The translations under genes were made by a program, and so were the position numbers. Of a stretch of DNA of 64,000 nt, positions 1 through 64,000 are shown piece by piece. How positions within the stretch are numbered: position 1 is the first letter of the stretch; every line of letters starts with the position of its first letter. The notes beneath the pieces were generated by a model. The model saw only the letters and a list, made by a program, of their open reading frames with translations, did no database searches and was not told the DNA's origin. Origin of the DNA: Chloroflexota bacterium (GTDB lineage Bacteria > Chloroflexota > Anaerolineae > Anaerolineales > Villigracilaceae); contig JACRBN010000019.1 in the NCBI GenBank assembly GCA_016213105.1, positions 62,001-126,000 on the forward strand, in the 5' to 3' direction.

Positions 1-350
1 TGGGCTTCAACATCCTGAACTTCGATTACGAAGTGCTCAAGCCCTATACCCCGACGGAAAATTTCCGCGCCTTCCGCTCCACCGACATGCTGGCCGACAT
101 CTTCAAGAGTCTCGGCTTCCGCCTCAGCCTCGACTCGCTGGCCAAGGCCACCCTCGGCGCGACCAAGACCGCCGACGGCCTGCAATCGGTGGAGTGGTAT
201 CGCAATGGCGAGCTGGACAAGGTGGCCGAATACTGCAAGGCCGACGTGGACATTACCCGCCGCGTCTACGAGTTTGGGCGCGACAACGGCTTCGTGTATT
301 ACTACTCGAAGCTGGGCAGCAAGTTGAAACTTATCGTTAACTGGAAGTGA
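1..350 (+). CDS. RNase H-like DEDD 3'-5' exonuclease, C-terminal end (partial)
   Basis: The reading frame is open from base 3, so the gene begins upstream of the window. The visible part starts with a G-F-N-x-x-x-F-D stretch that fits the second acidic motif of DEDD exonucleases. It ends with a Y-x-x-x-D motif (YCKAD, near base 240), the signature of the DEDDy subgroup. This matches the C-terminal half of the YprB/RNase H-like exonuclease family, which occurs alone or fused to helicases; the missing N-terminus prevents choosing. The family degrades nucleic acid from the 3' end using two metal ions. The next gene starts six bases after the stop, so the two may be co-transcribed. The frame is certain; the family is likely. 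Confidence 0.6.
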   Translation, partial: GFNILNFDYEVLKPYTPTENFRAFRSTDMLADIFKSLGFRLSLDSLAKATLGATKTADGLQSVEWYRNGELDKVAEYCKADVDITRRVYEFGRDNGFVYYYSKLGSKLKLIVNWK

Positions 351-356
351 GGAAAA

Positions 357-1103
357 ATGAATCTGGCTTACACTCGACAGGGGCAGGGGACGCCGCTGCT
401 ACTCATCCACGGATATCCGCTCGACCATTCCATTTGGGATGAAGTTGCCCCGCTGCTCTCCGCGACCTTTGACCTGATCCTGCCCGACCTGCGCGGATTC
501 GGCGCCTCGGCCTCTCCCGCCGATCCCTGCACGATGGCGGATATGGCATCCGACCTGGCCGAACTGCTCGACAAGCTGGGCCTCCAGCAGGCCGCGCTGG
601 CGGGCCACTCCATGGGCGGATACGTGGCGTTGGCCTTTGCCCGCGCGTATCCCGCGCGCCTGCGTGGATTGGGACTGGTGGCCTCGCAAGTCCTGGCCGA
701 CAAACCCGAGGGACGGGAGGCGCGCTACAAAACCGCCGCCACTGTGGCCGAAAATGGGGTCGGCGTGGTGGCCGAGGCGATGACGCCCAAATTGTCCGCG
801 GATGCGCGGGTGCAGGCGCGTGTGCGCGGCCTGATCGAACAGCAGACGCCCGCCGCGGTGATCGGCGCGCTCCAGGCGATGGCCGAACGGTTGGACTCCA
901 CGGAGCTGCTGCCCAGCCTGCGTATGCCCATCGTCCTGATCCACGGCGACGCGGATGTGTTGATTCCCAGCGACCGTGCGCGCGAGGTGCAAACGGCCGT
1001 TCCGCAGGCCAGGCTGTTCACGCTGGCAGGGGTCGGTCACATGCCCATGTTGGAAGCCCCGCAGCAGGTGGCCGACGCATTGAAACACCTGGTATGGAAT
1101 TAA
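357..1103 (+). CDS. alpha/beta hydrolase
   Basis: A 248-residue alpha/beta-hydrolase-fold protein of normal length for the family. The nucleophile elbow is GHSMGG with Ser85. The oxyanion HG motif is near the N-terminus (LLIHGYPLD). An acid residue lies near position 200 (GDADVL) and the catalytic His is about 228 in GVGHMPMLE. It has no signal peptide or membrane segment, so it is a soluble cytoplasmic hydrolase. Such proteins cleave esters, lactones or C-C bonds and the substrate cannot be read from the sequence. It follows the exonuclease-like gene by six bases and is closed by a strong hairpin terminator just after the stop. Confidence 0.85.
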   Translation: MNLAYTRQGQGTPLLLIHGYPLDHSIWDEVAPLLSATFDLILPDLRGFGASASPADPCTMADMASDLAELLDKLGLQQAALAGHSMGGYVALAFARAYPARLRGLGLVASQVLADKPEGREARYKTAATVAENGVGVVAEAMTPKLSADARVQARVRGLIEQQTPAAVIGALQAMAERLDSTELLPSLRMPIVLIHGDADVLIPSDRAREVQTAVPQARLFTLAGVGHMPMLEAPQQVADALKHLVWN

Positions 1104-1108
1104 ACGCA

Positions 1109-1142
1109 GCGCGCCCGTCACAGGGTGGCGGGCGCGCTTTTC
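1109..1142 (+). terminator. Rho-independent terminator after the hydrolase gene
   Basis: A perfect 9-bp GC stem (GCGCGCCCG at 1109-1117 with CGGGCGCGC at 1129-1137) is followed at once by TTTT. It lies six bases after the hydrolase stop. Confidence 0.85.
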
Positions 1143-1168
1143 ATAACGGGATCAGGCACAAGCTGCGC

Positions 1169-1609
1169 TTATTTGCTCATCAGTGGGTGGGTGCTCGAAA
1201 CAACGCGTCCCTGAACGGGATTCGCGGCCGCCTGTAAACTTCCCGTGGCGGTGCGGCGCACAAGCTGTTTGATATGCGCGATCAGCACACTGCTGGGAGT
1301 CGGCTTGACCAGGTAATCATCCGCGCCGGTATCGAGGATGCTGGCGATCATGGACGGGTCGTTGAGCGCAGACAGGACGATGATTGGCACGTTGCTGAAA
1401 CCGCGCACCTTTCTGCATACGTCCCAACCGTCCATATCTGGCATCATCAAGTCCAGGATGACCAGGTCGATTTTCTTTTCGTGCAGGATGACGATTCCAT
1501 CCGGGCCGCTGTTGACCGTGTTCACATCATACCCATGCGATTTGAGCAGCAGGGCCAGCAGTTCTGTTACGGCAGCATCATCATCAATGACCAATAGTTT
1601 GGTTGGCAT
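1169..1609 (-). CDS. Single-domain response regulator (CheY-like REC)
   Basis: 146 residues containing one receiver domain and a short tail without any DNA-binding domain. The acidic pocket is D9-D10-D11, the phospho-acceptor is Asp53 (ILDLMMPDMDG), the switch residue is Ser80 and the invariant Lys is K102 in VKPT, so all key residues are intact. The roughly 35-residue tail looks disordered. It should be phosphorylated by a histidine kinase and act through protein contacts; no kinase is visible in the window. It is divergent from ppdK and convergent with the hydrolase terminator, so it is probably monocistronic. The ATG at 1609 is used because the receiver fold begins directly after it. Confidence 0.88.
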   Translation of the reverse strand: MPTKLLVIDDDAAVTELLALLLKSHGYDVNTVNSGPDGIVILHEKKIDLVILDLMMPDMDGWDVCRKVRGFSNVPIIVLSALNDPSMIASILDTGADDYLVKPTPSSVLIAHIKQLVRRTATGSLQAAANPVQGRVVSSTHPLMSK

Positions 1610-1896
1610 GCATCTTTTTCCAGTCTCGTACTATTATCCCTGATTTGTTGAAATATATACTTTGCAATGGATTAACAATTCGCGCAACAGGTTTATTGTT
1701 TTCTCAGATATCTGTTGCAAATGCGCAAATATCCACGAAAACATGCTTGTGAACCAGCCCCAACCTGCGCCCTGTCTTTTCCGTTGCGTTTTCAATTTCT
1801 GACAATCGTATGTAAAAGTCATCACTTTTGTCCAATTCCTTTGTGGTAAACTTCACACAATTAAATCGATTGCATAAAACCTGCAAGGAGGTTCAT
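1610..1896. promoter_or_regulatory. Divergent intergenic region between response regulator and ppdK
   Basis: About 290 A/T-rich bases between two divergent genes must hold both promoters. No -35/-10 pair with consensus spacing stands out on either strand. The clear element is the AAGGAGG ribosome-binding site at 1885-1891, five bases before the GTG start of ppdK. Confidence 0.5.
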
Positions 1897-4728
<2,832 letters not shown>

Positions 4729-4752
4729 GCAGACCGTCCACCTGGAATGCAG

Positions 4753-4783
4753 CTCCCCGTCAGGTTCCTGGCGGGGAGTTTTC
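4753..4783 (+). terminator. Rho-independent terminator after ppdK
   Basis: Stem CTCCCCG (4753-4759) pairs with CGGGGAG (4772-4778), followed by TTTTC. It separates ppdK from the glycan locus. Confidence 0.85.
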
Positions 4784-4841
4784 TTCGGAGGTTCGAGTGT
4801 GGCTCCCGTGCGACAGATGAGACAATTGCCCTGCCGATTTC

Positions 4842-4870
4842 TTGGAATATCGCCCCTACTGGCATATAAT
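4842..4870 (+). promoter_or_regulatory. Upstream sigma-70-like promoter of the glycan locus
   Basis: TTGGAA at 4842-4847 and a perfect TATAAT at 4865-4870, separated by 17 bases. Transcription would start near 4877, leaving a leader of about 100 bases before the NusG-like gene. Confidence 0.6.
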
Positions 4871-4926
4871 AACGTGCTAAATGCTTGTCAAGGCGTAAAC
4901 CGCAAGGTTCCAAAATTGTAAGGCGC

Positions 4927-4956
4927 TTGACCCACGTTTATTTAGCGTCATATAAT
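4927..4956 (+). promoter_or_regulatory. Proximal sigma-70-like promoter of the glycan locus
   Basis: TTGACC at 4927-4932 and TATAAT at 4951-4956, separated by 18 bases. The start of transcription would fall about 15 bases before the ATG at 4979, giving a very short leader. With the element at 4842 it forms a tandem pair. Confidence 0.65.
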
Positions 4957-4978
4957 CCGATTTGATGAGAGACGTTTT

Positions 4979-5497
4979 ATGCCTGCCTACTGGTATGTCT
5001 TGCACAGCAAACCAAACAAGGAAGAATTGCTTTGGGAACAACTGAATATCCGTAAAGTGGAAACCTTCTTCCCGCGCATCCGCGTTCAGCCCGTCAACCC
5101 GCGCTCCCGCAAGGTCAGACCCTATTTTCCCGGTTATGTTTTTATTTATGTTGATTTGGAGCTGGCGGGGTTATCAGCTCTGAACTGGATGCCTGGCGCG
5201 ACTGGTTTTGTTTCGTTCGATCACCAGCCGGCTACTGTTCCCGAAAGCCTGGTTCAGGCGATCAAAAAGAAAGTGGATGCGATCAACGCTGCTGGCGGCG
5301 AGATCTTCGAGGGTCTCGAGCCGGGCGACCTGGTCGAGATCCGTAGCGGACCTTTTGCCGGCTACGAAGCGATCTTTGACGCGCGCCTACCGGGGCGCGA
5401 CCGGGTGCGGGTGCTTTTGCAATTCCTGCAAGGCCGCGCCACCAAGACCACCAAACTGGAAGTTCACCCCGGGATGCTCGAGCGCAGGCAGCGCTGA
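4979..5497 (+). CDS. NusG/RfaH-family transcription elongation factor (specialised paralogue)
   Basis: 172 residues. The N-terminal NGN domain begins WYVLHSKPNKEELLWEQL and includes the FPGYVFIYVDL core that contacts RNA polymerase. The C-terminal KOW domain (about residues 115-170) contains GDLVEIRSGPFAGYEA. Housekeeping NusG normally sits next to secE and ribosomal-protein genes; here the gene heads a roughly 48-kb polysaccharide locus. That is the position of RfaH, UpxY and LoaP, specialised paralogues that let polymerase read through long glycan or natural-product operons. I infer the same job. It has its own tandem promoters and is followed by an unusually long untranslated spacer. No strong ribosome-binding site precedes the ATG. 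Confidence 0.85.
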   Translation: MPAYWYVLHSKPNKEELLWEQLNIRKVETFFPRIRVQPVNPRSRKVRPYFPGYVFIYVDLELAGLSALNWMPGATGFVSFDHQPATVPESLVQAIKKKVDAINAAGGEIFEGLEPGDLVEIRSGPFAGYEAIFDARLPGRDRVRVLLQFLQGRATKTTKLEVHPGMLERRQR

Positions 5498-5814
5498 CCG
5501 ATGGACTTTTACCCCCCAATCATTTCCTATTTGGTGACATTTAGTACTTATCCGATATTTTTGGTCATGGTATATACAAGTTTACGGGTTCGTGGGGGGG
5601 GGGCTCTGTTTTCCCTTAGTGGTTTGGGATTTGGACATGCCGGTTTGTGATCAAGGGGATGGTTGTGACTCAACCTGCTCCTTCTGATATGTTCCCATGT
5701 CGGAAGGGCGGATGCTCTAAAAATCAGGTGTAGTGTTTCATCTGGCAATCCTTCAGAATGTGGAATTTCAGTCTGCAACCCGCTACCTGACTGAACAAGC
5801 TCAATTCTTCCCCA
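5498..5814 (+). promoter_or_regulatory. Long untranslated spacer before the ABC exporter genes
   Basis: About 317 bases with no credible gene. It holds a run of ten G near 5593-5602, and a weak promoter-like pair TTGTGA (5663-5668) and TGATAT (5685-5690) with 16-base spacing. The string GGGCGGATGCT at 5706-5716 partly resembles the ops element (GGCGGTAGNNT) recognised by RfaH; two central bases are swapped, so this is only a candidate. The length of the spacer directly downstream of an antiterminator gene is suggestive of regulation. Confidence 0.35.
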
Positions 5815-6693
5815 ATGACAACTGATCTACAACAAATCCAACCCTCACAAGATGATAACTGGGACATGGTCATTCAGCCCCAGCGCAGTCTGTTCGACTT
5901 GCGTCTGGTGGAATTGTGGCGCTATCGGGATTTGGTGATACTCTTTGTGCGGCGGGATTTTGTTTCGGCCTATAAACAGACCATTCTTGGCCCGCTGTGG
6001 TACCTGATCCAGCCATTGCTGACTACACTTACGTTCACGTTCATCTTTGGTAATATTGCCCGACTGCCCACTGATGGCTTGCCGCAGTTCTTGTTTTATA
6101 TGTCAGGAACTGTGGTGTGGTCATATTTTTCGAATTGTCTCATCAAAACGTCAGATACTTTTATCCATAATGCGGGTTTGTTTGGGAAAGTTTACTTTCC
6201 GCGCATGGCTGTGCCGGTTTCGATCCTGCTCTCGAACCTGACATCCTTCTCCATTCAATTCCTCTTATTCACCCTGTTTGCGCTCTATTTTGCCTTGCAA
6301 GATGCGGCTGTCCACCCCAACTGGAGTTGGATTATCCTGTCGCCTTTGTTGGTGCTCATGATGGCGGGATTGGGACTGGGGTTTGGCATCATTATTTCCT
6401 CGTTGACCACCAAATACCGCGATTTGCGGTTCATGTTGCAGTTTGGCGTGCAACTGCTGATGTACGCCACGCCGGTGATTTATCCCGTCTCCGCCATCCC
6501 TGAGCGTTTCCGTTGGATTATTCTAGCCAACCCGATGACGCCCATTGTGGAGGCTTTCCGTTATGCCTTTTTGGGCGCGGGAACAGTGAATGTTGGACTT
6601 TTATTGTATAGCTTTGGATTTATGCTGGTGGTGGTTTCCCTGGGCAGCATCATTTTCAACCGTGTCGAGCAGACGTTTATGGATACGGTATGA
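5815..6693 (+). CDS. wzm: ABC-2 type polysaccharide export permease (Wzm-like)
   Basis: 292 residues. A polar N-terminus ends in the LWRYRDLVILFVRRDF motif typical of TagG/KpsM/Wzm permeases. About six hydrophobic segments follow, the last near residues 260-282. Together with the ATPase encoded next it forms the membrane channel that moves lipid-linked glycan across the cytoplasmic membrane. The ATG at 5815 has a poor ribosome-binding site and an internal ATG at 5863 is possible, so the first 16 residues are uncertain. The gene overlaps the ATPase gene by four bases (ATGA), indicating coupled translation. Confidence 0.88.
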   Translation: MTTDLQQIQPSQDDNWDMVIQPQRSLFDLRLVELWRYRDLVILFVRRDFVSAYKQTILGPLWYLIQPLLTTLTFTFIFGNIARLPTDGLPQFLFYMSGTVVWSYFSNCLIKTSDTFIHNAGLFGKVYFPRMAVPVSILLSNLTSFSIQFLLFTLFALYFALQDAAVHPNWSWIILSPLLVLMMAGLGLGFGIIISSLTTKYRDLRFMLQFGVQLLMYATPVIYPVSAIPERFRWIILANPMTPIVEAFRYAFLGAGTVNVGLLLYSFGFMLVVVSLGSIIFNRVEQTFMDTV

Positions 6694-7997
6694 CAACTGT
6701 CATCGGAATTGAAAACCTTTCCAAAACATATCGCCTGGGCCAGATCGGCACTGGCACATTTGCCAATGATATGAAAGTATGGTGGGCAAAGGTGCGGGGC
6801 AGGCCCAATCCACTGTTGCGCGTGGATGAGGTGGCTCGCGGCAATCGTGAAGGGGAAGTTTTGTGGGCTTTGCAGGATGTCAGTTTTTCGGTAATGCAGG
6901 GCGAAGTGCTTGGGTTGATTGGCAGAAATGGCGCTGGAAAAAGTACGCTTCTCAAGATCCTTTCACGTATAACAGCGCCCAACTTCGGACGGATTCGGGT
7001 GAGGGGGCGTGTTTCCAGCCTTTTGGAAGTGGGGACCGGGTTTCATCCTGAATTGACCGGCCGGGAAAATATTTATCTGAATGGCGCCATTTTGGGGATG
7101 AGTCGCAATGAAATTGACCGTAAGTTTGATGAAATTCTGGATTTTTCCGGGGTTGAAAAATTCATCGATACCCCGGTTAAGCGTTATTCAAGTGGTATGT
7201 ACGTACGCCTTGCCTTTTCTGTCGCAGCCCACCTTGACCCGGAAATCCTGGTTATCGATGAGGTGTTGGCGGTGGGTGATGCAGGATTTCAGAAGAAGTG
7301 CCTGGGTAAGATGGACGATGTCGCCCATGGCGGCCGAACCATTGTCTTTGTAAGCCACAATATGCAGGCGATCCGCTCCCTGTGTTCACGAAGCATCCTG
7401 TTGGATGAAGGTCGGCTGGTTTTTGACGGCCCAACGGAAGAAACCTTGCGGGTTTATCACGAACGCTTGAGCGAACTGAAAGTGGGGGTCGAAACGGCAA
7501 TAGGTGATCAGCGACACCGCCGCGGTTCCGGACACATTCGTATTGCTGCTGTTTCGGTTCAGGCTGCGGATGGAAATGAACGATATGAGTTTGAAATTGG
7601 CGAAACAATCCGCTTTCAGTTATCCTACCGGGTGTTGGAAAACATGCCCAGGTTGACCGCCAGTATTGCTTTGCGTTCTGGAATTACCGGGGAGTTGATT
7701 ACTTCAGCCAGACATGTTGTTTCTGCGGAACCGGTTGAGGCTGGCGCGGCAGGAACAATCGTGGTCGATTTTCCAGATATTTTTATTCGCCCTGGGGACT
7801 ACCCCTTGTATTTTTCGATGGATGATTTTGGACATAGATATGACGTGGTGGATGATCTGATACGTCCCCTGGTGGTACGCACGGGAAAGAAACAATTGCA
7901 AGACCCGAATTTCAACCCGAAGACCCCGCCCGGTTATTTTTCGATTCCTTCCACGTTGATTTCAAATTTTATCGAGGAGCCGCAGTCTGATCTTTAG
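6690..7997 (+). CDS. wzt: ABC transporter ATPase with C-terminal glycan-binding domain (Wzt-like)
   Basis: 435 residues. The ATPase domain (about 1-245) has Walker A GRNGAGKS at about 78-85, a YSSGMYVRLAFSVA signature near 166 and Walker B ILVIDEVLAVGD. The remaining roughly 180 residues are predicted beta-rich and match the position of the Wzt_C carbohydrate-binding domain. In O9a-type systems that domain recognises the finished non-reducing end of the glycan before export. Its presence suggests the exported polymer carries a terminal modification, plausibly from one of the methyltransferases in the locus. Translation is coupled to the permease by a 4-base overlap. Confidence 0.9.
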   Translation: MTTVIGIENLSKTYRLGQIGTGTFANDMKVWWAKVRGRPNPLLRVDEVARGNREGEVLWALQDVSFSVMQGEVLGLIGRNGAGKSTLLKILSRITAPNFGRIRVRGRVSSLLEVGTGFHPELTGRENIYLNGAILGMSRNEIDRKFDEILDFSGVEKFIDTPVKRYSSGMYVRLAFSVAAHLDPEILVIDEVLAVGDAGFQKKCLGKMDDVAHGGRTIVFVSHNMQAIRSLCSRSILLDEGRLVFDGPTEETLRVYHERLSELKVGVETAIGDQRHRRGSGHIRIAAVSVQAADGNERYEFEIGETIRFQLSYRVLENMPRLTASIALRSGITGELITSARHVVSAEPVEAGAAGTIVVDFPDIFIRPGDYPLYFSMDDFGHRYDVVDDLIRPLVVRTGKKQLQDPNFNPKTPPGYFSIPSTLISNFIEEPQSDL

Positions 7998-8007
7998 AAA
8001 GATCTAC

Positions 8008-9717
8008 ATGCGACTGAATTTCAAGCTGATGAAATTGTTCCCCAGGATCAAAAAACATATAAAAATAACAATCAAAGAGTTGTCAGCATCTTTGCGCAAG
8101 GCTGTTGAGCATGCCACGCAGCGCAGGCAGATGGCTCAACTTTACAGGCAGGCGTTGCCAATTGATCAATCCATCGAGCCGCTGCTTTTCTGGGTACCGG
8201 GCGGAATGTCCCTTCTGCTGGAAGTGGAGGCGGTGATTTCCATTGCCATGCGGCTGCGGGGAGTGCGCAGTCATGTGATTATTTGTGATGGCGCCTATCG
8301 GGCCTGTGTTTTACGCGAGGCGACCAGCGGGACCCCGGTTGACCAGTGGCAGGCAGCGTGCAAGGCCTGCAAAGCCCGAACGAGCGCGGTTCTCGAAAAG
8401 ATGCGCGTCCCTTATTCGTTCATTGGTGACTATGTGCCAGATTCCCTGAAGAACGAATTGTGGAATGCAACCGCATCAGTTTCCTGGGACACATTGGATG
8501 ATTTGTCATATGACGGCGTGAAGTTGGGAAAAAGCACCCGCTCGGCGGTCTTCCGTTATCTGCAGGGCGAAGATCTGGTGGGTCACGAACCGGTCGTTCG
8601 TGAGTATGCATTTAGCGCCCTGGTGTGCGCGGCCGCCTCCGCCCGCGCAATGGAAGTTATGTCGCCCTCGCGCCTGTTCCTGTCTCATGGGGTGTACGTG
8701 GATTGGGGCCCTGCTTTGCAAACGGCGCTTTTGCGCAGTGTCCCTGTGGCGGGATGGAAGCCATCCTACCTGTATGCGCATTTCTATTTTCGACATATCG
8801 ATGATGGTGTGCGGCTTGGCTTTCACCGCCTGACCCGGGCAGCCTGGGATGAGCGCAAGGCTTCCCCTCTCTCGCCGGCCGAAGAGGCGCGCCTGGACGA
8901 ATTCATGCAGCATCGGTATGAGGAAAACGCCAGCTTCGATCTGCAGAGTGTCAAGCCCAAAGCCTATCGCGGCGAGATCGAAAAGGTGCGCCAGAACTAT
9001 GTGTCGCATGCCGACAAACCCGTGTGGGGGATCATGTGTCACATCAATTGGGACAGCGTCAAGGATTATTCGCCGATGGCGTTTGATTCTTTTAATGATT
9101 GGATACTGACCACGGTGGGTGAGATTGTAAATATCCCCGAGGTGCATTGGCTGGTGAAGATTCATCCGGTCGAGGCCAACTATAAGGGATTGATGGGGAT
9201 GCAATATCTGATCGATTCGCATTTCCCATCGCTCCCGCCGCATGTCAAAGTGATTCCAGCCGAGGAAAACCTCAACCCGCTTGAATTTTTTCAATTGATA
9301 GATGGGGGCGTCTCGGTGTATGGCACTTCCGGATTGGAACTTGCTTTGCAGGGCAAACCGGTGATTCTGGCCGGTGACGCGCATTATGGCGGCAAGGGAT
9401 TCACATATGAGGGCTTGTCCCCCGATGAGTATGTGAATCTTTTACACCGGGCGGCTTCGCTCTCCCGCCTGAGTGAGGAGCAGGTCGCATTAGCCAGGCG
9501 GTATGCCTATAGTTATTTCATTCAACGCGAAGTGCCGCTCAGGGTGCTTGATGAATCCCAGCCCAATTCGAAGCAATGGAAATTCCAATATAAAAGACGG
9601 CACCTGCTTTTGCCGGGGAAAGACCCTTTCATGGATTTTGTGTGTGAACACATCCTGAACGGGAAAGACTTTGTGATGGATGAAAATCTTGTTGCTTTGG
9701 CGAAGGGCGAAGTTTGA
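8008..9717 (+). CDS. Capsule-synthesis-type GT-B glycosyltransferase (KpsC/KpsS-like, tentative)
   Basis: 569 residues, soluble, ten bases after wzt. The C-terminal half has features of capsule-synthesis glycosyltransferases: HWLVKIHPVEANYKG near 375 and VYGTSGLELALQGKPVI near 435-450, the usual nucleotide-sugar pocket of this GT-B group. The N-terminal half is poorly conserved and begins with a basic stretch (KLFPRIKKHIK) that could lie on the membrane. Members of the group include Kdo transferases KpsC and KpsS, which build the Kdo linker of ABC-exported capsules. Because this locus encodes the whole CMP-Kdo pathway and an ABC exporter, a Kdo-transferase role is a reasonable but unproven inference. 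Confidence 0.55.
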   Translation: MRLNFKLMKLFPRIKKHIKITIKELSASLRKAVEHATQRRQMAQLYRQALPIDQSIEPLLFWVPGGMSLLLEVEAVISIAMRLRGVRSHVIICDGAYRACVLREATSGTPVDQWQAACKACKARTSAVLEKMRVPYSFIGDYVPDSLKNELWNATASVSWDTLDDLSYDGVKLGKSTRSAVFRYLQGEDLVGHEPVVREYAFSALVCAAASARAMEVMSPSRLFLSHGVYVDWGPALQTALLRSVPVAGWKPSYLYAHFYFRHIDDGVRLGFHRLTRAAWDERKASPLSPAEEARLDEFMQHRYEENASFDLQSVKPKAYRGEIEKVRQNYVSHADKPVWGIMCHINWDSVKDYSPMAFDSFNDWILTTVGEIVNIPEVHWLVKIHPVEANYKGLMGMQYLIDSHFPSLPPHVKVIPAEENLNPLEFFQLIDGGVSVYGTSGLELALQGKPVILAGDAHYGGKGFTYEGLSPDEYVNLLHRAASLSRLSEEQVALARRYAYSYFIQREVPLRVLDESQPNSKQWKFQYKRRHLLLPGKDPFMDFVCEHILNGKDFVMDENLVALAKGEV

Positions 9718-9799
9718 TGGTTGATGTTACCGCCGACGAATTGGATGTTTTCTGTACGATGGGCGGTCGCCCTGCACGTTGTTGAATGAGGTCTTGTTG

Positions 9800-11059
9800 A
9801 TGTCGCCGAATGAAACTGGCTGGCGGGGCCTCCTGATGAAAATTAAGCGGTTGTTGCGCTTGCAAACCTGGCGGAATCGCCTCTCAATAGCGATCATTAC
9901 CTTGCAGATGGCGGTGGATAAACTGTTGGGAAAGCGTGTGGTCATCCTTGACCTGGAGGAAATTACTTTACTCCCTGTTCTGACGCCAATCATCGAGCAA
10001 TTACTAAACAGTACGGACAGGATTTCATACTACGCCGCATATAAAACCACTTGTCCGGCTGTTGGTAACCTGGTCATCCCCGATAAACGCACGTTTCATT
10101 ATTCGTTGTCGGTGCATTTTCCGGCGGCGGACATGTATCTTTCGCCGCATGTGTATGGCAATGCATCTCTGCGCACCATTAAAGTGCATATTCCGCACGG
10201 GCAGCCTGTTAAATTCGCCTGCCTTCCAAAAAAATATTTTGAAAGGTATGACGTTCATTTCCTCACCGGGCCGCTGGATCGTGAACAAACAGAATATACC
10301 ATCGCCTATTACGGGTTGAAAAAAAAGATCACATTATATGATATTGGCATGCCCAAATCGGACGCATTGATGAATGGGTGTTACGACCGTCGGTCGGTCT
10401 TGGAGGATTTAAGGCTGGACGCGGCGCGTAAAACAGTGATCTATGCCCCATCCTGGGAGGAGGGGTTATCGCTTCGAGCCTTCGGTCACGTGCTTTTTGA
10501 CCGCTTGGCCGAGTTGAAAAATCTCAATGTGATTATCCGTTTGCACCCGACCAGTCTGGTTCCACGCAGCCACCCGGATTTCGCTTTTTATACTGGGGGC
10601 ATTGATTGGGGCCAGATCGTTCAGGAATACCTCCGACACCCGAACATCCGCTTTGCTCCCGAGGGTTTGACGGAGCGGTTATTGGCTGCCAGCGATGTCA
10701 TGATCACGGATGTCAGCGGTGTGGCGTGGGAATTCTTAAGCCTGGTGAAGCCGGTCATCTATCTGGATTGCCCGGACTTCTTTTCCAAAACCCTGCCCAC
10801 GTTATACCGCGATTTTGGGCCGAACGATGTCAATACCTCCAGGATTAATGAAGGACGTCGTGTTGGACACGTGGTCGATTCTGTGGATGAACTGCCGCGC
10901 GCAGTGCGGTTACTGTTGAATGATCCGTCCTATAACATTCAGGAACGGATTGAATTCGCCAAACAAGTGCAATATCACTCCGGCAGGGCCTCTGCAGAGG
11001 CCGCCAGGGTGATTTTTGAGCTTTTGCATCTGGAGCCAAACACTCCAGCTTGGCAATGA
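9800..11059 (+). CDS. CDP-glycerol glycerophosphotransferase / TagB-TagF-like GT-B protein
   Basis: About 419 residues from the ATG at 9800; in-frame TTG codons at 9779 and an ATG at 9836 are alternatives. The C-terminal half contains VIYAPSWEEG, IIRLHPTSL and DVMITDVSGVAWEF followed by KPVIYLD. This is the arrangement of CDP-glycerol glycerophosphotransferases and related capsule polymerases, with the catalytic His in the RLHP loop. Such enzymes add polyol-phosphates or sugars to polyprenyl-linked or surface glycans at the inner face of the membrane. The actual donor cannot be told. No separate tagD-like CDP-glycerol synthase was seen, which argues for a different donor or one made elsewhere. 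Confidence 0.6.
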   Translation: MSPNETGWRGLLMKIKRLLRLQTWRNRLSIAIITLQMAVDKLLGKRVVILDLEEITLLPVLTPIIEQLLNSTDRISYYAAYKTTCPAVGNLVIPDKRTFHYSLSVHFPAADMYLSPHVYGNASLRTIKVHIPHGQPVKFACLPKKYFERYDVHFLTGPLDREQTEYTIAYYGLKKKITLYDIGMPKSDALMNGCYDRRSVLEDLRLDAARKTVIYAPSWEEGLSLRAFGHVLFDRLAELKNLNVIIRLHPTSLVPRSHPDFAFYTGGIDWGQIVQEYLRHPNIRFAPEGLTERLLAASDVMITDVSGVAWEFLSLVKPVIYLDCPDFFSKTLPTLYRDFGPNDVNTSRINEGRRVGHVVDSVDELPRAVRLLLNDPSYNIQERIEFAKQVQYHSGRASAEAARVIFELLHLEPNTPAWQ

Positions 11060-11068
11060 TTGCAGGTC

Positions 11069-12031
11069 ATGGGAATCACTTTCTCGTTTGTCATCCCCTC
11101 CTTCAACCGCCCACAGGCGTTGCGACGTTTGCTGGATTCGATCCTCAACCTGGATTTCCCGCGCGACGAGTACGAGATCATCGTTGTGGATAATGCCACC
11201 GAATTCCAGGCGGGACTTTGGATAGAATCCTGGGATTTGGGTCATGCCGGCATTTTATGTCATCACGAACCACGGCCCGGGTCCCATCATGCACGTAATT
11301 CAGGGGCGGGACTTGCAAAAGGCAGGTACCTTGTCTTTCTGGATGATGATTGCGAAGCGACCCGCAACCTCCTTCGCGCCTATGCGGAAGTCCCGGGTTT
11401 CTCGGACATCAAGATGTTTGGTGGAAAAATAGAAATCCAATGGGACGAAATTCCGTCGGAAGAGATCAGGGCCTTTGAACGTTTGATGGGCAAAATTGAT
11501 TACGGGGAGCGGGTTTTTGCGCTTCCGAAGGGTCAATATGTCAACGGGGGGAACATGGTGATCGAACGCGAGTTTTACCTGCAAATTGGAGGCATGGAGC
11601 CGGACCAGGTGGAAGGCTGGCTGTCTGGCAGCGGCGATGTGGGTCTGTGCCGCCATGTGCAAGCACTTGGCCTGGATATCTTCTGGGTGCCGGGGGCGCT
11701 TGTTTACCACTGGCAAACAGCCACGCGGAACGGGCAGTTGCGCGATCTCATGCGGCGCGAAATGAATAATGGCATCTGTCAGGCCTATGAGGAGATGCAA
11801 CAGAAAAAAACGGGCCTGCGGCGTAGAAGCATGATAAAAAAATTGTTTGCCAGGATCACCGGCCTCTCACGGAAGGCAATGAGTTATCTGATCCATGCAT
11901 TATCGAACAAAACCAGGATTCAACTCTACAGAAATTTATTGGACCTGGCCAGGGAATGGGGCTATGTTTATTATTACAATAAATATCTATGGGGGAAGAT
12001 ACCTCGGAATGTGCGGGAAAATGAAAGTTGA
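11069..12031 (+). CDS. Family 2 glycosyltransferase
   Basis: 320 residues; GT-A fold. The N-terminus reads SFVIPSFNRPQALRRLLDSI, the UDP-binding strand is YEIIVVDNA, and the metal-binding acidic cluster is LVFLDDDCEA, followed by the acceptor-side GGKIEIQWDE region. A C-terminal basic tail without clear membrane helices suggests peripheral membrane association. The ATG at 11069 is preferred over the TTG at 11060, which would start one base after the previous stop. It is part of the same operon as its neighbours. Donor and linkage are unknown. Confidence 0.85.
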   Translation: MGITFSFVIPSFNRPQALRRLLDSILNLDFPRDEYEIIVVDNATEFQAGLWIESWDLGHAGILCHHEPRPGSHHARNSGAGLAKGRYLVFLDDDCEATRNLLRAYAEVPGFSDIKMFGGKIEIQWDEIPSEEIRAFERLMGKIDYGERVFALPKGQYVNGGNMVIEREFYLQIGGMEPDQVEGWLSGSGDVGLCRHVQALGLDIFWVPGALVYHWQTATRNGQLRDLMRREMNNGICQAYEEMQQKKTGLRRRSMIKKLFARITGLSRKAMSYLIHALSNKTRIQLYRNLLDLAREWGYVYYYNKYLWGKIPRNVRENES

Positions 12032-12102
12032 ACTGATTTGATTTCGATTGCATGTTTCGGGTGCATCCCGGACATTACCAACGAATGATAGGATTATCTG
12101 CC

Positions 12103-12498
12103 ATGATTGAAACCATTAGCCATCAGAACCAGGTTCTTTGTATAATCATTCGTGGAAATTACCTGCCTGAACAGACTACCTTCATTACCCTGCCTGAATA
12201 CAAACAACAACTTGGTTTTGTGGTCTATCCAGAGGGTGGCGAGATACCCCGCCATGTCCATCGTCCCATCGAGCGCAGGCTGGTGGGTACCTCGGAAAGT
12301 TTGATCATAAAAAAAGGCTGTTGCCAGCTTGACATCTACAATGATGCGCGTGAATTGGTCGCCACCCGTGAACTCCATGAGGGCGACATTATGTTTATGG
12401 TAAGCGGCGGTCACGGATATCGTATGTTGGAAGATACGGTCCTGTTGGAGATCAAGACAGGCCCATATACCGGCGTCGACGAACGGGAGAGATTCTAG
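12103..12498 (+). CDS. Cupin-fold protein of the glycan locus
   Basis: About 131 residues from the ATG at 12103, which has an AGGA site nine bases upstream; the frame is open from 12052. Small single-domain cupin: a PRHVHRPIER motif gives the first metal-ligand cluster, and GDIMFMVSGGHGYRML carries the second His. It ends in LLEIKTGPYTGVDE, typical of RmlC-like cupins in sugar loci. Such proteins act as sugar epimerases, isomerases or mannose-isomerase-like enzymes, but key catalytic residues of RmlC or FdtA cannot be assigned. It lies 34 bases before a perosamine-synthase-like aminotransferase and may act on the same nucleotide sugar. Confidence 0.6.
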   Translation: MIETISHQNQVLCIIIRGNYLPEQTTFITLPEYKQQLGFVVYPEGGEIPRHVHRPIERRLVGTSESLIIKKGCCQLDIYNDARELVATRELHEGDIMFMVSGGHGYRMLEDTVLLEIKTGPYTGVDERERF

Positions 12499-12531
12499 TG
12501 GCGCAGCGGATGTCCATCGGGTGGTGGTGGC

Positions 12532-13647
12532 ATGGTTGATATTATTCCTGTCAATGAGCCTTTCATCGGTGAACAGGAAGTCCGGTTTGTCCTGGAGTGC
12601 CTGCGCACGGGTTGGATCTCTTCGGAGGGACATTTCATACGCGAGTTCGAAGAGCGTTGGGCGGCTTATTGCGACATGGCGCATGGAGTGGCTGTCAGCA
12701 ATGGAACCGTGGCCCTGGAGATCGCCCTGGCTTGCCTGGACCTGCAGCCCGGCGATGAGATCATTCTGCCAACCTTTACGATCATTTCTTGCGCACAAGC
12801 GGTTACCCGCAATGGCGGGCGGCCGGTGCTGGTGGATAGCGATCCATATACCTGGTGCATGGATGTGGACCAGGTCGCAGCAAAGATTACGCCGCGTACG
12901 CGGGCCATCATGCCGGTACATATGTATGGCCACCCTGTGGACATGGACCCAATCCTCGAGTTGGCAGAGCGATATAACCTGACCGTGGTCGAAGATGCCG
13001 CAGAGGCGCATGGGGCTATATACAAGGGGCGTAAATGCGGTGGTATGGGGCACTTGAGCTGTTTTAGCTTTTACGCCAACAAGATCATTACCACCGGGGA
13101 GGGCGGTATGGTGCTTGCTCAGGATGCCCGCCAGGCTGAACGCCTGCGTTCCCTGCGTAATTTATGCTTCCAAAAGGAACGCCGTTTTTATCATACAGAA
13201 CTGGGTGGCAACTATCGCCTGACCAACCTGCAGGCGGCCGTAGGTCTGGCCCAGCTGGAACGTATCGAAGAGTCGGTGTCAAAGAAACGTTGGATGGCGG
13301 GAGAATATAACAAACGGCTGAGCGCTCTTCCCATGCTGCAATTGCCTGTGGAACAACCCTGGGCGCGGAATGTATATTGGATGTACGGCCTGGTCCTGGA
13401 TGAATCCACCGGCATGGATTCCGTCGAATTTGCCCGTCGGCTGGCTGAAAAGGGCGTGATGACCCGCCCATTCTTCCTGGGTATGCACGAGCAGCCCGTC
13501 TTCCATTCGATGGGCTTGTTTCAAGGGGAGTGCTATCCAGTCGCAGAGCGGATCGCCCGCCAGGGGCTGTACCTGCCTTCCGGGATGACCCTGGGCGAGG
13601 CGCAGATCGAACGGGTCTGCCAGGCTGTCCACGAGGTGCTTTCGTGA
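12532..13647 (+). CDS. DegT/DnrJ/EryC1-family nucleotide-sugar aminotransferase (perosamine-synthase-like)
   Basis: 371 residues, PLP-dependent. The N-terminus (VNEPFIGEQEVRFVLECLRTGWIS) and the segment VVEDAAEAHGA match the perosamine synthase branch. The PLP-binding Lys lies in FSFYANKIITTGEGGM, near residue 184. This family transfers an amino group from glutamate to a 4-keto-6-deoxy nucleotide sugar, giving for example GDP-perosamine. The keto substrate could come from dehydratases elsewhere in the locus. The next gene overlaps it by four bases. Confidence 0.85.
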   Translation: MVDIIPVNEPFIGEQEVRFVLECLRTGWISSEGHFIREFEERWAAYCDMAHGVAVSNGTVALEIALACLDLQPGDEIILPTFTIISCAQAVTRNGGRPVLVDSDPYTWCMDVDQVAAKITPRTRAIMPVHMYGHPVDMDPILELAERYNLTVVEDAAEAHGAIYKGRKCGGMGHLSCFSFYANKIITTGEGGMVLAQDARQAERLRSLRNLCFQKERRFYHTELGGNYRLTNLQAAVGLAQLERIEESVSKKRWMAGEYNKRLSALPMLQLPVEQPWARNVYWMYGLVLDESTGMDSVEFARRLAEKGVMTRPFFLGMHEQPVFHSMGLFQGECYPVAERIARQGLYLPSGMTLGEAQIERVCQAVHEVLS

Positions 13648-14405
13648 GCGTTTTCGATCAATATGCCCGCTGCTACGACCTGTTGTACCGTGACAAGGAT
13701 TATGCCGCCGAGGCCGCCTACGTGGATGCATCCTTGCAGCGGTTTGTGCCTGGGGCCGTCCGCATTTTGGAATTTGGATCGGGGACCGGTATTCACGGCA
13801 GGCTGCTGGCCCAAAAGGGATATCACCTGGATGGAATCGAGCGCAGCCCTGAGATGATTGCCCGCGCTGCCGAAAGCGCCGTCGATCCCGCCCCGGGGAG
13901 TTTTACGTGCTGTCAGGGTGACATTTGCCAGACCTTCGTGGACAATGGTTTTGACGCTGTGATTTCCCTCTTCCATGTGATCAGTTACCAGACCTCCAAC
14001 GAGGATTTGCTTGCCGTCTTTCGGAATGCAGACCGCCATCTCAAAAAGGGGGGCGCCTTGCTGTTCGATGTTTGGTACACGCCATCCGTGTTGACCCAGC
14101 GCCCTGCGGTGCGGGTCAAGCGCGTGGAAGATGACCAGATCCGCCTGGTGCGGATTGCCGAGCCTATCATGTATTCCGACCAAAACGTGGTTGAAGTGCG
14201 CTATACGCTCTATGTTGAAGAAAAATCCAGCGGACGCATTTCGACGTTTACCGAAGTTCATCCCATGCGCCATTTTTCCCTGCCCGAATTGGACCTGCTG
14301 GCCGCGCAAAGCGGCTTTTCCCCTGTTCATTGCGAGGAATTCCTGAGCGGGAACCGCCCGGACGAGAATACGTGGGGTGTCTGGTCGATCTGGAGGAAGC
14401 TTTGA
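13644..14405 (+). CDS. Class I SAM-dependent methyltransferase
   Basis: 253 residues from a GTG at 13644 that overlaps the previous stop (GTGA). The SAM-binding motif I is ILEFGSGTGIHG at about residues 36-47, and the acidic residue after strand 2 is in LDGIERSPEM. Motif post-III is GGALLFDVWYTP. Placed directly behind a perosamine-synthase-like gene, it may N-methylate the amino sugar or O-methylate the glycan; methylated chain ends are what Wzt C-terminal domains often recognise. No membrane segment is seen. Confidence 0.8.
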   Translation: MSVFDQYARCYDLLYRDKDYAAEAAYVDASLQRFVPGAVRILEFGSGTGIHGRLLAQKGYHLDGIERSPEMIARAAESAVDPAPGSFTCCQGDICQTFVDNGFDAVISLFHVISYQTSNEDLLAVFRNADRHLKKGGALLFDVWYTPSVLTQRPAVRVKRVEDDQIRLVRIAEPIMYSDQNVVEVRYTLYVEEKSSGRISTFTEVHPMRHFSLPELDLLAAQSGFSPVHCEEFLSGNRPDENTWGVWSIWRKL

Positions 14406-14416
14406 CCAGGTCTGAA

Positions 14417-15580
14417 ATGAGCAGGATCGCCCTGGTTTACCCGTTCACCAATATGGACACCGTCCCCAGTTTGTGCAATGCAGTGGAGATCCTGGCGGAG
14501 AAAGGCTATCTGGTCGAGGTGTTCCTGAAAACCTCCCATGAATTCATTCCGCCGCTGTTCCAAAATCCAAATATTTTTGTGCATCCCCCCTACCCGGCCC
14601 GTTGGGAAAGGAGGGGGATTCATCGCGTAATTCCAGCGCACTGGTCCCAACCGCTGGACATTCGGGAGCGGCATGCGAAGATCCCCTACCGCGCCTTTAT
14701 TGGAGTGGACCCGGAGGGATTGAGCCTGGCCTCCCACTTGGTGAATTTCAATTCCGTTCCGCTTGTTTATTATTCCCTGGAATTGATGCTTAGCCAGGAG
14801 GTTGGGACTGGCGTACATAAAAAACTCAAAATGACCGAAGCGCGCTTGAGCCGTCAGGCGGCCTTTGTGATTATTCAAGATGAAGCCCGCGCGCGGCTCC
14901 TGGCCGTGGATAATGCCATCCCCTTGGATCGGTTTGTGTACGTTCCGAACTCCCCTCTGGGACGGGCGCGCCGTCAAAAAAATGATCACTGGCACAGGAA
15001 ATTTGGTCTCTCCCTCCAAACAAAGGTTGTTTTACATGCTGGCAGTATTGGCGAGTGGACTGGCATCAAAGGCATCGTTGACTCGGTGGCGGACTGGCCC
15101 GAGCATTTCGTGCTCGTGATTCATACTCGTTTTAATCCAGGATCCAGCGATGTGGTTCTTGCTCTTCAGCAGAGGGCTATTCCCAACCGGGTATTCTTTT
15201 CGTTGGAGCCGGTTGCCCGCCAGGATTATGGGCAATTATTGGATGGCGCGGATATTGGCCTGGCTTTCTATCAATGGGTGCCCGGTAACGTGAATACACA
15301 GCAGAACATTGCCACAATCGGTTTGTCGTCTGGAAAAGTGGCGTATGCACTTCATTCAGGGCTGCCGGTTGTCGTCGGCCGCAGCGAGGGGCTGCCGAAT
15401 TTGGTTGAAAGGACGCGCAGCGGCATTGTCGTCGATCATTATTCCGAGATTGGAAGCGCCCTGGCCGTCATTGATCGCTCCTACACCACTTATAGCGCGG
15501 CAGCGATGGAACTTTACAACTCCTGCCTGGATTTCGGGAACAGTTTCAACGGAGTATTGGAGCGCCTCGAAACTCTATAG
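14417..15580 (+). CDS. GT-B glycosyltransferase (GT4-like)
   Basis: About 387 residues; a TTG at 14402 overlapping the preceding stop is an alternative start. The C-terminal domain has VVLHAGSIGEWTGIKGIV (donor-domain start) and GSSDVVLALQQ. The region GKVAYALHSGLPVVVGRSEGLPNL takes the place of the E-x7-E motif of GT4 enzymes, whose second acidic residue is in SEG. Soluble, GT-B fold. The motif match is weaker than for the other GT4 genes here. It ends the first transcription unit: a weak hairpin and a new promoter-like element follow. Confidence 0.6.
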   Translation: MSRIALVYPFTNMDTVPSLCNAVEILAEKGYLVEVFLKTSHEFIPPLFQNPNIFVHPPYPARWERRGIHRVIPAHWSQPLDIRERHAKIPYRAFIGVDPEGLSLASHLVNFNSVPLVYYSLELMLSQEVGTGVHKKLKMTEARLSRQAAFVIIQDEARARLLAVDNAIPLDRFVYVPNSPLGRARRQKNDHWHRKFGLSLQTKVVLHAGSIGEWTGIKGIVDSVADWPEHFVLVIHTRFNPGSSDVVLALQQRAIPNRVFFSLEPVARQDYGQLLDGADIGLAFYQWVPGNVNTQQNIATIGLSSGKVAYALHSGLPVVVGRSEGLPNLVERTRSGIVVDHYSEIGSALAVIDRSYTTYSAAAMELYNSCLDFGNSFNGVLERLETL

Positions 15581-15627
15581 CCTGACGGCCATCATTTTCA
15601 GGCGGGTGGATATTCAGGTTTTTTGAT

Positions 15628-15653
15628 CCCGTCGCAGTCATGGCGGGCGTTTT
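15628..15653 (+). terminator. Weak terminator-like hairpin
   Basis: CCCGTC (15628-15633) can pair with GGCGGG (15642-15647), one G-U pair included, followed by CGTTTT. It lies 47 bases after a stop codon and just before a promoter-like element. Confidence 0.4.
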
Positions 15654-15677
15654 GTAGGAGAGGGGGGCAGGATCAAT

Positions 15678-15706
15678 TTGTGATTGTAGAAATTCTATAT
15701 TAAAAT
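15678..15706 (+). promoter_or_regulatory. Internal sigma-70-like promoter
   Basis: TTGTGA at 15678-15683 and TAAAAT at 15701-15706 with 17-base spacing, in an A/T-rich gap upstream of the ATG at 15743. With the hairpin before it, this marks a likely operon boundary. Confidence 0.5.
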
Positions 15707-15742
15707 GGCGCACTATGTATTCATTGTTTGTTCGCGGTAGAT

Positions 15743-16789
15743 ATGTCTAATTCACGTATTATGAGATTACCGGCTGCCGTCCCGGGCAAAACTGGCTGGC
15801 CTTGGATCGAAGAAGCCCCATTCCTGCCGGAGACCATGCCCAATGGCATGCCCTGGCCGCGTATTAGTGTTGTTACGCCCACCTATAATCAGGGACATTT
15901 CATTGAGGAGACCATCCGCTCTATTCTGTTGCAGGGCTATCCAAACCTGGAATACATCATTATGGACGGCGGCAGCACCGACAACACGGTCGAGATCATC
16001 AAAAAATACGAACCGTGGTTGACGTACTGGGTCAGTGAAAAGGACCGTGGTCAAAGCCATGCCATTAATAAGGGCTGGGCCATGTCCACCGGCGAGATCA
16101 TCGCCTATTTCAACAGCGATGACATGTACTCTCCTGGAGCTTTCGAAAAGGCGGCGATTACCCTGTCTGGAGACCCAAGCCTTTCAGCCGTGGTCGGGAG
16201 AATCAACTATGTCGACATCTCCTCCCGTCATTTGGCCACCTCCGTTCTTCCGTACGCTCCCATCGATGGTCCCTGTGACCTGACCCTGTTCGATCCTGAT
16301 TTGTGGTTCCTGCCCCAGCCGGGTTCCTTTTGGGCGCGCGCTGCCCTGGAAAAGGCCGGGCTGTACGTGCGGGAGAATTTGCATTACACCATGGATCGAG
16401 AACTGTTCTACCGCACTTGCAAGGTCGGCAGGATTGCTCCTTTTGACGGGGCCCTGGCCTCCTTCCGAAATCACGGACAGAACAAATCGATCGCGTTGGT
16501 GACGGAGATGTACCAGGAGGACGCCGTTGCCTTGAAGTATATGGACGATGGGGTTTTTCTGCATCGCCTGATCCGCTGGCGCAATGCCCGCTGGTGGCGG
16601 GCCAGGGGATATTATTTTTTGGCGCATCAAAATAATAACGGCAATAACAAAAAGACAGTCGGGTATCTGTTGCTGGCTGCGTTTTACAGACCCGCCCACC
16701 TGTGGCGCAAGAAATTCTATAGGAAATTGCTCCTCTCGCTTCTGCCGGTCAAATTACTCCGCATGTTCCAGAAAAGGGTCGCCGCATGA
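15743..16789 (+). CDS. Family 2 glycosyltransferase
   Basis: 348 residues. A proline-rich lead (about 35 residues) precedes the GT-A core ISVVTPTYNQGHFIEETIRSIL, the strand YIIMDGGSTDNT and the metal-binding FNSDDMY motif. The acceptor-side region includes WFLPQPGSFWARAAL, seen in a GT2 subgroup common in O-antigen loci. The C-terminal 60 residues are basic and partly hydrophobic, so it likely sits on the membrane. The longer ATG at 15728 is possible, but 15743 gives a normal N-terminus. It overlaps kdsB by four bases. Confidence 0.85.
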   Translation: MSNSRIMRLPAAVPGKTGWPWIEEAPFLPETMPNGMPWPRISVVTPTYNQGHFIEETIRSILLQGYPNLEYIIMDGGSTDNTVEIIKKYEPWLTYWVSEKDRGQSHAINKGWAMSTGEIIAYFNSDDMYSPGAFEKAAITLSGDPSLSAVVGRINYVDISSRHLATSVLPYAPIDGPCDLTLFDPDLWFLPQPGSFWARAALEKAGLYVRENLHYTMDRELFYRTCKVGRIAPFDGALASFRNHGQNKSIALVTEMYQEDAVALKYMDDGVFLHRLIRWRNARWWRARGYYFLAHQNNNGNNKKTVGYLLLAAFYRPAHLWRKKFYRKLLLSLLPVKLLRMFQKRVAA

Positions 16790-17523
16790 AAACCGTTATT
16801 GTCATTCCCGCCCGTCTTGCCTCCACGCGGTTGCCTCGAAAAGTGCTGGCCGATATTTGTGGCAAGCCTCTCATTCAACGTGTCTGGGAGCGGGTCCAAC
16901 AGGCTCGTCTGGCGGATGAGATCGTGATTGCCACCGACTCGCAGGAAGTGGCCGGGCTGGTGGAGGCCTGGGGCGGCAAAGCCCTGATGACGGATCCAGC
17001 CTGCCAATCTGGAACCGAGCGCATCGCCTCCCTGCTTGCGCAACTGGATGCGGATTTGATTCTCAATGTCCAGGGCGACGAACCCCTGGTCGACCCGGAC
17101 ATGTTGGACGCCCTGGTTGCGAGCTGGAAAGCCGCTCCCTGCGACCTGGTGACGCCGGTTTATCGCATCACCAGCGTCGATGACCTGTTCAATCCCAACA
17201 TCGTCAAGGTGGTGCGGGCCGCCGATGGGCGCGCCCTGTATTTCTCGCGCAGCCCCGTCCCTTATGTGCGCGACGTTCCCCGCGAACAATGGCTGGAACG
17301 CCAGCCATTCTGGGGTCACATTGGCGTGTATGGATACAGCCGGGCTGTGTTGGCGAAATATGTATCCCTGCCTGCCAGTCCCCTCCAGCAGGCCGAGAGC
17401 CTGGAACAATTGCGCTTTTTGGAAGCCGGGTATTCCTTCCAAACCGTGGAGACCAGCTATCATTCCATTGCGGTGGACACCCAGGATGACCTGGAAAAAG
17501 TGCGGCGCATGATATGCGGATAA
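16786..17523 (+). CDS. kdsB: CMP-Kdo synthetase (3-deoxy-manno-octulosonate cytidylyltransferase)
   Basis: 245 residues, standard length. The N-terminal IPARLASTRLPRKVLADI loop binds CTP. LNVQGDEPLVDPDML carries the metal-binding Asp, and SRSPVPYVRD and WGHIGVYGYSR are characteristic of KdsB rather than of CMP-sialate synthetases. It activates Kdo with CTP, the last step of CMP-Kdo formation, and the other three kds genes lie 4.5-6.5 kb downstream. Start codon overlaps the preceding stop (ATGA). A kdsB in an apparently LPS-free lineage is notable. Confidence 0.92.
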   Translation: MKTVIVIPARLASTRLPRKVLADICGKPLIQRVWERVQQARLADEIVIATDSQEVAGLVEAWGGKALMTDPACQSGTERIASLLAQLDADLILNVQGDEPLVDPDMLDALVASWKAAPCDLVTPVYRITSVDDLFNPNIVKVVRAADGRALYFSRSPVPYVRDVPREQWLERQPFWGHIGVYGYSRAVLAKYVSLPASPLQQAESLEQLRFLEAGYSFQTVETSYHSIAVDTQDDLEKVRRMICG

Positions 17524-17671
17524 ATCGAGGCCTTTGAAGTCATCGTGAGCAACCTGTTGGGCGCATGTGGGGGAGATGCTGAAAAGCATGACTGTAAACG
17601 TAATCAGACTGGTTTAAAAAAGTGCGCAGGCATGATTTGTGCCCGTTCAATGAAGAAAGGAATGACTGCGA

Positions 17672-18550
17672 ATGAAAATTCTTATTCTGGGTGGGTCCGG
17701 GATGCTTGGGCATCGGTTGTGGCTCGATCTGGGCAAGGAACATGAGACCTGGGTTACCGTACGAAACGATGGGGCTGAAATCCCCGCTCATGCCAATTTT
17801 CCCAGAAAATATATCCGTCCCTATGTGGATGCGCGTACTTTCGATGAGGTGACCCGCGCCCTGGCTTCGATTCAACCTGATTTGGTCATAAATTGTATCG
17901 GTCTGATCAAACAACAAGCCTATTTTGCAAAGGACCCCATTTATTCGATTTCACTGAATGCTCTCCTGCCGCATCGCATCTCCCTGGTCTGCCGCACGGC
18001 CGGCATTCGCATGATCCACGTGAGCACCGATTGCGTCTTTTCGGGAAGCAAGGGAGCCTACCTGGAAAGCGACCAGTCGGATGCGGAGGACCTGTATGGC
18101 CGCACCAAGTTCCTGGGCGAGGTTGCGTACCCGCACACGATCACCCTGCGGACCTCGATCATCGGGCGCGAGCTCAAGACAAAATTGGGCTTGATCGAGT
18201 GGTTTTTGGCTCAACAGGGCCGGATTAATGGATACCGAAAAGCGATCTATACCGGCTTTACGACCCATGAAATCTCGCGCATCATTCTCAATCACGTCAT
18301 ACCCCATCCCGAGTTGAGTGGGCTGTATCACGTTTCGAGCGAGCCGATCTCCAAATACGACCTGCTGAACATTGCGCGCGAGGAATTCGGGAAGAGCATT
18401 GAAATAATGTCGGATGACGAGTTCGATTGCGACCGCAGCCTGGATTCCACCCGATTCCGCCAGGCCACGGGCTATCAACCCCCGTCCTGGCAGGAGATGA
18501 TTGCAGAGATGGCATCCGATTCCGCTTTCTACAACCAATTTAGGGGATGA
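17672..18550 (+). CDS. RmlD-like SDR nucleotide-sugar reductase
   Basis: 292 residues. NAD(P)-binding GGSGMLGH at the N-terminus, catalytic STDCVFSG and Y-x-x-x-K (YGRTK, near 143). It resembles dTDP-4-dehydrorhamnose reductase and the WbvR/WbjC-type 4-reductases that act after a FlaA1-like 4,6-dehydratase/5-epimerase. Because the next gene encodes that dehydratase and overlaps by four bases, I infer that the pair makes a UDP-6-deoxy-L-hexosamine such as UDP-L-RhaNAc or UDP-L-FucNAc. No 2-epimerase (WbjD/WbvD) was found beside it, so an L-RhaNAc-type product is more economical. A GAAAGGA site lies about 10 bases before the ATG. Confidence 0.75.
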   Translation: MKILILGGSGMLGHRLWLDLGKEHETWVTVRNDGAEIPAHANFPRKYIRPYVDARTFDEVTRALASIQPDLVINCIGLIKQQAYFAKDPIYSISLNALLPHRISLVCRTAGIRMIHVSTDCVFSGSKGAYLESDQSDAEDLYGRTKFLGEVAYPHTITLRTSIIGRELKTKLGLIEWFLAQQGRINGYRKAIYTGFTTHEISRIILNHVIPHPELSGLYHVSSEPISKYDLLNIAREEFGKSIEIMSDDEFDCDRSLDSTRFRQATGYQPPSWQEMIAEMASDSAFYNQFRG

Positions 18551-19620
18551 CCATGTATACCCTGGAGAACAAACGTATTCTGGTCACCGGCGGCACGGGG
18601 TCGCTGGGTAAGGTATTAATTCGCCGCCTGTTGTCGGGTGAATTGGGCATGCCTCAAAAGATCATCGTCTTTTCGCGCGATGAAGCCAAGCAACATGCGA
18701 TGCGGGTCGATTATTTGAAGAAGGCCAGGCAGGACGGCGCCGAAGCCCACCGCAAATACGCGGATTTACTCGACTATCGAATTGGCGATGTGCGGGATTT
18801 TCACAGCCTCGCTTCGGCATTGAAGGATGTGGACGTGGTATTCAATGCCGCTGCGCTCAAGCAGGTGCCGGCTTGTGAATATTTTCCACACCAGGCGGTG
18901 CTGACCAATATTATCGGCCCCGAAAATATTGTGCGGGCCATTCAGGAACACGACCTGCCGGTCGAAATCGTGGTTGGCATCTCGACGGATAAGGCCTGCA
19001 AACCGGTGAACGTCATGGGGATGACCAAGGCGTTACAGGAACGGGTTTTTATCCAGGCCAATATGCGCTGCCCCAACACGCGCTTTGCCTGCGTTCGCTA
19101 TGGGAATGTGCTGGCCTCCAGGGGTTCGGTCATCCCGTTATTTCATGAGCAGATCAAACACGGCGGCCCCGTGACCATTACGACGACGGACATGACGCGC
19201 TTCCTGTTGAGCCTCGATCAAGCGGTTGACACGGTGCTCGCCGCTGTCTGCGAGGCGCGGCGCGGGGAAACGTATATTCCGCGGGTCCCGTCTGCCAGGG
19301 TCACCGATATTGCGGCCCTGCTGATCGGGGAGCGGCCCATCGAGACCGTCGTGATGGGAATTCGGCCCGGTGAGAAGATCCACGAAATCCTGGTATCGGA
19401 AGAGGAACGATACCGCACCATTGAGCGCGGCCGATATTTTGTGATCCTGCCCAATCTCCCCGAAATATCGGTCGGGGAGGGGGTTCAGCCGGCCCTGACG
19501 GATGAATACAGTTCCGCCAATTACGTCATGCCTGCCCCGGAGTTGAAGGAACTGCTGCTTTCCCACCGGTTGATGATCGATGACAGCCGAAAATTTTACG
19601 AAGACGAGTTTTTGAGATAG
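18547..19620 (+). CDS. UDP-GlcNAc 4,6-dehydratase/5-epimerase family (FlaA1/WbjB/CapE-like)
   Basis: 357 residues, soluble short form without N-terminal membrane helices. The Rossmann motif is GGTGSLGKVLIRRLL. ISTDKACKPVNVMGMTK carries the active site, in which the usual SDR Tyr is replaced by Met (M-x-x-x-K), a known trait of this branch. The extended C-terminus includes RPGEKIHEILVSEEE, also typical. The enzyme removes water from UDP-GlcNAc across C4-C6 and inverts C5. It partners with the overlapping upstream reductase. Confidence 0.85.
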   Translation: MTMYTLENKRILVTGGTGSLGKVLIRRLLSGELGMPQKIIVFSRDEAKQHAMRVDYLKKARQDGAEAHRKYADLLDYRIGDVRDFHSLASALKDVDVVFNAAALKQVPACEYFPHQAVLTNIIGPENIVRAIQEHDLPVEIVVGISTDKACKPVNVMGMTKALQERVFIQANMRCPNTRFACVRYGNVLASRGSVIPLFHEQIKHGGPVTITTTDMTRFLLSLDQAVDTVLAAVCEARRGETYIPRVPSARVTDIAALLIGERPIETVVMGIRPGEKIHEILVSEEERYRTIERGRYFVILPNLPEISVGEGVQPALTDEYSSANYVMPAPELKELLLSHRLMIDDSRKFYEDEFLR

Positions 19621-19635
19621 CCTTCCTCTGTGATG

Positions 19636-19678
19636 CGCCGCGCCGGGTTTTGTCGATGACGGATCTGCCTGCGCGGCG
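19636..19678 (+). other. GC-rich hairpin after the dehydratase gene
   Basis: Perfect 8-bp arms CGCCGCGC (19636-19643) and GCGCGGCG (19671-19678) with a 27-base loop. Only two T follow, so it is a poor terminator; it may stabilise the upstream transcript or mark an old junction. The gap to the next gene (to 19781) shows no clear promoter. Confidence 0.4.
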
Positions 19679-19781
19679 TTCCCCTGAATTTTGCGGACTT
19701 GCGGCTGGATAACCATCAAGCCTGGCTTGGAAATTTTCATTTTGCATATTTTATGTAGCCTGTACTTTTGACCGGAATAGA

Positions 19782-21326
19782 ATGTCTGGTACCCAAAAAT
19801 ACTTCTTCGGAGTGCTGTCGGGATACACTGTTACGTTTGTCACCACCCTGGTTGGGTTGTGGCTGACCCCTTTCACCCTCCGCTTCCTTACCCGCGAGGA
19901 ATATGCGATATTTGCATTGGCCAGCGACATGCTCATGTGGTTGAGCCTGCTGGACATCGGCATATCCTCCGGGTTGAACGTGCAGGCGGCCCAGTTGACG
20001 GGCAGGCCGGATGATGAAAAATTGAACCGCCTGGCCAGCACGGCATTTTTTACCCAAAACATTGTCTCGTTTGTGATGCTTCTTGTGGGAGGGGTGGTAG
20101 CCTTTTTGTTCCCCTTCTTTTTTGAGATCAATCCCGAACTCGTCCAACAGTCGATTTGGGTGGCTTTGTTATTGGTGATTGGCGTGGTCGTCAATATGTT
20201 CATGCAGATTTTTTCCTCCCTGTTGGTGGCCAATCAACAGATGCATGTGGACAACCTTATTAAATTATTGCTCCTCGTGATTCGCACGGGCCTGACGGTT
20301 GTCTTTCTGCTGATGGGTTGGAAGGTCATTTCCCTGGCGCTTGCCAACCTGGCGAGTACGATCATCACGTCGCTTTTATCTGCGATTCGCGTTCGGAAAA
20401 TGCTGCCGAACCTTCGAATCCACAGAAAATGGTTTACCTGGGATCTTCTAAAGGATACGGGCACCCTGGGCATCTGGTTCAGCCTGGGCGGCCTGGCCGG
20501 CATCGTGATCACCAGCCTGGACCGCATTGTCACAGCCAAGGTCATTTCTGTCGAATTGGTGACCATGCTGACCCTTACCGGGAGATTATATGTGCTGTTC
20601 GGCGGCATGATACAGCAGTTGACCAATAATGCCAGGCCGATGCTGGGGAAATTGTTTGGCTCCGGAAAGTTCGAGGAGGCTTATACCCGTTACCACCAGA
20701 TCTTTGTGCTGTCGACCGGCATATCCGTGATCATTGCGTCCGGCCTGCTGTCATTCAACGGCGTTTTTATCCAGTGGTGGGTTGGCCCGGCCAATTATGG
20801 CGGACTCTGGCTGGACGCTGCCCTGGCCTTGAACGTGATTATCCATGCCTGGGTCCTGCCGAACCGGGCCATATTGTCGGCGAACCTGGTCGTGCGCCCC
20901 CAGACGTTGAGCCGCCTGCTCGAAGGGTTTTTGAACATTACCATTGCCGTTTTGCTGGCGCGCTGGATCGGCGTGATTGGCATAGTTTTTTCCACTGCCA
21001 TTGCAGGTGTTCTGACATCCAACTGGTACCTGCCCTATTTGACTTCAAAAATGTTTGGGCGTCCCTATCGGTTATTCCTGAAAACCGACGGTTTCCGCCT
21101 GGCTGCCTTTACGGCCTTCATGTTCCTGTTGACCATATCGATACGCCTGTATTTCGGTGACGGGTTGAACATGATCGTACATATCCTCTTGTCAGCCGCG
21201 GTGGGGATCATAAGCGCCCTGATCTTTTGGTTCGCTGTTTTGGATGCGGACTTGAGGGGGGAATTGACGGCGCAATTCCAAAAAGTCGGACAATTTTTCG
21301 AACAATTGGGATGGACACCCAGATGA
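19782..21326 (+). CDS. wzx: Wzx-type polysaccharide flippase (MOP superfamily)
   Basis: 514 residues, about 12-14 hydrophobic segments spread over the length. The opening FGVLSGYTVTFVTTLVGLWL and the loop RFLTREEYAIFALASD are typical of Wzx/RfbX flippases. It flips polyprenyl-diphosphate-linked repeat units to the outer leaflet, where Wzy polymerises them. Together with the Wzy-like and Wzz-like proteins downstream this forms a Wzx/Wzy route separate from the ABC exporter at the left of the locus. The kdsD start overlaps its stop. Confidence 0.85.
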   Translation: MSGTQKYFFGVLSGYTVTFVTTLVGLWLTPFTLRFLTREEYAIFALASDMLMWLSLLDIGISSGLNVQAAQLTGRPDDEKLNRLASTAFFTQNIVSFVMLLVGGVVAFLFPFFFEINPELVQQSIWVALLLVIGVVVNMFMQIFSSLLVANQQMHVDNLIKLLLLVIRTGLTVVFLLMGWKVISLALANLASTIITSLLSAIRVRKMLPNLRIHRKWFTWDLLKDTGTLGIWFSLGGLAGIVITSLDRIVTAKVISVELVTMLTLTGRLYVLFGGMIQQLTNNARPMLGKLFGSGKFEEAYTRYHQIFVLSTGISVIIASGLLSFNGVFIQWWVGPANYGGLWLDAALALNVIIHAWVLPNRAILSANLVVRPQTLSRLLEGFLNITIAVLLARWIGVIGIVFSTAIAGVLTSNWYLPYLTSKMFGRPYRLFLKTDGFRLAAFTAFMFLLTISIRLYFGDGLNMIVHILLSAAVGIISALIFWFAVLDADLRGELTAQFQKVGQFFEQLGWTPR

Positions 21327-22336
21327 GCAAACAAAAACAGAACCATACCGCATCGAACGATCCCGAAGGCCTGCTCATCGGGAAAGCGCGTGCCGCCATG
21401 GAAATAGAGGCCGATGCCATCCGGGCTGCCTCGATGCGATTGGATGGCAAATTTTTGCAGGCGGTCGAGGCGCTTTCCAATCATTCCGGGAAGATCATCG
21501 TCAGCGGCATGGGCAAATCGGGGTATGTAGCCCAAAAAATTGCCGCCACCTTTTCCAGCACGGGCTCCCCATCCGTTTTTTTGCATCCGGCTGAGGCGGT
21601 GCATGGCGACCTGGGAGTCTACACCCCGGGCGATCCCACCATCCTGATTTCGAAAAGCGGCTCCACGGCCGAACTGGTGCGCTTGATCCCCATACTGCGC
21701 GAGTTTCATTCCCCCCTGATCGGCATCCTGGGAAATCTGAACTCGACCCTTTCCCGCGAGGTGGACGTTGTCCTGGATGGCAGCGTGGAGTGTGAGGCCG
21801 ACCCGCTGAATCTTGCGCCAACAGCGAGCGTGGCGGTTGCATTATCCCTCGGGGACGCGCTGGCGGCAGCGCTCATGACCAAGCGGAATTTCCAGGCGCA
21901 GGACTTTGCCCGTTTTCACCCCGGGGGACAGTTGGGACGGAACCTGCTGCTCCAGGTTTCTGACGTCATGCATGTTCTGGACAATATCGCGACGGTCCGC
22001 CCATCCACGCCGTTGAAGGATGTTGTCATCGAAATGACGCGCTACCCGCTGGGGGCGGCCTGCGTGCTGGATGACAGCCACCACCTGGATGGGATCATCA
22101 CCGACGGGGACGTGCGGCGGGCCTTCCAGAAATACGATGATATTCGAAGCTTGCGGGCGGAGCAGGTGATGGTTTCGAAGCCGGTCACGATCCTGCCATC
22201 CGTTCCTTTGGCGCTGGCGGTCGATAAAATGGAAAAGCGCGCCTCCCAAATTTCGGTGCTGCCGGTGGTGGATGCCGACAACAAATGTTTGGGGTTGATA
22301 CGTATTCATGATATTTATCAGGTGGATCTGCGATGA
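21323..22336 (+). CDS. kdsD: D-arabinose 5-phosphate isomerase (KdsD/KpsF type)
   Basis: 337 residues from the ATG at 21323 that overlaps the wzx stop (ATGA); an ATG at 21311 is also in frame. The N-terminal SIS sugar-isomerase domain has [20 protein letters not shown] and [10 protein letters not shown]. Two CBS domains follow (from about residue 205 to the end). The length is close to that of E. coli KdsD and KpsF. It converts ribulose 5-phosphate to arabinose 5-phosphate, the first committed substrate for Kdo. The next gene, kdsA, overlaps by four bases. Confidence 0.92.
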
Positions 22337-23172
22337 AAAAACAATGGTTGTCTCCCGTTGAACTTTTGCCCGGTCTGGTGCTCGGGGGCGAAAGGATGCT
22401 ATTGATTGCCGGGCCGTGCGCGATCGAGTCCCTGGATGTCTGTCTGCGCACCGCCGGGCAAATGAAGCAATTGACCGAAAGCCTTGGAATCGGTTACATC
22501 TTCAAGTCCTCGTTCGACAAGGCGAACCGCACTTCACAGGGTTCCTTCCGCTCCATCGGGTTCGATGAGGCGATGAACATCCTGGCAAAAGTGCGGGCAG
22601 ATATCGGAGTGCCTGTTCTCACGGATGTTCACGAGAGCAGCCAGGTTCCGCAGGTGGCCGAGGTCGCAGACGTGTTGCAAATCCCCGCCTTCTTGTGCCG
22701 CCAGACCGATCTTTTGCTGGCTGCCGGACATTCGGGCCGCGCAGTGAACATCAAAAAGGGTCAGTTCATGGCCCCGGAAGACATGCGTTTTGCGGTCGAC
22801 AAGGTGCGGGCTGCAGGTAATGAAAAGGTTTTTCTGACCGAAAGGGGCAGTTCGTTCGGGTATCATAACCTTGTGGTGGATATGCGTTCCCTGCCGGTGC
22901 TGCGCCAGTTTTCCCCCGTGATTTTCGACGTGACCCACAGCGTGCAGACCCCCGGGGGCCTGGGGGGCGTCTCGGGCGGCCAGCGGGAATTCGCTCCCTA
23001 CCTGGCGCGGGCCGCGGCGGCCGCCGGCGTGGATGGTTTCTTTATCGAGACCCATCCCAATCCCGCGGAGGCTTTGAGCGACGGTCCCAACATGATCCCG
23101 CTCTCTGAAATGCCCGCCTTCCTGAAGATGCTGCTGGATGTATGGCACGTGGGCCGGGGGTATTGCGAATGA
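22333..23172 (+). CDS. kdsA: Kdo-8-phosphate synthase
   Basis: 279 residues. [10 protein letters not shown], the [12 protein letters not shown] loop and VLTDVHE match KdsA, as do [13 protein letters not shown]-type residues and GQFMAPEDM in the barrel. It condenses PEP with arabinose 5-phosphate. The metal-dependent class carries a Cys near the N-terminus and the Cys in AGPCAIES fits; the class cannot be settled by eye. It sits between kdsD and kdsC with overlapping start and stop codons, so the three are translated as a unit. Confidence 0.93.
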
Positions 23173-23693
23173 CCCTGCCTTCACAGGACGTCCAGGCAAA
23201 AATGGGAAATGTCCGCCTGCTGGCCCTGGATTCCGACGGCGTGCTGACCGACGGGGGGGTGTACATCCTCGAAGACGGCGGGGAGTTTCGGCGCTTCCAC
23301 ATACACGATGGCGCTGGATTAAAGGCGGTCATGCAGGCGGGCGTGCGGGTGGCGGTCATTTCCTCCGGACGCAGTCGCACCGTCCAGCATCGCTGCATCC
23401 AGTTGGGCATCCCGGATGTGTACGTCGGAGTGGACGACAAGCTGGATTGTTTGAACGCCGTCTGCGCGAAATACCGGATCGAACTGCACGAGGTGTGCTA
23501 TATGGGGGACGACCTGGTGGATTTGCCCGTTCTGAAAGCGGTGGGGCTTCCCTGCGCTCCTGCCGATGCAAATTGGGCCATACGGGAGGCCGTTGTGTAC
23601 GTCACCCAAAGGGCGGGCGGGCATGGGGCTGTCCGCGAAATCTGTGACCTGCTCCTGCGCGGGCAGGCAGGGCAGACCCCCATAACGGGGTAG
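23169..23693 (+). CDS. kdsC: Kdo-8-phosphate phosphatase
   Basis: 174 residues from the ATG at 23169, overlapping the kdsA stop; an upstream in-frame start at 23142 would lie inside kdsA. HAD superfamily, cap-less C0 type: nucleophile [10 protein letters not shown], motif II VISSGRS, motif [15 protein letters not shown]. This pattern and size are typical of KdsC, which hydrolyses Kdo-8-phosphate to Kdo before KdsB activates it. With kdsA, kdsD and kdsB it completes the pathway. Confidence 0.9.
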
Positions 23694-23753
23694 TCGCTGC
23701 CTTAACTCCCCAAGAGAAGAAGAAGTAGAAACCTCAACGAGAATTGTCGAAAC

Positions 23754-25001
23754 ATGCAAATTGTTGATCAAAAAGCCAAAGTGCTGGCGCTTTCCCGCGA
23801 CCAACATCATCATTATGAGCCGCTGCTGGCCCATCCGAACTTTGACCTGGTGGAAGTCGCCACCTGGAACGCCGAAGTGGTGCGCAATGCCAGCCCCGAT
23901 ATTCTACTGACACCGACCTGCGATTGGTACGAATCGGCGGCTTGCATCGAGGAAGCCAGGCGTTTGAACATCCCCTCCCTCTACATCATGGATGGGATCA
24001 TCGAATGGAGGCTGCAATGGGAGAGCCCGCGCTTTGGGGCCGGGGGCGGGATCGCCTACAACCAGCCCATAACGACCGACAAGATCGCCTGCCTGGGCTG
24101 GCAGAGCGCCCGCACCCTGGAATCCTGGGGCAACGTGGGCAAGTGCGAGATCGTCGGCGCGGCGCGCTTTGACCATTACCTGTCCGACCCGGTAGCGCGC
24201 ACTCCCCACGAAGGGCCGAAGCGCCTGCTGGTGATGACCGCCAACACCCCGGGCTTTACGCCCGAACAGGTGGCCGTGGTGGAACGGTCGCTGTTGGATG
24301 TGCAGGAGGCCTTGTCCCGGCAGGAGGGGTGGGAGCCGATCTGGCGGGTGCGCCGCGGCCTGGATGAGAAGCTGGGCCTGCATGACCGCTTCCCCGAATT
24401 GCGCGGACGGCCCCTGCGCCAGGTCCTGGCCCAGGCCGATGCCGTGTTGACGACCGCCTCCACGGTCATCCTCGAGGCCATGCTGGCCGGCCTGCCCACG
24501 GCCATGCTGGATTATTTCAACAACCCCGCTTACGTCCCGACGGCCTGGACGGTCAGCGTCAGGGAGCACCTGGAGCCGCTCCTGGATGAATTGAGCGAGC
24601 CTGCCGCCAGGCGCTTGATCTTTCAGGATGAAATTCTGCACAACTGCCTGGAATGCCGCACGCCGGCCGGGCCGCGCCTGGCCGGTTTGATGAACGAAAT
24701 GATCGCAATTGGCCGAAAGGCCAGGGCCGACCAAAGTCCGCTCGTCTTCCCCGATCGAATGATCCCGCTGGAGTTTGGCGGGCACGCCCTGCCCTCCGGA
24801 CACTTCGACCTGGCGCGCCTGTATCCGGGCCACCCGCTCTTCTCGGATGCCGAAATCGGATCATTGCAGCGCAAATTGGTCTTTGCCCAACAGCAGTTGG
24901 AGAAACAGCAGGTGGAACTGGACTTGCGAAATCTGGATTATTGGGCGAGCGTGGTCGGGCGCAAGATCTCCCGCTACCTGAACCCGAAGGGAGGCAAATA
25001 A
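23754..25001 (+). CDS. Putative GT-B glycosyltransferase with C-terminal coiled coil
   Basis: 415 residues, soluble. The C-terminal Rossmann half has LLVMTANTPGF, DAVLTTASTVILEAMLAGLPTAMLD near 235-260, the usual place for the donor-binding motif of TagF/UDP-GlcNAc-2-epimerase-like GT-B folds. The last 60 residues contain a Gln/Leu-rich heptad region (LQRKLVFAQQQLEKQQVEL), probably a coiled coil for dimerisation or membrane-protein contact. It follows kdsC by 60 bases, so a role in using CMP-Kdo is possible. I do not recognise a named family. The stop overlaps the next start by one base. Confidence 0.5.
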   Translation: MQIVDQKAKVLALSRDQHHHYEPLLAHPNFDLVEVATWNAEVVRNASPDILLTPTCDWYESAACIEEARRLNIPSLYIMDGIIEWRLQWESPRFGAGGGIAYNQPITTDKIACLGWQSARTLESWGNVGKCEIVGAARFDHYLSDPVARTPHEGPKRLLVMTANTPGFTPEQVAVVERSLLDVQEALSRQEGWEPIWRVRRGLDEKLGLHDRFPELRGRPLRQVLAQADAVLTTASTVILEAMLAGLPTAMLDYFNNPAYVPTAWTVSVREHLEPLLDELSEPAARRLIFQDEILHNCLECRTPAGPRLAGLMNEMIAIGRKARADQSPLVFPDRMIPLEFGGHALPSGHFDLARLYPGHPLFSDAEIGSLQRKLVFAQQQLEKQQVELDLRNLDYWASVVGRKISRYLNPKGGK

Positions 25002-25915
25002 TGGCCCCCCTGGTTTCCATCGGGATCCCGACCTATAATCAAGCCTCCTATCTTCCGGAGACCCTCGCCAGCGTGCTGGCACAGACCTTCACGGATTTCG
25101 AAGTGGTGGTCGTGGACGACACCTCGACGGACGACACGCCGCAGGTGCTCTCATCTTTCCATGATCCGCGTGTGCGTTCCTTCCGTAATCCTGCCAACAA
25201 GGGCTGGGTGGGAAATTTTCGGCGCGTGTTGGCCGAAAGCCGGGGAAAGTACTTTTTGCTGCTAGGCAGCGATGATCTGCTCGCCCCGGGCTTTCTCGAG
25301 TGGGCGGTCCGTTCCCTGGAAGGGGAGCCAACGGCGGCCTTTGCCCACTCGGGTGTCCGCTTCATCGGGAATCGCCAGGGCCAGAGCGTGATGGATTTTC
25401 CCCCAAAACTAAACGGCCGCGAATACATCCTCCAGTCCCTGTCGAGCGCCCAGAACCTGACGAATTTATCCGCGTCCCTGGCCAGGCGGGATTGGGTGGT
25501 GGAACTGGGCATCGAGGATTCGATCTTTTGTGACTGGATCCTGTGGCTGCGCCTGGCGATGCGGGGGGAGGTGCTGTACACCCCCGAGCTGTTGGGGTCG
25601 TGCCGCTTCCACAGCGCAAACGAAACCAAAAAGGTATCCAGCCAGCCCAGCCGCCATCTTTGGGAGTTGGGCCGGAGCGTGCTGACCTTTGCGGCCAGGG
25701 AAAACGCGGATGCGGCCATGTACGCCAGGGTGTACGACTGCCTGGACCGGCTATTTTCGCGTTATATCGGCTACCTGGGCCGCAATCATGACCTGTCGTG
25801 GGGCCAGTTCTTCCGGGAATTGAAAAGCGCGTGGAGGTCTCCCGCCAGGCTGGTGGTGAAGCTCCGCGAGTCCGGCCGCGCCATTCTGCACCGTTTTCTG
25901 CCTGCCCGCGTTTGA
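25001..25915 (+). CDS. Family 2 glycosyltransferase
   Basis: 304 residues from the ATG at 25001; the frame continues upstream but that part is antisense-quality sequence inside the previous gene. GT-A core: VSIGIPTYNQASYLPETLASVL, FEVVVVDDTSTDDT, and the acidic LLLGSDDLLAPG. The C-terminus is basic, without clear membrane helices. It is one of several GT2 enzymes that add sugars to the lipid-linked repeat unit in the cytoplasm. Confidence 0.85.
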   Translation: MAPLVSIGIPTYNQASYLPETLASVLAQTFTDFEVVVVDDTSTDDTPQVLSSFHDPRVRSFRNPANKGWVGNFRRVLAESRGKYFLLLGSDDLLAPGFLEWAVRSLEGEPTAAFAHSGVRFIGNRQGQSVMDFPPKLNGREYILQSLSSAQNLTNLSASLARRDWVVELGIEDSIFCDWILWLRLAMRGEVLYTPELLGSCRFHSANETKKVSSQPSRHLWELGRSVLTFAARENADAAMYARVYDCLDRLFSRYIGYLGRNHDLSWGQFFRELKSAWRSPARLVVKLRESGRAILHRFLPARV

Positions 25916-25936
25916 GATGCCTGTGTCGGTGAGCAT

Positions 25937-27013
25937 TTGAAATCGAACCATTTGCGGCTTTTACTTGTGGCGGGGGATGAGGTTGCCCCAGCCAGCCGCT
26001 ATCGCATTCATCAATTTGTGCCGTACCTGCGCGCCCGCGGCCATCAGGTGAGCACCTTCTCGCCGTTTCCAGCCTATTACTGGCACCCTCCGCAGGTCTC
26101 CCTGCGGGCCTTGCGTTGGGGCCTCTACTATCTCGGTTCGACGCTGCGGGTCCTGAGCTGCCTGCCAGCCATCCAGTCAGCCGGCCGCTATGACGTGGTG
26201 ATGATGAACCGCTCCTTCGTGCCGGAACATTGGCTCCTGGCGCTCGAAAGAAGGTTGCAGCGCGTCAACCCGCGCCTGGTTTTCGATTTCGATGATGCCA
26301 TTCATCTGGGCATTAACGAAAAAAAGATTGCAGAGATCATTCAGCACAGCGCCTGGGTCACGCCCGGTAATCAATTCCTGGCCGATTTTGCCCGACAGCA
26401 CAATTCCAATGTCACGATCATTCCCACGGTGGTCGATACGGATAAGTTTGTGCCTGCGGCAGATCGCGCGCCTGGCCCGGTGCGCGTGGGCTGGTCCGGG
26501 TCGCGTGATTCAACCCTGCATCACCTGCCCCTGCTCAAAGACATCCTGGTCGAGCTTGCCAGGCGGGTCGAGTTCGAATTTGTGGTCATCTCGGATCTTC
26601 AACCGCCCGAAATACCGGGCGTACAATCGCGCTTCATCCCCTGGAGCGCGCAGTCCGAGGTTCGCGACCACCAGCAGATCGACATCGGCCTGATGCCGTT
26701 GGGCGATTCCCCCTTCGATCGTGGAAAATGCGGCGCCAAACTTCTGCTATATGGCGCCGTGGGGGCCCCTTCGGTGGCCTCGCCGGTCGGGGCCAACCGG
26801 GAAATTATTCAACAGGAACAGACAGGCTGCCTGGCGGGCGAGTCGCAGGAGTGGGTGGATGCTTTGGAGCGCCTGATCCGCAACCCTGCCCTGCGCCGTC
26901 AGCTTGGGGAGGCGGCCCGGCAGCGCATCGAAGAGGCCTATTCTGTCCGCGCCATTTTGCCGCGCCTCGAAGCGATATTCGAACAAGTCACAGATCTCCA
27001 TCCCAGGAACTGA
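25937..27013 (+). CDS. GT4-like glycosyltransferase
   Basis: 358 residues starting at a TTG at 25937; no better start is seen upstream, and a GTG at 25967 is the alternative. The N-terminal domain has DEVAPASRYRIHQFVPYLRARGHQV. The middle FDFDDAIHLG, the donor-domain start VRVGWSGSRDST, and GAKLLLYGAVGAPSVASPVGANREII form a GT4-like E-less variant. This group is common in O-antigen and EPS clusters. Product unknown. The asnB-like gene begins four bases after the stop. Confidence 0.75.
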   Translation: MKSNHLRLLLVAGDEVAPASRYRIHQFVPYLRARGHQVSTFSPFPAYYWHPPQVSLRALRWGLYYLGSTLRVLSCLPAIQSAGRYDVVMMNRSFVPEHWLLALERRLQRVNPRLVFDFDDAIHLGINEKKIAEIIQHSAWVTPGNQFLADFARQHNSNVTIIPTVVDTDKFVPAADRAPGPVRVGWSGSRDSTLHHLPLLKDILVELARRVEFEFVVISDLQPPEIPGVQSRFIPWSAQSEVRDHQQIDIGLMPLGDSPFDRGKCGAKLLLYGAVGAPSVASPVGANREIIQQEQTGCLAGESQEWVDALERLIRNPALRRQLGEAARQRIEEAYSVRAILPRLEAIFEQVTDLHPRN

Positions 27014-27017
27014 TTCT

Positions 27018-28952
27018 ATGTGTGGAATTGCCGGCATCATCGATCTTTCCGACCACCCCATCGACCCGCGCCTGGTCAAATCCATGTGCGATGCCATGTC
27101 CTATCGCGGCCCGGATGCGGAGGGCCTGGAGGCGCTGCCTCACGCCGTGCTGGGACACCGCCGCCTGTCGATCCTGGATCTGTCCCCGGCCGGCAACCAG
27201 CCCATGACTACGAAGAACCGCCGCTTGTGGACGGTATTCAACGGGGAAATCTACAATCACCGCGACCTGCGCCGCGAACTCGAAGCACAGGGCCACTCCT
27301 ATGCCTCCCGAAGCGACACGGAAACGCTGTTGCACGGGTATCAGGAATGGGGAACCGGGATCTCCGCCCGCTGCCGGGGGATGTGGGCCTTTGCCATTTG
27401 GGATTCTGAGCGGCAGGCGCTTTACATCAGCCGCGACCGCATGGGTGAGAAGCCCCTCTATTATTATCGGCAAGGCAACCGCCTGGCCTTTGCCTCCAAC
27501 CTGGCCGCGTTGCGCCCGGCGCTGGATCAGCAGGAGATCAACCCTGCCGCGGTGGCCAGCCTGCTGGCCTACGAATACATCCCCTTTACCGAGAGCATCT
27601 ATCAGGGAGTGGAGAAACTGCCGCCCGCGCATTACCTGGTCTTTGATCGCAATGGCCTGCGCGTGGCCCCGTATTGGGAACTGGATTACCGTGAAAAGTT
27701 GGACATCACCCTGCCGGAGGCGGAACGGCTGGTGGAGGATACGCTGGCCTCCGCCGTCCGGGAGCAGTTGGAGGCGGACGTGCCCGTGGGCGTGTTCCTG
27801 AGCGGCGGGGTGGACTCCGGTTATGTGGCCGCCCTGGCCGCCCGGGAGAAGCCGGACCTGGTGGGAGTGACGGTGACGATCCCGGGCAATGACCTGCGAA
27901 ACGAAGCCGATAATGCCCGCAAGGTGGCCAGGACTCACGGCCTGCACCACATCGAAGTCCCCCTGGATACCACCTGCATCCAAACGCTGCCCAGTCTGCT
28001 GGCGGGCATTGAACCCCTGGGTGATAGTTCATTGATCCCCGTCTCGGCCGTGGCGCAGGCGGCCCGCAAGCACATGACCGTGGTCCTGACCGGGGATGGC
28101 GGCGACGAAGGCTTCGATGGCTATGGAAAGCCGCGCCAGGCGAAAGCAGCGCAGGAACTTCGGCAGGGAAAGTTGGGGAATCTGTGGCGCGCGCTGGGAC
28201 CTGCCCTGACGTTTTTGTCCCGCCAGCGCATCACGTCCTGGGTGCGCCTTTCCCGCATCCATGCCAGCGGCGCAAAACTCATGGCTGCGGCCGGCATCGA
28301 AAATTATCTGGGCGCGTGGGAAGCCACCCCCTACCAGGTCAGGGACCTGCTGTATGGTCCACGCCTTGGGTCCGTCTCCCGCCGCCGGCCGGGCGCCAGA
28401 TTGATCGAGGCCCTCGGCCAGGTCCGGTACAAGGATTGGTGGGAGGGCGTTCTGGGGGTCGAGATCAAGACCCGCCTGGTGGATGATTTCCTGCTCAAGG
28501 TGGATACGTCCACCATGCACTATTCGCTCGAGTCGCGCGCGCCTTTCCTCGATTACCGCCTGATCGAAATTGCGGCCAGGCTGCCCTGGGAAATCTGGCT
28601 GCCGGATGAACACAGCAAGGGCTTGTTGAAGCGTCTGGCTGCGCGCCATAACCCGCCCGAAGTGGTGTACAGCCAGAAAAAAGGCTTTTCCATCCCGGTG
28701 GAACAGTACTTCCTGGAGGGCTGGGGCAAAATGCTGCTGGAGTTGACCCGCGATGGCGTGGCCGCGCAGATGGGCCTGATCGACCCGGATGGGGTTCGCC
28801 GCTATCTCCAGATGCATGGACTGCGCGCCAATCACCGCCTCGACCGCCAGCTCTTCAGCCTGTTCGTGCTCGAGATCTGGCTGCGTGTATTCCACGCCCG
28901 CACCGATTCAGCCGCGGAATTGGGCGGGCAGTTGCTGAGAAACGCGCATTGA
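27018..28952 (+). CDS. asnB: Glutamine-dependent asparagine synthetase-like amidotransferase
   Basis: 644 residues from the ATG at 27018, so that Cys2 is the N-terminal nucleophile (MCGIAGIID). The class II glutaminase half contains SYRGPDAEG and GHRRLSILDLSPAGNQPM. The synthetase half has the PP-loop FLSGGVDSGYVAALA at about 260-275. Length matches AsnB. In polysaccharide loci such proteins often amidate a uronic acid or glycan carboxyl rather than make asparagine (WbpS-like), and that is my inference here because it sits between two glycosyltransferases. Confidence 0.88.
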   Translation: MCGIAGIIDLSDHPIDPRLVKSMCDAMSYRGPDAEGLEALPHAVLGHRRLSILDLSPAGNQPMTTKNRRLWTVFNGEIYNHRDLRRELEAQGHSYASRSDTETLLHGYQEWGTGISARCRGMWAFAIWDSERQALYISRDRMGEKPLYYYRQGNRLAFASNLAALRPALDQQEINPAAVASLLAYEYIPFTESIYQGVEKLPPAHYLVFDRNGLRVAPYWELDYREKLDITLPEAERLVEDTLASAVREQLEADVPVGVFLSGGVDSGYVAALAAREKPDLVGVTVTIPGNDLRNEADNARKVARTHGLHHIEVPLDTTCIQTLPSLLAGIEPLGDSSLIPVSAVAQAARKHMTVVLTGDGGDEGFDGYGKPRQAKAAQELRQGKLGNLWRALGPALTFLSRQRITSWVRLSRIHASGAKLMAAAGIENYLGAWEATPYQVRDLLYGPRLGSVSRRRPGARLIEALGQVRYKDWWEGVLGVEIKTRLVDDFLLKVDTSTMHYSLESRAPFLDYRLIEIAARLPWEIWLPDEHSKGLLKRLAARHNPPEVVYSQKKGFSIPVEQYFLEGWGKMLLELTRDGVAAQMGLIDPDGVRRYLQMHGLRANHRLDRQLFSLFVLEIWLRVFHARTDSAAELGGQLLRNAH

Positions 28953-28965
28953 TCGGAGACATACT

Positions 28966-30141
28966 GTGACCTTGCGGGGCGCCTTTCACTTTACCGGGTG
29001 TGCGGTTCAGGACAGGGATGGGGTCTGGATTCGCGGCCAGTTCGGCAATTTTGTGGAGGCCCTTTCCAGGCGATTGGAGCATCTCGACTTGCTGCTGGAT
29101 GAAAAGACATCCGTCGCGGTGGAGGGCTTCGAAGGCCAGACGGACTTCTATGTATCGGCCCCCAATATCGGGTTCTGTGCTCTAGGTCCCTACACGGGGC
29201 GTTTGGCGGCTTTGCGCCGTTTCGTGGCCATCCCGCGCAATATTTCGGGGCGCGGATGGGATTTCATTCTGATCCGCGAACCGGCCCGCAGGGCGCCTGT
29301 GATCCGATTTTGGAGCGGAAGGACGCCCAAGGTTCTGCTGCTGGGCGGGGACTACACCACATCCTTGCAGGCTCCCCGTTCCTCGTTGACCTATTGGCGC
29401 GCCCGCTTTTTCGATGCCCAGCTTCGCCAGGCCATGCGGTCCGCCCTGGTGTTTGTGAACAATGAGATGCTGTTGGATCGCTGGCGTCCGTTCGCGCGGA
29501 ATATTTTACTGACCCGCACGACCACCCTGCCCCGCTCCGTGGTTCTGGAGCAGCCCGCGCCCCGTTTCCAGAATTCCCAGCCGTATCGTCTGCTGTACGT
29601 CGGCAGGTTGGACCCGCTGAAAGGGATCGAGGATTTACTGCGCGCGCTGGCGATATTGAACCGCGACGGAAAGAGGTATGAGTTACTCATCCTGGGCAGC
29701 GGGGACCCGGCCTATGAGGCCAGGCTGCGGCAGCTGGCCGGCGCAGACGGCCTGGCCGATGCGGTTCAATTTGGGGGCTACGTGCCGCCGTCGTTCCTCT
29801 GGGAGCATTATTTGAAAGCCGATGTGTTTGTGCTTCCCACCCTGGCGGAGAATATCTCCCGCAGCGTTTGGGAGGCCATGTCTCAGGGCTGCCCGGTGGT
29901 GACCACCCCCGTCGGGGGGCAGGGCAGGGCCTTCCGTGACCGGAAGGATTTGTTATTTTTCGAGCCTGGCAACGAACAGGATTTGTGCGGAAAGATCGAG
30001 CTTCTTCGCACCGACGAACGGCTTCGCCGCGCCATTTGCGCGCGGGGCCTGGAATTGGCGCGCGGCAACACCGTGGAGGCCCGTTCGGCCGAGATGGTGG
30101 AAGCGATTGAAAATTGGTTGGGGTCCAGGAGGTCTCAATGA
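28966..30141 (+). CDS. GT4 glycosyltransferase (paralogue of the gene at 38189)
   Basis: 391 residues from a GTG at 28966 with a CGGAG site upstream. Donor-domain features: YRLLYVGRLDPLKGIEDLLRAL, LLILGSGDP, and ENISRSVWEAMSQGCPVVTTPVGG. Two segments match the gene at 38189 closely: the R-T-T-T-L stretch before the donor domain and the WEAMS..PVVTT segment. The two are therefore paralogues with probably related donors. The stop overlaps the next start (ATGA). Confidence 0.82.
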   Translation: MTLRGAFHFTGCAVQDRDGVWIRGQFGNFVEALSRRLEHLDLLLDEKTSVAVEGFEGQTDFYVSAPNIGFCALGPYTGRLAALRRFVAIPRNISGRGWDFILIREPARRAPVIRFWSGRTPKVLLLGGDYTTSLQAPRSSLTYWRARFFDAQLRQAMRSALVFVNNEMLLDRWRPFARNILLTRTTTLPRSVVLEQPAPRFQNSQPYRLLYVGRLDPLKGIEDLLRALAILNRDGKRYELLILGSGDPAYEARLRQLAGADGLADAVQFGGYVPPSFLWEHYLKADVFVLPTLAENISRSVWEAMSQGCPVVTTPVGGQGRAFRDRKDLLFFEPGNEQDLCGKIELLRTDERLRRAICARGLELARGNTVEARSAEMVEAIENWLGSRRSQ

Positions 30142-31475
30142 TTTGGCCTACAAAGGTAATGTGGCGGGAACTTGAGCGTTCCACGAAAATAAGTTTCATT
30201 GTAGTGATCTTGTTGTACACCGGGATGGCGATGATCGGGTGGTTCAAACCGGGCGCCTCCTGGAAGGACGCGCAGGTGTTCGCTTGGGCCAGTTCCCATT
30301 ATGAGCTTGGCCTGGATGTAACCCGGGGCTTCAATTTGAGCGCCGAGGGCATCGAGAGCGGTGTGCAAATGGGGGATTGTGAAGTGTACGTGATGGCCCC
30401 CCCGCTGTATCACCTGTTTTTGTCCGGTGTCTATGCATTGGGGGCGCAAAGCTGGCAGGCGCTGCGCATCGGGCCGTTCATTTATGGCCTGATTTATTTG
30501 TATGCCAGCCTGGCGCTGGCGGTCAAATATCTTAAAGGACAGGCGCGCAGTTGGCTGCTCCTGTTTACCCTCTCGCCCATGATCCTGATCTTCTCCGCAT
30601 GGAACGATCAACTGGCCATCACGTTGGGGTTTGCGGTGCTGGCCTACCTGTGTGTCACCAACTACCTGGAAACAGCGGAGACCAAATGGCTGGCCTGGGC
30701 TGGTGTCATCTACCTGCTGGGATTTTGGAATTCCTATATCATCCTCTCGATCCTGCCTTGTGTCTTTGTCCACCTGTTGCTGCACCCCGGGCTGTCCCGC
30801 CGTCAGAGGATATCGGGCATATCGGTCTTCTTTGGCTTCGTGCTGGCAGGCGCCCTGGTCAGCGCCGTGCATATTGCCCAACTGCCGGGCTCGCTCCAAT
30901 GGTTTGTCGACCGTATTGCGTATCGTTTTTCCAACCGCGAGGCCGATACAAATGGAGGCGGATCCATCAGCCTGGTCAGTTTTTTCATTCGCGAAGCCGG
31001 CCGTTATGTGACCCATTTCTCTCCCATTAGCATCTTGCTCGCCGTGGCCGCCCTGGGGGAGGTAATTCTTCGCTGGGTTCGGGAACGCGGTCAGGCAGCC
31101 CGCCAGCCGCAGGGATTGCAGACGGTGGGGACGGGGGCGCTGTTGTTGGTCTTCCTGTCCTGGGGCCTGCCCTCGCAGGCGGGGATACAGGTGGCGTATA
31201 TCCACCCGATCATGATGTATTACTCGACCGTGTTCCTGGCCTTCGGGTCGGTTCTGGGCTTGCAATGGCTGGCGGATAAAATCAAGCAGCCTGGGACCAG
31301 GATGCTGGTCGTCCGCCTGACCGTCCTGGTCTTTCTCGTCTTTTCCCTGACCCGCAGTGTTTTCAACCTGACCGGCGGGTCGCTGTCCGCCATCGTCACC
31401 GGCGTTCCTGAAAAGCCCGCGAAAACGTTTAGCCTTGATGAACTCAGGCAGTACACCTGCCGCAACTGGCGTTAG
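30138..31475 (+). CDS. Polytopic membrane protein, probable GT-C glycosyltransferase
   Basis: 445 residues from the ATG at 30138, which has a GGAGG site seven bases upstream and overlaps the preceding stop. About ten hydrophobic segments (first about 15-38). A large outside loop after the first segment contains acidic residues (SWKDAQVFAW and MGDCEVYVM), as expected for GT-C enzymes that use polyprenyl-phosphate sugars on the outer face. No named family is recognised. The two genes after it encode a DprE1/DprE2-like pair, so the natural hypothesis is a transferase using the polyprenyl-phosphate sugar they make. Confidence 0.55.
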   Translation: MIWPTKVMWRELERSTKISFIVVILLYTGMAMIGWFKPGASWKDAQVFAWASSHYELGLDVTRGFNLSAEGIESGVQMGDCEVYVMAPPLYHLFLSGVYALGAQSWQALRIGPFIYGLIYLYASLALAVKYLKGQARSWLLLFTLSPMILIFSAWNDQLAITLGFAVLAYLCVTNYLETAETKWLAWAGVIYLLGFWNSYIILSILPCVFVHLLLHPGLSRRQRISGISVFFGFVLAGALVSAVHIAQLPGSLQWFVDRIAYRFSNREADTNGGGSISLVSFFIREAGRYVTHFSPISILLAVAALGEVILRWVRERGQAARQPQGLQTVGTGALLLVFLSWGLPSQAGIQVAYIHPIMMYYSTVFLAFGSVLGLQWLADKIKQPGTRMLVVRLTVLVFLVFSLTRSVFNLTGGSLSAIVTGVPEKPAKTFSLDELRQYTCRNWR

Positions 31476-31525
31476 GGTGACGTCATGGATATGTTGGAAG
31501 AGGCTGCAATCTCCAGGAGAGAACT

Positions 31526-32869
31526 TTGACTCACAGTATGGCTGAAAAAGTATATGTCTCCTTCGATGGGGGCTATTCCATAAAGACGCAATATCAACAA
31601 CCGGATCGCTATCGCATGCTGGTGGATGCCGATGCGGGCGGGTATGCCAGGATCGCGCGCGGCGGCGGATATTCCTACGCGGCGGCCAGTTTCGGGGCCG
31701 AGGGCGTGACCCAGGAGATGGGCTCGTTCAACCGTGTGATCCGATTTGTTCCGCAAGAGCGTCTCATTGAAGTTGAGGCCGGCATCACTTTGGGCGACTT
31801 GATCGGGATTACGATGCCCCAGGGCTTATGGCTGCCGGTTGTGCCTGGCTACCCGGGCATCATGGTGGGCGGCTGCATTGCCGCCAATGTGCATGGCAAG
31901 AACCCTGCCAGGAATGGCGCATTCATCAATTTTGTCGAGGAGATTGCGCTGTTTCACCCTGCAAACGGCGTGACGCGTGTGTCTCGCAGCGCGAATCCCC
32001 ATGTGTTCGAACTCACCTGCGGTGGATATGGCTTGACCGGCGTGATCCTGTCTGCGACCTTGCGGCTGGAGACCTTGCCGGGCAGCCAGTTAACCAGGCA
32101 ACGGACAGCGGTGGGGAGTCTGGTGGAGGCGGCTCGCGTTTTGCGGGAATTGTCAGATACCAATGCCTTTGCGTACACCTTTGCCGATGCCGTGCCGGCG
32201 GCGCGCACGTTTGGGCGGGGATTTGTGTATTCAGGTGATTTCGTTCCCGGGAGCGTTTCCCGGAAGGGGGGCGCCGATACCTATCAGAAAATGACCTCGG
32301 AAAAACGGGCGCTTTTGCCGGTCTCGGCCTGGCAGGGCGGGTTGATATCCAGGATGTTCAATACCGCATATTGGACCATGGAAGCGATGCTGCCCGCGCG
32401 CCAGCAGATCACCCTCTTTGCGTCGCTTTTTCCCTTTGCGAAGAAGACGATCTATTTCTACCTTTTCGGCAAACGCGGACTGGCCGAATATCAGACTTTG
32501 GTTCCGCTCGATCAAGCCGAAGGGTTCTTGCAGGAACTTCAGCGCCTCATCCTAAAAAAGAGGCCGCCTGCCCTGATGATGTCGCTCAAGGCCTTTCGGG
32601 GACGGCAAAAATACCTGCGCTTCGAGCGGGACGGCATTTGCACCACGCTTAATTTGATCCGTTCCGCCTCCACCCTGGAATTTCTGCCCCTGTTGGATGA
32701 ACTGGTGATCGCCTCGGGAGGCATTCCGCATATCATCAAAGATTCCCGCCTTCCGGGTGAAATGGTGCGCAGAAGCTATCCAGAATATGAAGCGTTTCGC
32801 CAGGCGTTGCATGATTATGACCCGGCGCGCCTCTATCGCTCCGAGCTGTCCCAGAGGCTTGGGCTATGA
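31526..32869 (+). CDS. FAD-dependent oxidase, DprE1-like (polyprenyl-phosphoryl-sugar 2-epimerase subunit)
   Basis: 447 residues from a TTG at 31526, which stands five bases after AGGAGA; the ATG at 31538 would be 17 bases away. VAO-type FAD domain: RIARGGGYSYAAASFG and GGCIAANVHGKNPARNGAF, the latter very close to the conserved HGKN loop of mycobacterial DprE1. GGYGLTGVIL follows. DprE1 oxidises C2 of decaprenyl-phosphoryl-ribose; its partner DprE2 reduces it to the arabinose epimer. The next gene is a DprE2-like SDR and overlaps by four bases, which supports the pairing. No UbiA-type phosphoribosyl transferase is in the window. Confidence 0.75.
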   Translation: MTHSMAEKVYVSFDGGYSIKTQYQQPDRYRMLVDADAGGYARIARGGGYSYAAASFGAEGVTQEMGSFNRVIRFVPQERLIEVEAGITLGDLIGITMPQGLWLPVVPGYPGIMVGGCIAANVHGKNPARNGAFINFVEEIALFHPANGVTRVSRSANPHVFELTCGGYGLTGVILSATLRLETLPGSQLTRQRTAVGSLVEAARVLRELSDTNAFAYTFADAVPAARTFGRGFVYSGDFVPGSVSRKGGADTYQKMTSEKRALLPVSAWQGGLISRMFNTAYWTMEAMLPARQQITLFASLFPFAKKTIYFYLFGKRGLAEYQTLVPLDQAEGFLQELQRLILKKRPPALMMSLKAFRGRQKYLRFERDGICTTLNLIRSASTLEFLPLLDELVIASGGIPHIIKDSRLPGEMVRRSYPEYEAFRQALHDYDPARLYRSELSQRLGL

Positions 32870-33600
32870 ATTACGTTATCGTGGGAGCCTCCGCTGGCGT
32901 CGGCCGGGCGCTCGCTTATCAATTTGCCAGGGCGGGCCACAACCTGGTGGTGGCCGCCTCGGATGCGCGCGACCTGGAAGCGACAGCCTCGGACCTGCGC
33001 ATCCGCTGCGGGGTCCGGGTGGAAACTGTGGTGATGGATCTGGCCCGAATCGATGAAACAGCCCTGCGACAAATTGAGCAGGCTGCCGGGGATTTGGGCG
33101 GCCTGCACGGCTTGCTGCTCCCGGCTGGCACGGTCTCGCCGGATGATACGGCGCATGCCGCTTCCGGGGAAATCGACCGATTGACCCGTGTCAACTACCT
33201 TTCGATGGCCTCCGTTATCCAACGACTTTTGCCCTTGCTGCAGGGACATCCAGCCGTGATCGTGGGTTTTGGAAGCGTGGCTGCGATGCGCGGAAGGGGG
33301 AGGAATGTAGCCTATGCCGCGGCGAAGCGGGCGCTGGAAAGTTTCTTTGAAAGCCTGCGCCATGCCTTCTCCAACACCGACCTGAATGTCCAGTTTTACG
33401 TTCTCGGGTATATGAATACGCAGATGGCTTTCGGGATTCGCACCTTGCTGCCCAAGGCTGATCCTGACCGGTTGAGCCGGGTTGTGCTGGCCAATATAGC
33501 CCGGGACACTGGTGTTATGTATTATCCTCGTTATTGGCGCTTTATAAATTGGGTTATCAGGATGATTCCCTGGCAACTGTATAAGCGCCTGAATTTCTAA
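32866..33600 (+). CDS. SDR reductase, DprE2-like
   Basis: 244 residues, classical short-chain dehydrogenase size. The cofactor motif is GASAGVGRALAYQFA. The active-site Ser is in VGFGSVAAM and Tyr/Lys in YAAAKRALESF (about 150-154). The final 30 residues (WRFINWVIRMIPWQLYKRL) form a hydrophobic basic helix like the membrane-attaching end of DprE2. Paired with the overlapping DprE1-like gene it should complete a two-step 2-epimerisation of a polyprenyl-phosphate sugar. Confidence 0.72.
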   Translation: MNYVIVGASAGVGRALAYQFARAGHNLVVAASDARDLEATASDLRIRCGVRVETVVMDLARIDETALRQIEQAAGDLGGLHGLLLPAGTVSPDDTAHAASGEIDRLTRVNYLSMASVIQRLLPLLQGHPAVIVGFGSVAAMRGRGRNVAYAAAKRALESFFESLRHAFSNTDLNVQFYVLGYMNTQMAFGIRTLLPKADPDRLSRVVLANIARDTGVMYYPRYWRFINWVIRMIPWQLYKRLNF

Positions 33601-33625
33601 GCAAAGATGGAAGGCAAAATTTTCG

Positions 33626-34348
33626 ATGTCTATTAGCCTGTTTTTTCCTGTATATGGGGATGAGGGCACGGTGCGTTTGGTGGCGGAAAAGGCCTTGCGA
33701 TTCCTGGCGGAAGTGGATACCGAATACGAAATCATCATCGTGGATGACGGTTCCCCGGACAGGTCGGGAGAAATTGCGGATATGTTGGCACAGGAATATT
33801 CGTGTATCCACGTGATCCATCATCCTAAAAATCTGGGGTATGGTGCGGCGCTCCAATCCGGGTTGGCTGCCTGTAAATTTGAGTACATTTGCATGATCGA
33901 TGGCGACGATGAATATGACATCTATGATTTTCATAAATTACTGAAGTTGAAGGAATATTACGACCTGATCATTACGTTTCGCTACAAGAAACTATATTCC
34001 AATATGCGTATTTTTATTTCCTGGGTTTACAATATTTTATTGCGCTGGATGTTTCGAACCCCTTTTCGAGACGTATCGACCGGAATTCGCCTGATACGAA
34101 AGTCTGCCATCCAGGCCATTGAGCTCGAATCGAATAGTCCATTCATTGGCGCCGAAATGGCCACGAAGTTAATGCTCAAAGGCTATCGGATTGGGGAAGT
34201 GGGGATTCAAACTTTTCCCCGGGCGTTCGGGACAGGAGCCTCGACTTCTCTGCCTAATATTCTTGCCACCATGCGGGATATGTGGCGCATCTACAATAAG
34301 GTTTTTTCTGATCATTATGATTTACCCCCGGAACGGGGTCGGGCATAA
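33626..34348 (+). CDS. DPM1/GtrB-like family 2 glycosyltransferase
   Basis: 240 residues. GT-A core: SLFFPVYGDEGTV, YEIIIVDDGSPDRSG, NLGYGAALQSGL and MIDGDDEYD. The later PFRDVSTGIRLIRKSA segment is typical of dolichyl/polyprenyl-phosphate sugar synthases. It lacks the C-terminal membrane pair of GtrB. It probably charges polyprenyl phosphate with a hexose, giving a donor for an outer-face GT-C enzyme. A GGAAGG site lies before the ATG. From here to about 44.1 kb the coding sequence is visibly richer in A/T than the genes to the left. Confidence 0.78.
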   Translation: MSISLFFPVYGDEGTVRLVAEKALRFLAEVDTEYEIIIVDDGSPDRSGEIADMLAQEYSCIHVIHHPKNLGYGAALQSGLAACKFEYICMIDGDDEYDIYDFHKLLKLKEYYDLIITFRYKKLYSNMRIFISWVYNILLRWMFRTPFRDVSTGIRLIRKSAIQAIELESNSPFIGAEMATKLMLKGYRIGEVGIQTFPRAFGTGASTSLPNILATMRDMWRIYNKVFSDHYDLPPERGRA

Positions 34349-34373
34349 AAATTTTATGGGATGAAGGCTGGAT

Positions 34374-35327
34374 ATGGCTGAATTATGCGTATGTGTGCCA
34401 ACCGCCCGCCGCCCTGCGATGGTTGCGCGCTTATTAGAGAACCTGGCTGTGCAGATTCGTAGGCCGGATGAAATCCTGATTGTGGATGCCTCGCAGGATG
34501 ATGAAACCCAGTCTGTGGTCTCAGCGTGGCAGGCCCAGTTTCCCAATAGTTTGCGCCGTGTAAAAAGTGATCTTGGCTTGACCTTGCAGCGTAATGTGGG
34601 TATTGACAACACGAATGCAGATTTTATCTGCATGTTGGACGATGATGTTTTGCTGGAACCGGATTGCCTGGAAAAAATGGAAACGTTTCTGCTTTCTTCT
34701 GACGGAGAGGCCTATGGTGCGGTCAGCGCTTATATCACCAATGAGTATGGACGGGATTTTTTCAAGTACCAGAAACTTTATCGTAAATCGGGAATCTATG
34801 ACGGCGAATTGAAACCCGGCCGTTGGCTGTATTGTGGAGATTTCCTGGAACTTAGTACCTTAAAGCCTTTTGAAGGAATCTATCGGAGCGAATTTGTTCC
34901 CGCTGGCGCTGCCATGTTCCGCCGTCAGACGCTTATCCAGGTCAGACCAGACTCAAATTTCCGCTTTGGCGGAGAGGACAAACATTTGACCTTGCGTATT
35001 TCACAACATTATCCAATTGGAGTGTTGGGACAGGCGCGCCTGCAGCATGACCATGTCTCCGGGGGAGTGCGGAAATCGCCCTGGCTTCAGGGTATACTGT
35101 CCATGCGGAACAAGGCAATCATTTTGCGAGAGTGCGATCCTCGGCCCAGTTGGGCGCGGTATATGACTTATTTGGTTTTTCAATTTTTCGATCTGGTACG
35201 GATAACCCTAAGTAATATTTTCGTGGGCCGCTGGCGAAACCTTCCTTGGGTGGTAGGAAATTGGGCGGGATGGGGGTGGAACCTGTTCATCCCACCCAAC
35301 AGACGGTCAAAAAGGATTTTTTTGTAA
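34374..35327 (+). CDS. Family 2 glycosyltransferase
   Basis: 317 residues. GT-A core: CVCVPTARRPAMVARLLENL, DEILIVDASQDDET, NVGIDNTNADFICMLDDDVLLEPD. The acceptor-side region contains FVPAGAAMFRRQTL and GGEDKHLTLR, typical of a rhamnosyl or galactosyl transferase-like GT2 branch. There are hydrophobic stretches near the C-terminus (YLVFQFFDLVRITL), so membrane association is likely. The next gene starts two bases after the stop. Confidence 0.82.
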   Translation: MAELCVCVPTARRPAMVARLLENLAVQIRRPDEILIVDASQDDETQSVVSAWQAQFPNSLRRVKSDLGLTLQRNVGIDNTNADFICMLDDDVLLEPDCLEKMETFLLSSDGEAYGAVSAYITNEYGRDFFKYQKLYRKSGIYDGELKPGRWLYCGDFLELSTLKPFEGIYRSEFVPAGAAMFRRQTLIQVRPDSNFRFGGEDKHLTLRISQHYPIGVLGQARLQHDHVSGGVRKSPWLQGILSMRNKAIILRECDPRPSWARYMTYLVFQFFDLVRITLSNIFVGRWRNLPWVVGNWAGWGWNLFIPPNRRSKRIFL

Positions 35328-35328
35328 T

Positions 35329-36633
35329 ATGATGGCATATGTTGCATTGACGTTACTGGCCCTTTGGGGTTTTTTCCCGGGGTTGGCGCCAAACATCGGG
35401 CCGATTCCGACTTTTGTGCTGTTGGTTGGGGGTGTGGGGGTGTGGGGTTTTTCACAGCTAAAGGCCCGCCATTTACCGTCTGGATGGGCCTGGTTCCTGG
35501 CTGTAGGATTTGCGCTGGTGATCTCCCAAATCTACGCGGTTCGTGCGTTGGATACCTTGCAGCGTAGCATTGCCCTGGCTGCGCTGTGGATTATGGTCCC
35601 CTTCGTGGGTATGGCCCTCAAGGAAGACCGTTATCTGACGTATTTCACGAGTGTTTGTACCATACTGTTGTTATTTGTTGATGTGTACATCTTTTTGTTC
35701 GGAAATGAATTGTTTCTGCCCCAGGCCACGGGACGAATTGGCCCATTGCGCTTGTCTCTCAACGATCTTGGGTTCCAGTTGGCAATGACTTCGGCTATCG
35801 TGTGGTCATGGGTCGCAAGCGATCAGGTCTCGCGTTTCAAGCGCATTATGCTGTTGGCTGTGATTTCCCTGTCTTTGCTGGTCGAGCTGTTGTATCTTGG
35901 AAGCCGCGCGGCATTGATTGGCTTGATGGTGGCGCCCATTAGCGCCCTGGCGCTTACTTCGGTTGGCCGCAGGTGGGGCAATTCGTTTACGCGGCTGGTT
36001 GTAATTCTTGGAGCTGGACTGTTGTTGGTGTGGTACCTGTATTCCAACGCACTATTGCCCCCGTCAATTCATCGGCGCTTGGAACTTCTTTTGGACCCGG
36101 CCGCAGATGGGTCGGCAATGTTACGTGTTTCGTTTACCAAAAAAGCCTGGCTAATGTTCCAGGATTACCCGCTCACCGGGGGAGGTTTTGGGAATTTCAG
36201 GTTCTATGAGTACGGCCAAAGCGCTCCGGTGGTCGACCAGTATGGGCATATCCGTTACGTGGGCTCCGATGTGCATAATACACATTCTCTTTACTTACAG
36301 ATTCTTGGCGAAACAGGCCTGTTTGGAATTTTTTCCTTTGGAGGACTTTTTATTTTCTATGCGGTTTCTTTTGTAAAAATAATGCGAACTGGAAGCGCCA
36401 TCCCTGTTACTCGATTAAGCGTTTTGGCTTGGATTCCAGTTTTCTTTGAATTTTCATTCTTTCATGACACTATTAATTACTATACCCTGGCTTTGTTTGC
36501 ACTGGGATATGGCGCCATATACAATATATTTGTGACCAATACTGCACCCGATATTGCACCTCAAAGGGAGAAGAAATTGTCCTACTTGCCGCGTTCTGTA
36601 AGTAGAATGTCGTCGGGCAGGTGGAAAAGATAG
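35329..36633 (+). CDS. O-antigen polymerase/ligase-like membrane protein (Wzy/WaaL family)
   Basis: 434 residues with 10-12 hydrophobic segments. The signature Wzy_C region reads LGSRAALIGLMVAPISAL. The long outer loop contains YPLTGGGFGNFRF and DVHNTHSLYLQILGETGLFGI, where the Arg and His residues are those implicated in Wzy/WaaL chemistry. It probably polymerises repeat units delivered by Wzx, or ligates chains to an anchor; the two cannot be separated by sequence. It follows the GT2 gene by two bases. Confidence 0.82.
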   Translation: MMAYVALTLLALWGFFPGLAPNIGPIPTFVLLVGGVGVWGFSQLKARHLPSGWAWFLAVGFALVISQIYAVRALDTLQRSIALAALWIMVPFVGMALKEDRYLTYFTSVCTILLLFVDVYIFLFGNELFLPQATGRIGPLRLSLNDLGFQLAMTSAIVWSWVASDQVSRFKRIMLLAVISLSLLVELLYLGSRAALIGLMVAPISALALTSVGRRWGNSFTRLVVILGAGLLLVWYLYSNALLPPSIHRRLELLLDPAADGSAMLRVSFTKKAWLMFQDYPLTGGGFGNFRFYEYGQSAPVVDQYGHIRYVGSDVHNTHSLYLQILGETGLFGIFSFGGLFIFYAVSFVKIMRTGSAIPVTRLSVLAWIPVFFEFSFFHDTINYYTLALFALGYGAIYNIFVTNTAPDIAPQREKKLSYLPRSVSRMSSGRWKR

Positions 36634-36712
36634 TGTACGCTTGAGCAGGAATGTGGGATGAAATCATTGTATTTTATCGAACCGTTTTCTGATAACCTGG
36701 GTGGAGTGAGCC

Positions 36713-38062
36713 ATGAATGCCTGGTTTGCTAATAAATTGTATTTGGGGTTGCAGGCCCTGCGGGGTGAACCTGTGGCAACTGCATTGGCAGACGTTTATC
36801 GCACTGAGTTTATGCCTTTGGAGCAGTTGCGGGCCGTCCAAGCGGAAAGGATGAAGGAGCAGATCCGCTTTGCAGTTCGAAATGTGCCGTATTATCAGGA
36901 GATGTACGTCCCTTACGCAGAGCAGATCGAAAAGTTGGAAGGCTGGGAGGATGTGCAGGCGCTGATGGAGCGGCTGCCGGCGGTGGAAAAAGAGGATGTG
37001 CTCCAAAGGCCGGAGCGCTTGACGGCGCGAAACGTTGGGAAACTTCGGACGCACCCGGACAAGACCTCCGGGTCCACGGGGACGCCGATCGTTTTTCCGT
37101 GCGACCAGAAGGCCTGGGCATATCGACATGCACTGACGATCCGGACGATGAAGATGCACGGGGTGGAGAACGGGGAACCGTATGCATTGCTGTTTGGATT
37201 GCATTGGAACAAACTGGCCCGCACCCAGGTGAAACTGCGGGATTGGGTCTTCAATCGGGTGCGTGTATCGGCATTCGACCTGGGAAAGGACACCTTCGAA
37301 GAGTATTATCAGAAGGTCAAGGCTCACAAGCCGACGCATTTCATGGGGTATCCGTCCTCGACGTACGATTTCTGTTTTCTGGCTCATGAGCGCGGGATCG
37401 ACTTGCGGGAACTGCGCCTGAAGGCGTTATTCCTGACCTCGGAGCCATTGTTTGAGCACCAACGTCAGTTGATGGAGGAAGTGACTGGGACACACTGCGT
37501 GAACATCTATGGGAGTGCAGAGGGCGGATTGAGCGCATTCGAATGTCCGTCGGGGAACCTGCACGTGACGGCTGAAGCGACATGGATGCGAAAGCGGGGA
37601 TTGACGGGCTCGGGTGCGGAGTTTCTGGTGACGGACATGATGCTGCGGGCGTTTCCGATGATAAATTATGGGATCGGGGATGAGGGGGAGTTCAAGGAAG
37701 GGCGATGTGATTGTGGCAGATCGCACCCGATGATTAAGGTGCTCAGCGGACGTTCCGGGGAGCCGATCGTGCTGCCCAATGGCAGGCGCATTAATGCAAA
37801 CCTGCCGTCGTATATCTTTAAGCCATTTGCCAGGTTGAGGGTCATTCGAAGGTTTCGTTTTGTTTTGCAGGGCAGGGACTTAAGGTTGTATTTGGTCGTG
37901 TCCGATGGGTTTGGAGGGGAACATATGGGAGCGGTGGAGCGTGAGGTGCGGGCGGCTTTTGGCGAAGACATCCTGTTTTCGACGCACATTGTTCCCGCTC
38001 TCACCCCATTGCCCAATGCCAAGCACAGGACTTTTATAGTTCTGCCCGTCCTTGACACATGA
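36713..38062 (+). CDS. CapK/PaaK-like adenylate-forming enzyme, copy 1
   Basis: 449 residues. The phosphate loop is DKTSGSTGTPIVFPCD near 116-130, the A-motif region is CVNIYGSAEGGL, and a short Cys pair follows (GRCDCGRSHPM), as in CapK-type proteins of capsule loci. PaaK enzymes activate acids as acyl-adenylates; CapK-like members are thought to tailor polysaccharides with acyl or amino-acid groups, but the reaction is not established. A second copy at 40560-41894 is nearly the same along its full length in both protein and DNA. The two copies form a direct repeat of about 1.33 kb, separated by about 2.5 kb. Confidence 0.8.
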   Translation: MNAWFANKLYLGLQALRGEPVATALADVYRTEFMPLEQLRAVQAERMKEQIRFAVRNVPYYQEMYVPYAEQIEKLEGWEDVQALMERLPAVEKEDVLQRPERLTARNVGKLRTHPDKTSGSTGTPIVFPCDQKAWAYRHALTIRTMKMHGVENGEPYALLFGLHWNKLARTQVKLRDWVFNRVRVSAFDLGKDTFEEYYQKVKAHKPTHFMGYPSSTYDFCFLAHERGIDLRELRLKALFLTSEPLFEHQRQLMEEVTGTHCVNIYGSAEGGLSAFECPSGNLHVTAEATWMRKRGLTGSGAEFLVTDMMLRAFPMINYGIGDEGEFKEGRCDCGRSHPMIKVLSGRSGEPIVLPNGRRINANLPSYIFKPFARLRVIRRFRFVLQGRDLRLYLVVSDGFGGEHMGAVEREVRAAFGEDILFSTHIVPALTPLPNAKHRTFIVLPVLDT

Positions 38063-38188
38063 ATTTTCCCCCTGCCGGTCAAGGCAGGCCAGTGTTGGGT
38101 AAACTTCCATTTGCCGGCGGCATTTCATTTTACGCGTGGCTGATCCTCTCGTATCACAGGTTGCATTACAAATAACAGGTACTGATTT

Positions 38189-39370
38189 ATGTCTGGTCTT
38201 TCCATCGGTTATTACTATCACATTCCTGCAAAAATCATCGACGGGAGTATCCATACTGCCGGTCCCCAGGGCTGTTTTATCGACAGCCTGGCCGCGCAGT
38301 GTGAACGCATTTATTGTTTCTTGTATTCCCCACGGGAAAGTGAACTCGATACACTCGATTACCGCATCCAGGCCGCGAATGTGGAACTGGTTGATATCGG
38401 GCCTCATTCATCGGTGCTGAACGTTATGTTCAACGCCCGCGCTTTCACACGGTCTTTGCGGGAATATCTGCCTAAACTGAATGTGGTTTTTCTGCGAGGG
38501 CCTTCTCCCTTGCTGCCGCAGATGGCCGAAGCCGCCGGGCATACGCCCGTTGTTTTGTTGCTTGTGGGCAACTATCTGACCAATATCGATAATCTACCCC
38601 AGCCCCGTTGGCGCAAGGAGGCCATCCGCTACTGGGCAATGTGGAATCAATGGGGAGAGCGGAACATTGCCAGGAGATGCCTGACCTTTGTCAATAGTCG
38701 GGAACTATATCGGGATCTGGAACCCATTTCCAGACAATTAATTGAGATAAGAACCACTACATTGCGCTTGGAGGATTTCCACCAGCGGGATGATACGTGT
38801 GAAGGGCCTCCCTATCGTTTGCTTTATACCGGACGAATGGACCGTACCAAGGGCCTGTTTGAAATTGTCGAGGCAGTGTCCTTGTTGGTCTCACAGGGAG
38901 TGGATGTGACCCTTGATTTGGTGGGTGCTCCGATCCGCAACGATCCCATTCTAGAGGAGCTTAAGACGTTTGCACTGGAAAATGGAATCGATGATTGTGT
39001 GCATTACCTGGGTTTTAAACCTTTGGGGCCGGAACTATTTTCATGTTATAAAAATGCAGACATTTATCTTACAGCCTCCATATCGTCGGAAGGATTTCCG
39101 CGTACCCTTTGGGAGGCGATGTCGCATGGTACGCCGGTTGTAACGACAAGGGTTGGATCGATACCATATTATCTTACGGATAAACAAACGGCAATTCTGG
39201 TCGCTCCCAAATCTGCTTACGAACTGTCTGAAGCAGTTAAACTTCTGATTACTGACCAGACTCTGAGACGTAACATTATTCAGAATGCATATGCTTTGGT
39301 AAAGGAAAATACCCTGGAACGGCGGGCAGGCGAATTGGTCGATCATATTAAGTCGTTTTTAGCGAACTAG
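38189..39370 (+). CDS. GT4 glycosyltransferase (paralogue of the gene at 28966)
   Basis: 393 residues. The donor domain starts YRLLYTGRMDRTKGLFEIVEAV and includes VDVTLDLVGAP. The E-x7-E-like segment is SSEGFPRTLWEAMSHGTPVVTT. The N-terminal half differs from ordinary GT4 proteins but shares the RTTTL segment with the enzyme at 28966. Cytoplasmic. It lies between the two CapK-like copies together with the next gene, so the group may act on one repeat unit. The ATG at 38189 follows about 125 bases without a gene. Confidence 0.82.
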   Translation: MSGLSIGYYYHIPAKIIDGSIHTAGPQGCFIDSLAAQCERIYCFLYSPRESELDTLDYRIQAANVELVDIGPHSSVLNVMFNARAFTRSLREYLPKLNVVFLRGPSPLLPQMAEAAGHTPVVLLLVGNYLTNIDNLPQPRWRKEAIRYWAMWNQWGERNIARRCLTFVNSRELYRDLEPISRQLIEIRTTTLRLEDFHQRDDTCEGPPYRLLYTGRMDRTKGLFEIVEAVSLLVSQGVDVTLDLVGAPIRNDPILEELKTFALENGIDDCVHYLGFKPLGPELFSCYKNADIYLTASISSEGFPRTLWEAMSHGTPVVTTRVGSIPYYLTDKQTAILVAPKSAYELSEAVKLLITDQTLRRNIIQNAYALVKENTLERRAGELVDHIKSFLAN

Positions 39371-39387
39371 AGAATAACTGAGGCTAA

Positions 39388-40563
39388 ATGTTCAAGGCAG
39401 TTTCGAATAATGGTCGTGGTCAAATGAAAGTGTTACATGTTGCCCCCCTTCCTCCTCCCATGGGTGGAATGGTAACTTACGCAAAGGAACTGTTGAATTC
39501 AAAACTTTCCGAGAAGACAGATGCGCGGGTTGTCCGAATGGATTATTTACAAAAAGAAAATTATGCCGGGCCGACCAGGTTCATCATTAACTTTTTGAAT
39601 GGGGCAATATTATTGTCGGTTGTGATTGGTTCTGTTTTGATCTGGCGTCCCCATATTGTTCATGTGCAGACGAATTCCGGAATGGGTTTTTTTGAAAAAT
39701 CCTTCTTAATTCTCATAGCCAGGCTGTTCAACTGTAAAACCTTCCTTCACGTTCATGGAGGGCGGTTTCGGGAATTTTATTATGAGTCACCTGTGGGTAT
39801 GCAGAGGTTGATTCGTTGGTGCGGAGAATTGCCCGATATCATTCTGGTTGCCTCGCCTCAAATGCGTGAAACCTGGCGGATGATTGGTGTGCCGGATGAG
39901 AAAGTGGTTCAGATCAACAATGCGGTTCGTTTGCCGCCGCAAACTGTTTGGGATGCCCCGGATATAAGTTGGAAGGCAAGAGATGGAATATCCTTGCCGG
40001 TGACCATTTTGTTTTTGACCAGAATTGTCTATGCCAAAGGAATTATTGAACTAATCGATGCGGCGAATTCGCTTACCGAAGCCTTTCCCATGTTGCAGTT
40101 GCGCATTGTTGGGGCGGAAAACGCTGAAAGTCTTCAGATAAGGGAGTACCTTAAAACATTGGATATGGATGACAATGCAACCTATGTTGGTTTTGTCACC
40201 GAGGAAGAAAAACAGAACGAATTATTACACGCCGATCTCTATGCATTCCCTACTCATGTGGAGGATCAGTCCTATGCTGTCATGGAGGCCATGTCGTACG
40301 GCCTGCCGTGCATAGCATCTGCCGTGGGGGGGGTTCCCAGCCTGATTGAGAATGGTGTCAACGGTGTATTGATTCCGCCCAAAAATACGGAGGTACTTGT
40401 GCAGGCCATAAAGACGCTGATTCAGCATCCAGACATGCGGCAGAATTTGGGGTGGGCGGCTCGTAGGACTGTGGAACGGGCATTCACGTGGGATAGATCG
40501 GCAGATGAAATATATGCGATATATCAACAGGTGTGCAGCAAGCCCAGGCAGAGTCTATCGTGA
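39388..40563 (+). CDS. GT4 glycosyltransferase
   Basis: 391 residues from the ATG at 39388 with GAGG upstream; an internal ATG at 39424 (MKVLHVAPLPPPMGGM) may be the true start. N-terminal GT-B features: HVAPLPPPMGGMVTYAKELL and FLHVHGGRFREF. The donor domain has ILFLTRIVYAKGIIELIDA and FPTHVEDQSYAVMEAMSYGLPCIASAVGG with the acidic motif. It retains the second conserved Glu. The stop overlaps the GTG start of the second CapK copy by four bases. Confidence 0.85.
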   Translation: MFKAVSNNGRGQMKVLHVAPLPPPMGGMVTYAKELLNSKLSEKTDARVVRMDYLQKENYAGPTRFIINFLNGAILLSVVIGSVLIWRPHIVHVQTNSGMGFFEKSFLILIARLFNCKTFLHVHGGRFREFYYESPVGMQRLIRWCGELPDIILVASPQMRETWRMIGVPDEKVVQINNAVRLPPQTVWDAPDISWKARDGISLPVTILFLTRIVYAKGIIELIDAANSLTEAFPMLQLRIVGAENAESLQIREYLKTLDMDDNATYVGFVTEEEKQNELLHADLYAFPTHVEDQSYAVMEAMSYGLPCIASAVGGVPSLIENGVNGVLIPPKNTEVLVQAIKTLIQHPDMRQNLGWAARRTVERAFTWDRSADEIYAIYQQVCSKPRQSLS

Positions 40564-41894
40564 ATGCCTGGGTTGCAAATAAGTTGTATTTGGGGCTGCA
40601 AGCCCTGCGGGGTGAACCCGTGGCAGCTGCGCTGGCAGATGTATATCGCACTGAGTTCATGCCGCTGGAGCAATTGCGGGTCATTCAGGCGGAAAGGATG
40701 AAGGAACAACTGCAATTTGCGGTTCGGAATGTGCGTTATTACCAGGAAGTATATGCGCCCTATGCAAGCTGGATCGAAAAACTGGGGACGTGGGAGGACG
40801 TGCAGGCATTGATGGCGGTACTTCCCGTGGTTGAAAAGGAAGATGTTCTTAAAAAGGCGGAACGATTGACGGCGCAAAACGCGGGTCGAATGCGGACACA
40901 TCCGGATAAGACCTCTGGTTCCACTGGAACCCCGATCATTTTTCCTTGCGATCAGCAGGCGTGGGCATATCGACATGCATTGACGATCCGTACAATGAAA
41001 ATGCACGGGGTTGATAATGGGGAACCTTACGTGTTATTGTTTGGTTTGCATTGGGGCAAACTGGGTCGATACCAGGTAAGGCTGCGGGATTGGGTCTTCA
41101 ATCGTGTGCGGGTGTCTGCGTTTGATCTGGGGAAGGAGACATTTGAAGGGTATTACCAGAGGGTCAAACTGCATAAGCCGACATATTTCATGGGATACCC
41201 ATCCTCAACATATGACTTCTGTTTTCTGGCTCGTGAGCGCGGAATCGACTTGCGTGAATTGCACCTGAAGGCGTTGTTTCTGACCTCGGAGCCATTGTTT
41301 GAGTACCAGCGGCGGTTGATTGAGGAAGTGACTGGGACACGCTGTGTAAATATCTATGGAAGTGCGGAGGGTGGACTGAACGCCTTTGAATGTCCTGAGG
41401 GGAACCTGCACGTGACGATTGAGGCGTCATGGATGCGGATGCGGAATATATCGTCTTCAACAGGGGAATTTCTGGTGACGGATGTGATGCTGCGGGCGTT
41501 TCCGATGATAAATTATGGGATCGGGGATGAGGGGGAATTCAAGGAAGGGCGATGTGATTGTGGGAGGTCGCATCCAATGTTGGCGTCGATTAATGGCCGT
41601 TCTGGAGAGCCAATTGTGTTGCCCAATGGCAGGCGTATTAACTCACATCTGCCTGTGTATATTTTCAAGCCGTTTGCAAGGTTAAGGATCGTTCAAAGGT
41701 TTCGTTTTGTGTTGCAGGGGGGAGATTTGAAGTTGTATCTGGTTGTATCTGAAGGATTCAATACCGAACATTTGCAGATGATCGAACGGGAGGTGCGAAC
41801 GGCATTTGGCGAGGATATATTGTTTTCGACGCATATTGTGTCGAACCTTGATCCATTGCCCAATGCCAAACACAAGACCTTCGTAGTCCTGTAA
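40560..41894 (+). CDS. CapK/PaaK-like adenylate-forming enzyme, copy 2
   Basis: 444 residues from a GTG at 40560 (GTGA overlap with the previous stop). It has the same motifs as copy 1: DKTSGSTGTPIIFPCD, CVNIYGSAEGGL, GRCDCGRSHPM. The two proteins align without large gaps and most residues are identical; the differences cluster near the N-terminus, in the segment around residues 290-310 and at the very C-terminus. Third positions have drifted towards A/T in this copy. Either recent tandem duplication of a CapK-GT-GT unit, or two related donor-specific enzymes, would explain it. Confidence 0.8.
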   Translation: MNAWVANKLYLGLQALRGEPVAAALADVYRTEFMPLEQLRVIQAERMKEQLQFAVRNVRYYQEVYAPYASWIEKLGTWEDVQALMAVLPVVEKEDVLKKAERLTAQNAGRMRTHPDKTSGSTGTPIIFPCDQQAWAYRHALTIRTMKMHGVDNGEPYVLLFGLHWGKLGRYQVRLRDWVFNRVRVSAFDLGKETFEGYYQRVKLHKPTYFMGYPSSTYDFCFLARERGIDLRELHLKALFLTSEPLFEYQRRLIEEVTGTRCVNIYGSAEGGLNAFECPEGNLHVTIEASWMRMRNISSSTGEFLVTDVMLRAFPMINYGIGDEGEFKEGRCDCGRSHPMLASINGRSGEPIVLPNGRRINSHLPVYIFKPFARLRIVQRFRFVLQGGDLKLYLVVSEGFNTEHLQMIEREVRTAFGEDILFSTHIVSNLDPLPNAKHKTFVVL

Positions 41895-42107
41895 TTGACA
41901 TTCTGCGCAATGCCTGACAATTAGACGTTATAACACTTTGTTTCCGACCCGAATATATGGCGGGCAAAACGGTGGATTTCGTATCAAATATCGCCAAATA
42001 TGGGCATGAAATTTAAAGTGTGATAAGGTTTATTGATTAATTGAATGAAATGTCATTCGATCTGGTCAGGCATCATATTCGCGACAATTGGAAAGAAATA
42101 GTTTGAC

Positions 42108-43304
42108 ATGCATATTATTATCCACACCCAGTATTATCCGCCCGAAATTGGTGCTCCCCAAACTCGATTGCACGAGTTGGCTGTTGAGTTGGCTCGTCAC
42201 AATATTCGCGTAACAGTTTTGACTGCCATGCCCAATTATCCACGTGGGCGGATTTATGATGGCTATAATGGCTGGTTTTGTGAAGAAACATTGAATGGGA
42301 TCAGAGTAGTTCGCACAGCCATCTATCCTTCGCAAAGCGCAAATTTTTTGCCAAGATTGTTCAGCTATATATCGTTTGTTGTTACTTCGACCCTGTTTGG
42401 AATTATGAAAATCGAGGATGCAGATTTTCTCCTTACTGAAAGCCCGCCCCTTTTTTTGGGTGTCTCTGGCTGGATTTTAAGCCGATGGAAACGTGCATCC
42501 TGGATTTTTAATATCTCGGATTTATGGCCATTATCGGTGGTCGAATTAGGCTTGCTTGACCCGCAAGGCTGGGGGCATAAAATGAGCAGTTCGCTCGAAA
42601 GATCATTATATAAGAAGGCCTGGCTTGTAACTGGTCAGTCAAAAACCATAATTGAAAATATTCAGGAAAGATTTCCTTATTTGCGCGTATATCATTTGCC
42701 GAATGGTGTTAATACCAATTTTTTCCGGCCGGGTGATAACCATCCTGAACAAAGTCAATTTAATATTATGTACGCTGGGCTGCATGGGATGGCGCAAGGT
42801 CTGGATTTGATTATTAAGGTGGCGCAAAAATTGTCGTCATCGGATAATATTAAATTTATTCTTATCGGTGATGGGCCGGAAAAAGTAAAACTTGTTCAAG
42901 CTGCCCAATATTTGGACTTGGATAATATTGTTTTTTATGAACCGGTAAAAAAAGAAGAGGTTCCGTCCTTCCTAAGGTCAGCTGATGTTCTGATTGTGCC
43001 GCTTAGGGTTCAACTGACTGGTGCAGTTCCGTCCAAGCTATATGAGGCGATGTCCATGGGTAAGCCGATCATTTTAATCGCGGAAGGTGAGGCGGCAAAA
43101 ATTGTCAATGACGCTGATTGCGGGATTGTGGTTCGCCCTGGAGATATGGAAGGACTTGTGTCTGCGATTTTATACTTGAAATCCAATCCAGATGTATGCA
43201 GGCAAATGGGAACGAATGGCAGGCTGGTTGCTATCAGGAACCATGATAGGGCACATATAGCAGAACAGTTCACAAAATATTTGCTGTCAGAATCTGCAAG
43301 GTAA
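42108..43304 (+). CDS. GT4 glycosyltransferase, WbuB-like
   Basis: 398 residues. The N-terminus (IIIHTQYYPPEIGAPQTRLHELA) and TAMPNYPRGRIYDGY are hallmarks of the WbuB/WbuC-associated GT4 branch, often N-acetyl-L-fucosaminyl transferases. The donor domain has IMYAGLHGMAQGLDLI, and VPSKLYEAMSMGKPIILIAEGEA. The link to an L-FucNAc- or L-RhaNAc-type sugar agrees with the dehydratase/reductase pair at 17.7-19.6 kb, but this remains inference. It follows a 213-base A/T-rich spacer with no clear terminator or promoter. Confidence 0.82.
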   Translation: MHIIIHTQYYPPEIGAPQTRLHELAVELARHNIRVTVLTAMPNYPRGRIYDGYNGWFCEETLNGIRVVRTAIYPSQSANFLPRLFSYISFVVTSTLFGIMKIEDADFLLTESPPLFLGVSGWILSRWKRASWIFNISDLWPLSVVELGLLDPQGWGHKMSSSLERSLYKKAWLVTGQSKTIIENIQERFPYLRVYHLPNGVNTNFFRPGDNHPEQSQFNIMYAGLHGMAQGLDLIIKVAQKLSSSDNIKFILIGDGPEKVKLVQAAQYLDLDNIVFYEPVKKEEVPSFLRSADVLIVPLRVQLTGAVPSKLYEAMSMGKPIILIAEGEAAKIVNDADCGIVVRPGDMEGLVSAILYLKSNPDVCRQMGTNGRLVAIRNHDRAHIAEQFTKYLLSESAR

Positions 43305-43419
43305 TTTTGAAAATGGAGATGGTCTGTGCGATGTGATTTGGATGCGGTCCCCATTATATGGCACATTCTGAACAGAAAACTGCGGACTTTGTTGTGTGCA
43401 AACGAGATCGAGAGTATCT

Positions 43420-44118
43420 ATGGATGAAATAACACGTATTCGTCAGGAGTATGCATCCCGCGCAGATCGCCTGCGTGGAAGTGATTTGTATTCTTTATTT
43501 AATCCTGCTCAACTTTTTACTATTCAACAACGCCAGCGTAATATTGCCAAATATCTACGGAAGCATGGTTTCTACCCTTTAGTAGACCGGTCGATTTTGG
43601 AGGTGGGTTGTGGAGCGGGACGGGTTCTGCTTGAAACCCTGAGTTTTGAAGCGTCTTCTCAAAGCTTGCATGGAACTGATCTGCTTTTTGACCGGCTCAA
43701 ACATGCGCATCAGGTGGTTGCAAATTTGCCTTTAACCAATGCCGATGCACAAAACCTTCCTTATGCTTCGCAAAGTATCGATTTGGTTATGCAGCTAACC
43801 GTCTTTTCCTCCATTTTGGATAAAAACGTAAGAAGTCAAGTGGCGCGTGAAATGATCCGTGTTTTGAAGCCCGGTGGGTTGATACTCTTCTATGATTTTT
43901 GGTTAAATCCTACCAACCAACAGACATGTGGTATTCTTCCGTTGGAAATCAAACGCCTTTTCCCTGATTGCAAGTATGAATTTCATCGCATCACCCTGGC
44001 TCCGCCCATTGCTCGGAAATTGGCCCCCATTTCTTGGGGCTTATGTTTGTTCCTTGAAGGGCTGGGGATATTCAATACTCATTACTTGTCCATTATTCGA
44101 CCTTCCATATTAACTTGA
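43420..44118 (+). CDS. Class I SAM-dependent methyltransferase
   Basis: 232 residues from the ATG at 43420; a GTG at 43396 is also in frame. SAM motif I is ILEVGCGAGRVLLET (about residues 58-72), GTDLLF carries the acidic residue after strand 2, and RVLKPGGLILFYDF is the usual post-III segment. The target is unknown, most likely a sugar hydroxyl or the glycan terminus. It lies 31 bases before the initiating glycosyltransferase. Confidence 0.8.
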   Translation: MDEITRIRQEYASRADRLRGSDLYSLFNPAQLFTIQQRQRNIAKYLRKHGFYPLVDRSILEVGCGAGRVLLETLSFEASSQSLHGTDLLFDRLKHAHQVVANLPLTNADAQNLPYASQSIDLVMQLTVFSSILDKNVRSQVAREMIRVLKPGGLILFYDFWLNPTNQQTCGILPLEIKRLFPDCKYEFHRITLAPPIARKLAPISWGLCLFLEGLGIFNTHYLSIIRPSILT

Positions 44119-44149
44119 GCCGATAGGCTCTCCATCGAAGTGTGCTATT

Positions 44150-45829
44150 ATGGCTTCTGCTATTCAAGAAGATCTCCTTATTGCAAGACCTCATCAGTCC
44201 CCTTCCCGCAAGTGGCGGAGCGGGTTCCTTAAACGCGCCTTTGACGTTCTGGCTTCCGGGCTGGGGCTGTTGATGTTGGCTCCCATCTTTGGCTTACTGG
44301 CCATTGCTATCAAACGCGACTCGACGGGACCAGTCTTTTACCGCGGACCGCGTCTGGGCATGGGCGGCAAAACCTTCGGAATTCTCAAATTCCGTACCAT
44401 GCGTGAGGAGGCGGCCAGTTACCAGGGCCCGCGCGTGACTGCAGAAGGCGACCCGCGTATCACCCCATTGGGCAAATGGTTGCGCGATACCAAGTTCAAC
44501 GAACTGCCGCAATTGTGGAATGTGTTCGTGGGAGAGATGAGTCTGGTTGGGCCGCGCCCGGAGGACCCTGAGTTGGCGGAAGGCTGGCCGCGAGAAGTAC
44601 GCGCAGAGGTGCTCTCGGTGCGCCCGGGCATTACCAGCCCAGCCTCGGTGCTCTTCCGCGACGAAGAGAAGATGCTCTCCGGTCAACTGCTGATGGAGAC
44701 CTATCTGGGCGATATCACACCCTCCAAGTTGCGCCTTGATCAGCTATATGTCCGTCATCGCAGTTTTCTGCTTGACCTAGACGTGTTGTTGTGGACATTT
44801 CTGGTGGTGCTGGTGCCCAGCCTGCGTGACAAAAAGCCACCAGAAGAATACCTGTTTTGGGGGCCGATCTCGCGTCTGGGACGCAAATATGTCAACTGGT
44901 TTATCATCGATACCTTCACCACCCTGGCCGCTTTTGCGCTGGTTGGCATTCTGTTGCGCTGGCTGGGTGGGCCGCTTGAAGTTGGGTTGGTGCAGGCTCT
45001 GGCGATCACCGTGGGCTATTCAATCCTTTTCAGCGCCATTGCAGCGGCAGCCGGCGTACAGAATATCTCGTGGGCAAATGCCTCCGCTTCGGAGGCGCTT
45101 GACCTGGTTCCGCCGGTGATCCTGGCGTTCCTGACCGCCTTTGGAGTAAATCTCTGGTTGGGACTGTTACCCCTCCCCGTGCTATTGGGCGCTGCTGTGC
45201 TGGCCTTTAGCGGCTATGTGGTCACCCGTTATCGCAGCCGCCTGGTGACTGGTCTTGTTACCCGCTGGGTTGGACGCCGTGGCAGTGCTTTGGGAATATG
45301 TGAGATGGTGCTGATCGTTGGGGCCGGCGAGACGGGCCAATTTGCAGCCTGGCGATTGTCGCGCGGCAAGGCTCTCTCCAATTTTCAGGTGGTTGGTTTT
45401 GTGGATGACGATATGTTTCGCCAGGGTGCGCGTTTGAATGGATTCAGAATCCTGGGGCAGAGTCGGGATATTTCCCGTCTGGTCGAGGAATACGATATTG
45501 GTTTGATCATCTTTGCCATCCACAAGATAGACCGCTCGGCTCGCAAGAGCCTCCTTGAACATTGCCGAGCCACCGGGGTGCGTGTCGTGGTCTGGCCAGA
45601 TATGCTATCCATGTTGCGGGGCCGTGGGCGGCGGGGCTTCGCGGTAGAAGAAGCCGTAAATGCAGAAATGGATAGATTGGAAATCGCAGAAATTGATCAC
45701 TTGGTAAAATGGCTGGACTCGCTTGAAGATGACCTTCATCAGGGCGATTACGATGCAGCCCTGAAGCATATTGATCTATTGCGTACCTCATTGCAATCTA
45801 AATATTCCACAAAAGAAGGTACTCCATGA
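44150..45829 (+). CDS. Domain-swapped initiating sugar-phosphate transferase (PHPT) fused to FlaA1-type membrane/Rossmann region
   Basis: 559 residues in an unusual order. Residues about 27-225 are the bacterial sugar transferase domain: [19 protein letters not shown] membrane helix, [21 protein letters not shown] with catalytic D/E and MSLVGPRPE. In WcaJ or WbaP this domain is at the C-terminus. Here it is followed by about four hydrophobic segments (250-365) and a Rossmann region starting [17 protein letters not shown] (about 384-400), like the N-terminal half of WcaJ or PglF/FlaA1. No dehydratase domain follows. It should transfer a sugar 1-phosphate to undecaprenyl phosphate, starting the repeat unit. 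The stop overlaps the next gene by four bases. Confidence 0.85.
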
Positions 45830-46827
45830 GTTCTGAACAAAATTTTTGGGATGGGAAGTCCGTTCTCGTGACTGGGGCCGGCGGTTTCATCGGCAGCCAC
45901 TTGATCGAGAAGTTGGTGGAGTTGGGCGCGCGGGTGCGCGCCTTTGTGCGTTATAACTCACGCAACGACCCGGGTCTGTTGAGAATGTTGCCCTTGTCCC
46001 GATTGGAAGGGGTGGAGGTGATTGCCGGTGACCTGCGCGACCTGCCCGCCATCCAGGCGGCCATGCGCGGGACCAGCCATGTCTTCCACCTGGGTGCGCT
46101 GATTGCCATTCCGTATTCCTATCTGCATCCGGCCGAGGTGGTGGAAACGAACGTGATCGGCACGCTGAACATGCTTCTTGCGGCGCGCGATCTGGGTGTC
46201 GAACGCCTGGTGCATACCTCCACCAGTGAGGTGTATGGTACGGCTTTGCGCGTCCCGATTGACGAAAGCCACCCGCTCCAAGGGCAGTCACCCTACTCAG
46301 CCAGCAAGATCGGCGCAGATAAGCTGGCCGAGAGTTTTTACCTTTCGTATAACCTTCCAGTGGTAACATTGCGGCCTTTTAACACTTTTGGCCCGCGTCA
46401 GTCCGCGCGCGCGGTTATCCCAGCCTTGATCACCCAGGCCTTGACCCGGGATACGATCCGCCTTGGCAACCTGGAGGCGCGCCGCGATTTCACCTATGTG
46501 AGCGACACTGTGGCCGGCTTCCTGCGCATCGCCCAGACACCCGGGGTGGAGGGGCAAACCCTCAACCTGGGTACCGGGGTTGAGATCCGCATCGGCGCTC
46601 TGGTCGAAAAGATCTGCGCCCTGGCAGATCGTCCCATCCAAATCGAGGTGGATCCCGAACGCCTGCGCCCCGAAAAGAGCGAGGTGCAGCGCCTGATCTC
46701 GGACAACCGCTTGGCGCTGGAGCGGATCGGCTGGAGTCCGCAGGTTACCCTGGATGAAGGCCTGCGCCGCACTTTTGAATGGATCCAGGAACATCAAGAT
46801 TTGTATTCAAAAGGATATGTTGTTTAG
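45826..46827 (+). CDS. NAD-dependent nucleotide-sugar 4,6-dehydratase (LegB-like)
   Basis: 333 residues. Extended SDR: VTGAGGFIGSHLIEKLVELGA, active-site TSTSEVYGTA and Y-x-x-x-K in SPYSASKIGADKLAESFY, then RPFNTFGPRQSARAVIP. These segments are close to the LegB branch, which dehydrates a nucleotide-activated GlcNAc at C4-C6. The following genes encode a nucleotidyltransferase and a 4-aminotransferase, so the three form a likely route to a 4-amino-4,6-dideoxy sugar. No legionaminic-acid condensing enzyme (LegI/NeuB type) is present, so full legionaminate synthesis is not supported. Confidence 0.82.
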   Translation: MSSEQNFWDGKSVLVTGAGGFIGSHLIEKLVELGARVRAFVRYNSRNDPGLLRMLPLSRLEGVEVIAGDLRDLPAIQAAMRGTSHVFHLGALIAIPYSYLHPAEVVETNVIGTLNMLLAARDLGVERLVHTSTSEVYGTALRVPIDESHPLQGQSPYSASKIGADKLAESFYLSYNLPVVTLRPFNTFGPRQSARAVIPALITQALTRDTIRLGNLEARRDFTYVSDTVAGFLRIAQTPGVEGQTLNLGTGVEIRIGALVEKICALADRPIQIEVDPERLRPEKSEVQRLISDNRLALERIGWSPQVTLDEGLRRTFEWIQEHQDLYSKGYVV

Positions 46828-46963
46828 CGTATCTTTGAAAGGAAATGTTCTTGTCTGCGTAGATGGGCTGTTTGAGCGGTACAGCACATCTCTGGCAAGT
46901 TCAGGTCTGGCGCGTGGTGCGATATTGGTGAAGAATGGTAATTCCAAGAAGGAGTTTTAACTT

Positions 46964-47677
46964 ATGAAGGCAGTCATACTTGCAGGGGGCAAGGGCAGCC
47001 GATTGGCGCCCTATACCAAGGTTATCCCCAAGCCGCTCATGCCGATCGGCGACATGCCCATCCTTGAAGTGCTCCTGCACCAGATTAAACGCGCGGGGGT
47101 GGATGAGGTGGTTCTTTCGGTCGGCCATATGTCCAGTCTATTGCGGGCCTTCTTCCAGGAAGGTCAGCACATCGGGGTCCACATTCGTTATAGTTATGAA
47201 AAAAGCCCCTTGGGTACGGCAGGCCCGCTGGCGCTGGTGAACGGGCTGGACAGCACCTTTCTGGTCATGAACGGTGACGTGCTGACCACCCTGGATTTCC
47301 AAGAACTGCTGGAATTCCACCGAAAAGCTCAGGCGCAGGTGACAATTGCGATGTATAATCGGGAGGTCAAGATCGACCTGGGTGTCTTGCAACTTAACGG
47401 TGGACATGAGGTGGTTGGGTATATCGAAAAGCCGACCTATGGTTTCCAGGTAAGCATGGGCGTGTATGTGTTCGAACCGGCGGTTTTAAAGTATATCCCG
47501 CCCGGGCAATATTTCGACTTTCCTACCTTGATCCTGCGTTTGCTCGAAGCGGGCGAACGCGTGGTCGGTTTTCCGTTTTCCGGGTACTGGCAGGATCTGG
47601 GCCGTCCGGACGATTATGAACAGGCAATTTTGGATTTTGAGACGATGCGCGATCAATTCCTCAATGGAGACAAATAA
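46964..47677 (+). CDS. Sugar-1-phosphate nucleotidyltransferase
   Basis: 237 residues. LAGGKGSRLAPYTKVIPKPLMPIGDMP is the nucleotide/pyrophosphate loop, LVMNGDVLTTLDF carries the metal-binding Asp, and the sugar-binding part includes GYIEKPTYG. The short length without a left-handed beta-helix is like LegF/PtmE or short GDP/dTDP-sugar synthases. It activates a sugar-1-phosphate; the base cannot be assigned by eye. AAGGAG site before the ATG; the gap before it (136 bases) contains no credible gene. The stop overlaps the next start by one base. Confidence 0.85.
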   Translation: MKAVILAGGKGSRLAPYTKVIPKPLMPIGDMPILEVLLHQIKRAGVDEVVLSVGHMSSLLRAFFQEGQHIGVHIRYSYEKSPLGTAGPLALVNGLDSTFLVMNGDVLTTLDFQELLEFHRKAQAQVTIAMYNREVKIDLGVLQLNGGHEVVGYIEKPTYGFQVSMGVYVFEPAVLKYIPPGQYFDFPTLILRLLEAGERVVGFPFSGYWQDLGRPDDYEQAILDFETMRDQFLNGDK

Positions 47678-48828
47678 TGGATTGGCGGATCCCCTTGGGC
47701 GCGATCGATTTTGGCGTGGAGGAGGAGGCTGCGGTGCTGGACGTGCTGCGCAGCCGCTGGTTGACCATGGGGGGCGTCACCCAGGCCTTCGAAAGCGAGT
47801 TTGCTGCGAGCGTGGGCGCGCGCCATGCGATCGCCGTTTCCAACGCCACCGCCGCCCTGCACCTGGCCTGCCTGGCCTGTGGGCTGGGTGCGGGCGACGA
47901 GGTGATCGTGCCCTCGCTGAGTTTTGTGGCCACGGCCAATGCTGTGCGCTACGTGGGCGCCACCCCGGTCTTTGCCGATATCACCAGCGAGGATGACTTG
48001 ACCCTCTCGGTCGAATCCATCCGCCGCTGCCTGACCCCGCAAACCCGCGCTATCATCGTCATGCACTATGGCGGCTATGCCTGTGATATGACAGCCATTT
48101 TGTCCCTGGCGCAAGAACGCGATCTGTTTGTGATCGAGGATGCTGCGCATGCAGATGGTTCCATATTGGAAGGTCGAGCACTGGGGACCTGGGGACAGGT
48201 GGGCTGTTACAGTTTCTTTTCGAATAAGAACATGACCACGGGGGAGGGTGGCATGTTGGTTACGAATGACGATGGCCTGGCGGAGCGGTTACGAATCCTG
48301 CGTTCGCACGGTATGACCTCCCTGACTTGGCAACGCCACCAGGGGCATGCCTGGAGCTATGATGTGACGGCCGTGGGGTATAACTATCGAATTGACGAGA
48401 TTCGTTCGGCTATTGGACGAGTCCAGCTGACAAAACTGGAGCACTTCAATGTCCAGCGTGCGCAGATTGTGAACTGGTATAACGAATATTTGCAGGAACT
48501 GGCGCCTTCACTCCATATCCCCTTCCGGTCCCACCCGGGCGAGTCTTGTCATCACATCTTTCCCGTTCTACTGCCTGTGGGCGGCGACCGCCCTTCCTTC
48601 ATGGAGGCTATGAAGGCCCAAAGAATCCAAACCAGTATCCACTATCCGCCCATCCACACCTTTAGTGCCTATCAGGGCCTGTATCCCATGGATGGCGGTT
48701 TACCGGTGACAGAGGGTGTCAGCCGCCGCGAAGTAACCCTGCCGCTCTATCCGGGCTTAACACAGGATGAGGTTTTATTCGTAGCGCAGGCAGTGCAGCG
48801 TGCCCTGCATGAGTCCGCGAATGACTGA
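47677..48828 (+). CDS. DegT/DnrJ/EryC1-family nucleotide-sugar aminotransferase
   Basis: 383 residues. SRWLTMGGVTQAFESEFA at the N-terminus, NATAALHLACLA, VIEDAAHADGS and the PLP Lys in SFFSNKNMTTGEGGM (near residue 187). This is the second such enzyme in the locus, clearly different from the one at 12532. Its position after a dehydratase and a nucleotidyltransferase suggests it aminates their 4-keto product. The last gene of a three-gene sugar unit; a 157-base gap follows. Confidence 0.85.
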   Translation: MDWRIPLGAIDFGVEEEAAVLDVLRSRWLTMGGVTQAFESEFAASVGARHAIAVSNATAALHLACLACGLGAGDEVIVPSLSFVATANAVRYVGATPVFADITSEDDLTLSVESIRRCLTPQTRAIIVMHYGGYACDMTAILSLAQERDLFVIEDAAHADGSILEGRALGTWGQVGCYSFFSNKNMTTGEGGMLVTNDDGLAERLRILRSHGMTSLTWQRHQGHAWSYDVTAVGYNYRIDEIRSAIGRVQLTKLEHFNVQRAQIVNWYNEYLQELAPSLHIPFRSHPGESCHHIFPVLLPVGGDRPSFMEAMKAQRIQTSIHYPPIHTFSAYQGLYPMDGGLPVTEGVSRREVTLPLYPGLTQDEVLFVAQAVQRALHESAND

Positions 48829-48985
48829 TCTTCACCATCGCTGGGTTTGCAATAGGAGCCTGCGTGAAGTGGAGATAAAATTTGCTGGAAGTATTAAGGA
48901 GCTTGCGCGGTAATGCAGCGCTTGTAGCATGAAATGAGATATTCAGGAATATTTTTTCATTACCATCGTTCAGGAGCCATCACTC

Positions 48986-50911
48986 ATGGAAATTAGCCAG
49001 TATTTGTCCATTGCCCGTCGTTGGGCCTGGTTGTTGATCCTTGGGATGGTTCTGGGTGCGGCCGGGGGCTACTGGTTAAGCGACCAGGAAACGCGTGTGT
49101 ACCAGGCCAGCACACGCATCATGGTTTCGCGCGCGCCTTTGCAGGCCTCGGCCGGTTCGGATTTCTACTACATCAGCGACCAGCAATTGACCCAGACCTA
49201 TATCGAATTATTAACCACCAACTCGGTGCTGGATCGCGTCCACGCACAGCTGGGTTATGAGGATGTATACCCCTACCAGATCCAGGCCCGCCAGGTGAAC
49301 GATACCCGTATCGTCGAGATCACGATCCAGGATACTAATCCTCAACGCACGGTGGATATTGCCAATGCCTTGGTGCAGGCGCTCAAACTCCAGAACGAGG
49401 AGATTCAGGCCGGGCGCTATGCTGCCTCCGAGGAGAGTTTGCAGACCCAGGTCTCGCAGGTGCAGTCCCAGATTTCCAGCCTGCAATCGCAGATCGACCA
49501 GCTTTCCAACCAGAACCTGCAGCAGCAGATTGCCGATGCCGAGACGCAGATCACCCAGGTGCAGCAGAACATGAATGCCCTGCAAAAGGAGATCGACGAG
49601 ATGCGCCGCAAGGGCACCTCCACCGCTGAGGCCAAGGCGGCCCTGGCCGACAAGCAGGCGCAGATGGAGCAGATGAAATCCATCTTCGACCTGTACCAGC
49701 AGGCCTACGCCAACCTGGTGGTGCTGGGCAGAACGGGGGCGAACACCACCAACGACCAGAGCACCCAGCGCATTTCGCAATTGCAGACCACCCTGTCGCT
49801 GTACCAGCAGATCTACGTCAACCTGCTCAATAACCTGGAAACCGTGCGCTTCTCGCGCCTGCAGAACACCCAGAGCGTCGACCAGATCGAGACGCCGGAA
49901 CTGCCGTTCGGTCCGATCAGCCCGCAGCCGATGCGCAGCGGTATGCTGGCCGGCGCGGTCGGCCTGATGCTGGCGGCCGGCATCGTCTTCCTGGTCGAGT
50001 ACCTGGACGACAGCATCAAGACCCCCGAGGACGTGGAGCGCCTGCTCGAACTGCCGCTGATTGGATACATTGCCGAGATGCAGATGAATGGCAAGGGCGA
50101 GTCGCAAGTATATGTCTCGCGGCAGCCGCGTTCGCCAGTCTCGGAAGCCTTCCGTTCCCTGCGCACCAATCTGGAATTTTCCGCAGTGGACAAGCCCTTG
50201 CGCACCATCCTGGTGACCGGCGCGGAAGCCGGCGATGGCAAGACCACCATCGCTGCCAACCTGGCGGCCATCTTTGCGCAGGGCGGCAAGCGCGTCTTGT
50301 TAATGGATTGCGATTTGCGCCGTCCGCGCGTGCATCGCTTCCTGGGTATTCAGAATCGCGTCGGCTTGACCGACCTGTTTCGTGAGGGGCTGAGCCTGGA
50401 AGCCGTCACCTACCAATGGAGTGACGCAAGTTCCAAGGCCATGTCTGTCATTACGAGTGGCAGCCTGCCGCCCAATCCGGCCGAATTACTTGGTTCACAC
50501 AAGATGAACGCCATCCTGGCTGAACTTACCAGCCGCGTGGATGTGGTGGTTATCGACAGCCCGCCCTCCCTGGTCTCGGACGCCCAGATCCTGGCGGCCA
50601 AGGTCGATGGCGTGCTGCTGGTTGTTCAGCCGGGCAAGACCCATGCCGGAGCGGCGCGCGCCATGCGTGAACAACTTGACCGCGCCGGTGCGCGCGTGGT
50701 GGGCGCGGTCTTCAACCGCATCCCCCGTAACCGGGGTTATTATTACGGCGGTTATCGATACTATTCCCCGTATTATTACCAGAACGACCGTTACCTGGCG
50801 GGCGGTGAACCGGCCCAGGCGGCTCCTGCAGAGGTCATTGCCCCGCAGGAAAAGCCGGCTCAATCCCTGTTAAGCCGCCTGTGGAAGCGCCAGAACCAGG
50901 CCGAGAAATAA
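48986..50911 (+). CDS. Wzz-type chain-length regulator fused to bacterial tyrosine kinase
   Basis: 641 residues. Residues 1-340 are the Wzz part: a membrane segment at about 15-33, an extracytoplasmic region with a Gln-rich coiled coil (about 150-215), and a second membrane segment at about 320-340. The BY-kinase follows: Walker A GAEAGDGKTT at 412-421, Walker A' VLLMDCDLRRPR and Walker B VVIDSPPS. A Tyr cluster (about 584-602) is the autophosphorylation site. It sets glycan length in the Wzx/Wzy route and cycles between phospho states with the low-molecular-weight phosphatase two genes on. The Wzz and kinase parts are fused, as in Gram-negative Wzc, though no outer-membrane partner is seen. 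Confidence 0.92.
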   Translation: MEISQYLSIARRWAWLLILGMVLGAAGGYWLSDQETRVYQASTRIMVSRAPLQASAGSDFYYISDQQLTQTYIELLTTNSVLDRVHAQLGYEDVYPYQIQARQVNDTRIVEITIQDTNPQRTVDIANALVQALKLQNEEIQAGRYAASEESLQTQVSQVQSQISSLQSQIDQLSNQNLQQQIADAETQITQVQQNMNALQKEIDEMRRKGTSTAEAKAALADKQAQMEQMKSIFDLYQQAYANLVVLGRTGANTTNDQSTQRISQLQTTLSLYQQIYVNLLNNLETVRFSRLQNTQSVDQIETPELPFGPISPQPMRSGMLAGAVGLMLAAGIVFLVEYLDDSIKTPEDVERLLELPLIGYIAEMQMNGKGESQVYVSRQPRSPVSEAFRSLRTNLEFSAVDKPLRTILVTGAEAGDGKTTIAANLAAIFAQGGKRVLLMDCDLRRPRVHRFLGIQNRVGLTDLFREGLSLEAVTYQWSDASSKAMSVITSGSLPPNPAELLGSHKMNAILAELTSRVDVVVIDSPPSLVSDAQILAAKVDGVLLVVQPGKTHAGAARAMREQLDRAGARVVGAVFNRIPRNRGYYYGGYRYYSPYYYQNDRYLAGGEPAQAAPAEVIAPQEKPAQSLLSRLWKRQNQAEK

Positions 50912-51039
50912 ACACTCTTCGCGAAGTAATTGGGAGACCACAAGTTCCTCTTGTGGACGATCTTAGAAACGCATAATTGAACCCGGGCGGCCGAAAAACG
51001 AGTTTGCCCCGGATGTCTTGGTGGAGGAGCCTTTTCTCA

Positions 51040-52032
51040 ATGGGTCGGGAAACTGTGAACAACGTGACGCAAGGTGGTCGGTCCTGCCCCTACCTGGGGT
51101 TGGTGGACGATGCGGACACCAGCCTGGCCTTTCCATCCGCCTGGAATTATTGTCATCGAGGCCGGCCCGGTGCCACTCCCAGCCTGCGATATCAGGCAGA
51201 ATTCTGCCTGGGCGCAGGACACTCCCAGTGCCCGGTCTTCCAAAACCAGCAGGCTACCCTGCCGCGTAATACGCGCGTGCGCGGACAGCAGGCGCCCGGC
51301 CGCCCTTTCCTGGCCTGGACACTGATTGTAGTGGCCATCCTTGCCCTGGGAGGCCTGGGTTGGGGCCTGATAACACCGGGCTTAATATTTCCGATTCCCA
51401 CCCCCACATACACCGCTACGCCACGCCCCACGCTGACGCCCAGCCCGACCCGGACATCCAGCCCTTCATCCACTCCCACTGCTACTGACACGCCCAGCAT
51501 TACGCCCACGCTGGGCACCGTTACAATGACCTACACGCCCACCCGCACCTTCACGCCTACGCGGACGCTAACCCCCAGCCGAACTGCTACCATCACTCAT
51601 ACGCCGAGCTCGACTGCGACTTATTCGAGTACACCCAGTCTCATGCCGCCGCTCTCGAAGCGCGGCCTGGAGATGCCCATCGGCGGGGACCTTCAGTTCG
51701 TGATCCATAAGGTAAAGGTTGGGGAGAACATGAACCAGTATGCGGCCAAATACAACACCAGCATCGAAGCCATTGTGATGATCAACTACAAGCTGAAGAC
51801 GCCATTGTGGGAGGACACCCTGCTCGTCATCCCGGTCGGTTTTACCGACATCTCCGGATTGCCCAGTTTCGAAGCCCATCAGGTGACCGAGGCCGATCGC
51901 AGCGCTGAGGCATTGGCCGCTGAACTGGGCGTGAGCGCAGCAGATCTTGCATTGTACAATGCCATCGCTGACGGGGAACTGCTCCAGCCGGGAGATTGGA
52001 TCCTGGTCCCGCATTCCCGCGCGGAAACGTAG
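51040..52032 (+). CDS. Membrane protein with N-terminal four-Cys domain, Thr/Pro linker and C-terminal LysM domains
   Basis: 330 residues from the ATG at 51040, ten bases after GGAGGAG; a TTG at 50977 is in frame but lacks this support. The N-terminal part holds four Cys (16, 38, 56, 64; C-x21-C-x17-C-x7-C), suggesting a small metal-binding or redox module. One membrane helix lies at about 91-112. Then come about 85 residues rich in repeated Thr-Pro units, likely a wall-spanning linker. A LysM domain sits at about 220-265 (IHKVKVGENMNQYAAKYN), with a second LysM-like stretch to the end. LysM binds peptidoglycan or related glycans. The orientation is N-in. Between the kinase and its phosphatase, it may couple glycan export to the cell wall. 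Confidence 0.7.
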   Translation: MGRETVNNVTQGGRSCPYLGLVDDADTSLAFPSAWNYCHRGRPGATPSLRYQAEFCLGAGHSQCPVFQNQQATLPRNTRVRGQQAPGRPFLAWTLIVVAILALGGLGWGLITPGLIFPIPTPTYTATPRPTLTPSPTRTSSPSSTPTATDTPSITPTLGTVTMTYTPTRTFTPTRTLTPSRTATITHTPSSTATYSSTPSLMPPLSKRGLEMPIGGDLQFVIHKVKVGENMNQYAAKYNTSIEAIVMINYKLKTPLWEDTLLVIPVGFTDISGLPSFEAHQVTEADRSAEALAAELGVSAADLALYNAIADGELLQPGDWILVPHSRAET

Positions 52033-52065
52033 AAACTTCCACATTTCAGCCTTCATCGAGGTCTC

Positions 52066-52545
52066 ATGCCATCCATCCTATTCGTTTGCACCGCCAATCG
52101 TTTTCGTTCGCCGCTGGCGGCGGCCTGGTTTCAAAAACACCTGGAAGGGGAGGTTGGTGCGCGCGAATGGTCAGTGGGCAGCGCCGGCACCTGGACCGAA
52201 CCTGGGCAGACGGTCGTACCCCCGGCCAAATGGATGGCCGAACACTTCGGGCTGGATCTGGGCGCGCACCGCTCCCAACGGGTGAGTGGGGACCTGCTTT
52301 CACGCTATGATCTCATCCTGGTTATGGAAAACAGCCAGCGTGAGGGGCTGCTGGTCGAATTTCCTCAACTGGAGGGACGCATCCTATTGCTGGCCCAGGC
52401 TGCGACCGGCGTAGCCTACGACGTTCCCGACCCGGGTGTGGTGCCGGATGAAAGCTTCTTGGATATTGCCAGGGAGGTGACCGGACTGATTGACAAGGGA
52501 TTTCAAAACATCTGCCGCCTGGTGCGCCGGTCTGGCGCCTCGTAA
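52066..52545 (+). CDS. Low-molecular-weight protein tyrosine phosphatase (Wzb-like)
   Basis: 159 residues. The signature loop is CTANRFRSP with Cys8 and Arg14 (C-x5-R-S), and the general acid Asp is in VPDPGVVPDES. Standard size. In capsule and EPS systems this enzyme removes phosphate from the Tyr-rich tail of the BY-kinase, allowing chain-length cycling. Its position two genes downstream of the kinase supports that role. The CDS stops eight bases before the nucleotidyltransferase-like gene. Confidence 0.9.
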   Translation: MPSILFVCTANRFRSPLAAAWFQKHLEGEVGAREWSVGSAGTWTEPGQTVVPPAKWMAEHFGLDLGAHRSQRVSGDLLSRYDLILVMENSQREGLLVEFPQLEGRILLLAQAATGVAYDVPDPGVVPDESFLDIAREVTGLIDKGFQNICRLVRRSGAS

Positions 52546-52553
52546 CTCTCATC

Positions 52554-53726
52554 ATGCCGCCCCCAATCGACCGCCAAACTCTGAGCTTGCTGATTACGGA
52601 TCCCCCGCGCGTAGAGTGGGGATCCTTTTCTATTTCGGATTGGGGTGGGCTGCTGCCCTTGGCCCAACGGGAGGGAGTGGGACCGCTTCTTTATTGGAGG
52701 TTTTCCCGCTCCGGTCGGTTTCCCACCCTGCCGGAAGGAGTCCGCTTTGCCCTGCGTTCGCTGTATGCGGCTTCCTGGGCGGCGAATCACAGACTCTTCC
52801 AGGAACTTGGGAATATCCTGGTGCCCTTCCGTGAGTTAGGCATTCCTGCTGTGTTGCTCAAGGGCGGTTGCCACGCATTGACGATCTATCCTGATCCCGG
52901 CCTGCGTCCCATGAGCGACCTGGATCTGTTGGTCCCCAAATCCCGTTTTCTCGAAGCAGTCCAGATCGTGCGCTCCCTGGGGTATGTGGATTCTGAGCCG
53001 GAATCCCTGCCTGGCATCCGAGCCCTGCTGAATCATGAAGCCTGCCTGGTAAAGGATACGGTTGTGGTGGAAATCCATCACAGTCTGGTGGCCGACAAGT
53101 CCTTTACATACGCCGTCCCGGTCGACTGGTTTTGGGAACAGACCGAACCCCTGCCCAGCCTGGACACACGCCTGCACGGGTTGCACATGTTGACTCCGTC
53201 GGCCCAACTCCTGTATGCTGCTGCGCATGCCATGCTCCAGCATGGCGGGCATAAAGTTCCCCTGCGTTGGGAATATGACATTGACCAACTGGTGCGTAGT
53301 TATGCCGACCGCCTGGACTGGCGCCTGCTGCTTTCCCAGGCTCGCGCCTTTGCCTGGACCTCGGCCCTGCGGGAGGCTTTGTCCAGCGCGCGGGAAAATT
53401 TCGACACGCCCATCCCGCGCGATGTGGAAAACCAACTGGTGCAAACGACCGATCGCCATGCGCGCCTGGTGGCTGAGAAACAGATTCGCCCCGCCACCCA
53501 TATTCACAGGGAAAGACTGAAGTGGCTATCCTTGAATTGGATGGGCCGCCTGCAGATGTTGGCGGCGCTGGTTTTCCCCAGCCCGGCCTACATGCGCTGG
53601 CGCTATGGCTTTCAGGGGCATTGGCGTCTGCCTTGGTATTATCTGGTACGTTGGGGGGGGATTCTGAAGGATGGTTTGCGCATGGCCGCCTCGACTGTGT
53701 GGGGTGGGACGTCGCTCAAGCGATAA
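52554..53726 (+). CDS. Nucleotidyltransferase-like protein (NTP_transf_5 type), RiPP-associated
   Basis: 390 residues. A nucleotidyltransferase-fold segment reads AVLLKGGCHALTIYPDPGLRPMSDLDLLVPKS near 95-125, with the D-x-D metal site. The rest is helical. This uncharacterised family is often found beside PqqD-type proteins in lasso-peptide and other RiPP clusters; its reaction is unknown. Here it is the last G/C-rich gene before the A/T-rich PqqD/radical-SAM block, and it may belong functionally to that block rather than to the glycan genes. ATG at 52554. Confidence 0.7.
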   Translation: MPPPIDRQTLSLLITDPPRVEWGSFSISDWGGLLPLAQREGVGPLLYWRFSRSGRFPTLPEGVRFALRSLYAASWAANHRLFQELGNILVPFRELGIPAVLLKGGCHALTIYPDPGLRPMSDLDLLVPKSRFLEAVQIVRSLGYVDSEPESLPGIRALLNHEACLVKDTVVVEIHHSLVADKSFTYAVPVDWFWEQTEPLPSLDTRLHGLHMLTPSAQLLYAAAHAMLQHGGHKVPLRWEYDIDQLVRSYADRLDWRLLLSQARAFAWTSALREALSSARENFDTPIPRDVENQLVQTTDRHARLVAEKQIRPATHIHRERLKWLSLNWMGRLQMLAALVFPSPAYMRWRYGFQGHWRLPWYYLVRWGGILKDGLRMAASTVWGGTSLKR

Positions 53727-54021
53727 ACACCGAAGACAAATGTCAACAGCGATTGGTGACATTAAAATGACGAATTAGTATCTACTGGACTTAATTTGTC
53801 AGGTTAAAATAGAAAGTAATTCTTATAAAAATTTACTGCATTGCATCCTAGGTGGCAGTAGAACTCTTTGAAGATGACACATTGATGTTGAACTTGGTCG
53901 ATGAAGTGTTTTCCACTGAGAATCTGACCCCGTAGATATAGCAACTGATGTATTTGATTGAGCAACCATCTAATCGCAGATTGTCAAGCGATACTATACC
54001 GTAAAAAAGAAAGGTTGTGCT
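53727..54021 (+). promoter_or_regulatory. A/T-rich spacer at the start of the RiPP cassette
   Basis: About 295 bases with a marked drop in G/C. A weak promoter-like pair is TTGGTG (53753-53758) and TAGTAT (53776-53781), 17 bases apart. An in-frame GTG-to-TAG stretch of 27 codons (53852-53935) is too short to call. AGAAAGG at about 54008-54014 is the ribosome-binding site for the PqqD-like gene. No terminator is evident. Confidence 0.4.
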
Positions 54022-54306
54022 ATGTCCAGTGTTTCTGTCTCTACCCGTTATGTATGTAACCCGGATGTTGTTCTTCGTGAAGAAGATGATGATGGGGGGT
54101 TGCTTTTTAATCCAGATACGAATCAGATAAAGGTTCTAAATCATACTGGGCTTTTTATTTGGAAATTGTGCGATGGCAGCCACACATTTACCGATGTATT
54201 AACTGCATTGCGCGATTCTTATGATGGTCTGCCAGACGAAGAATTGGAAAGCCAGGTTGAAACCTTTATGGATCAGATGGTAGCTAACGGATTTGTGGGT
54301 CGTTAG
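54022..54306 (+). CDS. PqqD-family RiPP recognition protein
   Basis: 94 residues, stand-alone PqqD fold. A short N-terminal beta part (PDVVLREEDDDGGLLFNPDTN) is followed by VLNHTGLFIWKLCDGSHTFTDVL and a helix ending VETFMDQMVANGFV. This is the usual shape of the winged-helix RiPP precursor recognition element. It should bind the leader of the precursor and present it to the radical-SAM enzymes encoded next. By position it corresponds to ScmD of the SynChlorMet-type cassette, an assignment from memory of that family description. A hairpin with T-run lies 46 bases downstream, so part of the transcripts may end here. Confidence 0.88.
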   Translation: MSSVSVSTRYVCNPDVVLREEDDDGGLLFNPDTNQIKVLNHTGLFIWKLCDGSHTFTDVLTALRDSYDGLPDEELESQVETFMDQMVANGFVGR

Positions 54307-54352
54307 ATTTGTAGTGCAAATGGGTTTTGCGCCATATATGGTGTTCTCTTTT

Positions 54353-54376
54353 GTCTCTTTCTGGATGAGACTTTTA
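54353..54376 (+). terminator. Terminator-like hairpin between PqqD and the first radical-SAM gene
   Basis: GTCTC (54353-54357) pairs with GAGAC (54367-54371), followed by TTTTA. The same stem bases recur in the terminator at 57306. It probably lowers expression of the downstream enzymes relative to PqqD. Confidence 0.55.
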
Positions 54377-54465
54377 TGCCATATATTATGGAAGGGGAGT
54401 AGCCTGATTGCAAATAAGTTTATTGACTTTGAAAATTATCATTTTTGGATTGGAGTTGTTTAATA

Positions 54466-55557
54466 ATGTTTGCTCCCGGCCTTATAAGTAGTGTAAATAT
54501 AGCCATTACAGGACGTTGTAATTTGCGCTGTCGGTATTGCTTTTATGCCGATGAAATGGTGGCGTTTAGTGACTTGCCTACGGCCTCCTGGCTGGCCTTT
54601 TTTAAGGAATTGGCGCATCAAAAAGTAATGACAGTGACCCTTACAGGTGGCGAGGTTTTTACCCGGGCTGATTTATTTGAAATAATAGATGGCGTTGTTG
54701 AAAATCATATGCGGTATTCGCTATTAACGAATGCCACTCTTGTGGATGAGAAAACCATTCAGAAATTTGATGTTGGCAAACGCCGTCTTCGCCTTAATTC
54801 AATACAGGTTTCAGTTGATGGGTCATCTTCAGAAATTCATGATAGAAGCCGCCCACACAGTTTTACCCGGACAATGCGAGGTCTGCGTTTGCTCCAGCAG
54901 GCTGGTTTTCCTGTGACCGTACGGACAACCATAAATCGTCATAACTATCTTGATTTGGAAAATATAGCCAATCTGCTTTTGAACGAACTTCAGCTTTCAT
55001 CTTTTAGCACAAATGAGGCCATGCCTATCGGTGCTGGGTGTGACAATCAAGGTGATGTATCCCTTACTTCACCTGAGAAGGCTCAAACGATGGAAATATT
55101 GGCCGGGCTGCTTGACCGTTTTCCGGGGCGTATCACCTCCAGCGCAGGGCCTTTGACCAAGCTCAAGATGTATGCGGAAATGGAGCATGCGCGCAAGACA
55201 GGTGAACTTGCATCTTCTTGGCAGATGGGCTCTTTGTCGGCGTGCGGGTGTATTTTTTCCACTTTGGATGTTCTACATGATGGGAGAATCGTTCCCTGCC
55301 ACATGCTAAGCGATTTATCTATGGGCAATATCACGACCCATTCCATTGAGGAGATTTGGAAAACGCATCCATTCCTGACTGCGTTGCGAAGCCGCCGGGC
55401 GATTCCCATGAGCCAAGTATCTGGATGTGAGCATTGTAGTTGGACATCTTATTGTAATGGTAGTTGCCCAGGGTTGGCATATCAATTGACAGGCGATTTT
55501 AATCGCGCCAATCCTGAGGATTGTTATAATCGATTTTTATCGGAGACAAAGCAATGA
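54466..55557 (+). CDS. Radical-SAM/SPASM peptide-modifying enzyme 1 (ScmE-like position)
   Basis: 363 residues from the ATG at 54466, ten bases after GGAG; a TTG at 54445 is in frame. The radical-SAM cluster is C18-x3-C22-x2-C25 (CNLRCRYC), followed by TLTGGEVF and SVDGSSSEIHD. The C-terminal SPASM region has Cys in ACGCIF, IVPCHML and CEHCSWTSYCNGSCPG, enough to hold two extra 4Fe-4S clusters. Enzymes of this shape make C-C, thioether or epimer changes in RiPP precursors. Its target is probably the six-Cys peptide at 56708. The stop overlaps the next enzyme by four bases. Confidence 0.88.
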   Translation: MFAPGLISSVNIAITGRCNLRCRYCFYADEMVAFSDLPTASWLAFFKELAHQKVMTVTLTGGEVFTRADLFEIIDGVVENHMRYSLLTNATLVDEKTIQKFDVGKRRLRLNSIQVSVDGSSSEIHDRSRPHSFTRTMRGLRLLQQAGFPVTVRTTINRHNYLDLENIANLLLNELQLSSFSTNEAMPIGAGCDNQGDVSLTSPEKAQTMEILAGLLDRFPGRITSSAGPLTKLKMYAEMEHARKTGELASSWQMGSLSACGCIFSTLDVLHDGRIVPCHMLSDLSMGNITTHSIEEIWKTHPFLTALRSRRAIPMSQVSGCEHCSWTSYCNGSCPGLAYQLTGDFNRANPEDCYNRFLSETKQ

Positions 55558-56675
55558 ATGATCATTTTACTTCCGCCCAGCAACCCGTTGATTTGACTTT
55601 TGGTTTACCGGAAAACGTTCCGCAGTTGGCCTCTCTATACATATATGCTGCCGGTTCCTGTAATTTGGCCTGCCGCCATTGTTGGATTGTCCCTAAATTT
55701 CAGCCAAATGGAAATGGGGGGCCGTATATAAAGATCGAAACAGTGGAAAAAGTGATACGGGAAGGTAAAGGCCTGGGCTTGCATACTGTTAAGCTGACAG
55801 GCGGTGAGCCTTTAATGAATCCTCAGATTCGTGATATTATTTCCCTGATTGACGATGCCGGTTTGAGCATCATGATCGAGACGAATGGTATACTGGTTGA
55901 TGTCTTGATGGCCGAGTTTTTAAAATCCAAAAGCCGCGTTGACTTTATCTCCATTAGTCTTGACGGTTCAAATGCGGAAACGCACGATGGATTGCGCAGC
56001 GTTCCCGGCAGTTTTGATCAGGCTGTTCGAGGCATTAAAAATTTAGTTGAAGTGGGCTTTCGCCCTCAGGTAATCTGTACCCTGCATCGCGGCAACTCAC
56101 AGCAAATGGAAGAAGTAATAAATTTTGCCGCTGAGCTTGGTTGTAGCTCTGTGAAATTCAATAATCTTCAATCGTCGGGGCGCGGTGATAGCTTTATGCG
56201 TGAAGCGGGTTTGTCTATCGCTGAAATTGTTGATTTATACAAGCACCTTGAAAATGATATTATTCCGACCCGTCCGCTCCCTATTCACTTTGACATTCCC
56301 TTTGCTTTTCACCCGGTGCGCAGATTCCTGCAAGATTCGCTTGGAAAATGCGCCGTTCTAAATATTCTGGGCGTATTGTCGACAGGAGAGTTGGCGTTAT
56401 GCGGCATTGGAACGACCATCCCGGAACTTATTTATGGTCATGCCGATACAGACGATTTGCGCGACGTGTGGTGTAACGCCCCTGGTTTGATTAATTTGCG
56501 TGAAACGGTCCCTTTCAAGATGGACGGAGTTTGTGGGCGTTGCATTCATCGTGATTTTTGCCTGGGCACCTGTGTCGCAAATAATTATCATGTGGCTGGC
56601 AGGCTGGATGCCCCATTTAGTTTTTGCGATCAAGCTGAAAAATTAGGGATGTTTCCATCGTCCCGTATTAGATAA
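55554..56675 (+). CDS. Radical-SAM/SPASM peptide-modifying enzyme 2 (ScmF-like)
   Basis: 373 residues; overlaps the previous stop (ATGA). The cluster motif is C36-x3-C40-x2-C43 (CNLACRHCW), then KLTGGEPLMNP, SISLDGSNAETHD. The SPASM part has CGIGTT and CGRCIHRDFCLGTCVANN. The sequence around the first cluster, LYIYAAGSCNLACRHCWIVP, closely fits my memory of the ScmF family. Having two distinct SPASM enzymes suggests two kinds of modification on one peptide, or sequential action. Together with the PqqD protein it forms the core of the cassette. Confidence 0.88.
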   Translation: MNDHFTSAQQPVDLTFGLPENVPQLASLYIYAAGSCNLACRHCWIVPKFQPNGNGGPYIKIETVEKVIREGKGLGLHTVKLTGGEPLMNPQIRDIISLIDDAGLSIMIETNGILVDVLMAEFLKSKSRVDFISISLDGSNAETHDGLRSVPGSFDQAVRGIKNLVEVGFRPQVICTLHRGNSQQMEEVINFAAELGCSSVKFNNLQSSGRGDSFMREAGLSIAEIVDLYKHLENDIIPTRPLPIHFDIPFAFHPVRRFLQDSLGKCAVLNILGVLSTGELALCGIGTTIPELIYGHADTDDLRDVWCNAPGLINLRETVPFKMDGVCGRCIHRDFCLGTCVANNYHVAGRLDAPFSFCDQAEKLGMFPSSRIR

Positions 56676-56694
56676 ATTCATTATATTCATGTAT

Positions 56695-56700
56695 AAGGAG
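56695..56700 (+). promoter_or_regulatory. Ribosome-binding site of the precursor peptide
   Basis: AAGGAG, seven bases before the ATG at 56708 and one base before the ATG at 56702. Its strength and the spacing favour 56708 as the start and predict high translation of the peptide. Confidence 0.7.
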
Positions 56701-56707
56701 AATGACC

Positions 56708-56983
56708 ATGACTAGTAATATGGCTAAACGCGCGTATGTCCCACCCCAGGCAAAGGATTTGTCCTCGTTGGGCGTACAAGGTGATGACGTACATGGCGCT
56801 TGCAAGTCGGGCAGCGTCCCTCACACAAACTGCCTCAACGGTCCTGCTTACGTTGCCAGTTGTACAGGCGGAAGCGGCGTCGATTCTTCGGCCTGCGTCC
56901 CCGGCGGTTATCACTCTCTGCCTACTTGTACGACCGGATCGATTGCCGCGACGATTTGTGTGTCCGGCGCCACGCAAAATTAG
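56708..56983 (+). CDS. Putative RiPP precursor with six Cys-x-x-Gly repeats
   Basis: 91 residues. Residues 1-30 are leader-like, with Y10-x-x-P13 followed by KDLSSLGVQGDDVHG, similar to the YxxP-type motifs bound by PqqD-like proteins. The core (31-91) holds six Cys at 32, 42, 52, 63, 74 and 84, spaced 10-11 residues apart, and every Cys is followed by x-x-Gly. Between them lie Ser, Thr, Ala, Pro and single Asn, Tyr or His. Core and spacing suggest six repeated modification sites, for example thioethers as in sactipeptides or ranthipeptides such as SCIFF, but the chemistry is unknown. It follows the second radical-SAM gene by 32 bases. It has no strong hydrophobic segment. No homologue of known function is recognised. 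Confidence 0.8.
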   Translation: MTSNMAKRAYVPPQAKDLSSLGVQGDDVHGACKSGSVPHTNCLNGPAYVASCTGGSGVDSSACVPGGYHSLPTCTTGSIAATICVSGATQN

Positions 56984-57086
56984 GGCAATCACGCTATAGG
57001 CTGCGCTTCAAACTATTCAAACGTTATACACGTTTTATTGTTTAGTTGATGCGTATTCTATCAATTTGGTTGCTAGACAACAAAAG

Positions 57087-57143
57087 GCTCATGCGTAAAC
57101 TAGGCGGAAAAGAATATCTTTACGCCTTCTCTGCACATGAGCC
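57087..57143. repeat. 57-base imperfect palindrome
   Basis: The arms share GGCTCATG (57087-57094) with CATGAGCC (57136-57143), and inside them AGGCG (57103-57107) with CGCCT (57123-57127). Several wobble or matched pairs between give arms of about 28 bases. No T-run follows, so it is not an ordinary terminator. It may be a folded RNA, or a small palindromic (REP- or MITE-like) element; no target duplication was seen. Confidence 0.5.
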
Positions 57144-57305
57144 ATAAGAACATCTTTGCCTTTCAGGGAGATGCAATCACCTGGATGTTTTTTGAGTTAA
57201 AAACTTAAGGTGTTGATTGGGCATGCCTGTTGAATGAAGCCTGTTTCGGTATATAAAAATCGAATAAACCTTGGGTGCGATTTGGTAATGGAATTCTTGG
57301 CATTT

Positions 57306-57330
57306 AGTCTCCTGCTTGAGACTTTTTTTG
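57306..57330 (+). terminator. Rho-independent terminator of the precursor transcript
   Basis: Stem AGTCTC (57306-57311) with GAGACT (57318-57323), six-base loop, then a run of T to 57329. It separates the precursor from the HPr-kinase-like gene group. Confidence 0.85.
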
Positions 57331-57557
57331 TTACGCTGATGCCGTATTTATGCTTAATGATTATGGAATATGGCAGGTTCGCACGTCGAATTATAGACTA
57401 GTGGATATGAACCATCTATAAGTTTGTTGTTTTTGCCAATCTTATGGTTTTGAGGCTGGTACGGCTGGAGCGATTGACAACCAGCTATAGCAGGCGATTA
57501 CCAACAATCGTCATGGAAGAGTGCGTTTTTTTCACACTTGTGGTGTTGAGTATTACC

Positions 57558-58475
57558 ATGTTTTTGATAAAGCATAGCATTGCAGGCATTAGTTTTTCTA
57601 CAGAGTCTGATTTTTGCCTCCCCCACATGGCACAGCCAAACTTTGAGCCATTTTTGAGTGAGATGACTGGCGCGGATATATGTTGTCGATTTCAGGCTTT
57701 GGATCATGCCTCATCACCATTAGGTGAGTTGACCGAAAATCAACGTGAGCGTCTTCTTGCAACCATTGGCTTTCCTCGTAAATGGTTGGAGCGGAAAATT
57801 TTGGACCTGCCGCTTGTGAGGGAAAAAATCGAAGGGTGCTTGGCCTATCCTGATTTGGCGCATATTGGATTGCGGTGGGGGCGTGTAATTATTCGGAATT
57901 ATCATTCGAATGAACTTGATTATTTCTATGATCCCGAAAATGCCAGTGAATTTTCAAATGGCATGATGGCTGCCCGCTATCGAAACCTGTTGGCGCCCTT
58001 TTTGCCTAATTTCTCTGCATTTATGTCGCATGGCGGTGGAATCATTCGGAATGGCATGGCAATGGTGTTTCTTGCCTCTGACGAGGGTGGCAAATCATCC
58101 GTAGTCAAACTCGCTGTCGGGTGCCCTGTTTTGAGTGACGATCAGGTAATTTTGCGTAAACAGGACAATAATGAGATCGTTGCTCATGGCACTCCTTTTG
58201 CCCCCCTGTCCAGCGGCATGGTACAAGCGAAATTGGGAGGCATATTCCTATTGGAAAAATCGGATAATTTTAGCCTTACCCCCATCCCGATCAGAGATGC
58301 TGTTCAGTTCATTTGGAAAGAACATATGCATTTATGGTTTCTAATGCCCAAGGCATTGAGGGTAAAGGCTTTTAATATCATTGTGGATGCCTGCGCGCAG
58401 GCAAAATCATTTCGACTTGGGTTTTCAAAAGATTATATTGATTGGGATGTTGTCGACGCGGCGACAAAAAAATAA
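57558..58475 (+). CDS. HPr-kinase-like protein of the RiPP cassette (ScmC-like position)
   Basis: 305 residues from the ATG at 57558, giving the normal family N-terminus (HSIAGISFSTESDF); the frame is open from 57444. A central segment reads ALLxHGG-type: SHGGGIIRNGMAMVFLASDEGGKSSVVKL, shown here only in part as ASDEGGKSS, a Walker A of the A-x4-G-K-S form. DDQVILRK follows, as in HPr kinases. Such proteins occur in lasso-peptide and SPASM-type RiPP clusters; in some lasso systems they phosphorylate the peptide. The phosphate acceptor here is unknown. It may phosphorylate Ser or Thr in the core. It begins a second transcription unit after a terminator. Confidence 0.7.
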   Translation: MFLIKHSIAGISFSTESDFCLPHMAQPNFEPFLSEMTGADICCRFQALDHASSPLGELTENQRERLLATIGFPRKWLERKILDLPLVREKIEGCLAYPDLAHIGLRWGRVIIRNYHSNELDYFYDPENASEFSNGMMAARYRNLLAPFLPNFSAFMSHGGGIIRNGMAMVFLASDEGGKSSVVKLAVGCPVLSDDQVILRKQDNNEIVAHGTPFAPLSSGMVQAKLGGIFLLEKSDNFSLTPIPIRDAVQFIWKEHMHLWFLMPKALRVKAFNIIVDACAQAKSFRLGFSKDYIDWDVVDAATKK

Positions 58476-58490
58476 CTTGTCTCTCAAGAA

Positions 58491-59312
58491 ATGCAGATGT
58501 TTAAGTGGCTTTCACAATTTCGCACAATCTTTGTCACCGGTCCACAACGATCTGGAACGAGGATCTGCGCCCAAATGATAGCTCATGACACTGGATATGA
58601 GTATGTCGATGAAAATGATTTTGGAATGGATAGCTTGTATCATTTGTCTTCGATTCTGGAAAATAAGGTTGACCTTATTATTCATTGCCCTGTGTTATGC
58701 CGTCACATACACATGCTCACTGATGAAAATTCCGCAGTGGTTTTTATGCGGCGAAATGTGGAGGACATAATAGCCTCGCAGAAGCGCATTGGTTGGCGCT
58801 GGGAAAAACTTGAGCTGTCGCGTTATGATTTAACAACTGGCGTTATTGCTGAGGTTAAGTATAGATTTTGGGATGAGCACCAAAGATCTAAAATTCGACA
58901 TGCCTTTGAAGTCCAATACGACGATTTGCGTTTGCATCCGTTGTGGCTTGATATGGGTGTGCGTGGAGATTTTGAACCTACACAAACTACAATTTTCCCT
59001 TTCCGGTTGGCCGTTGATGGTTCAGGTTTGACATATCCCATTGCGGTGGCGGGTATAACCCAGGTTGACGATATTCCAGGCGAAAGTGCCTTGTTATGCA
59101 AGGTTAAGGAAAATATTCTTATGCTGAACCCGACAGGTATTTTTATCTGGAGTTTGTGCAATGGAAAAAATACCTACCAGGATATATTGCAGGAGTTCGT
59201 CAGGGAATATAAAGATGTTCCTGTTTCCCAGGTTCAACTGGATTTGGATAAGTTCTTAAGTGAATTGGTATCCCGTGGATTTATTCGATTCGGAAACTCG
59301 AAGATCGAATGA
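58491..59312 (+). CDS. Sulfotransferase-like P-loop domain fused to a PqqD domain
   Basis: 273 residues. The N-terminal domain (about 1-165) has FVTGPQRSGTRICAQMIA, matching the P-x-x-S-G-T 5'-phosphosulfate loop. VVFMRRNVEDIIAS lies where sulfotransferases bind the 3'-phosphate of PAPS. After a linker, residues about 195-265 form a PqqD fold: LLCKVKENILMLNPTGIFIWSLCNGKNTYQDIL and a helix ending LDKFLSELVSRGFI, clearly related to the stand-alone PqqD protein at 54022. A recognition domain fused to a transferase would bring it straight to the leader. The acidic-loop chemistry (sulfation or phosphorylation) is uncertain. The stop overlaps the next start by four bases. Confidence 0.75.
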   Translation: MQMFKWLSQFRTIFVTGPQRSGTRICAQMIAHDTGYEYVDENDFGMDSLYHLSSILENKVDLIIHCPVLCRHIHMLTDENSAVVFMRRNVEDIIASQKRIGWRWEKLELSRYDLTTGVIAEVKYRFWDEHQRSKIRHAFEVQYDDLRLHPLWLDMGVRGDFEPTQTTIFPFRLAVDGSGLTYPIAVAGITQVDDIPGESALLCKVKENILMLNPTGIFIWSLCNGKNTYQDILQEFVREYKDVPVSQVQLDLDKFLSELVSRGFIRFGNSKIE

Positions 59313-59962
59313 CGAGTCAGACCATGGACCAAAATTTTATATCTGAGATCGTTCTGGATATTCACGATGGGAATGGGGTGAGATTTTATTGTGGGAACAG
59401 CATGGACGGCGTTTTTCTTTTGGGGGATCGCTTGTTGGTTGAGCCTGTTTCCCACTCTGAAATTCATCCGGGCGACATAATCATTTTTCGTAAAACATAT
59501 AGTAATGATGCGCAGGGTGAGGTGGTCCATCGGGTTGTGTCGAAAAAGCCGTTGGCTTGTTTTACACGCGGAGATAATAACCTCTTTTTTGATTTCCCCC
59601 CTGTTTTTTGGGAGCAGGTGGTTGGGAAGGTACATTCATTTGAGCGCGATGGGCGGAGAACAAGAGTGGTTGGCGGACTGTCCGGCTTGTATGCATCCCA
59701 AGCCCGGTGGTTGATTTTACTGGTCAAGCGTTTGGGTAAGACGGCGTTTCGACGCTTCTATCATATTTTGCGGCAAAGTGGATTCGTGCCTAAGGTTTGG
59801 CGTCCCACCATAAAAAAAATTTCCCTTGAAACCAGTGAAGGTTTTCTGGTTAAATATCTTTATAATCAACGCACCGTAGCAATGTGGAATCGCACCACCC
59901 GGGAATTTGTGTGCGATAAACCCTTCGATTTGGTTATACTTCCTCCGGAGGATGATTTTTAA
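59309..59962 (+). CDS. S26-type signal peptidase-like protein (Sec11-like dyad)
   Basis: 217 residues. RFYCGNSMDGVFLLGDRLLVEP gives a catalytic Ser in the N-S-M box; HPGDIIIF and VVHRVVSKK place a His where bacterial enzymes have Lys, as in Sec11/archaeal signal peptidases; FTRGDNN is the usual box E. The family's proline after S-M-x is missing (S-M-D-G). The last 90 residues are an extra domain without clear homology, including a stretch with an I-L-L-V-K-R segment. No N-terminal membrane helix is seen, unlike normal signal peptidases, so it may cleave the precursor leader in the cytoplasm. Alternatively it matures something exported. Confidence 0.65.
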   Translation: MTSQTMDQNFISEIVLDIHDGNGVRFYCGNSMDGVFLLGDRLLVEPVSHSEIHPGDIIIFRKTYSNDAQGEVVHRVVSKKPLACFTRGDNNLFFDFPPVFWEQVVGKVHSFERDGRRTRVVGGLSGLYASQARWLILLVKRLGKTAFRRFYHILRQSGFVPKVWRPTIKKISLETSEGFLVKYLYNQRTVAMWNRTTREFVCDKPFDLVILPPEDDF

Positions 59963-60012
59963 TGTTTGTTTTCGATGATGCGACCGGTTTGAAGGCGACT
60001 GAGTAGAATAAT

Positions 60013-60507
60013 ATGGATAAAACAACACAGAACCATTCGCTTGATTCACAACTTTGCCTATCTTGCGGTGTTTGCTGTCGGGGTATATTCTTTTATCATG
60101 ACAATGATCCTTTTGCGTTTGGACGTTCTCCTGAAGTTCAGAATCCGCTTTTTCCAATGGCTTGCCGTCTATTGCATGAACAGGAAAATAGCTGTGTCAT
60201 TCATGACAATCCTGAGCGTCCATCTCTTTGTCAAACGTTTCAATGTCAATTGCTAAAGAGTCTTCTTCGAAATGAAATTTCGCTTGAACAGGCAAAGCAT
60301 AAAGTCAAGGTATTTAGAGAGTTGTTGATTTCGGTTCTCAATAGACTCCCACATGAGACTACTCCCAGACCTGTTTATCTTATGCTTGAAAAAAATTTTT
60401 CTGTTTTGCGCCAGGAACTGGAAAATGGAAATCGGGAAAACTTAAATTTATTTATGGACATAATCTGGTTGCGTTTGCTAATAGCCCGATATATCATTTC
60501 TCCGTAA
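60013..60507 (+). CDS. YkgJ-family Cys-cluster protein
   Basis: 164 residues. The N-terminal Cys pattern C-x2-C-x2-C-C (CLSCGVCC) is followed by Cys in FPMACRLL, NSCVIH and LCQTFQC, the YkgJ arrangement for an Fe-S or zinc centre. The C-terminal half is helical and not conserved. Function of the family is unknown; some members occur next to radical-SAM or RiPP genes. It is small enough to be a redox partner for the two radical-SAM enzymes, but this is inference. It follows the peptidase by about 50 bases. Confidence 0.75.
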   Translation: MDKTTQNHSLDSQLCLSCGVCCRGIFFYHDNDPFAFGRSPEVQNPLFPMACRLLHEQENSCVIHDNPERPSLCQTFQCQLLKSLLRNEISLEQAKHKVKVFRELLISVLNRLPHETTPRPVYLMLEKNFSVLRQELENGNRENLNLFMDIIWLRLLIARYIISP

Positions 60508-60599
60508 CTGGGCATGGTTTCAACTACTCCTCTTTCCCATGATCTTGATTCTACGTATCACTTGATGTGATTATTCCCAATTAAAAGACTTGCCATAAA

Positions 60600-62411
60600 A
60601 TGCCCTCCTGGTTCAATTACCTGCGCCAAGGTTTATCTCGTACAAACTCCAAGGATAGAATAGTTGGAGAAAAAAGCAATATCAACACGCCTGACAACCT
60701 TGAGTATCTGCGTCCTTATTTTCTTCGCCACTGGCGCAAGGGCGTTGTTGGGGCGGGGCTGATCCTTTTCACCAGCCTGCTGGCTTTTCCCCAGCCGCTG
60801 ATCAACCGTTTTTTGATCGACGATGTGATGCTGGCGCGGCGCATGGATTTGCTGCCGCTGGCGATCCTGTTGATCGGCGGGATCAAGGTCTTGGCGATGG
60901 GCGCGGGGGTCTTGCAGCAGTATTTCTTTACGCGCTTCGAGCAGGCGGTCATGCGCGATATGCAGCATACCCTGCTCGACCACGCCCTGAGCCTGCCCAA
61001 GTCCTTCTTCGACGACAAGGAGGTCGGCTACCTGATTTCGCGCCTGTCTTCGGACGTGTGGGGCCTGCGCTGGTTCTTTTCCAGCAATATTATCCACATT
61101 ATCAGCAGCCTGTTTCGCTTCCTCGGCGGGGTGGTCTTCCTGCTCTACCTGGAATGGCGGCTGGGACTGGTAACCCTGGTGGTTCTGCCCCTGCTGGTGT
61201 GGGTCACACGGTATTTTTCGGAGCGCATGCGCGCCCTCAGCCATCACGGCATGGAGCGTTACGCCAGCGTGACTCAGCGATTTCAGGAAACCCTGGCCTC
61301 GGTGCCGCTGATCAAGGCCTTCGCAGCCGAGGGGCGCGAGAGCGGGCGGGTGATGTCGGCGGTGGCCGACAGCCAGCAAATCGAGATGGAGCAGGTCACG
61401 GTGGGTTCGCTGGCCAGCCTGGTCCTGGGTACCGTTCCCAGCCTGGCCAACGGGGTGGCGCTTGTGGCGGGGGCGTTCTGGGTCATCCGCGGCGAGTGGA
61501 CGCTGGGTTCCCTGTTGGCCTTCCAGTCCTACCTGGGCTACGTTTACGGCCCGGCTATGTCCCTGGCCAGCGCCAACCTGCAATTCCAGAACGCCCTAAC
61601 CGCCCTGGAACGGGTCTCGGCGGTGCTGGAGGTCGTTCCGGAGGAGAATACGGGTACGGGCAGGCAGGTGGAGCGGCTCGAGGGGGAGGTGCGTTTCGAG
61701 GCGGTCTCGTTTGCCTATCCCGGGCAGGAGGCGGTGCTCGATGACCTGTCCTTCACGGTGCGGGCAGGGGAGCACGTGGCGGTCGTCGGGCCGAGCGGCG
61801 TGGGCAAGACCACCCTGGTCAGCCTGATTCTGCGCTTTTACCGCCCGACCGGCGGGGACATTTTCTTCGACAGCCTGCCGGCCGGGCAGTATGAGTTGAA
61901 ATCCCTGCGTCAGCGCATCGGCTACGTCTCGCAGGCCACGACCCTGCTGGCTGGGACGCTGCGCGACAACCTGCGCTATGGCAACCTGGATGCGCCCCAG
62001 GCAGAGATCGAACGGGCGGCGCGGGTGGCGGGCATCCACGATTTTATCGTCAGCTTACCCAACGGATACGACGCCCCGGTAGGGGAGCGCGGGGTCAACC
62101 TTTCCGAGGGACAGAAGCAGCGCCTGTCGATTGCCCGCGCCCTGGTCAAGGATCCCGACATCCTGATCCTGGACGAACCCACCTCGGCGCTGGACAGCCT
62201 GACCGAGAATGCCTTCGTCGAGGCGCTGGAGGGCATGACGAAGGGGCGCACAGTCTTCCTGATCGCCCATCGCCTGTCCACGGCGAAACATGCCGACCGG
62301 ATTTTGGTGCTCAACGAGAAACGGCTGGTCGCCAGCGGTTCGCATCGTGAGTTGATGCAGGAGAGCGGGTATTACCGCAATTTGGTGGAGAACCAGCAGG
62401 TGTTGGTTTAG
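60600..62411 (+). CDS. ABC exporter (fused permease and ATPase)
   Basis: 603 residues. A polar N-terminus of about 45 residues is followed by a six-helix transmembrane domain (about 48-330). The ATPase domain contains VAVVGPSGVGKTTLV (Walker A, about 394-408), LSEGQKQRLSIARAL (signature) and ILILDEPTSALD (Walker B). No C39 peptidase domain is present, so leader removal must be done by another protein. It is the closest exporter to the RiPP genes and the natural candidate to secrete the product, though its G/C-rich codon use matches the chromosome rather than the A/T-rich cassette. Only the first 60 residues are A/T-rich. Confidence 0.88.
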   Translation: MPSWFNYLRQGLSRTNSKDRIVGEKSNINTPDNLEYLRPYFLRHWRKGVVGAGLILFTSLLAFPQPLINRFLIDDVMLARRMDLLPLAILLIGGIKVLAMGAGVLQQYFFTRFEQAVMRDMQHTLLDHALSLPKSFFDDKEVGYLISRLSSDVWGLRWFFSSNIIHIISSLFRFLGGVVFLLYLEWRLGLVTLVVLPLLVWVTRYFSERMRALSHHGMERYASVTQRFQETLASVPLIKAFAAEGRESGRVMSAVADSQQIEMEQVTVGSLASLVLGTVPSLANGVALVAGAFWVIRGEWTLGSLLAFQSYLGYVYGPAMSLASANLQFQNALTALERVSAVLEVVPEENTGTGRQVERLEGEVRFEAVSFAYPGQEAVLDDLSFTVRAGEHVAVVGPSGVGKTTLVSLILRFYRPTGGDIFFDSLPAGQYELKSLRQRIGYVSQATTLLAGTLRDNLRYGNLDAPQAEIERAARVAGIHDFIVSLPNGYDAPVGERGVNLSEGQKQRLSIARALVKDPDILILDEPTSALDSLTENAFVEALEGMTKGRTVFLIAHRLSTAKHADRILVLNEKRLVASGSHRELMQESGYYRNLVENQQVLV

Positions 62412-62896
62412 TGGGCTGCCGAGGCGGCCTTGGGGACTGCCTGTGCCCATTTATGAATTCCCCAAAAAATGAGGATTCCAATCAGGGCGGCCAGGCTGTC
62501 CAGGAGGACATCCCAGCCTGATGTGGAGCGGCCCGGCGTCAAACCTTGGTGGAGTTCGTCCGTGAGTGCGTATAGAGCGCACAGGGTTTGGGCAAGGAGG
62601 GGGGCGCTTTTTCGACCGAACAAGGCAAATAATGTTGAGAGGCCCAGGCAAAAGTACCCGATCCCATGCCCGACTTTGAGCCAGTCGATCTGTGGGGAAA
62701 GCACGGGGGAGGCAGACTCGGAGGCGGGTGCGCTTTCTGTGGGGGCAGCCAGCGTGTTCACGGTCTCAGAGAAGGCATCGAAGGACTCGGCCACTTCATC
62801 CCCAGGGGTGGCCGAAAACATGAAGATCATCACTGCAAAGAAGAGCGACGGGAGCCACTTCCACCAGCCCCGGCCACGGTCTGACAAGAAACGCAT
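62408..62896 (-). CDS. VanZ-like membrane protein
   Basis: 162 residues from the ATG at 62896, nine bases after a GAAGG site; an ATG at 62902 would be too close. An N-terminal membrane segment (WLPSLFFAVMIFMFSATPGDE) carries the F-M-F-S motif typical of VanZ. Two or three further segments follow, with LYALTDELHQGLTPGRSTSGWDVLLDSLAALIG near the end, the family's signature. VanZ-like proteins are linked to cell-wall or glycan phenotypes; function is unclear. Convergent with the ABC gene and overlapping its end by four bases. Confidence 0.85.
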   Translation of the reverse strand: MRFLSDRGRGWWKWLPSLFFAVMIFMFSATPGDEVAESFDAFSETVNTLAAPTESAPASESASPVLSPQIDWLKVGHGIGYFCLGLSTLFALFGRKSAPLLAQTLCALYALTDELHQGLTPGRSTSGWDVLLDSLAALIGILIFWGIHKWAQAVPKAASAAH

Positions 62897-62975
62897 TGCC
62901 ATTTTCCTTCAATTGTGGTTGAATTTACCATCTGGCCAATCGTACCAGCAATCCAACTAAACATCATAGCGTATC

Positions 62976-64000
62976 ATGGTTATTATTTCCCCTGAATATC
63001 TTGAAGATTTGAAATATATCCTCGAAAACAGCCTGCACCCGCAGCAGCTTGACGCGCACCCCTGGACCGCCAGCCCGATCATACAGGAGGTGGACGGGGA
63101 TTCAGCCGGTCCCGGCCGACGGTTGGTCCTGGCCATCAGCCAGCTCTTCGCGCAGATGATGCCCAGCACGCCGCCGAAGCGCGGCAAACGCCTGGATACC
63201 CGCTGGGGTGAGTTCGGCCTGCTGGCCGCGCAGTATTTTGCCCCGCTCCAGTATGGCGCACCCCCGCCCGCCTCATTGCGCGACGCCTGGGGACGCATCG
63301 ATGCGAGCATCCTGCTCTTCGTGTACGGGAAATCTCCCGAGGCGCTAACGCCCGCCGAAAAAGAGGCCTACAAGCTGGTCGGGGACGAACCCGAGGTGGG
63401 TCCGTCCAGTACGCTCAGCGACTGGCACCGCAAGGGCCTGATGCGCCTGGCGGAGATCATCCAGGCGCGCGAGAAATATTTGGGCGAGGCCGCATTCGCA
63501 GTTCCACCCTTGCAAAACGAGGAGATTGTGCAACCCGACATGAAACATGCGAACCCGCGGCGCACGCGCCGGATCCTGTGGGGGGGCATCCTGCTCCTTC
63601 TCTTGTTGCTAGCCGGCATTCTGACCGTGGGTGGCCTCAAAGCCCGCCGCGCTTACGAGTTGGCGCTGGTCCTGCGTCAGGATGTGCAGGAGGTTCAATC
63701 CTTGCGGACGTTGGATGCTACGCGCCTGGAACAGGCGCGCCAGGCAGGCCCGCTGCTTGCCAGACTACGGCAGGATTTTGACGCTCTGGAGGCCGAAGTC
63801 GGACCCTATCTGTGGATTGGTTCATGGCTGGGCTGGGTTCCTACCTACGGTGGTGACTTGGCTGCAGTGCAGGAACTAGTCTCTCTGGCAGACGGCCTGC
63901 TCGAAACGGCGAAGCTTTCCTATGATGCAGCCATGCCCATCCTTGAAGAGAACGAACGTTCCCATCTTGACCTACCCCGCCTGACCAGTGAACTGGTCGG
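62976..64000 (+). CDS. Membrane protein, N-terminal part (DUF4012-like, truncated by window end)
   Basis: Open frame from the ATG at 62976 to the end, at least 341 residues. The first about 190 residues are soluble and without a recognised family. One membrane helix (about 204-222, ILWGGILLLLLLLAGIL) is preceded by Arg-rich residues. Beyond it lies a helical region with DVQEVQSL, RLEQARQAGPLLARL and the YLWIGSWLGWVPTYGGDL loop, whose style fits DUF4012 proteins of surface-glycan loci. The rest is missing. Divergent from the VanZ-like gene with about 80 bases between. The frame is sure; the family is a guess. Confidence 0.5.
   Translation, partial: MVIISPEYLEDLKYILENSLHPQQLDAHPWTASPIIQEVDGDSAGPGRRLVLAISQLFAQMMPSTPPKRGKRLDTRWGEFGLLAAQYFAPLQYGAPPPASLRDAWGRIDASILLFVYGKSPEALTPAEKEAYKLVGDEPEVGPSSTLSDWHRKGLMRLAEIIQAREKYLGEAAFAVPPLQNEEIVQPDMKHANPRRTRRILWGGILLLLLLLAGILTVGGLKARRAYELALVLRQDVQEVQSLRTLDATRLEQARQAGPLLARLRQDFDALEAEVGPYLWIGSWLGWVPTYGGDLAAVQELVSLADGLLETAKLSYDAAMPILEENERSHLDLPRLTSELV

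What the first reader, a model, noticed from the sequence alone, without database searches (positions are those of the whole stretch)
56708..56983. Six evenly spaced Cys-x-x-Gly units in a candidate RiPP precursor
The 91-residue peptide carries Cys at 32, 42, 52, 63, 74 and 84, all followed by x-x-Gly and spaced 10-11 residues apart. It sits 32 bases after two SPASM radical-SAM genes and a PqqD gene and has the strongest ribosome-binding site of the cassette. Precursors of the SynChlorMet-type cassette were, to my knowledge, unassigned. A repeat of this regularity is unlike known sactipeptides in its spacing and could define a new precursor class.
Basis: partly seen in the sequence, partly recalled or inferred. 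Interest (0 to 1): 0.92.

Follow-up and report, generated by a model that had tools for sequence, protein, structure and literature searches.

The report
Repeated-cysteine precursor of paired radical enzymes
This short gene encodes a peptide with six evenly spaced Cys-x-x-Gly units that two neighbouring radical enzymes very probably convert into a chain of small rings; similar peptides accompany the same enzyme pair in many bacterial phyla, but what the product is or does is not known.

Summary
In detail: ATG 56708 opens a 91-aa peptide with six CxxG units (Cys 32, 42, 52, 63, 74, 84), 32 bases after a PqqD-ScmE-ScmF operon, with the best Shine-Dalgarno match of the cassette. It is not chance. 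Of 59 ScmE loci, 45 have a complete ScmF with at least 400 bp behind it; 39 of these 45 encode a peptide with a YxxP leader and at least three C-x(2,3)-G units, against 0 of 20 control loci. Five of the six misses carry one elsewhere in the genome. In 70 distinct precursors, 373 of 378 core Cys are in CxxG or CxxxG. Two claims need correction: NCBIfam already holds a narrow precursor model for this cassette (TIGR04252, ScmA, 49 positions), which misses this peptide; and CxxG has a precedent, a Cys31-Gly34 thioether in streptosactin. Most likely ScmD presents the leader and ScmE/ScmF close one small thioether ring per unit, probably to the Gly alpha-carbon. The chemistry is inferred, not shown. 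Judged a new variant of a known, uncharacterised kind.

The parts
56708..56983 (+). precursor peptide gene (91 aa): leader with YVPPQAKDLSSLG, core with six CxxG units
   Evidence: relatives in 3 other phyla with all 6 Cys and all 6 unit Gly invariant (A4)
56695..56700 (+). Shine-Dalgarno AAGGAG, 7 nt before ATG 56708
54022..54306 (+). ScmD-like PqqD protein (RRE), predicted leader binder
   Evidence: TIGR04248 75 bits (cut-off 100), PF05402 56 bits, over its cut-off
54445..55557 (+). ScmE-like radical SAM/SPASM enzyme (start TTG 54445 or ATG 54466)
   Evidence: TIGR04250 377 bits over the full length (cut-off 400); next best family 124 bits; AF2 model pLDDT 91 matches SuiB, PqqE, anSME, CteB, SkfB
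55554..56675 (+). ScmF-like radical SAM enzyme with 7-Cys SPASM-type C-terminus
   Evidence: TIGR04251 386 bits (cut-off 400); Cys pattern
57444..58475 (+). PEPCK/HPr-kinase-fold P-loop protein, possible tailoring kinase
   Evidence: no Pfam/NCBIfam hit at E <= 0.01; AF2 pLDDT 85; PEPCK by Foldseek, E 3e-7, TM only 0.43; invariant GGK in the P-loop; matched in 17 of 59 loci
58491..59312 (+). P-loop sulfotransferase-like protein with C-terminal PqqD domain (second possible RRE)
   Evidence: PF05402 55.8 bits, over its cut-off; PF13469 25.3 bits, below its cut-off of 27
59309..59962 (+). S26-type signal-peptidase-like protein, candidate leader protease
   Evidence: TIGR02228 53.3 bits, over its cut-off; matched in 28 of 59 loci
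60600..62411 (+). ABC transporter (permease-ATPase), candidate exporter
   Evidence: matched in 26 of 59 loci, though ABC ATPases match promiscuously: also in 6 of 20 control loci

Best explanation
The 91-aa peptide is the substrate of the adjacent ScmD-ScmE-ScmF machinery and belongs to a broad precursor family with 3-9 repeated units, typically C-x(2,3)-G-[S/N/T]-x-[A/P]. The PqqD protein ScmD binds the YxxP leader and presents the core. The paired radical SAM/SPASM enzymes ScmE and ScmF act, together or in turn, once per unit, abstracting a hydrogen and joining the Cys sulfur to a nearby residue. The favoured acceptor is the alpha-carbon of the Gly at +3 (or +4). The product would be a string of small unnested thioether rings, six in the window peptide. 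A signal-peptidase-like protein and an ABC transporter would then remove the leader and export it. Shown by sequence: the conserved repeat, the leader motif, the genomic linkage, and purifying selection on Cys and Gly. Inferred: leader binding by ScmD, thioether formation, Gly as acceptor, leader removal and export. Probabilities: precursor role 0.95; one thioether per unit 0.65; Gly alpha-carbon as main acceptor 0.45.
For: 39 of 45 assessable ScmE loci encode such a peptide against 0 of 20 control loci, and five of the six misses have one elsewhere in the genome. In 400 genomes of the phylum ScmE was found in 3; the precursor profile hits those 3 plus one weak match whose locus holds no ORF with three CxxG and YxxP. 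373 of 378 core Cys lie in CxxG or CxxxG units; in 48 precursors CxxG occurs 193 times against 42.8 +- 5.7 in shuffles. In the window peptide and three relatives from other phyla all 12 unit Cys and Gly are invariant at 46-48% identity to the window peptide. In five Verrucomicrobia/Kiritimatiellae precursors Cys and Gly codons vary (5 of 6 and 6 of 6) with no amino-acid change, while 17 of 48 other core residues vary. Y and P of YxxP are invariant in the 37 rows of A3, though YxxP was part of the selection. Both enzymes keep CX3CX2C (42 of 42, 44 of 44) and 7-Cys SPASM patterns (40 of 42, 43 of 44). Precedents: streptosactin Cys25-Ser28 and Cys31-Gly34 S-Calpha links, made by one SPASM enzyme (passages of PMC8172795); thuricin CD needs both of its radical SAM enzymes together (passages of PMC12406949); a PqqD-like B1 protein binds a lasso leader with nanomolar affinity (passages of PMC5067487).
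Against: No chemistry is shown. The window ScmE is about as close to WgkB and to haem enzymes (AhbD, NirJ1) as to the sactipeptide maturase StsB, and over 33 ScmE members those three reach better E-values than StsB; the StsB match covers only the radical SAM core. So homology does not name the reaction. Nearest folds include SuiB, anSME and PqqE, besides CteB and SkfB. 69 of 378 Cys are in CxxxG, so a strict 4-residue ring is not universal. S/N/T after Gly (209 of 373) and A/P at G+3 (256 of 373) could mark other acceptors or a second modification. The leader-protease and exporter candidates were matched in only 28 and 26 of 59 loci, many of them short contigs. Two genomes with ScmE (L025, L035) gave no precursor.
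Confidence: 0.6

Rival explanations
1. Ranthipeptide-like: each Cys is joined to the beta- or gamma-carbon of a side chain near the unit (the frequent S/N/T after Gly or A/P three residues after Gly), and Gly only forms the turn.
For: S/N/T follows Gly in 209 of 373 units and A/P stands at G+3 in 256 of 373. Freyrasin has six Cys-Asp S-Cbeta links. ScmE also matches the PapB model, at 86 bits.
Against: No single side-chain type is invariant, whereas Gly at +3/+4 is nearly so. The window units have S, P, S, G, S, A after Gly. PapB is a weaker match than StsB, WgkB and AhbD.
Confidence: 0.2
2. The two enzymes do different things: one makes the Cys cross-link, the other a second modification (epimerisation, C-C link or oxidation) at another position of the unit.
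For: Two different enzymes are paired, each with its own NCBIfam model (TIGR04250, TIGR04251). The unit has a second frequent part, G-[SNT]-x-[AP]. Folds close to ScmE belong to enzymes of several kinds.
Against: Thuricin CD shows that two paired enzymes can be needed for the same thioether chemistry. No sequence feature assigns a second reaction.
Confidence: 0.35
3. The peptide is an unmodified Cys-rich protein (metal-binding or disulfide-linked) that merely sits beside the enzymes.
For: Regular Cys repeats also occur in metal-binding and structural proteins (established knowledge).
Against: Single, not paired, Cys at about 10-residue steps; a leader motif; occurrence with ScmE; only isolated weak Pfam matches among 37 precursors (best E 0.02).
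Confidence: 0.04
4. The ORF and its pattern are chance.
For: Spurious CxxG ORFs do occur: two of the 49 ORFs that met the test looked spurious.
Against: Shuffle tests, conservation across phyla and codon evidence.
Confidence: 0.01

Closest known systems
SynChlorMet cassette with putative precursor ScmA (NCBIfam TIGR04248, TIGR04250, TIGR04251, TIGR04252)
   Same: PqqD protein plus two radical SAM enzymes of the ScmE and ScmF type and a small peptide; the two hits of the ScmA model are also CxxG peptides, one beside an ScmF relative and one beside an ScmE relative.
   Different: All three window proteins score below the equivalog cut-offs, and the peptide is not matched by the 49-position ScmA model. 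The window peptide is longer, with six units and a DLSxLG-type leader.
Streptosactin (sactipeptide with unnested rings)
   Same: Cys-x-x-Gly and Cys-x-x-Ser S-Calpha links in two unnested rings, made by a SPASM enzyme.
   Different: Two rings, one enzyme, a 14-residue product; here six units at 10-11-residue spacing and two enzymes. No chemistry shown here.
Freyrasin and other ranthipeptides
   Same: Six Cys-acceptor links made by one radical SAM enzyme.
   Different: The acceptor is the Asp beta-carbon there; the unit here has Gly at the near-invariant place.
Thuricin CD
   Same: Two radical SAM enzymes needed together for thioethers.
   Different: Nested rings and two precursors; no PqqD or CxxG repeat noted in the passages read.
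Lasso peptides with PqqD-like B1 protein
   Same: PqqD-type leader binder; one precursor weakly matches a lasso leader model, E 0.074.
   Different: No lasso cyclase or B2 protease family appears in the lists for the ten window proteins scanned.

Membership tests
SynChlorMet cassette (NCBIfam) | ScmD, ScmE and ScmF proteins over the curated equivalog cut-offs | tested here: not met
   75 of 100, 377 of 400 and 386 of 400 bits; ScmE and ScmF are full-length and far above the next family, but all are under the cut-off. Filed as SynChlorMet-type, not as an equivalog member.
SynChlorMet cassette (NCBIfam) | gene set: PqqD + two ScmE/ScmF-type radical SAM enzymes + small peptide (set as I understand it from the NCBIfam names) | tested here: met
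   same set in related loci
ScmA precursor (TIGR04252) | match to the model over 35 bits | tested here: not met
   window peptide no match at E <= 1; 7 of 37 precursors match weakly; 0 of 24 and 0 of 395 genomes over the cut-off
RiPP with PqqD-type recognition | PqqD/RRE protein and a conserved leader motif in the precursor | tested here: met
   PF05402 over its cut-off; Y and P of YxxP invariant in 37 of 37, with YxxP part of the selection. Binding itself not tested.
Sactipeptide | S-to-Calpha thioether made by a radical SAM enzyme | not testable with these tools
   needs mass spectrometry and NMR
Ranthipeptide | S to non-alpha carbon thioether made by a radical SAM enzyme | not testable with these tools
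   needs mass spectrometry and NMR
Ranthipeptide | enzyme of the PapB type (NF047865 over its cut-off) | tested here: not met
   ScmE 86 bits against 340
Lasso peptide | B2 protease and C cyclase in the cluster | tested here: not met
   not in the family lists of the ten window proteins scanned, 52554-62411; long lists show the best 25 only

The most novel reading that the evidence does not exclude
ScmE and ScmF work as a pair along the peptide and install one Cys-to-Gly S-Calpha ring of four or five residues in every unit. This would give a poly-sactionine chain with 3 to 9 unnested small rings, a product class spread over many phyla and not yet characterised, in one genome made from about a dozen scattered precursors.
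Probability: 0.35. Interest if true: 0.82.

Novelty: new variant of a known kind. Interest (0 to 1): 0.62.

Why it matters
A cassette type that NCBIfam names, but on which the open-access papers searched hold nothing by name, gets a precursor family defined well enough to clone and test. It has a clear repeating unit and leader, a paired-enzyme requirement that can be tested, and natural variants with 3 to 9 units. If the rings are Cys-Gly S-Calpha links, it would be a large extension of streptosactin-type unnested sactipeptides and a source of repeat-programmable cross-linking enzymes. It would also give annotation pipelines a motif, C-x(2,3)-G repeats behind YxxP, that the present Pfam and NCBIfam models mostly miss.

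Tried and rejected
Scan of viral contigs with the peptide: nothing. PHROGs: nothing. Pfam on 37 precursors: only isolated weak matches. Naming the chemistry from enzyme homology was rejected: StsB is second best for the window ScmE, but over 33 ScmE members WgkB, AhbD and NirJ1 reach better best E-values. That StsB is the streptosactin enzyme is my reading of the name, from no call. Foldseek of the ScmE model ranks SuiB, PqqE, anSME, CteB and SkfB together. The idea that the Verrucomicrobia/Kiritimatiellae loci lack such a precursor was rejected, since all five genomes carry one elsewhere. The genomes of L025 and L035 gave none and stay unexplained; L025 lies on a short contig and the L035 ScmF is cut by the contig end.

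Limits and dropped rows. The scan found 139 relatives and kept 80, so rarer types may be missing. Two ORFs (L012 13730, L031 8292) were dropped by eye as spurious, and two duplicate entries before the count. Control loci L069-L088 are distant radical SAM loci, mostly of Firmicutes, so the control differs in lineage. The ORF test asked for at least three C-x(2,3)-G and YxxP, and the 22 extra precursors came from profile searches and a similar filter, so the share of Cys in units is partly selected. The three genomes positive in both contributed rows to A3, so the informative part there is the absence in the others; both searches scored only the best few candidates of each genome (4 and 13). In one search, 8 of 10 genomes matched, but G407 and G408 were already represented in A3. 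The 59 loci come from fewer genomes: L012/L045, L043/L053 and L047/L052 share a genome, by their record names. An earlier count gave ten units for one L149 precursor; searches count nine.

Full report
Observation. The window holds, at 56708-56983 on the + strand, a 91-residue ORF with six Cys at 32, 42, 52, 63, 74 and 84, each in CxxG. It lies 32 bases after the ScmF stop, and AAGGAG stands 7 nt before its ATG; the other genes of the cassette match AAGGAGG over 4 bases or fewer. In shuffles of its own core all six Cys fell in CxxG in 2 of 200,000 cases, and the spacing was as even in 10 of 100,000.

The cassette. 54022-54306 is a PqqD protein (PF05402 over its cut-off; TIGR04248 75 bits). 54445-55557 and 55554-56675 are the radical SAM enzymes, best matched by TIGR04250 (ScmE, 377 bits) and TIGR04251 (ScmF, 386 bits), over their full length but under the curated cut-offs of 400. 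Behind the peptide come a PEPCK/HPr-kinase-fold P-loop protein, a P-loop sulfotransferase-like protein with a second PqqD domain, an S26-type signal-peptidase-like protein, a CxxCxxCC protein and an ABC transporter. An inverted repeat and a terminator-like site lie between the peptide and the kinase-like gene; terminator-like sites in the region scanned were no more frequent than in shuffles (4 against 3.9 expected).

Conservation. One scan of the collection of 84,980 species genomes with a four-sequence ScmE alignment found 139 relatives and kept the best 80, giving 79 loci. I took the 59 with 43% identity or more (L010-L068) as ScmE loci and the 20 at 24-26% (L069-L088) as controls. 45 of the 59 have a complete ScmF with at least 400 bp behind it. 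39 of these 45 hold an ORF of 40-150 aa with at least three C-x(2,3)-G and a YxxP leader; none of the 20 controls does; of the 14 other loci (ScmF cut, absent or too near the end), one does. In 24 of the 39 it starts within 300 bp of the end of the ScmF match on the same strand. By record titles the positive loci include Chloroflexi, Acidobacteria, Aminicenantes, Eisenbacteria, Verrucomicrobia, Fermentibacter, KSB1, WOR-3, CSSED10-310, delta-proteobacterial groups and one Methanothrix bin. The misses are L025 (496 bp only) and five Verrucomicrobia/Kiritimatiellae loci. All five of those genomes carry a precursor elsewhere (E 8e-14 to 2e-12). In three of them it is on a contig of the same length as that of ScmE, about 13-16 kb away, as I compute from the coordinates. 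The genomes of L025 and L035 gave none.

Specificity. In 400 genomes of the window's phylum ScmE was found in 3 at E <= 1e-60. The precursor profile A3, at E <= 0.001, hit the same 3 and one weak genome (6.3e-4) whose fetched locus holds no ORF meeting the CxxG/YxxP test. The three were part of A3, so the weight lies on the 396 negatives. Each search scored only the best few candidates per genome.

The repeat. Across 70 distinct precursors (48 from loci and window, 22 from whole-genome hits) 304 of 378 core Cys are in CxxG, 69 in CxxxG and 5 in neither; the five all have another Cys within two residues. Cys-Cys steps are 9-14 residues in 298 of 308; peptides carry 3 to 9 core Cys. Gly is followed by S, N or T in 209 of 373 units, and A or P stands three residues after it in 256 of 373. 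In the first 48 peptides CxxG occurs 193 times against 42.8 +- 5.7 in shuffles. The window peptide and relatives in an Acidobacteria, an Eisenbacteria and an Aminicenantes genome (46-48% identity to it) have all six Cys and all six unit Gly invariant. In five Verrucomicrobia/Kiritimatiellae peptides the Cys and Gly codons vary (5 of 6, 6 of 6) without any amino-acid change, while 17 of 48 other core positions change residue. So the units are under selection as protein. One genome (G011/G408) carries about a dozen scattered precursors: 12 matches, 14 at a looser threshold.

Enzymes. CX3CX2C is kept in 42 of 42 full-length ScmE and 44 of 44 ScmF, and a 7-Cys SPASM pattern in 40 of 42 and 43 of 44. 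The ScmE model (pLDDT 91) resembles SuiB, PqqE, anSME, CteB and SkfB. Family scores do not name a reaction: for the window StsB, WgkB, AhbD and NirJ1 are nearly level (124, 121, 120 and 119 bits), and over 33 members the latter three do better than StsB. A tree of 34 ScmE puts the window in a starred group of 12 rows that mixes Chloroflexota, Acidobacteriota, Eisenbacteria, Fermentibacter and Aminicenantes, which fits, but does not prove, horizontal spread.

Mechanism. The leader motif and the PqqD protein point to leader-guided processing; nanomolar binding of a lasso leader by a PqqD-like B1 protein is reported in PMC5067487 (passages). The repeat with one Cys and one near-invariant Gly per unit, with two SPASM enzymes, points to one Cys cross-link per unit. 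Streptosactin offers the closest precedent: S-Calpha links Cys25-Ser28 and Cys31-Gly34, unnested (PMC8172795, passages; one passage there prints Cys15). Freyrasin shows that one enzyme can make six links (same paper, and PMC11002830, passages). Thuricin CD shows that two such enzymes can be needed together (PMC12406949, passages). I therefore favour a chain of small Cys-Gly rings. That part is inferred.

Comparison with the known. NCBIfam already contains SCM_precur_ScmA (TIGR04252, 49 positions, cut-off 35 bits). It matches 7 of 37 of the A3 peptides weakly and not the window peptide, and no genome (24) or 49 (395) over its cut-off. Its two hits are a 63-aa peptide with three CxxG units directly after an ScmF relative (48% identity to the window ScmF), and a locus with two peptides of 7 and 9 units after an ScmE relative (38% over 212 residues). 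So the window peptide is best seen as a long, divergent relative of ScmA, and the claim that precursors were unassigned is wrong in this respect. I recall, from no call, that the cassette name comes from Syntrophobacter, Chlorobium and Methanocella genomes. The open-access library holds no paper with SynChlorMet, with ScmA and radical SAM, with any of the four TIGR numbers, with CxxG, radical SAM and precursor, or with CX2G, sactipeptide and radical SAM. The lists were seen as listings; from them I opened passages of six papers. Subscription papers were not searched.

Verdict. A real, widespread and well-defined precursor family of a catalogued cassette type for which I found no reported chemistry; a new variant of a known kind, ready for experimental test.

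Noticed in passing
window 57444-58475: Protein without Pfam or NCBIfam match whose AF2 model resembles PEPCK (HPr-kinase/PEPCK P-loop fold), with a conserved GGK P-loop; relatives were matched in 17 of 59 ScmE loci and it may be a peptide-tailoring kinase.
   Followed up: partly
window 58491-59312: Sulfotransferase-like P-loop protein fused to a second PqqD domain.
   Followed up: no
window 57086-57143 and 57306-57323: 25-nt inverted repeat and a terminator-like hairpin with a T run between the precursor and the kinase-like gene.
   Followed up: no
genome G011 = G408 (L012, L094, L097, L100-L108, L130): About a dozen scattered precursors in one Chloroflexi MAG, three in tandem on one contig, some with seven units: one enzyme set may serve many peptides.
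   Followed up: partly
L149 1258-1632 and 1440-2117: Two successive precursor ORFs (longest-ORF starts overlap) with 7 and 9 CxxG units after an ScmE relative; nine is the largest number seen.
   Followed up: partly
L089-L092, L095: Verrucomicrobia/Kiritimatiellae precursors carry a variable, Cys-free C-terminal tail of 34-72 residues, rich in Ser, Pro and Gly, behind a strongly conserved six-unit core.
   Followed up: no
L047, L052 (Methanothrix MAG): The cassette, with 3-unit precursors, also occurs on contigs binned as an archaeon.
   Followed up: no
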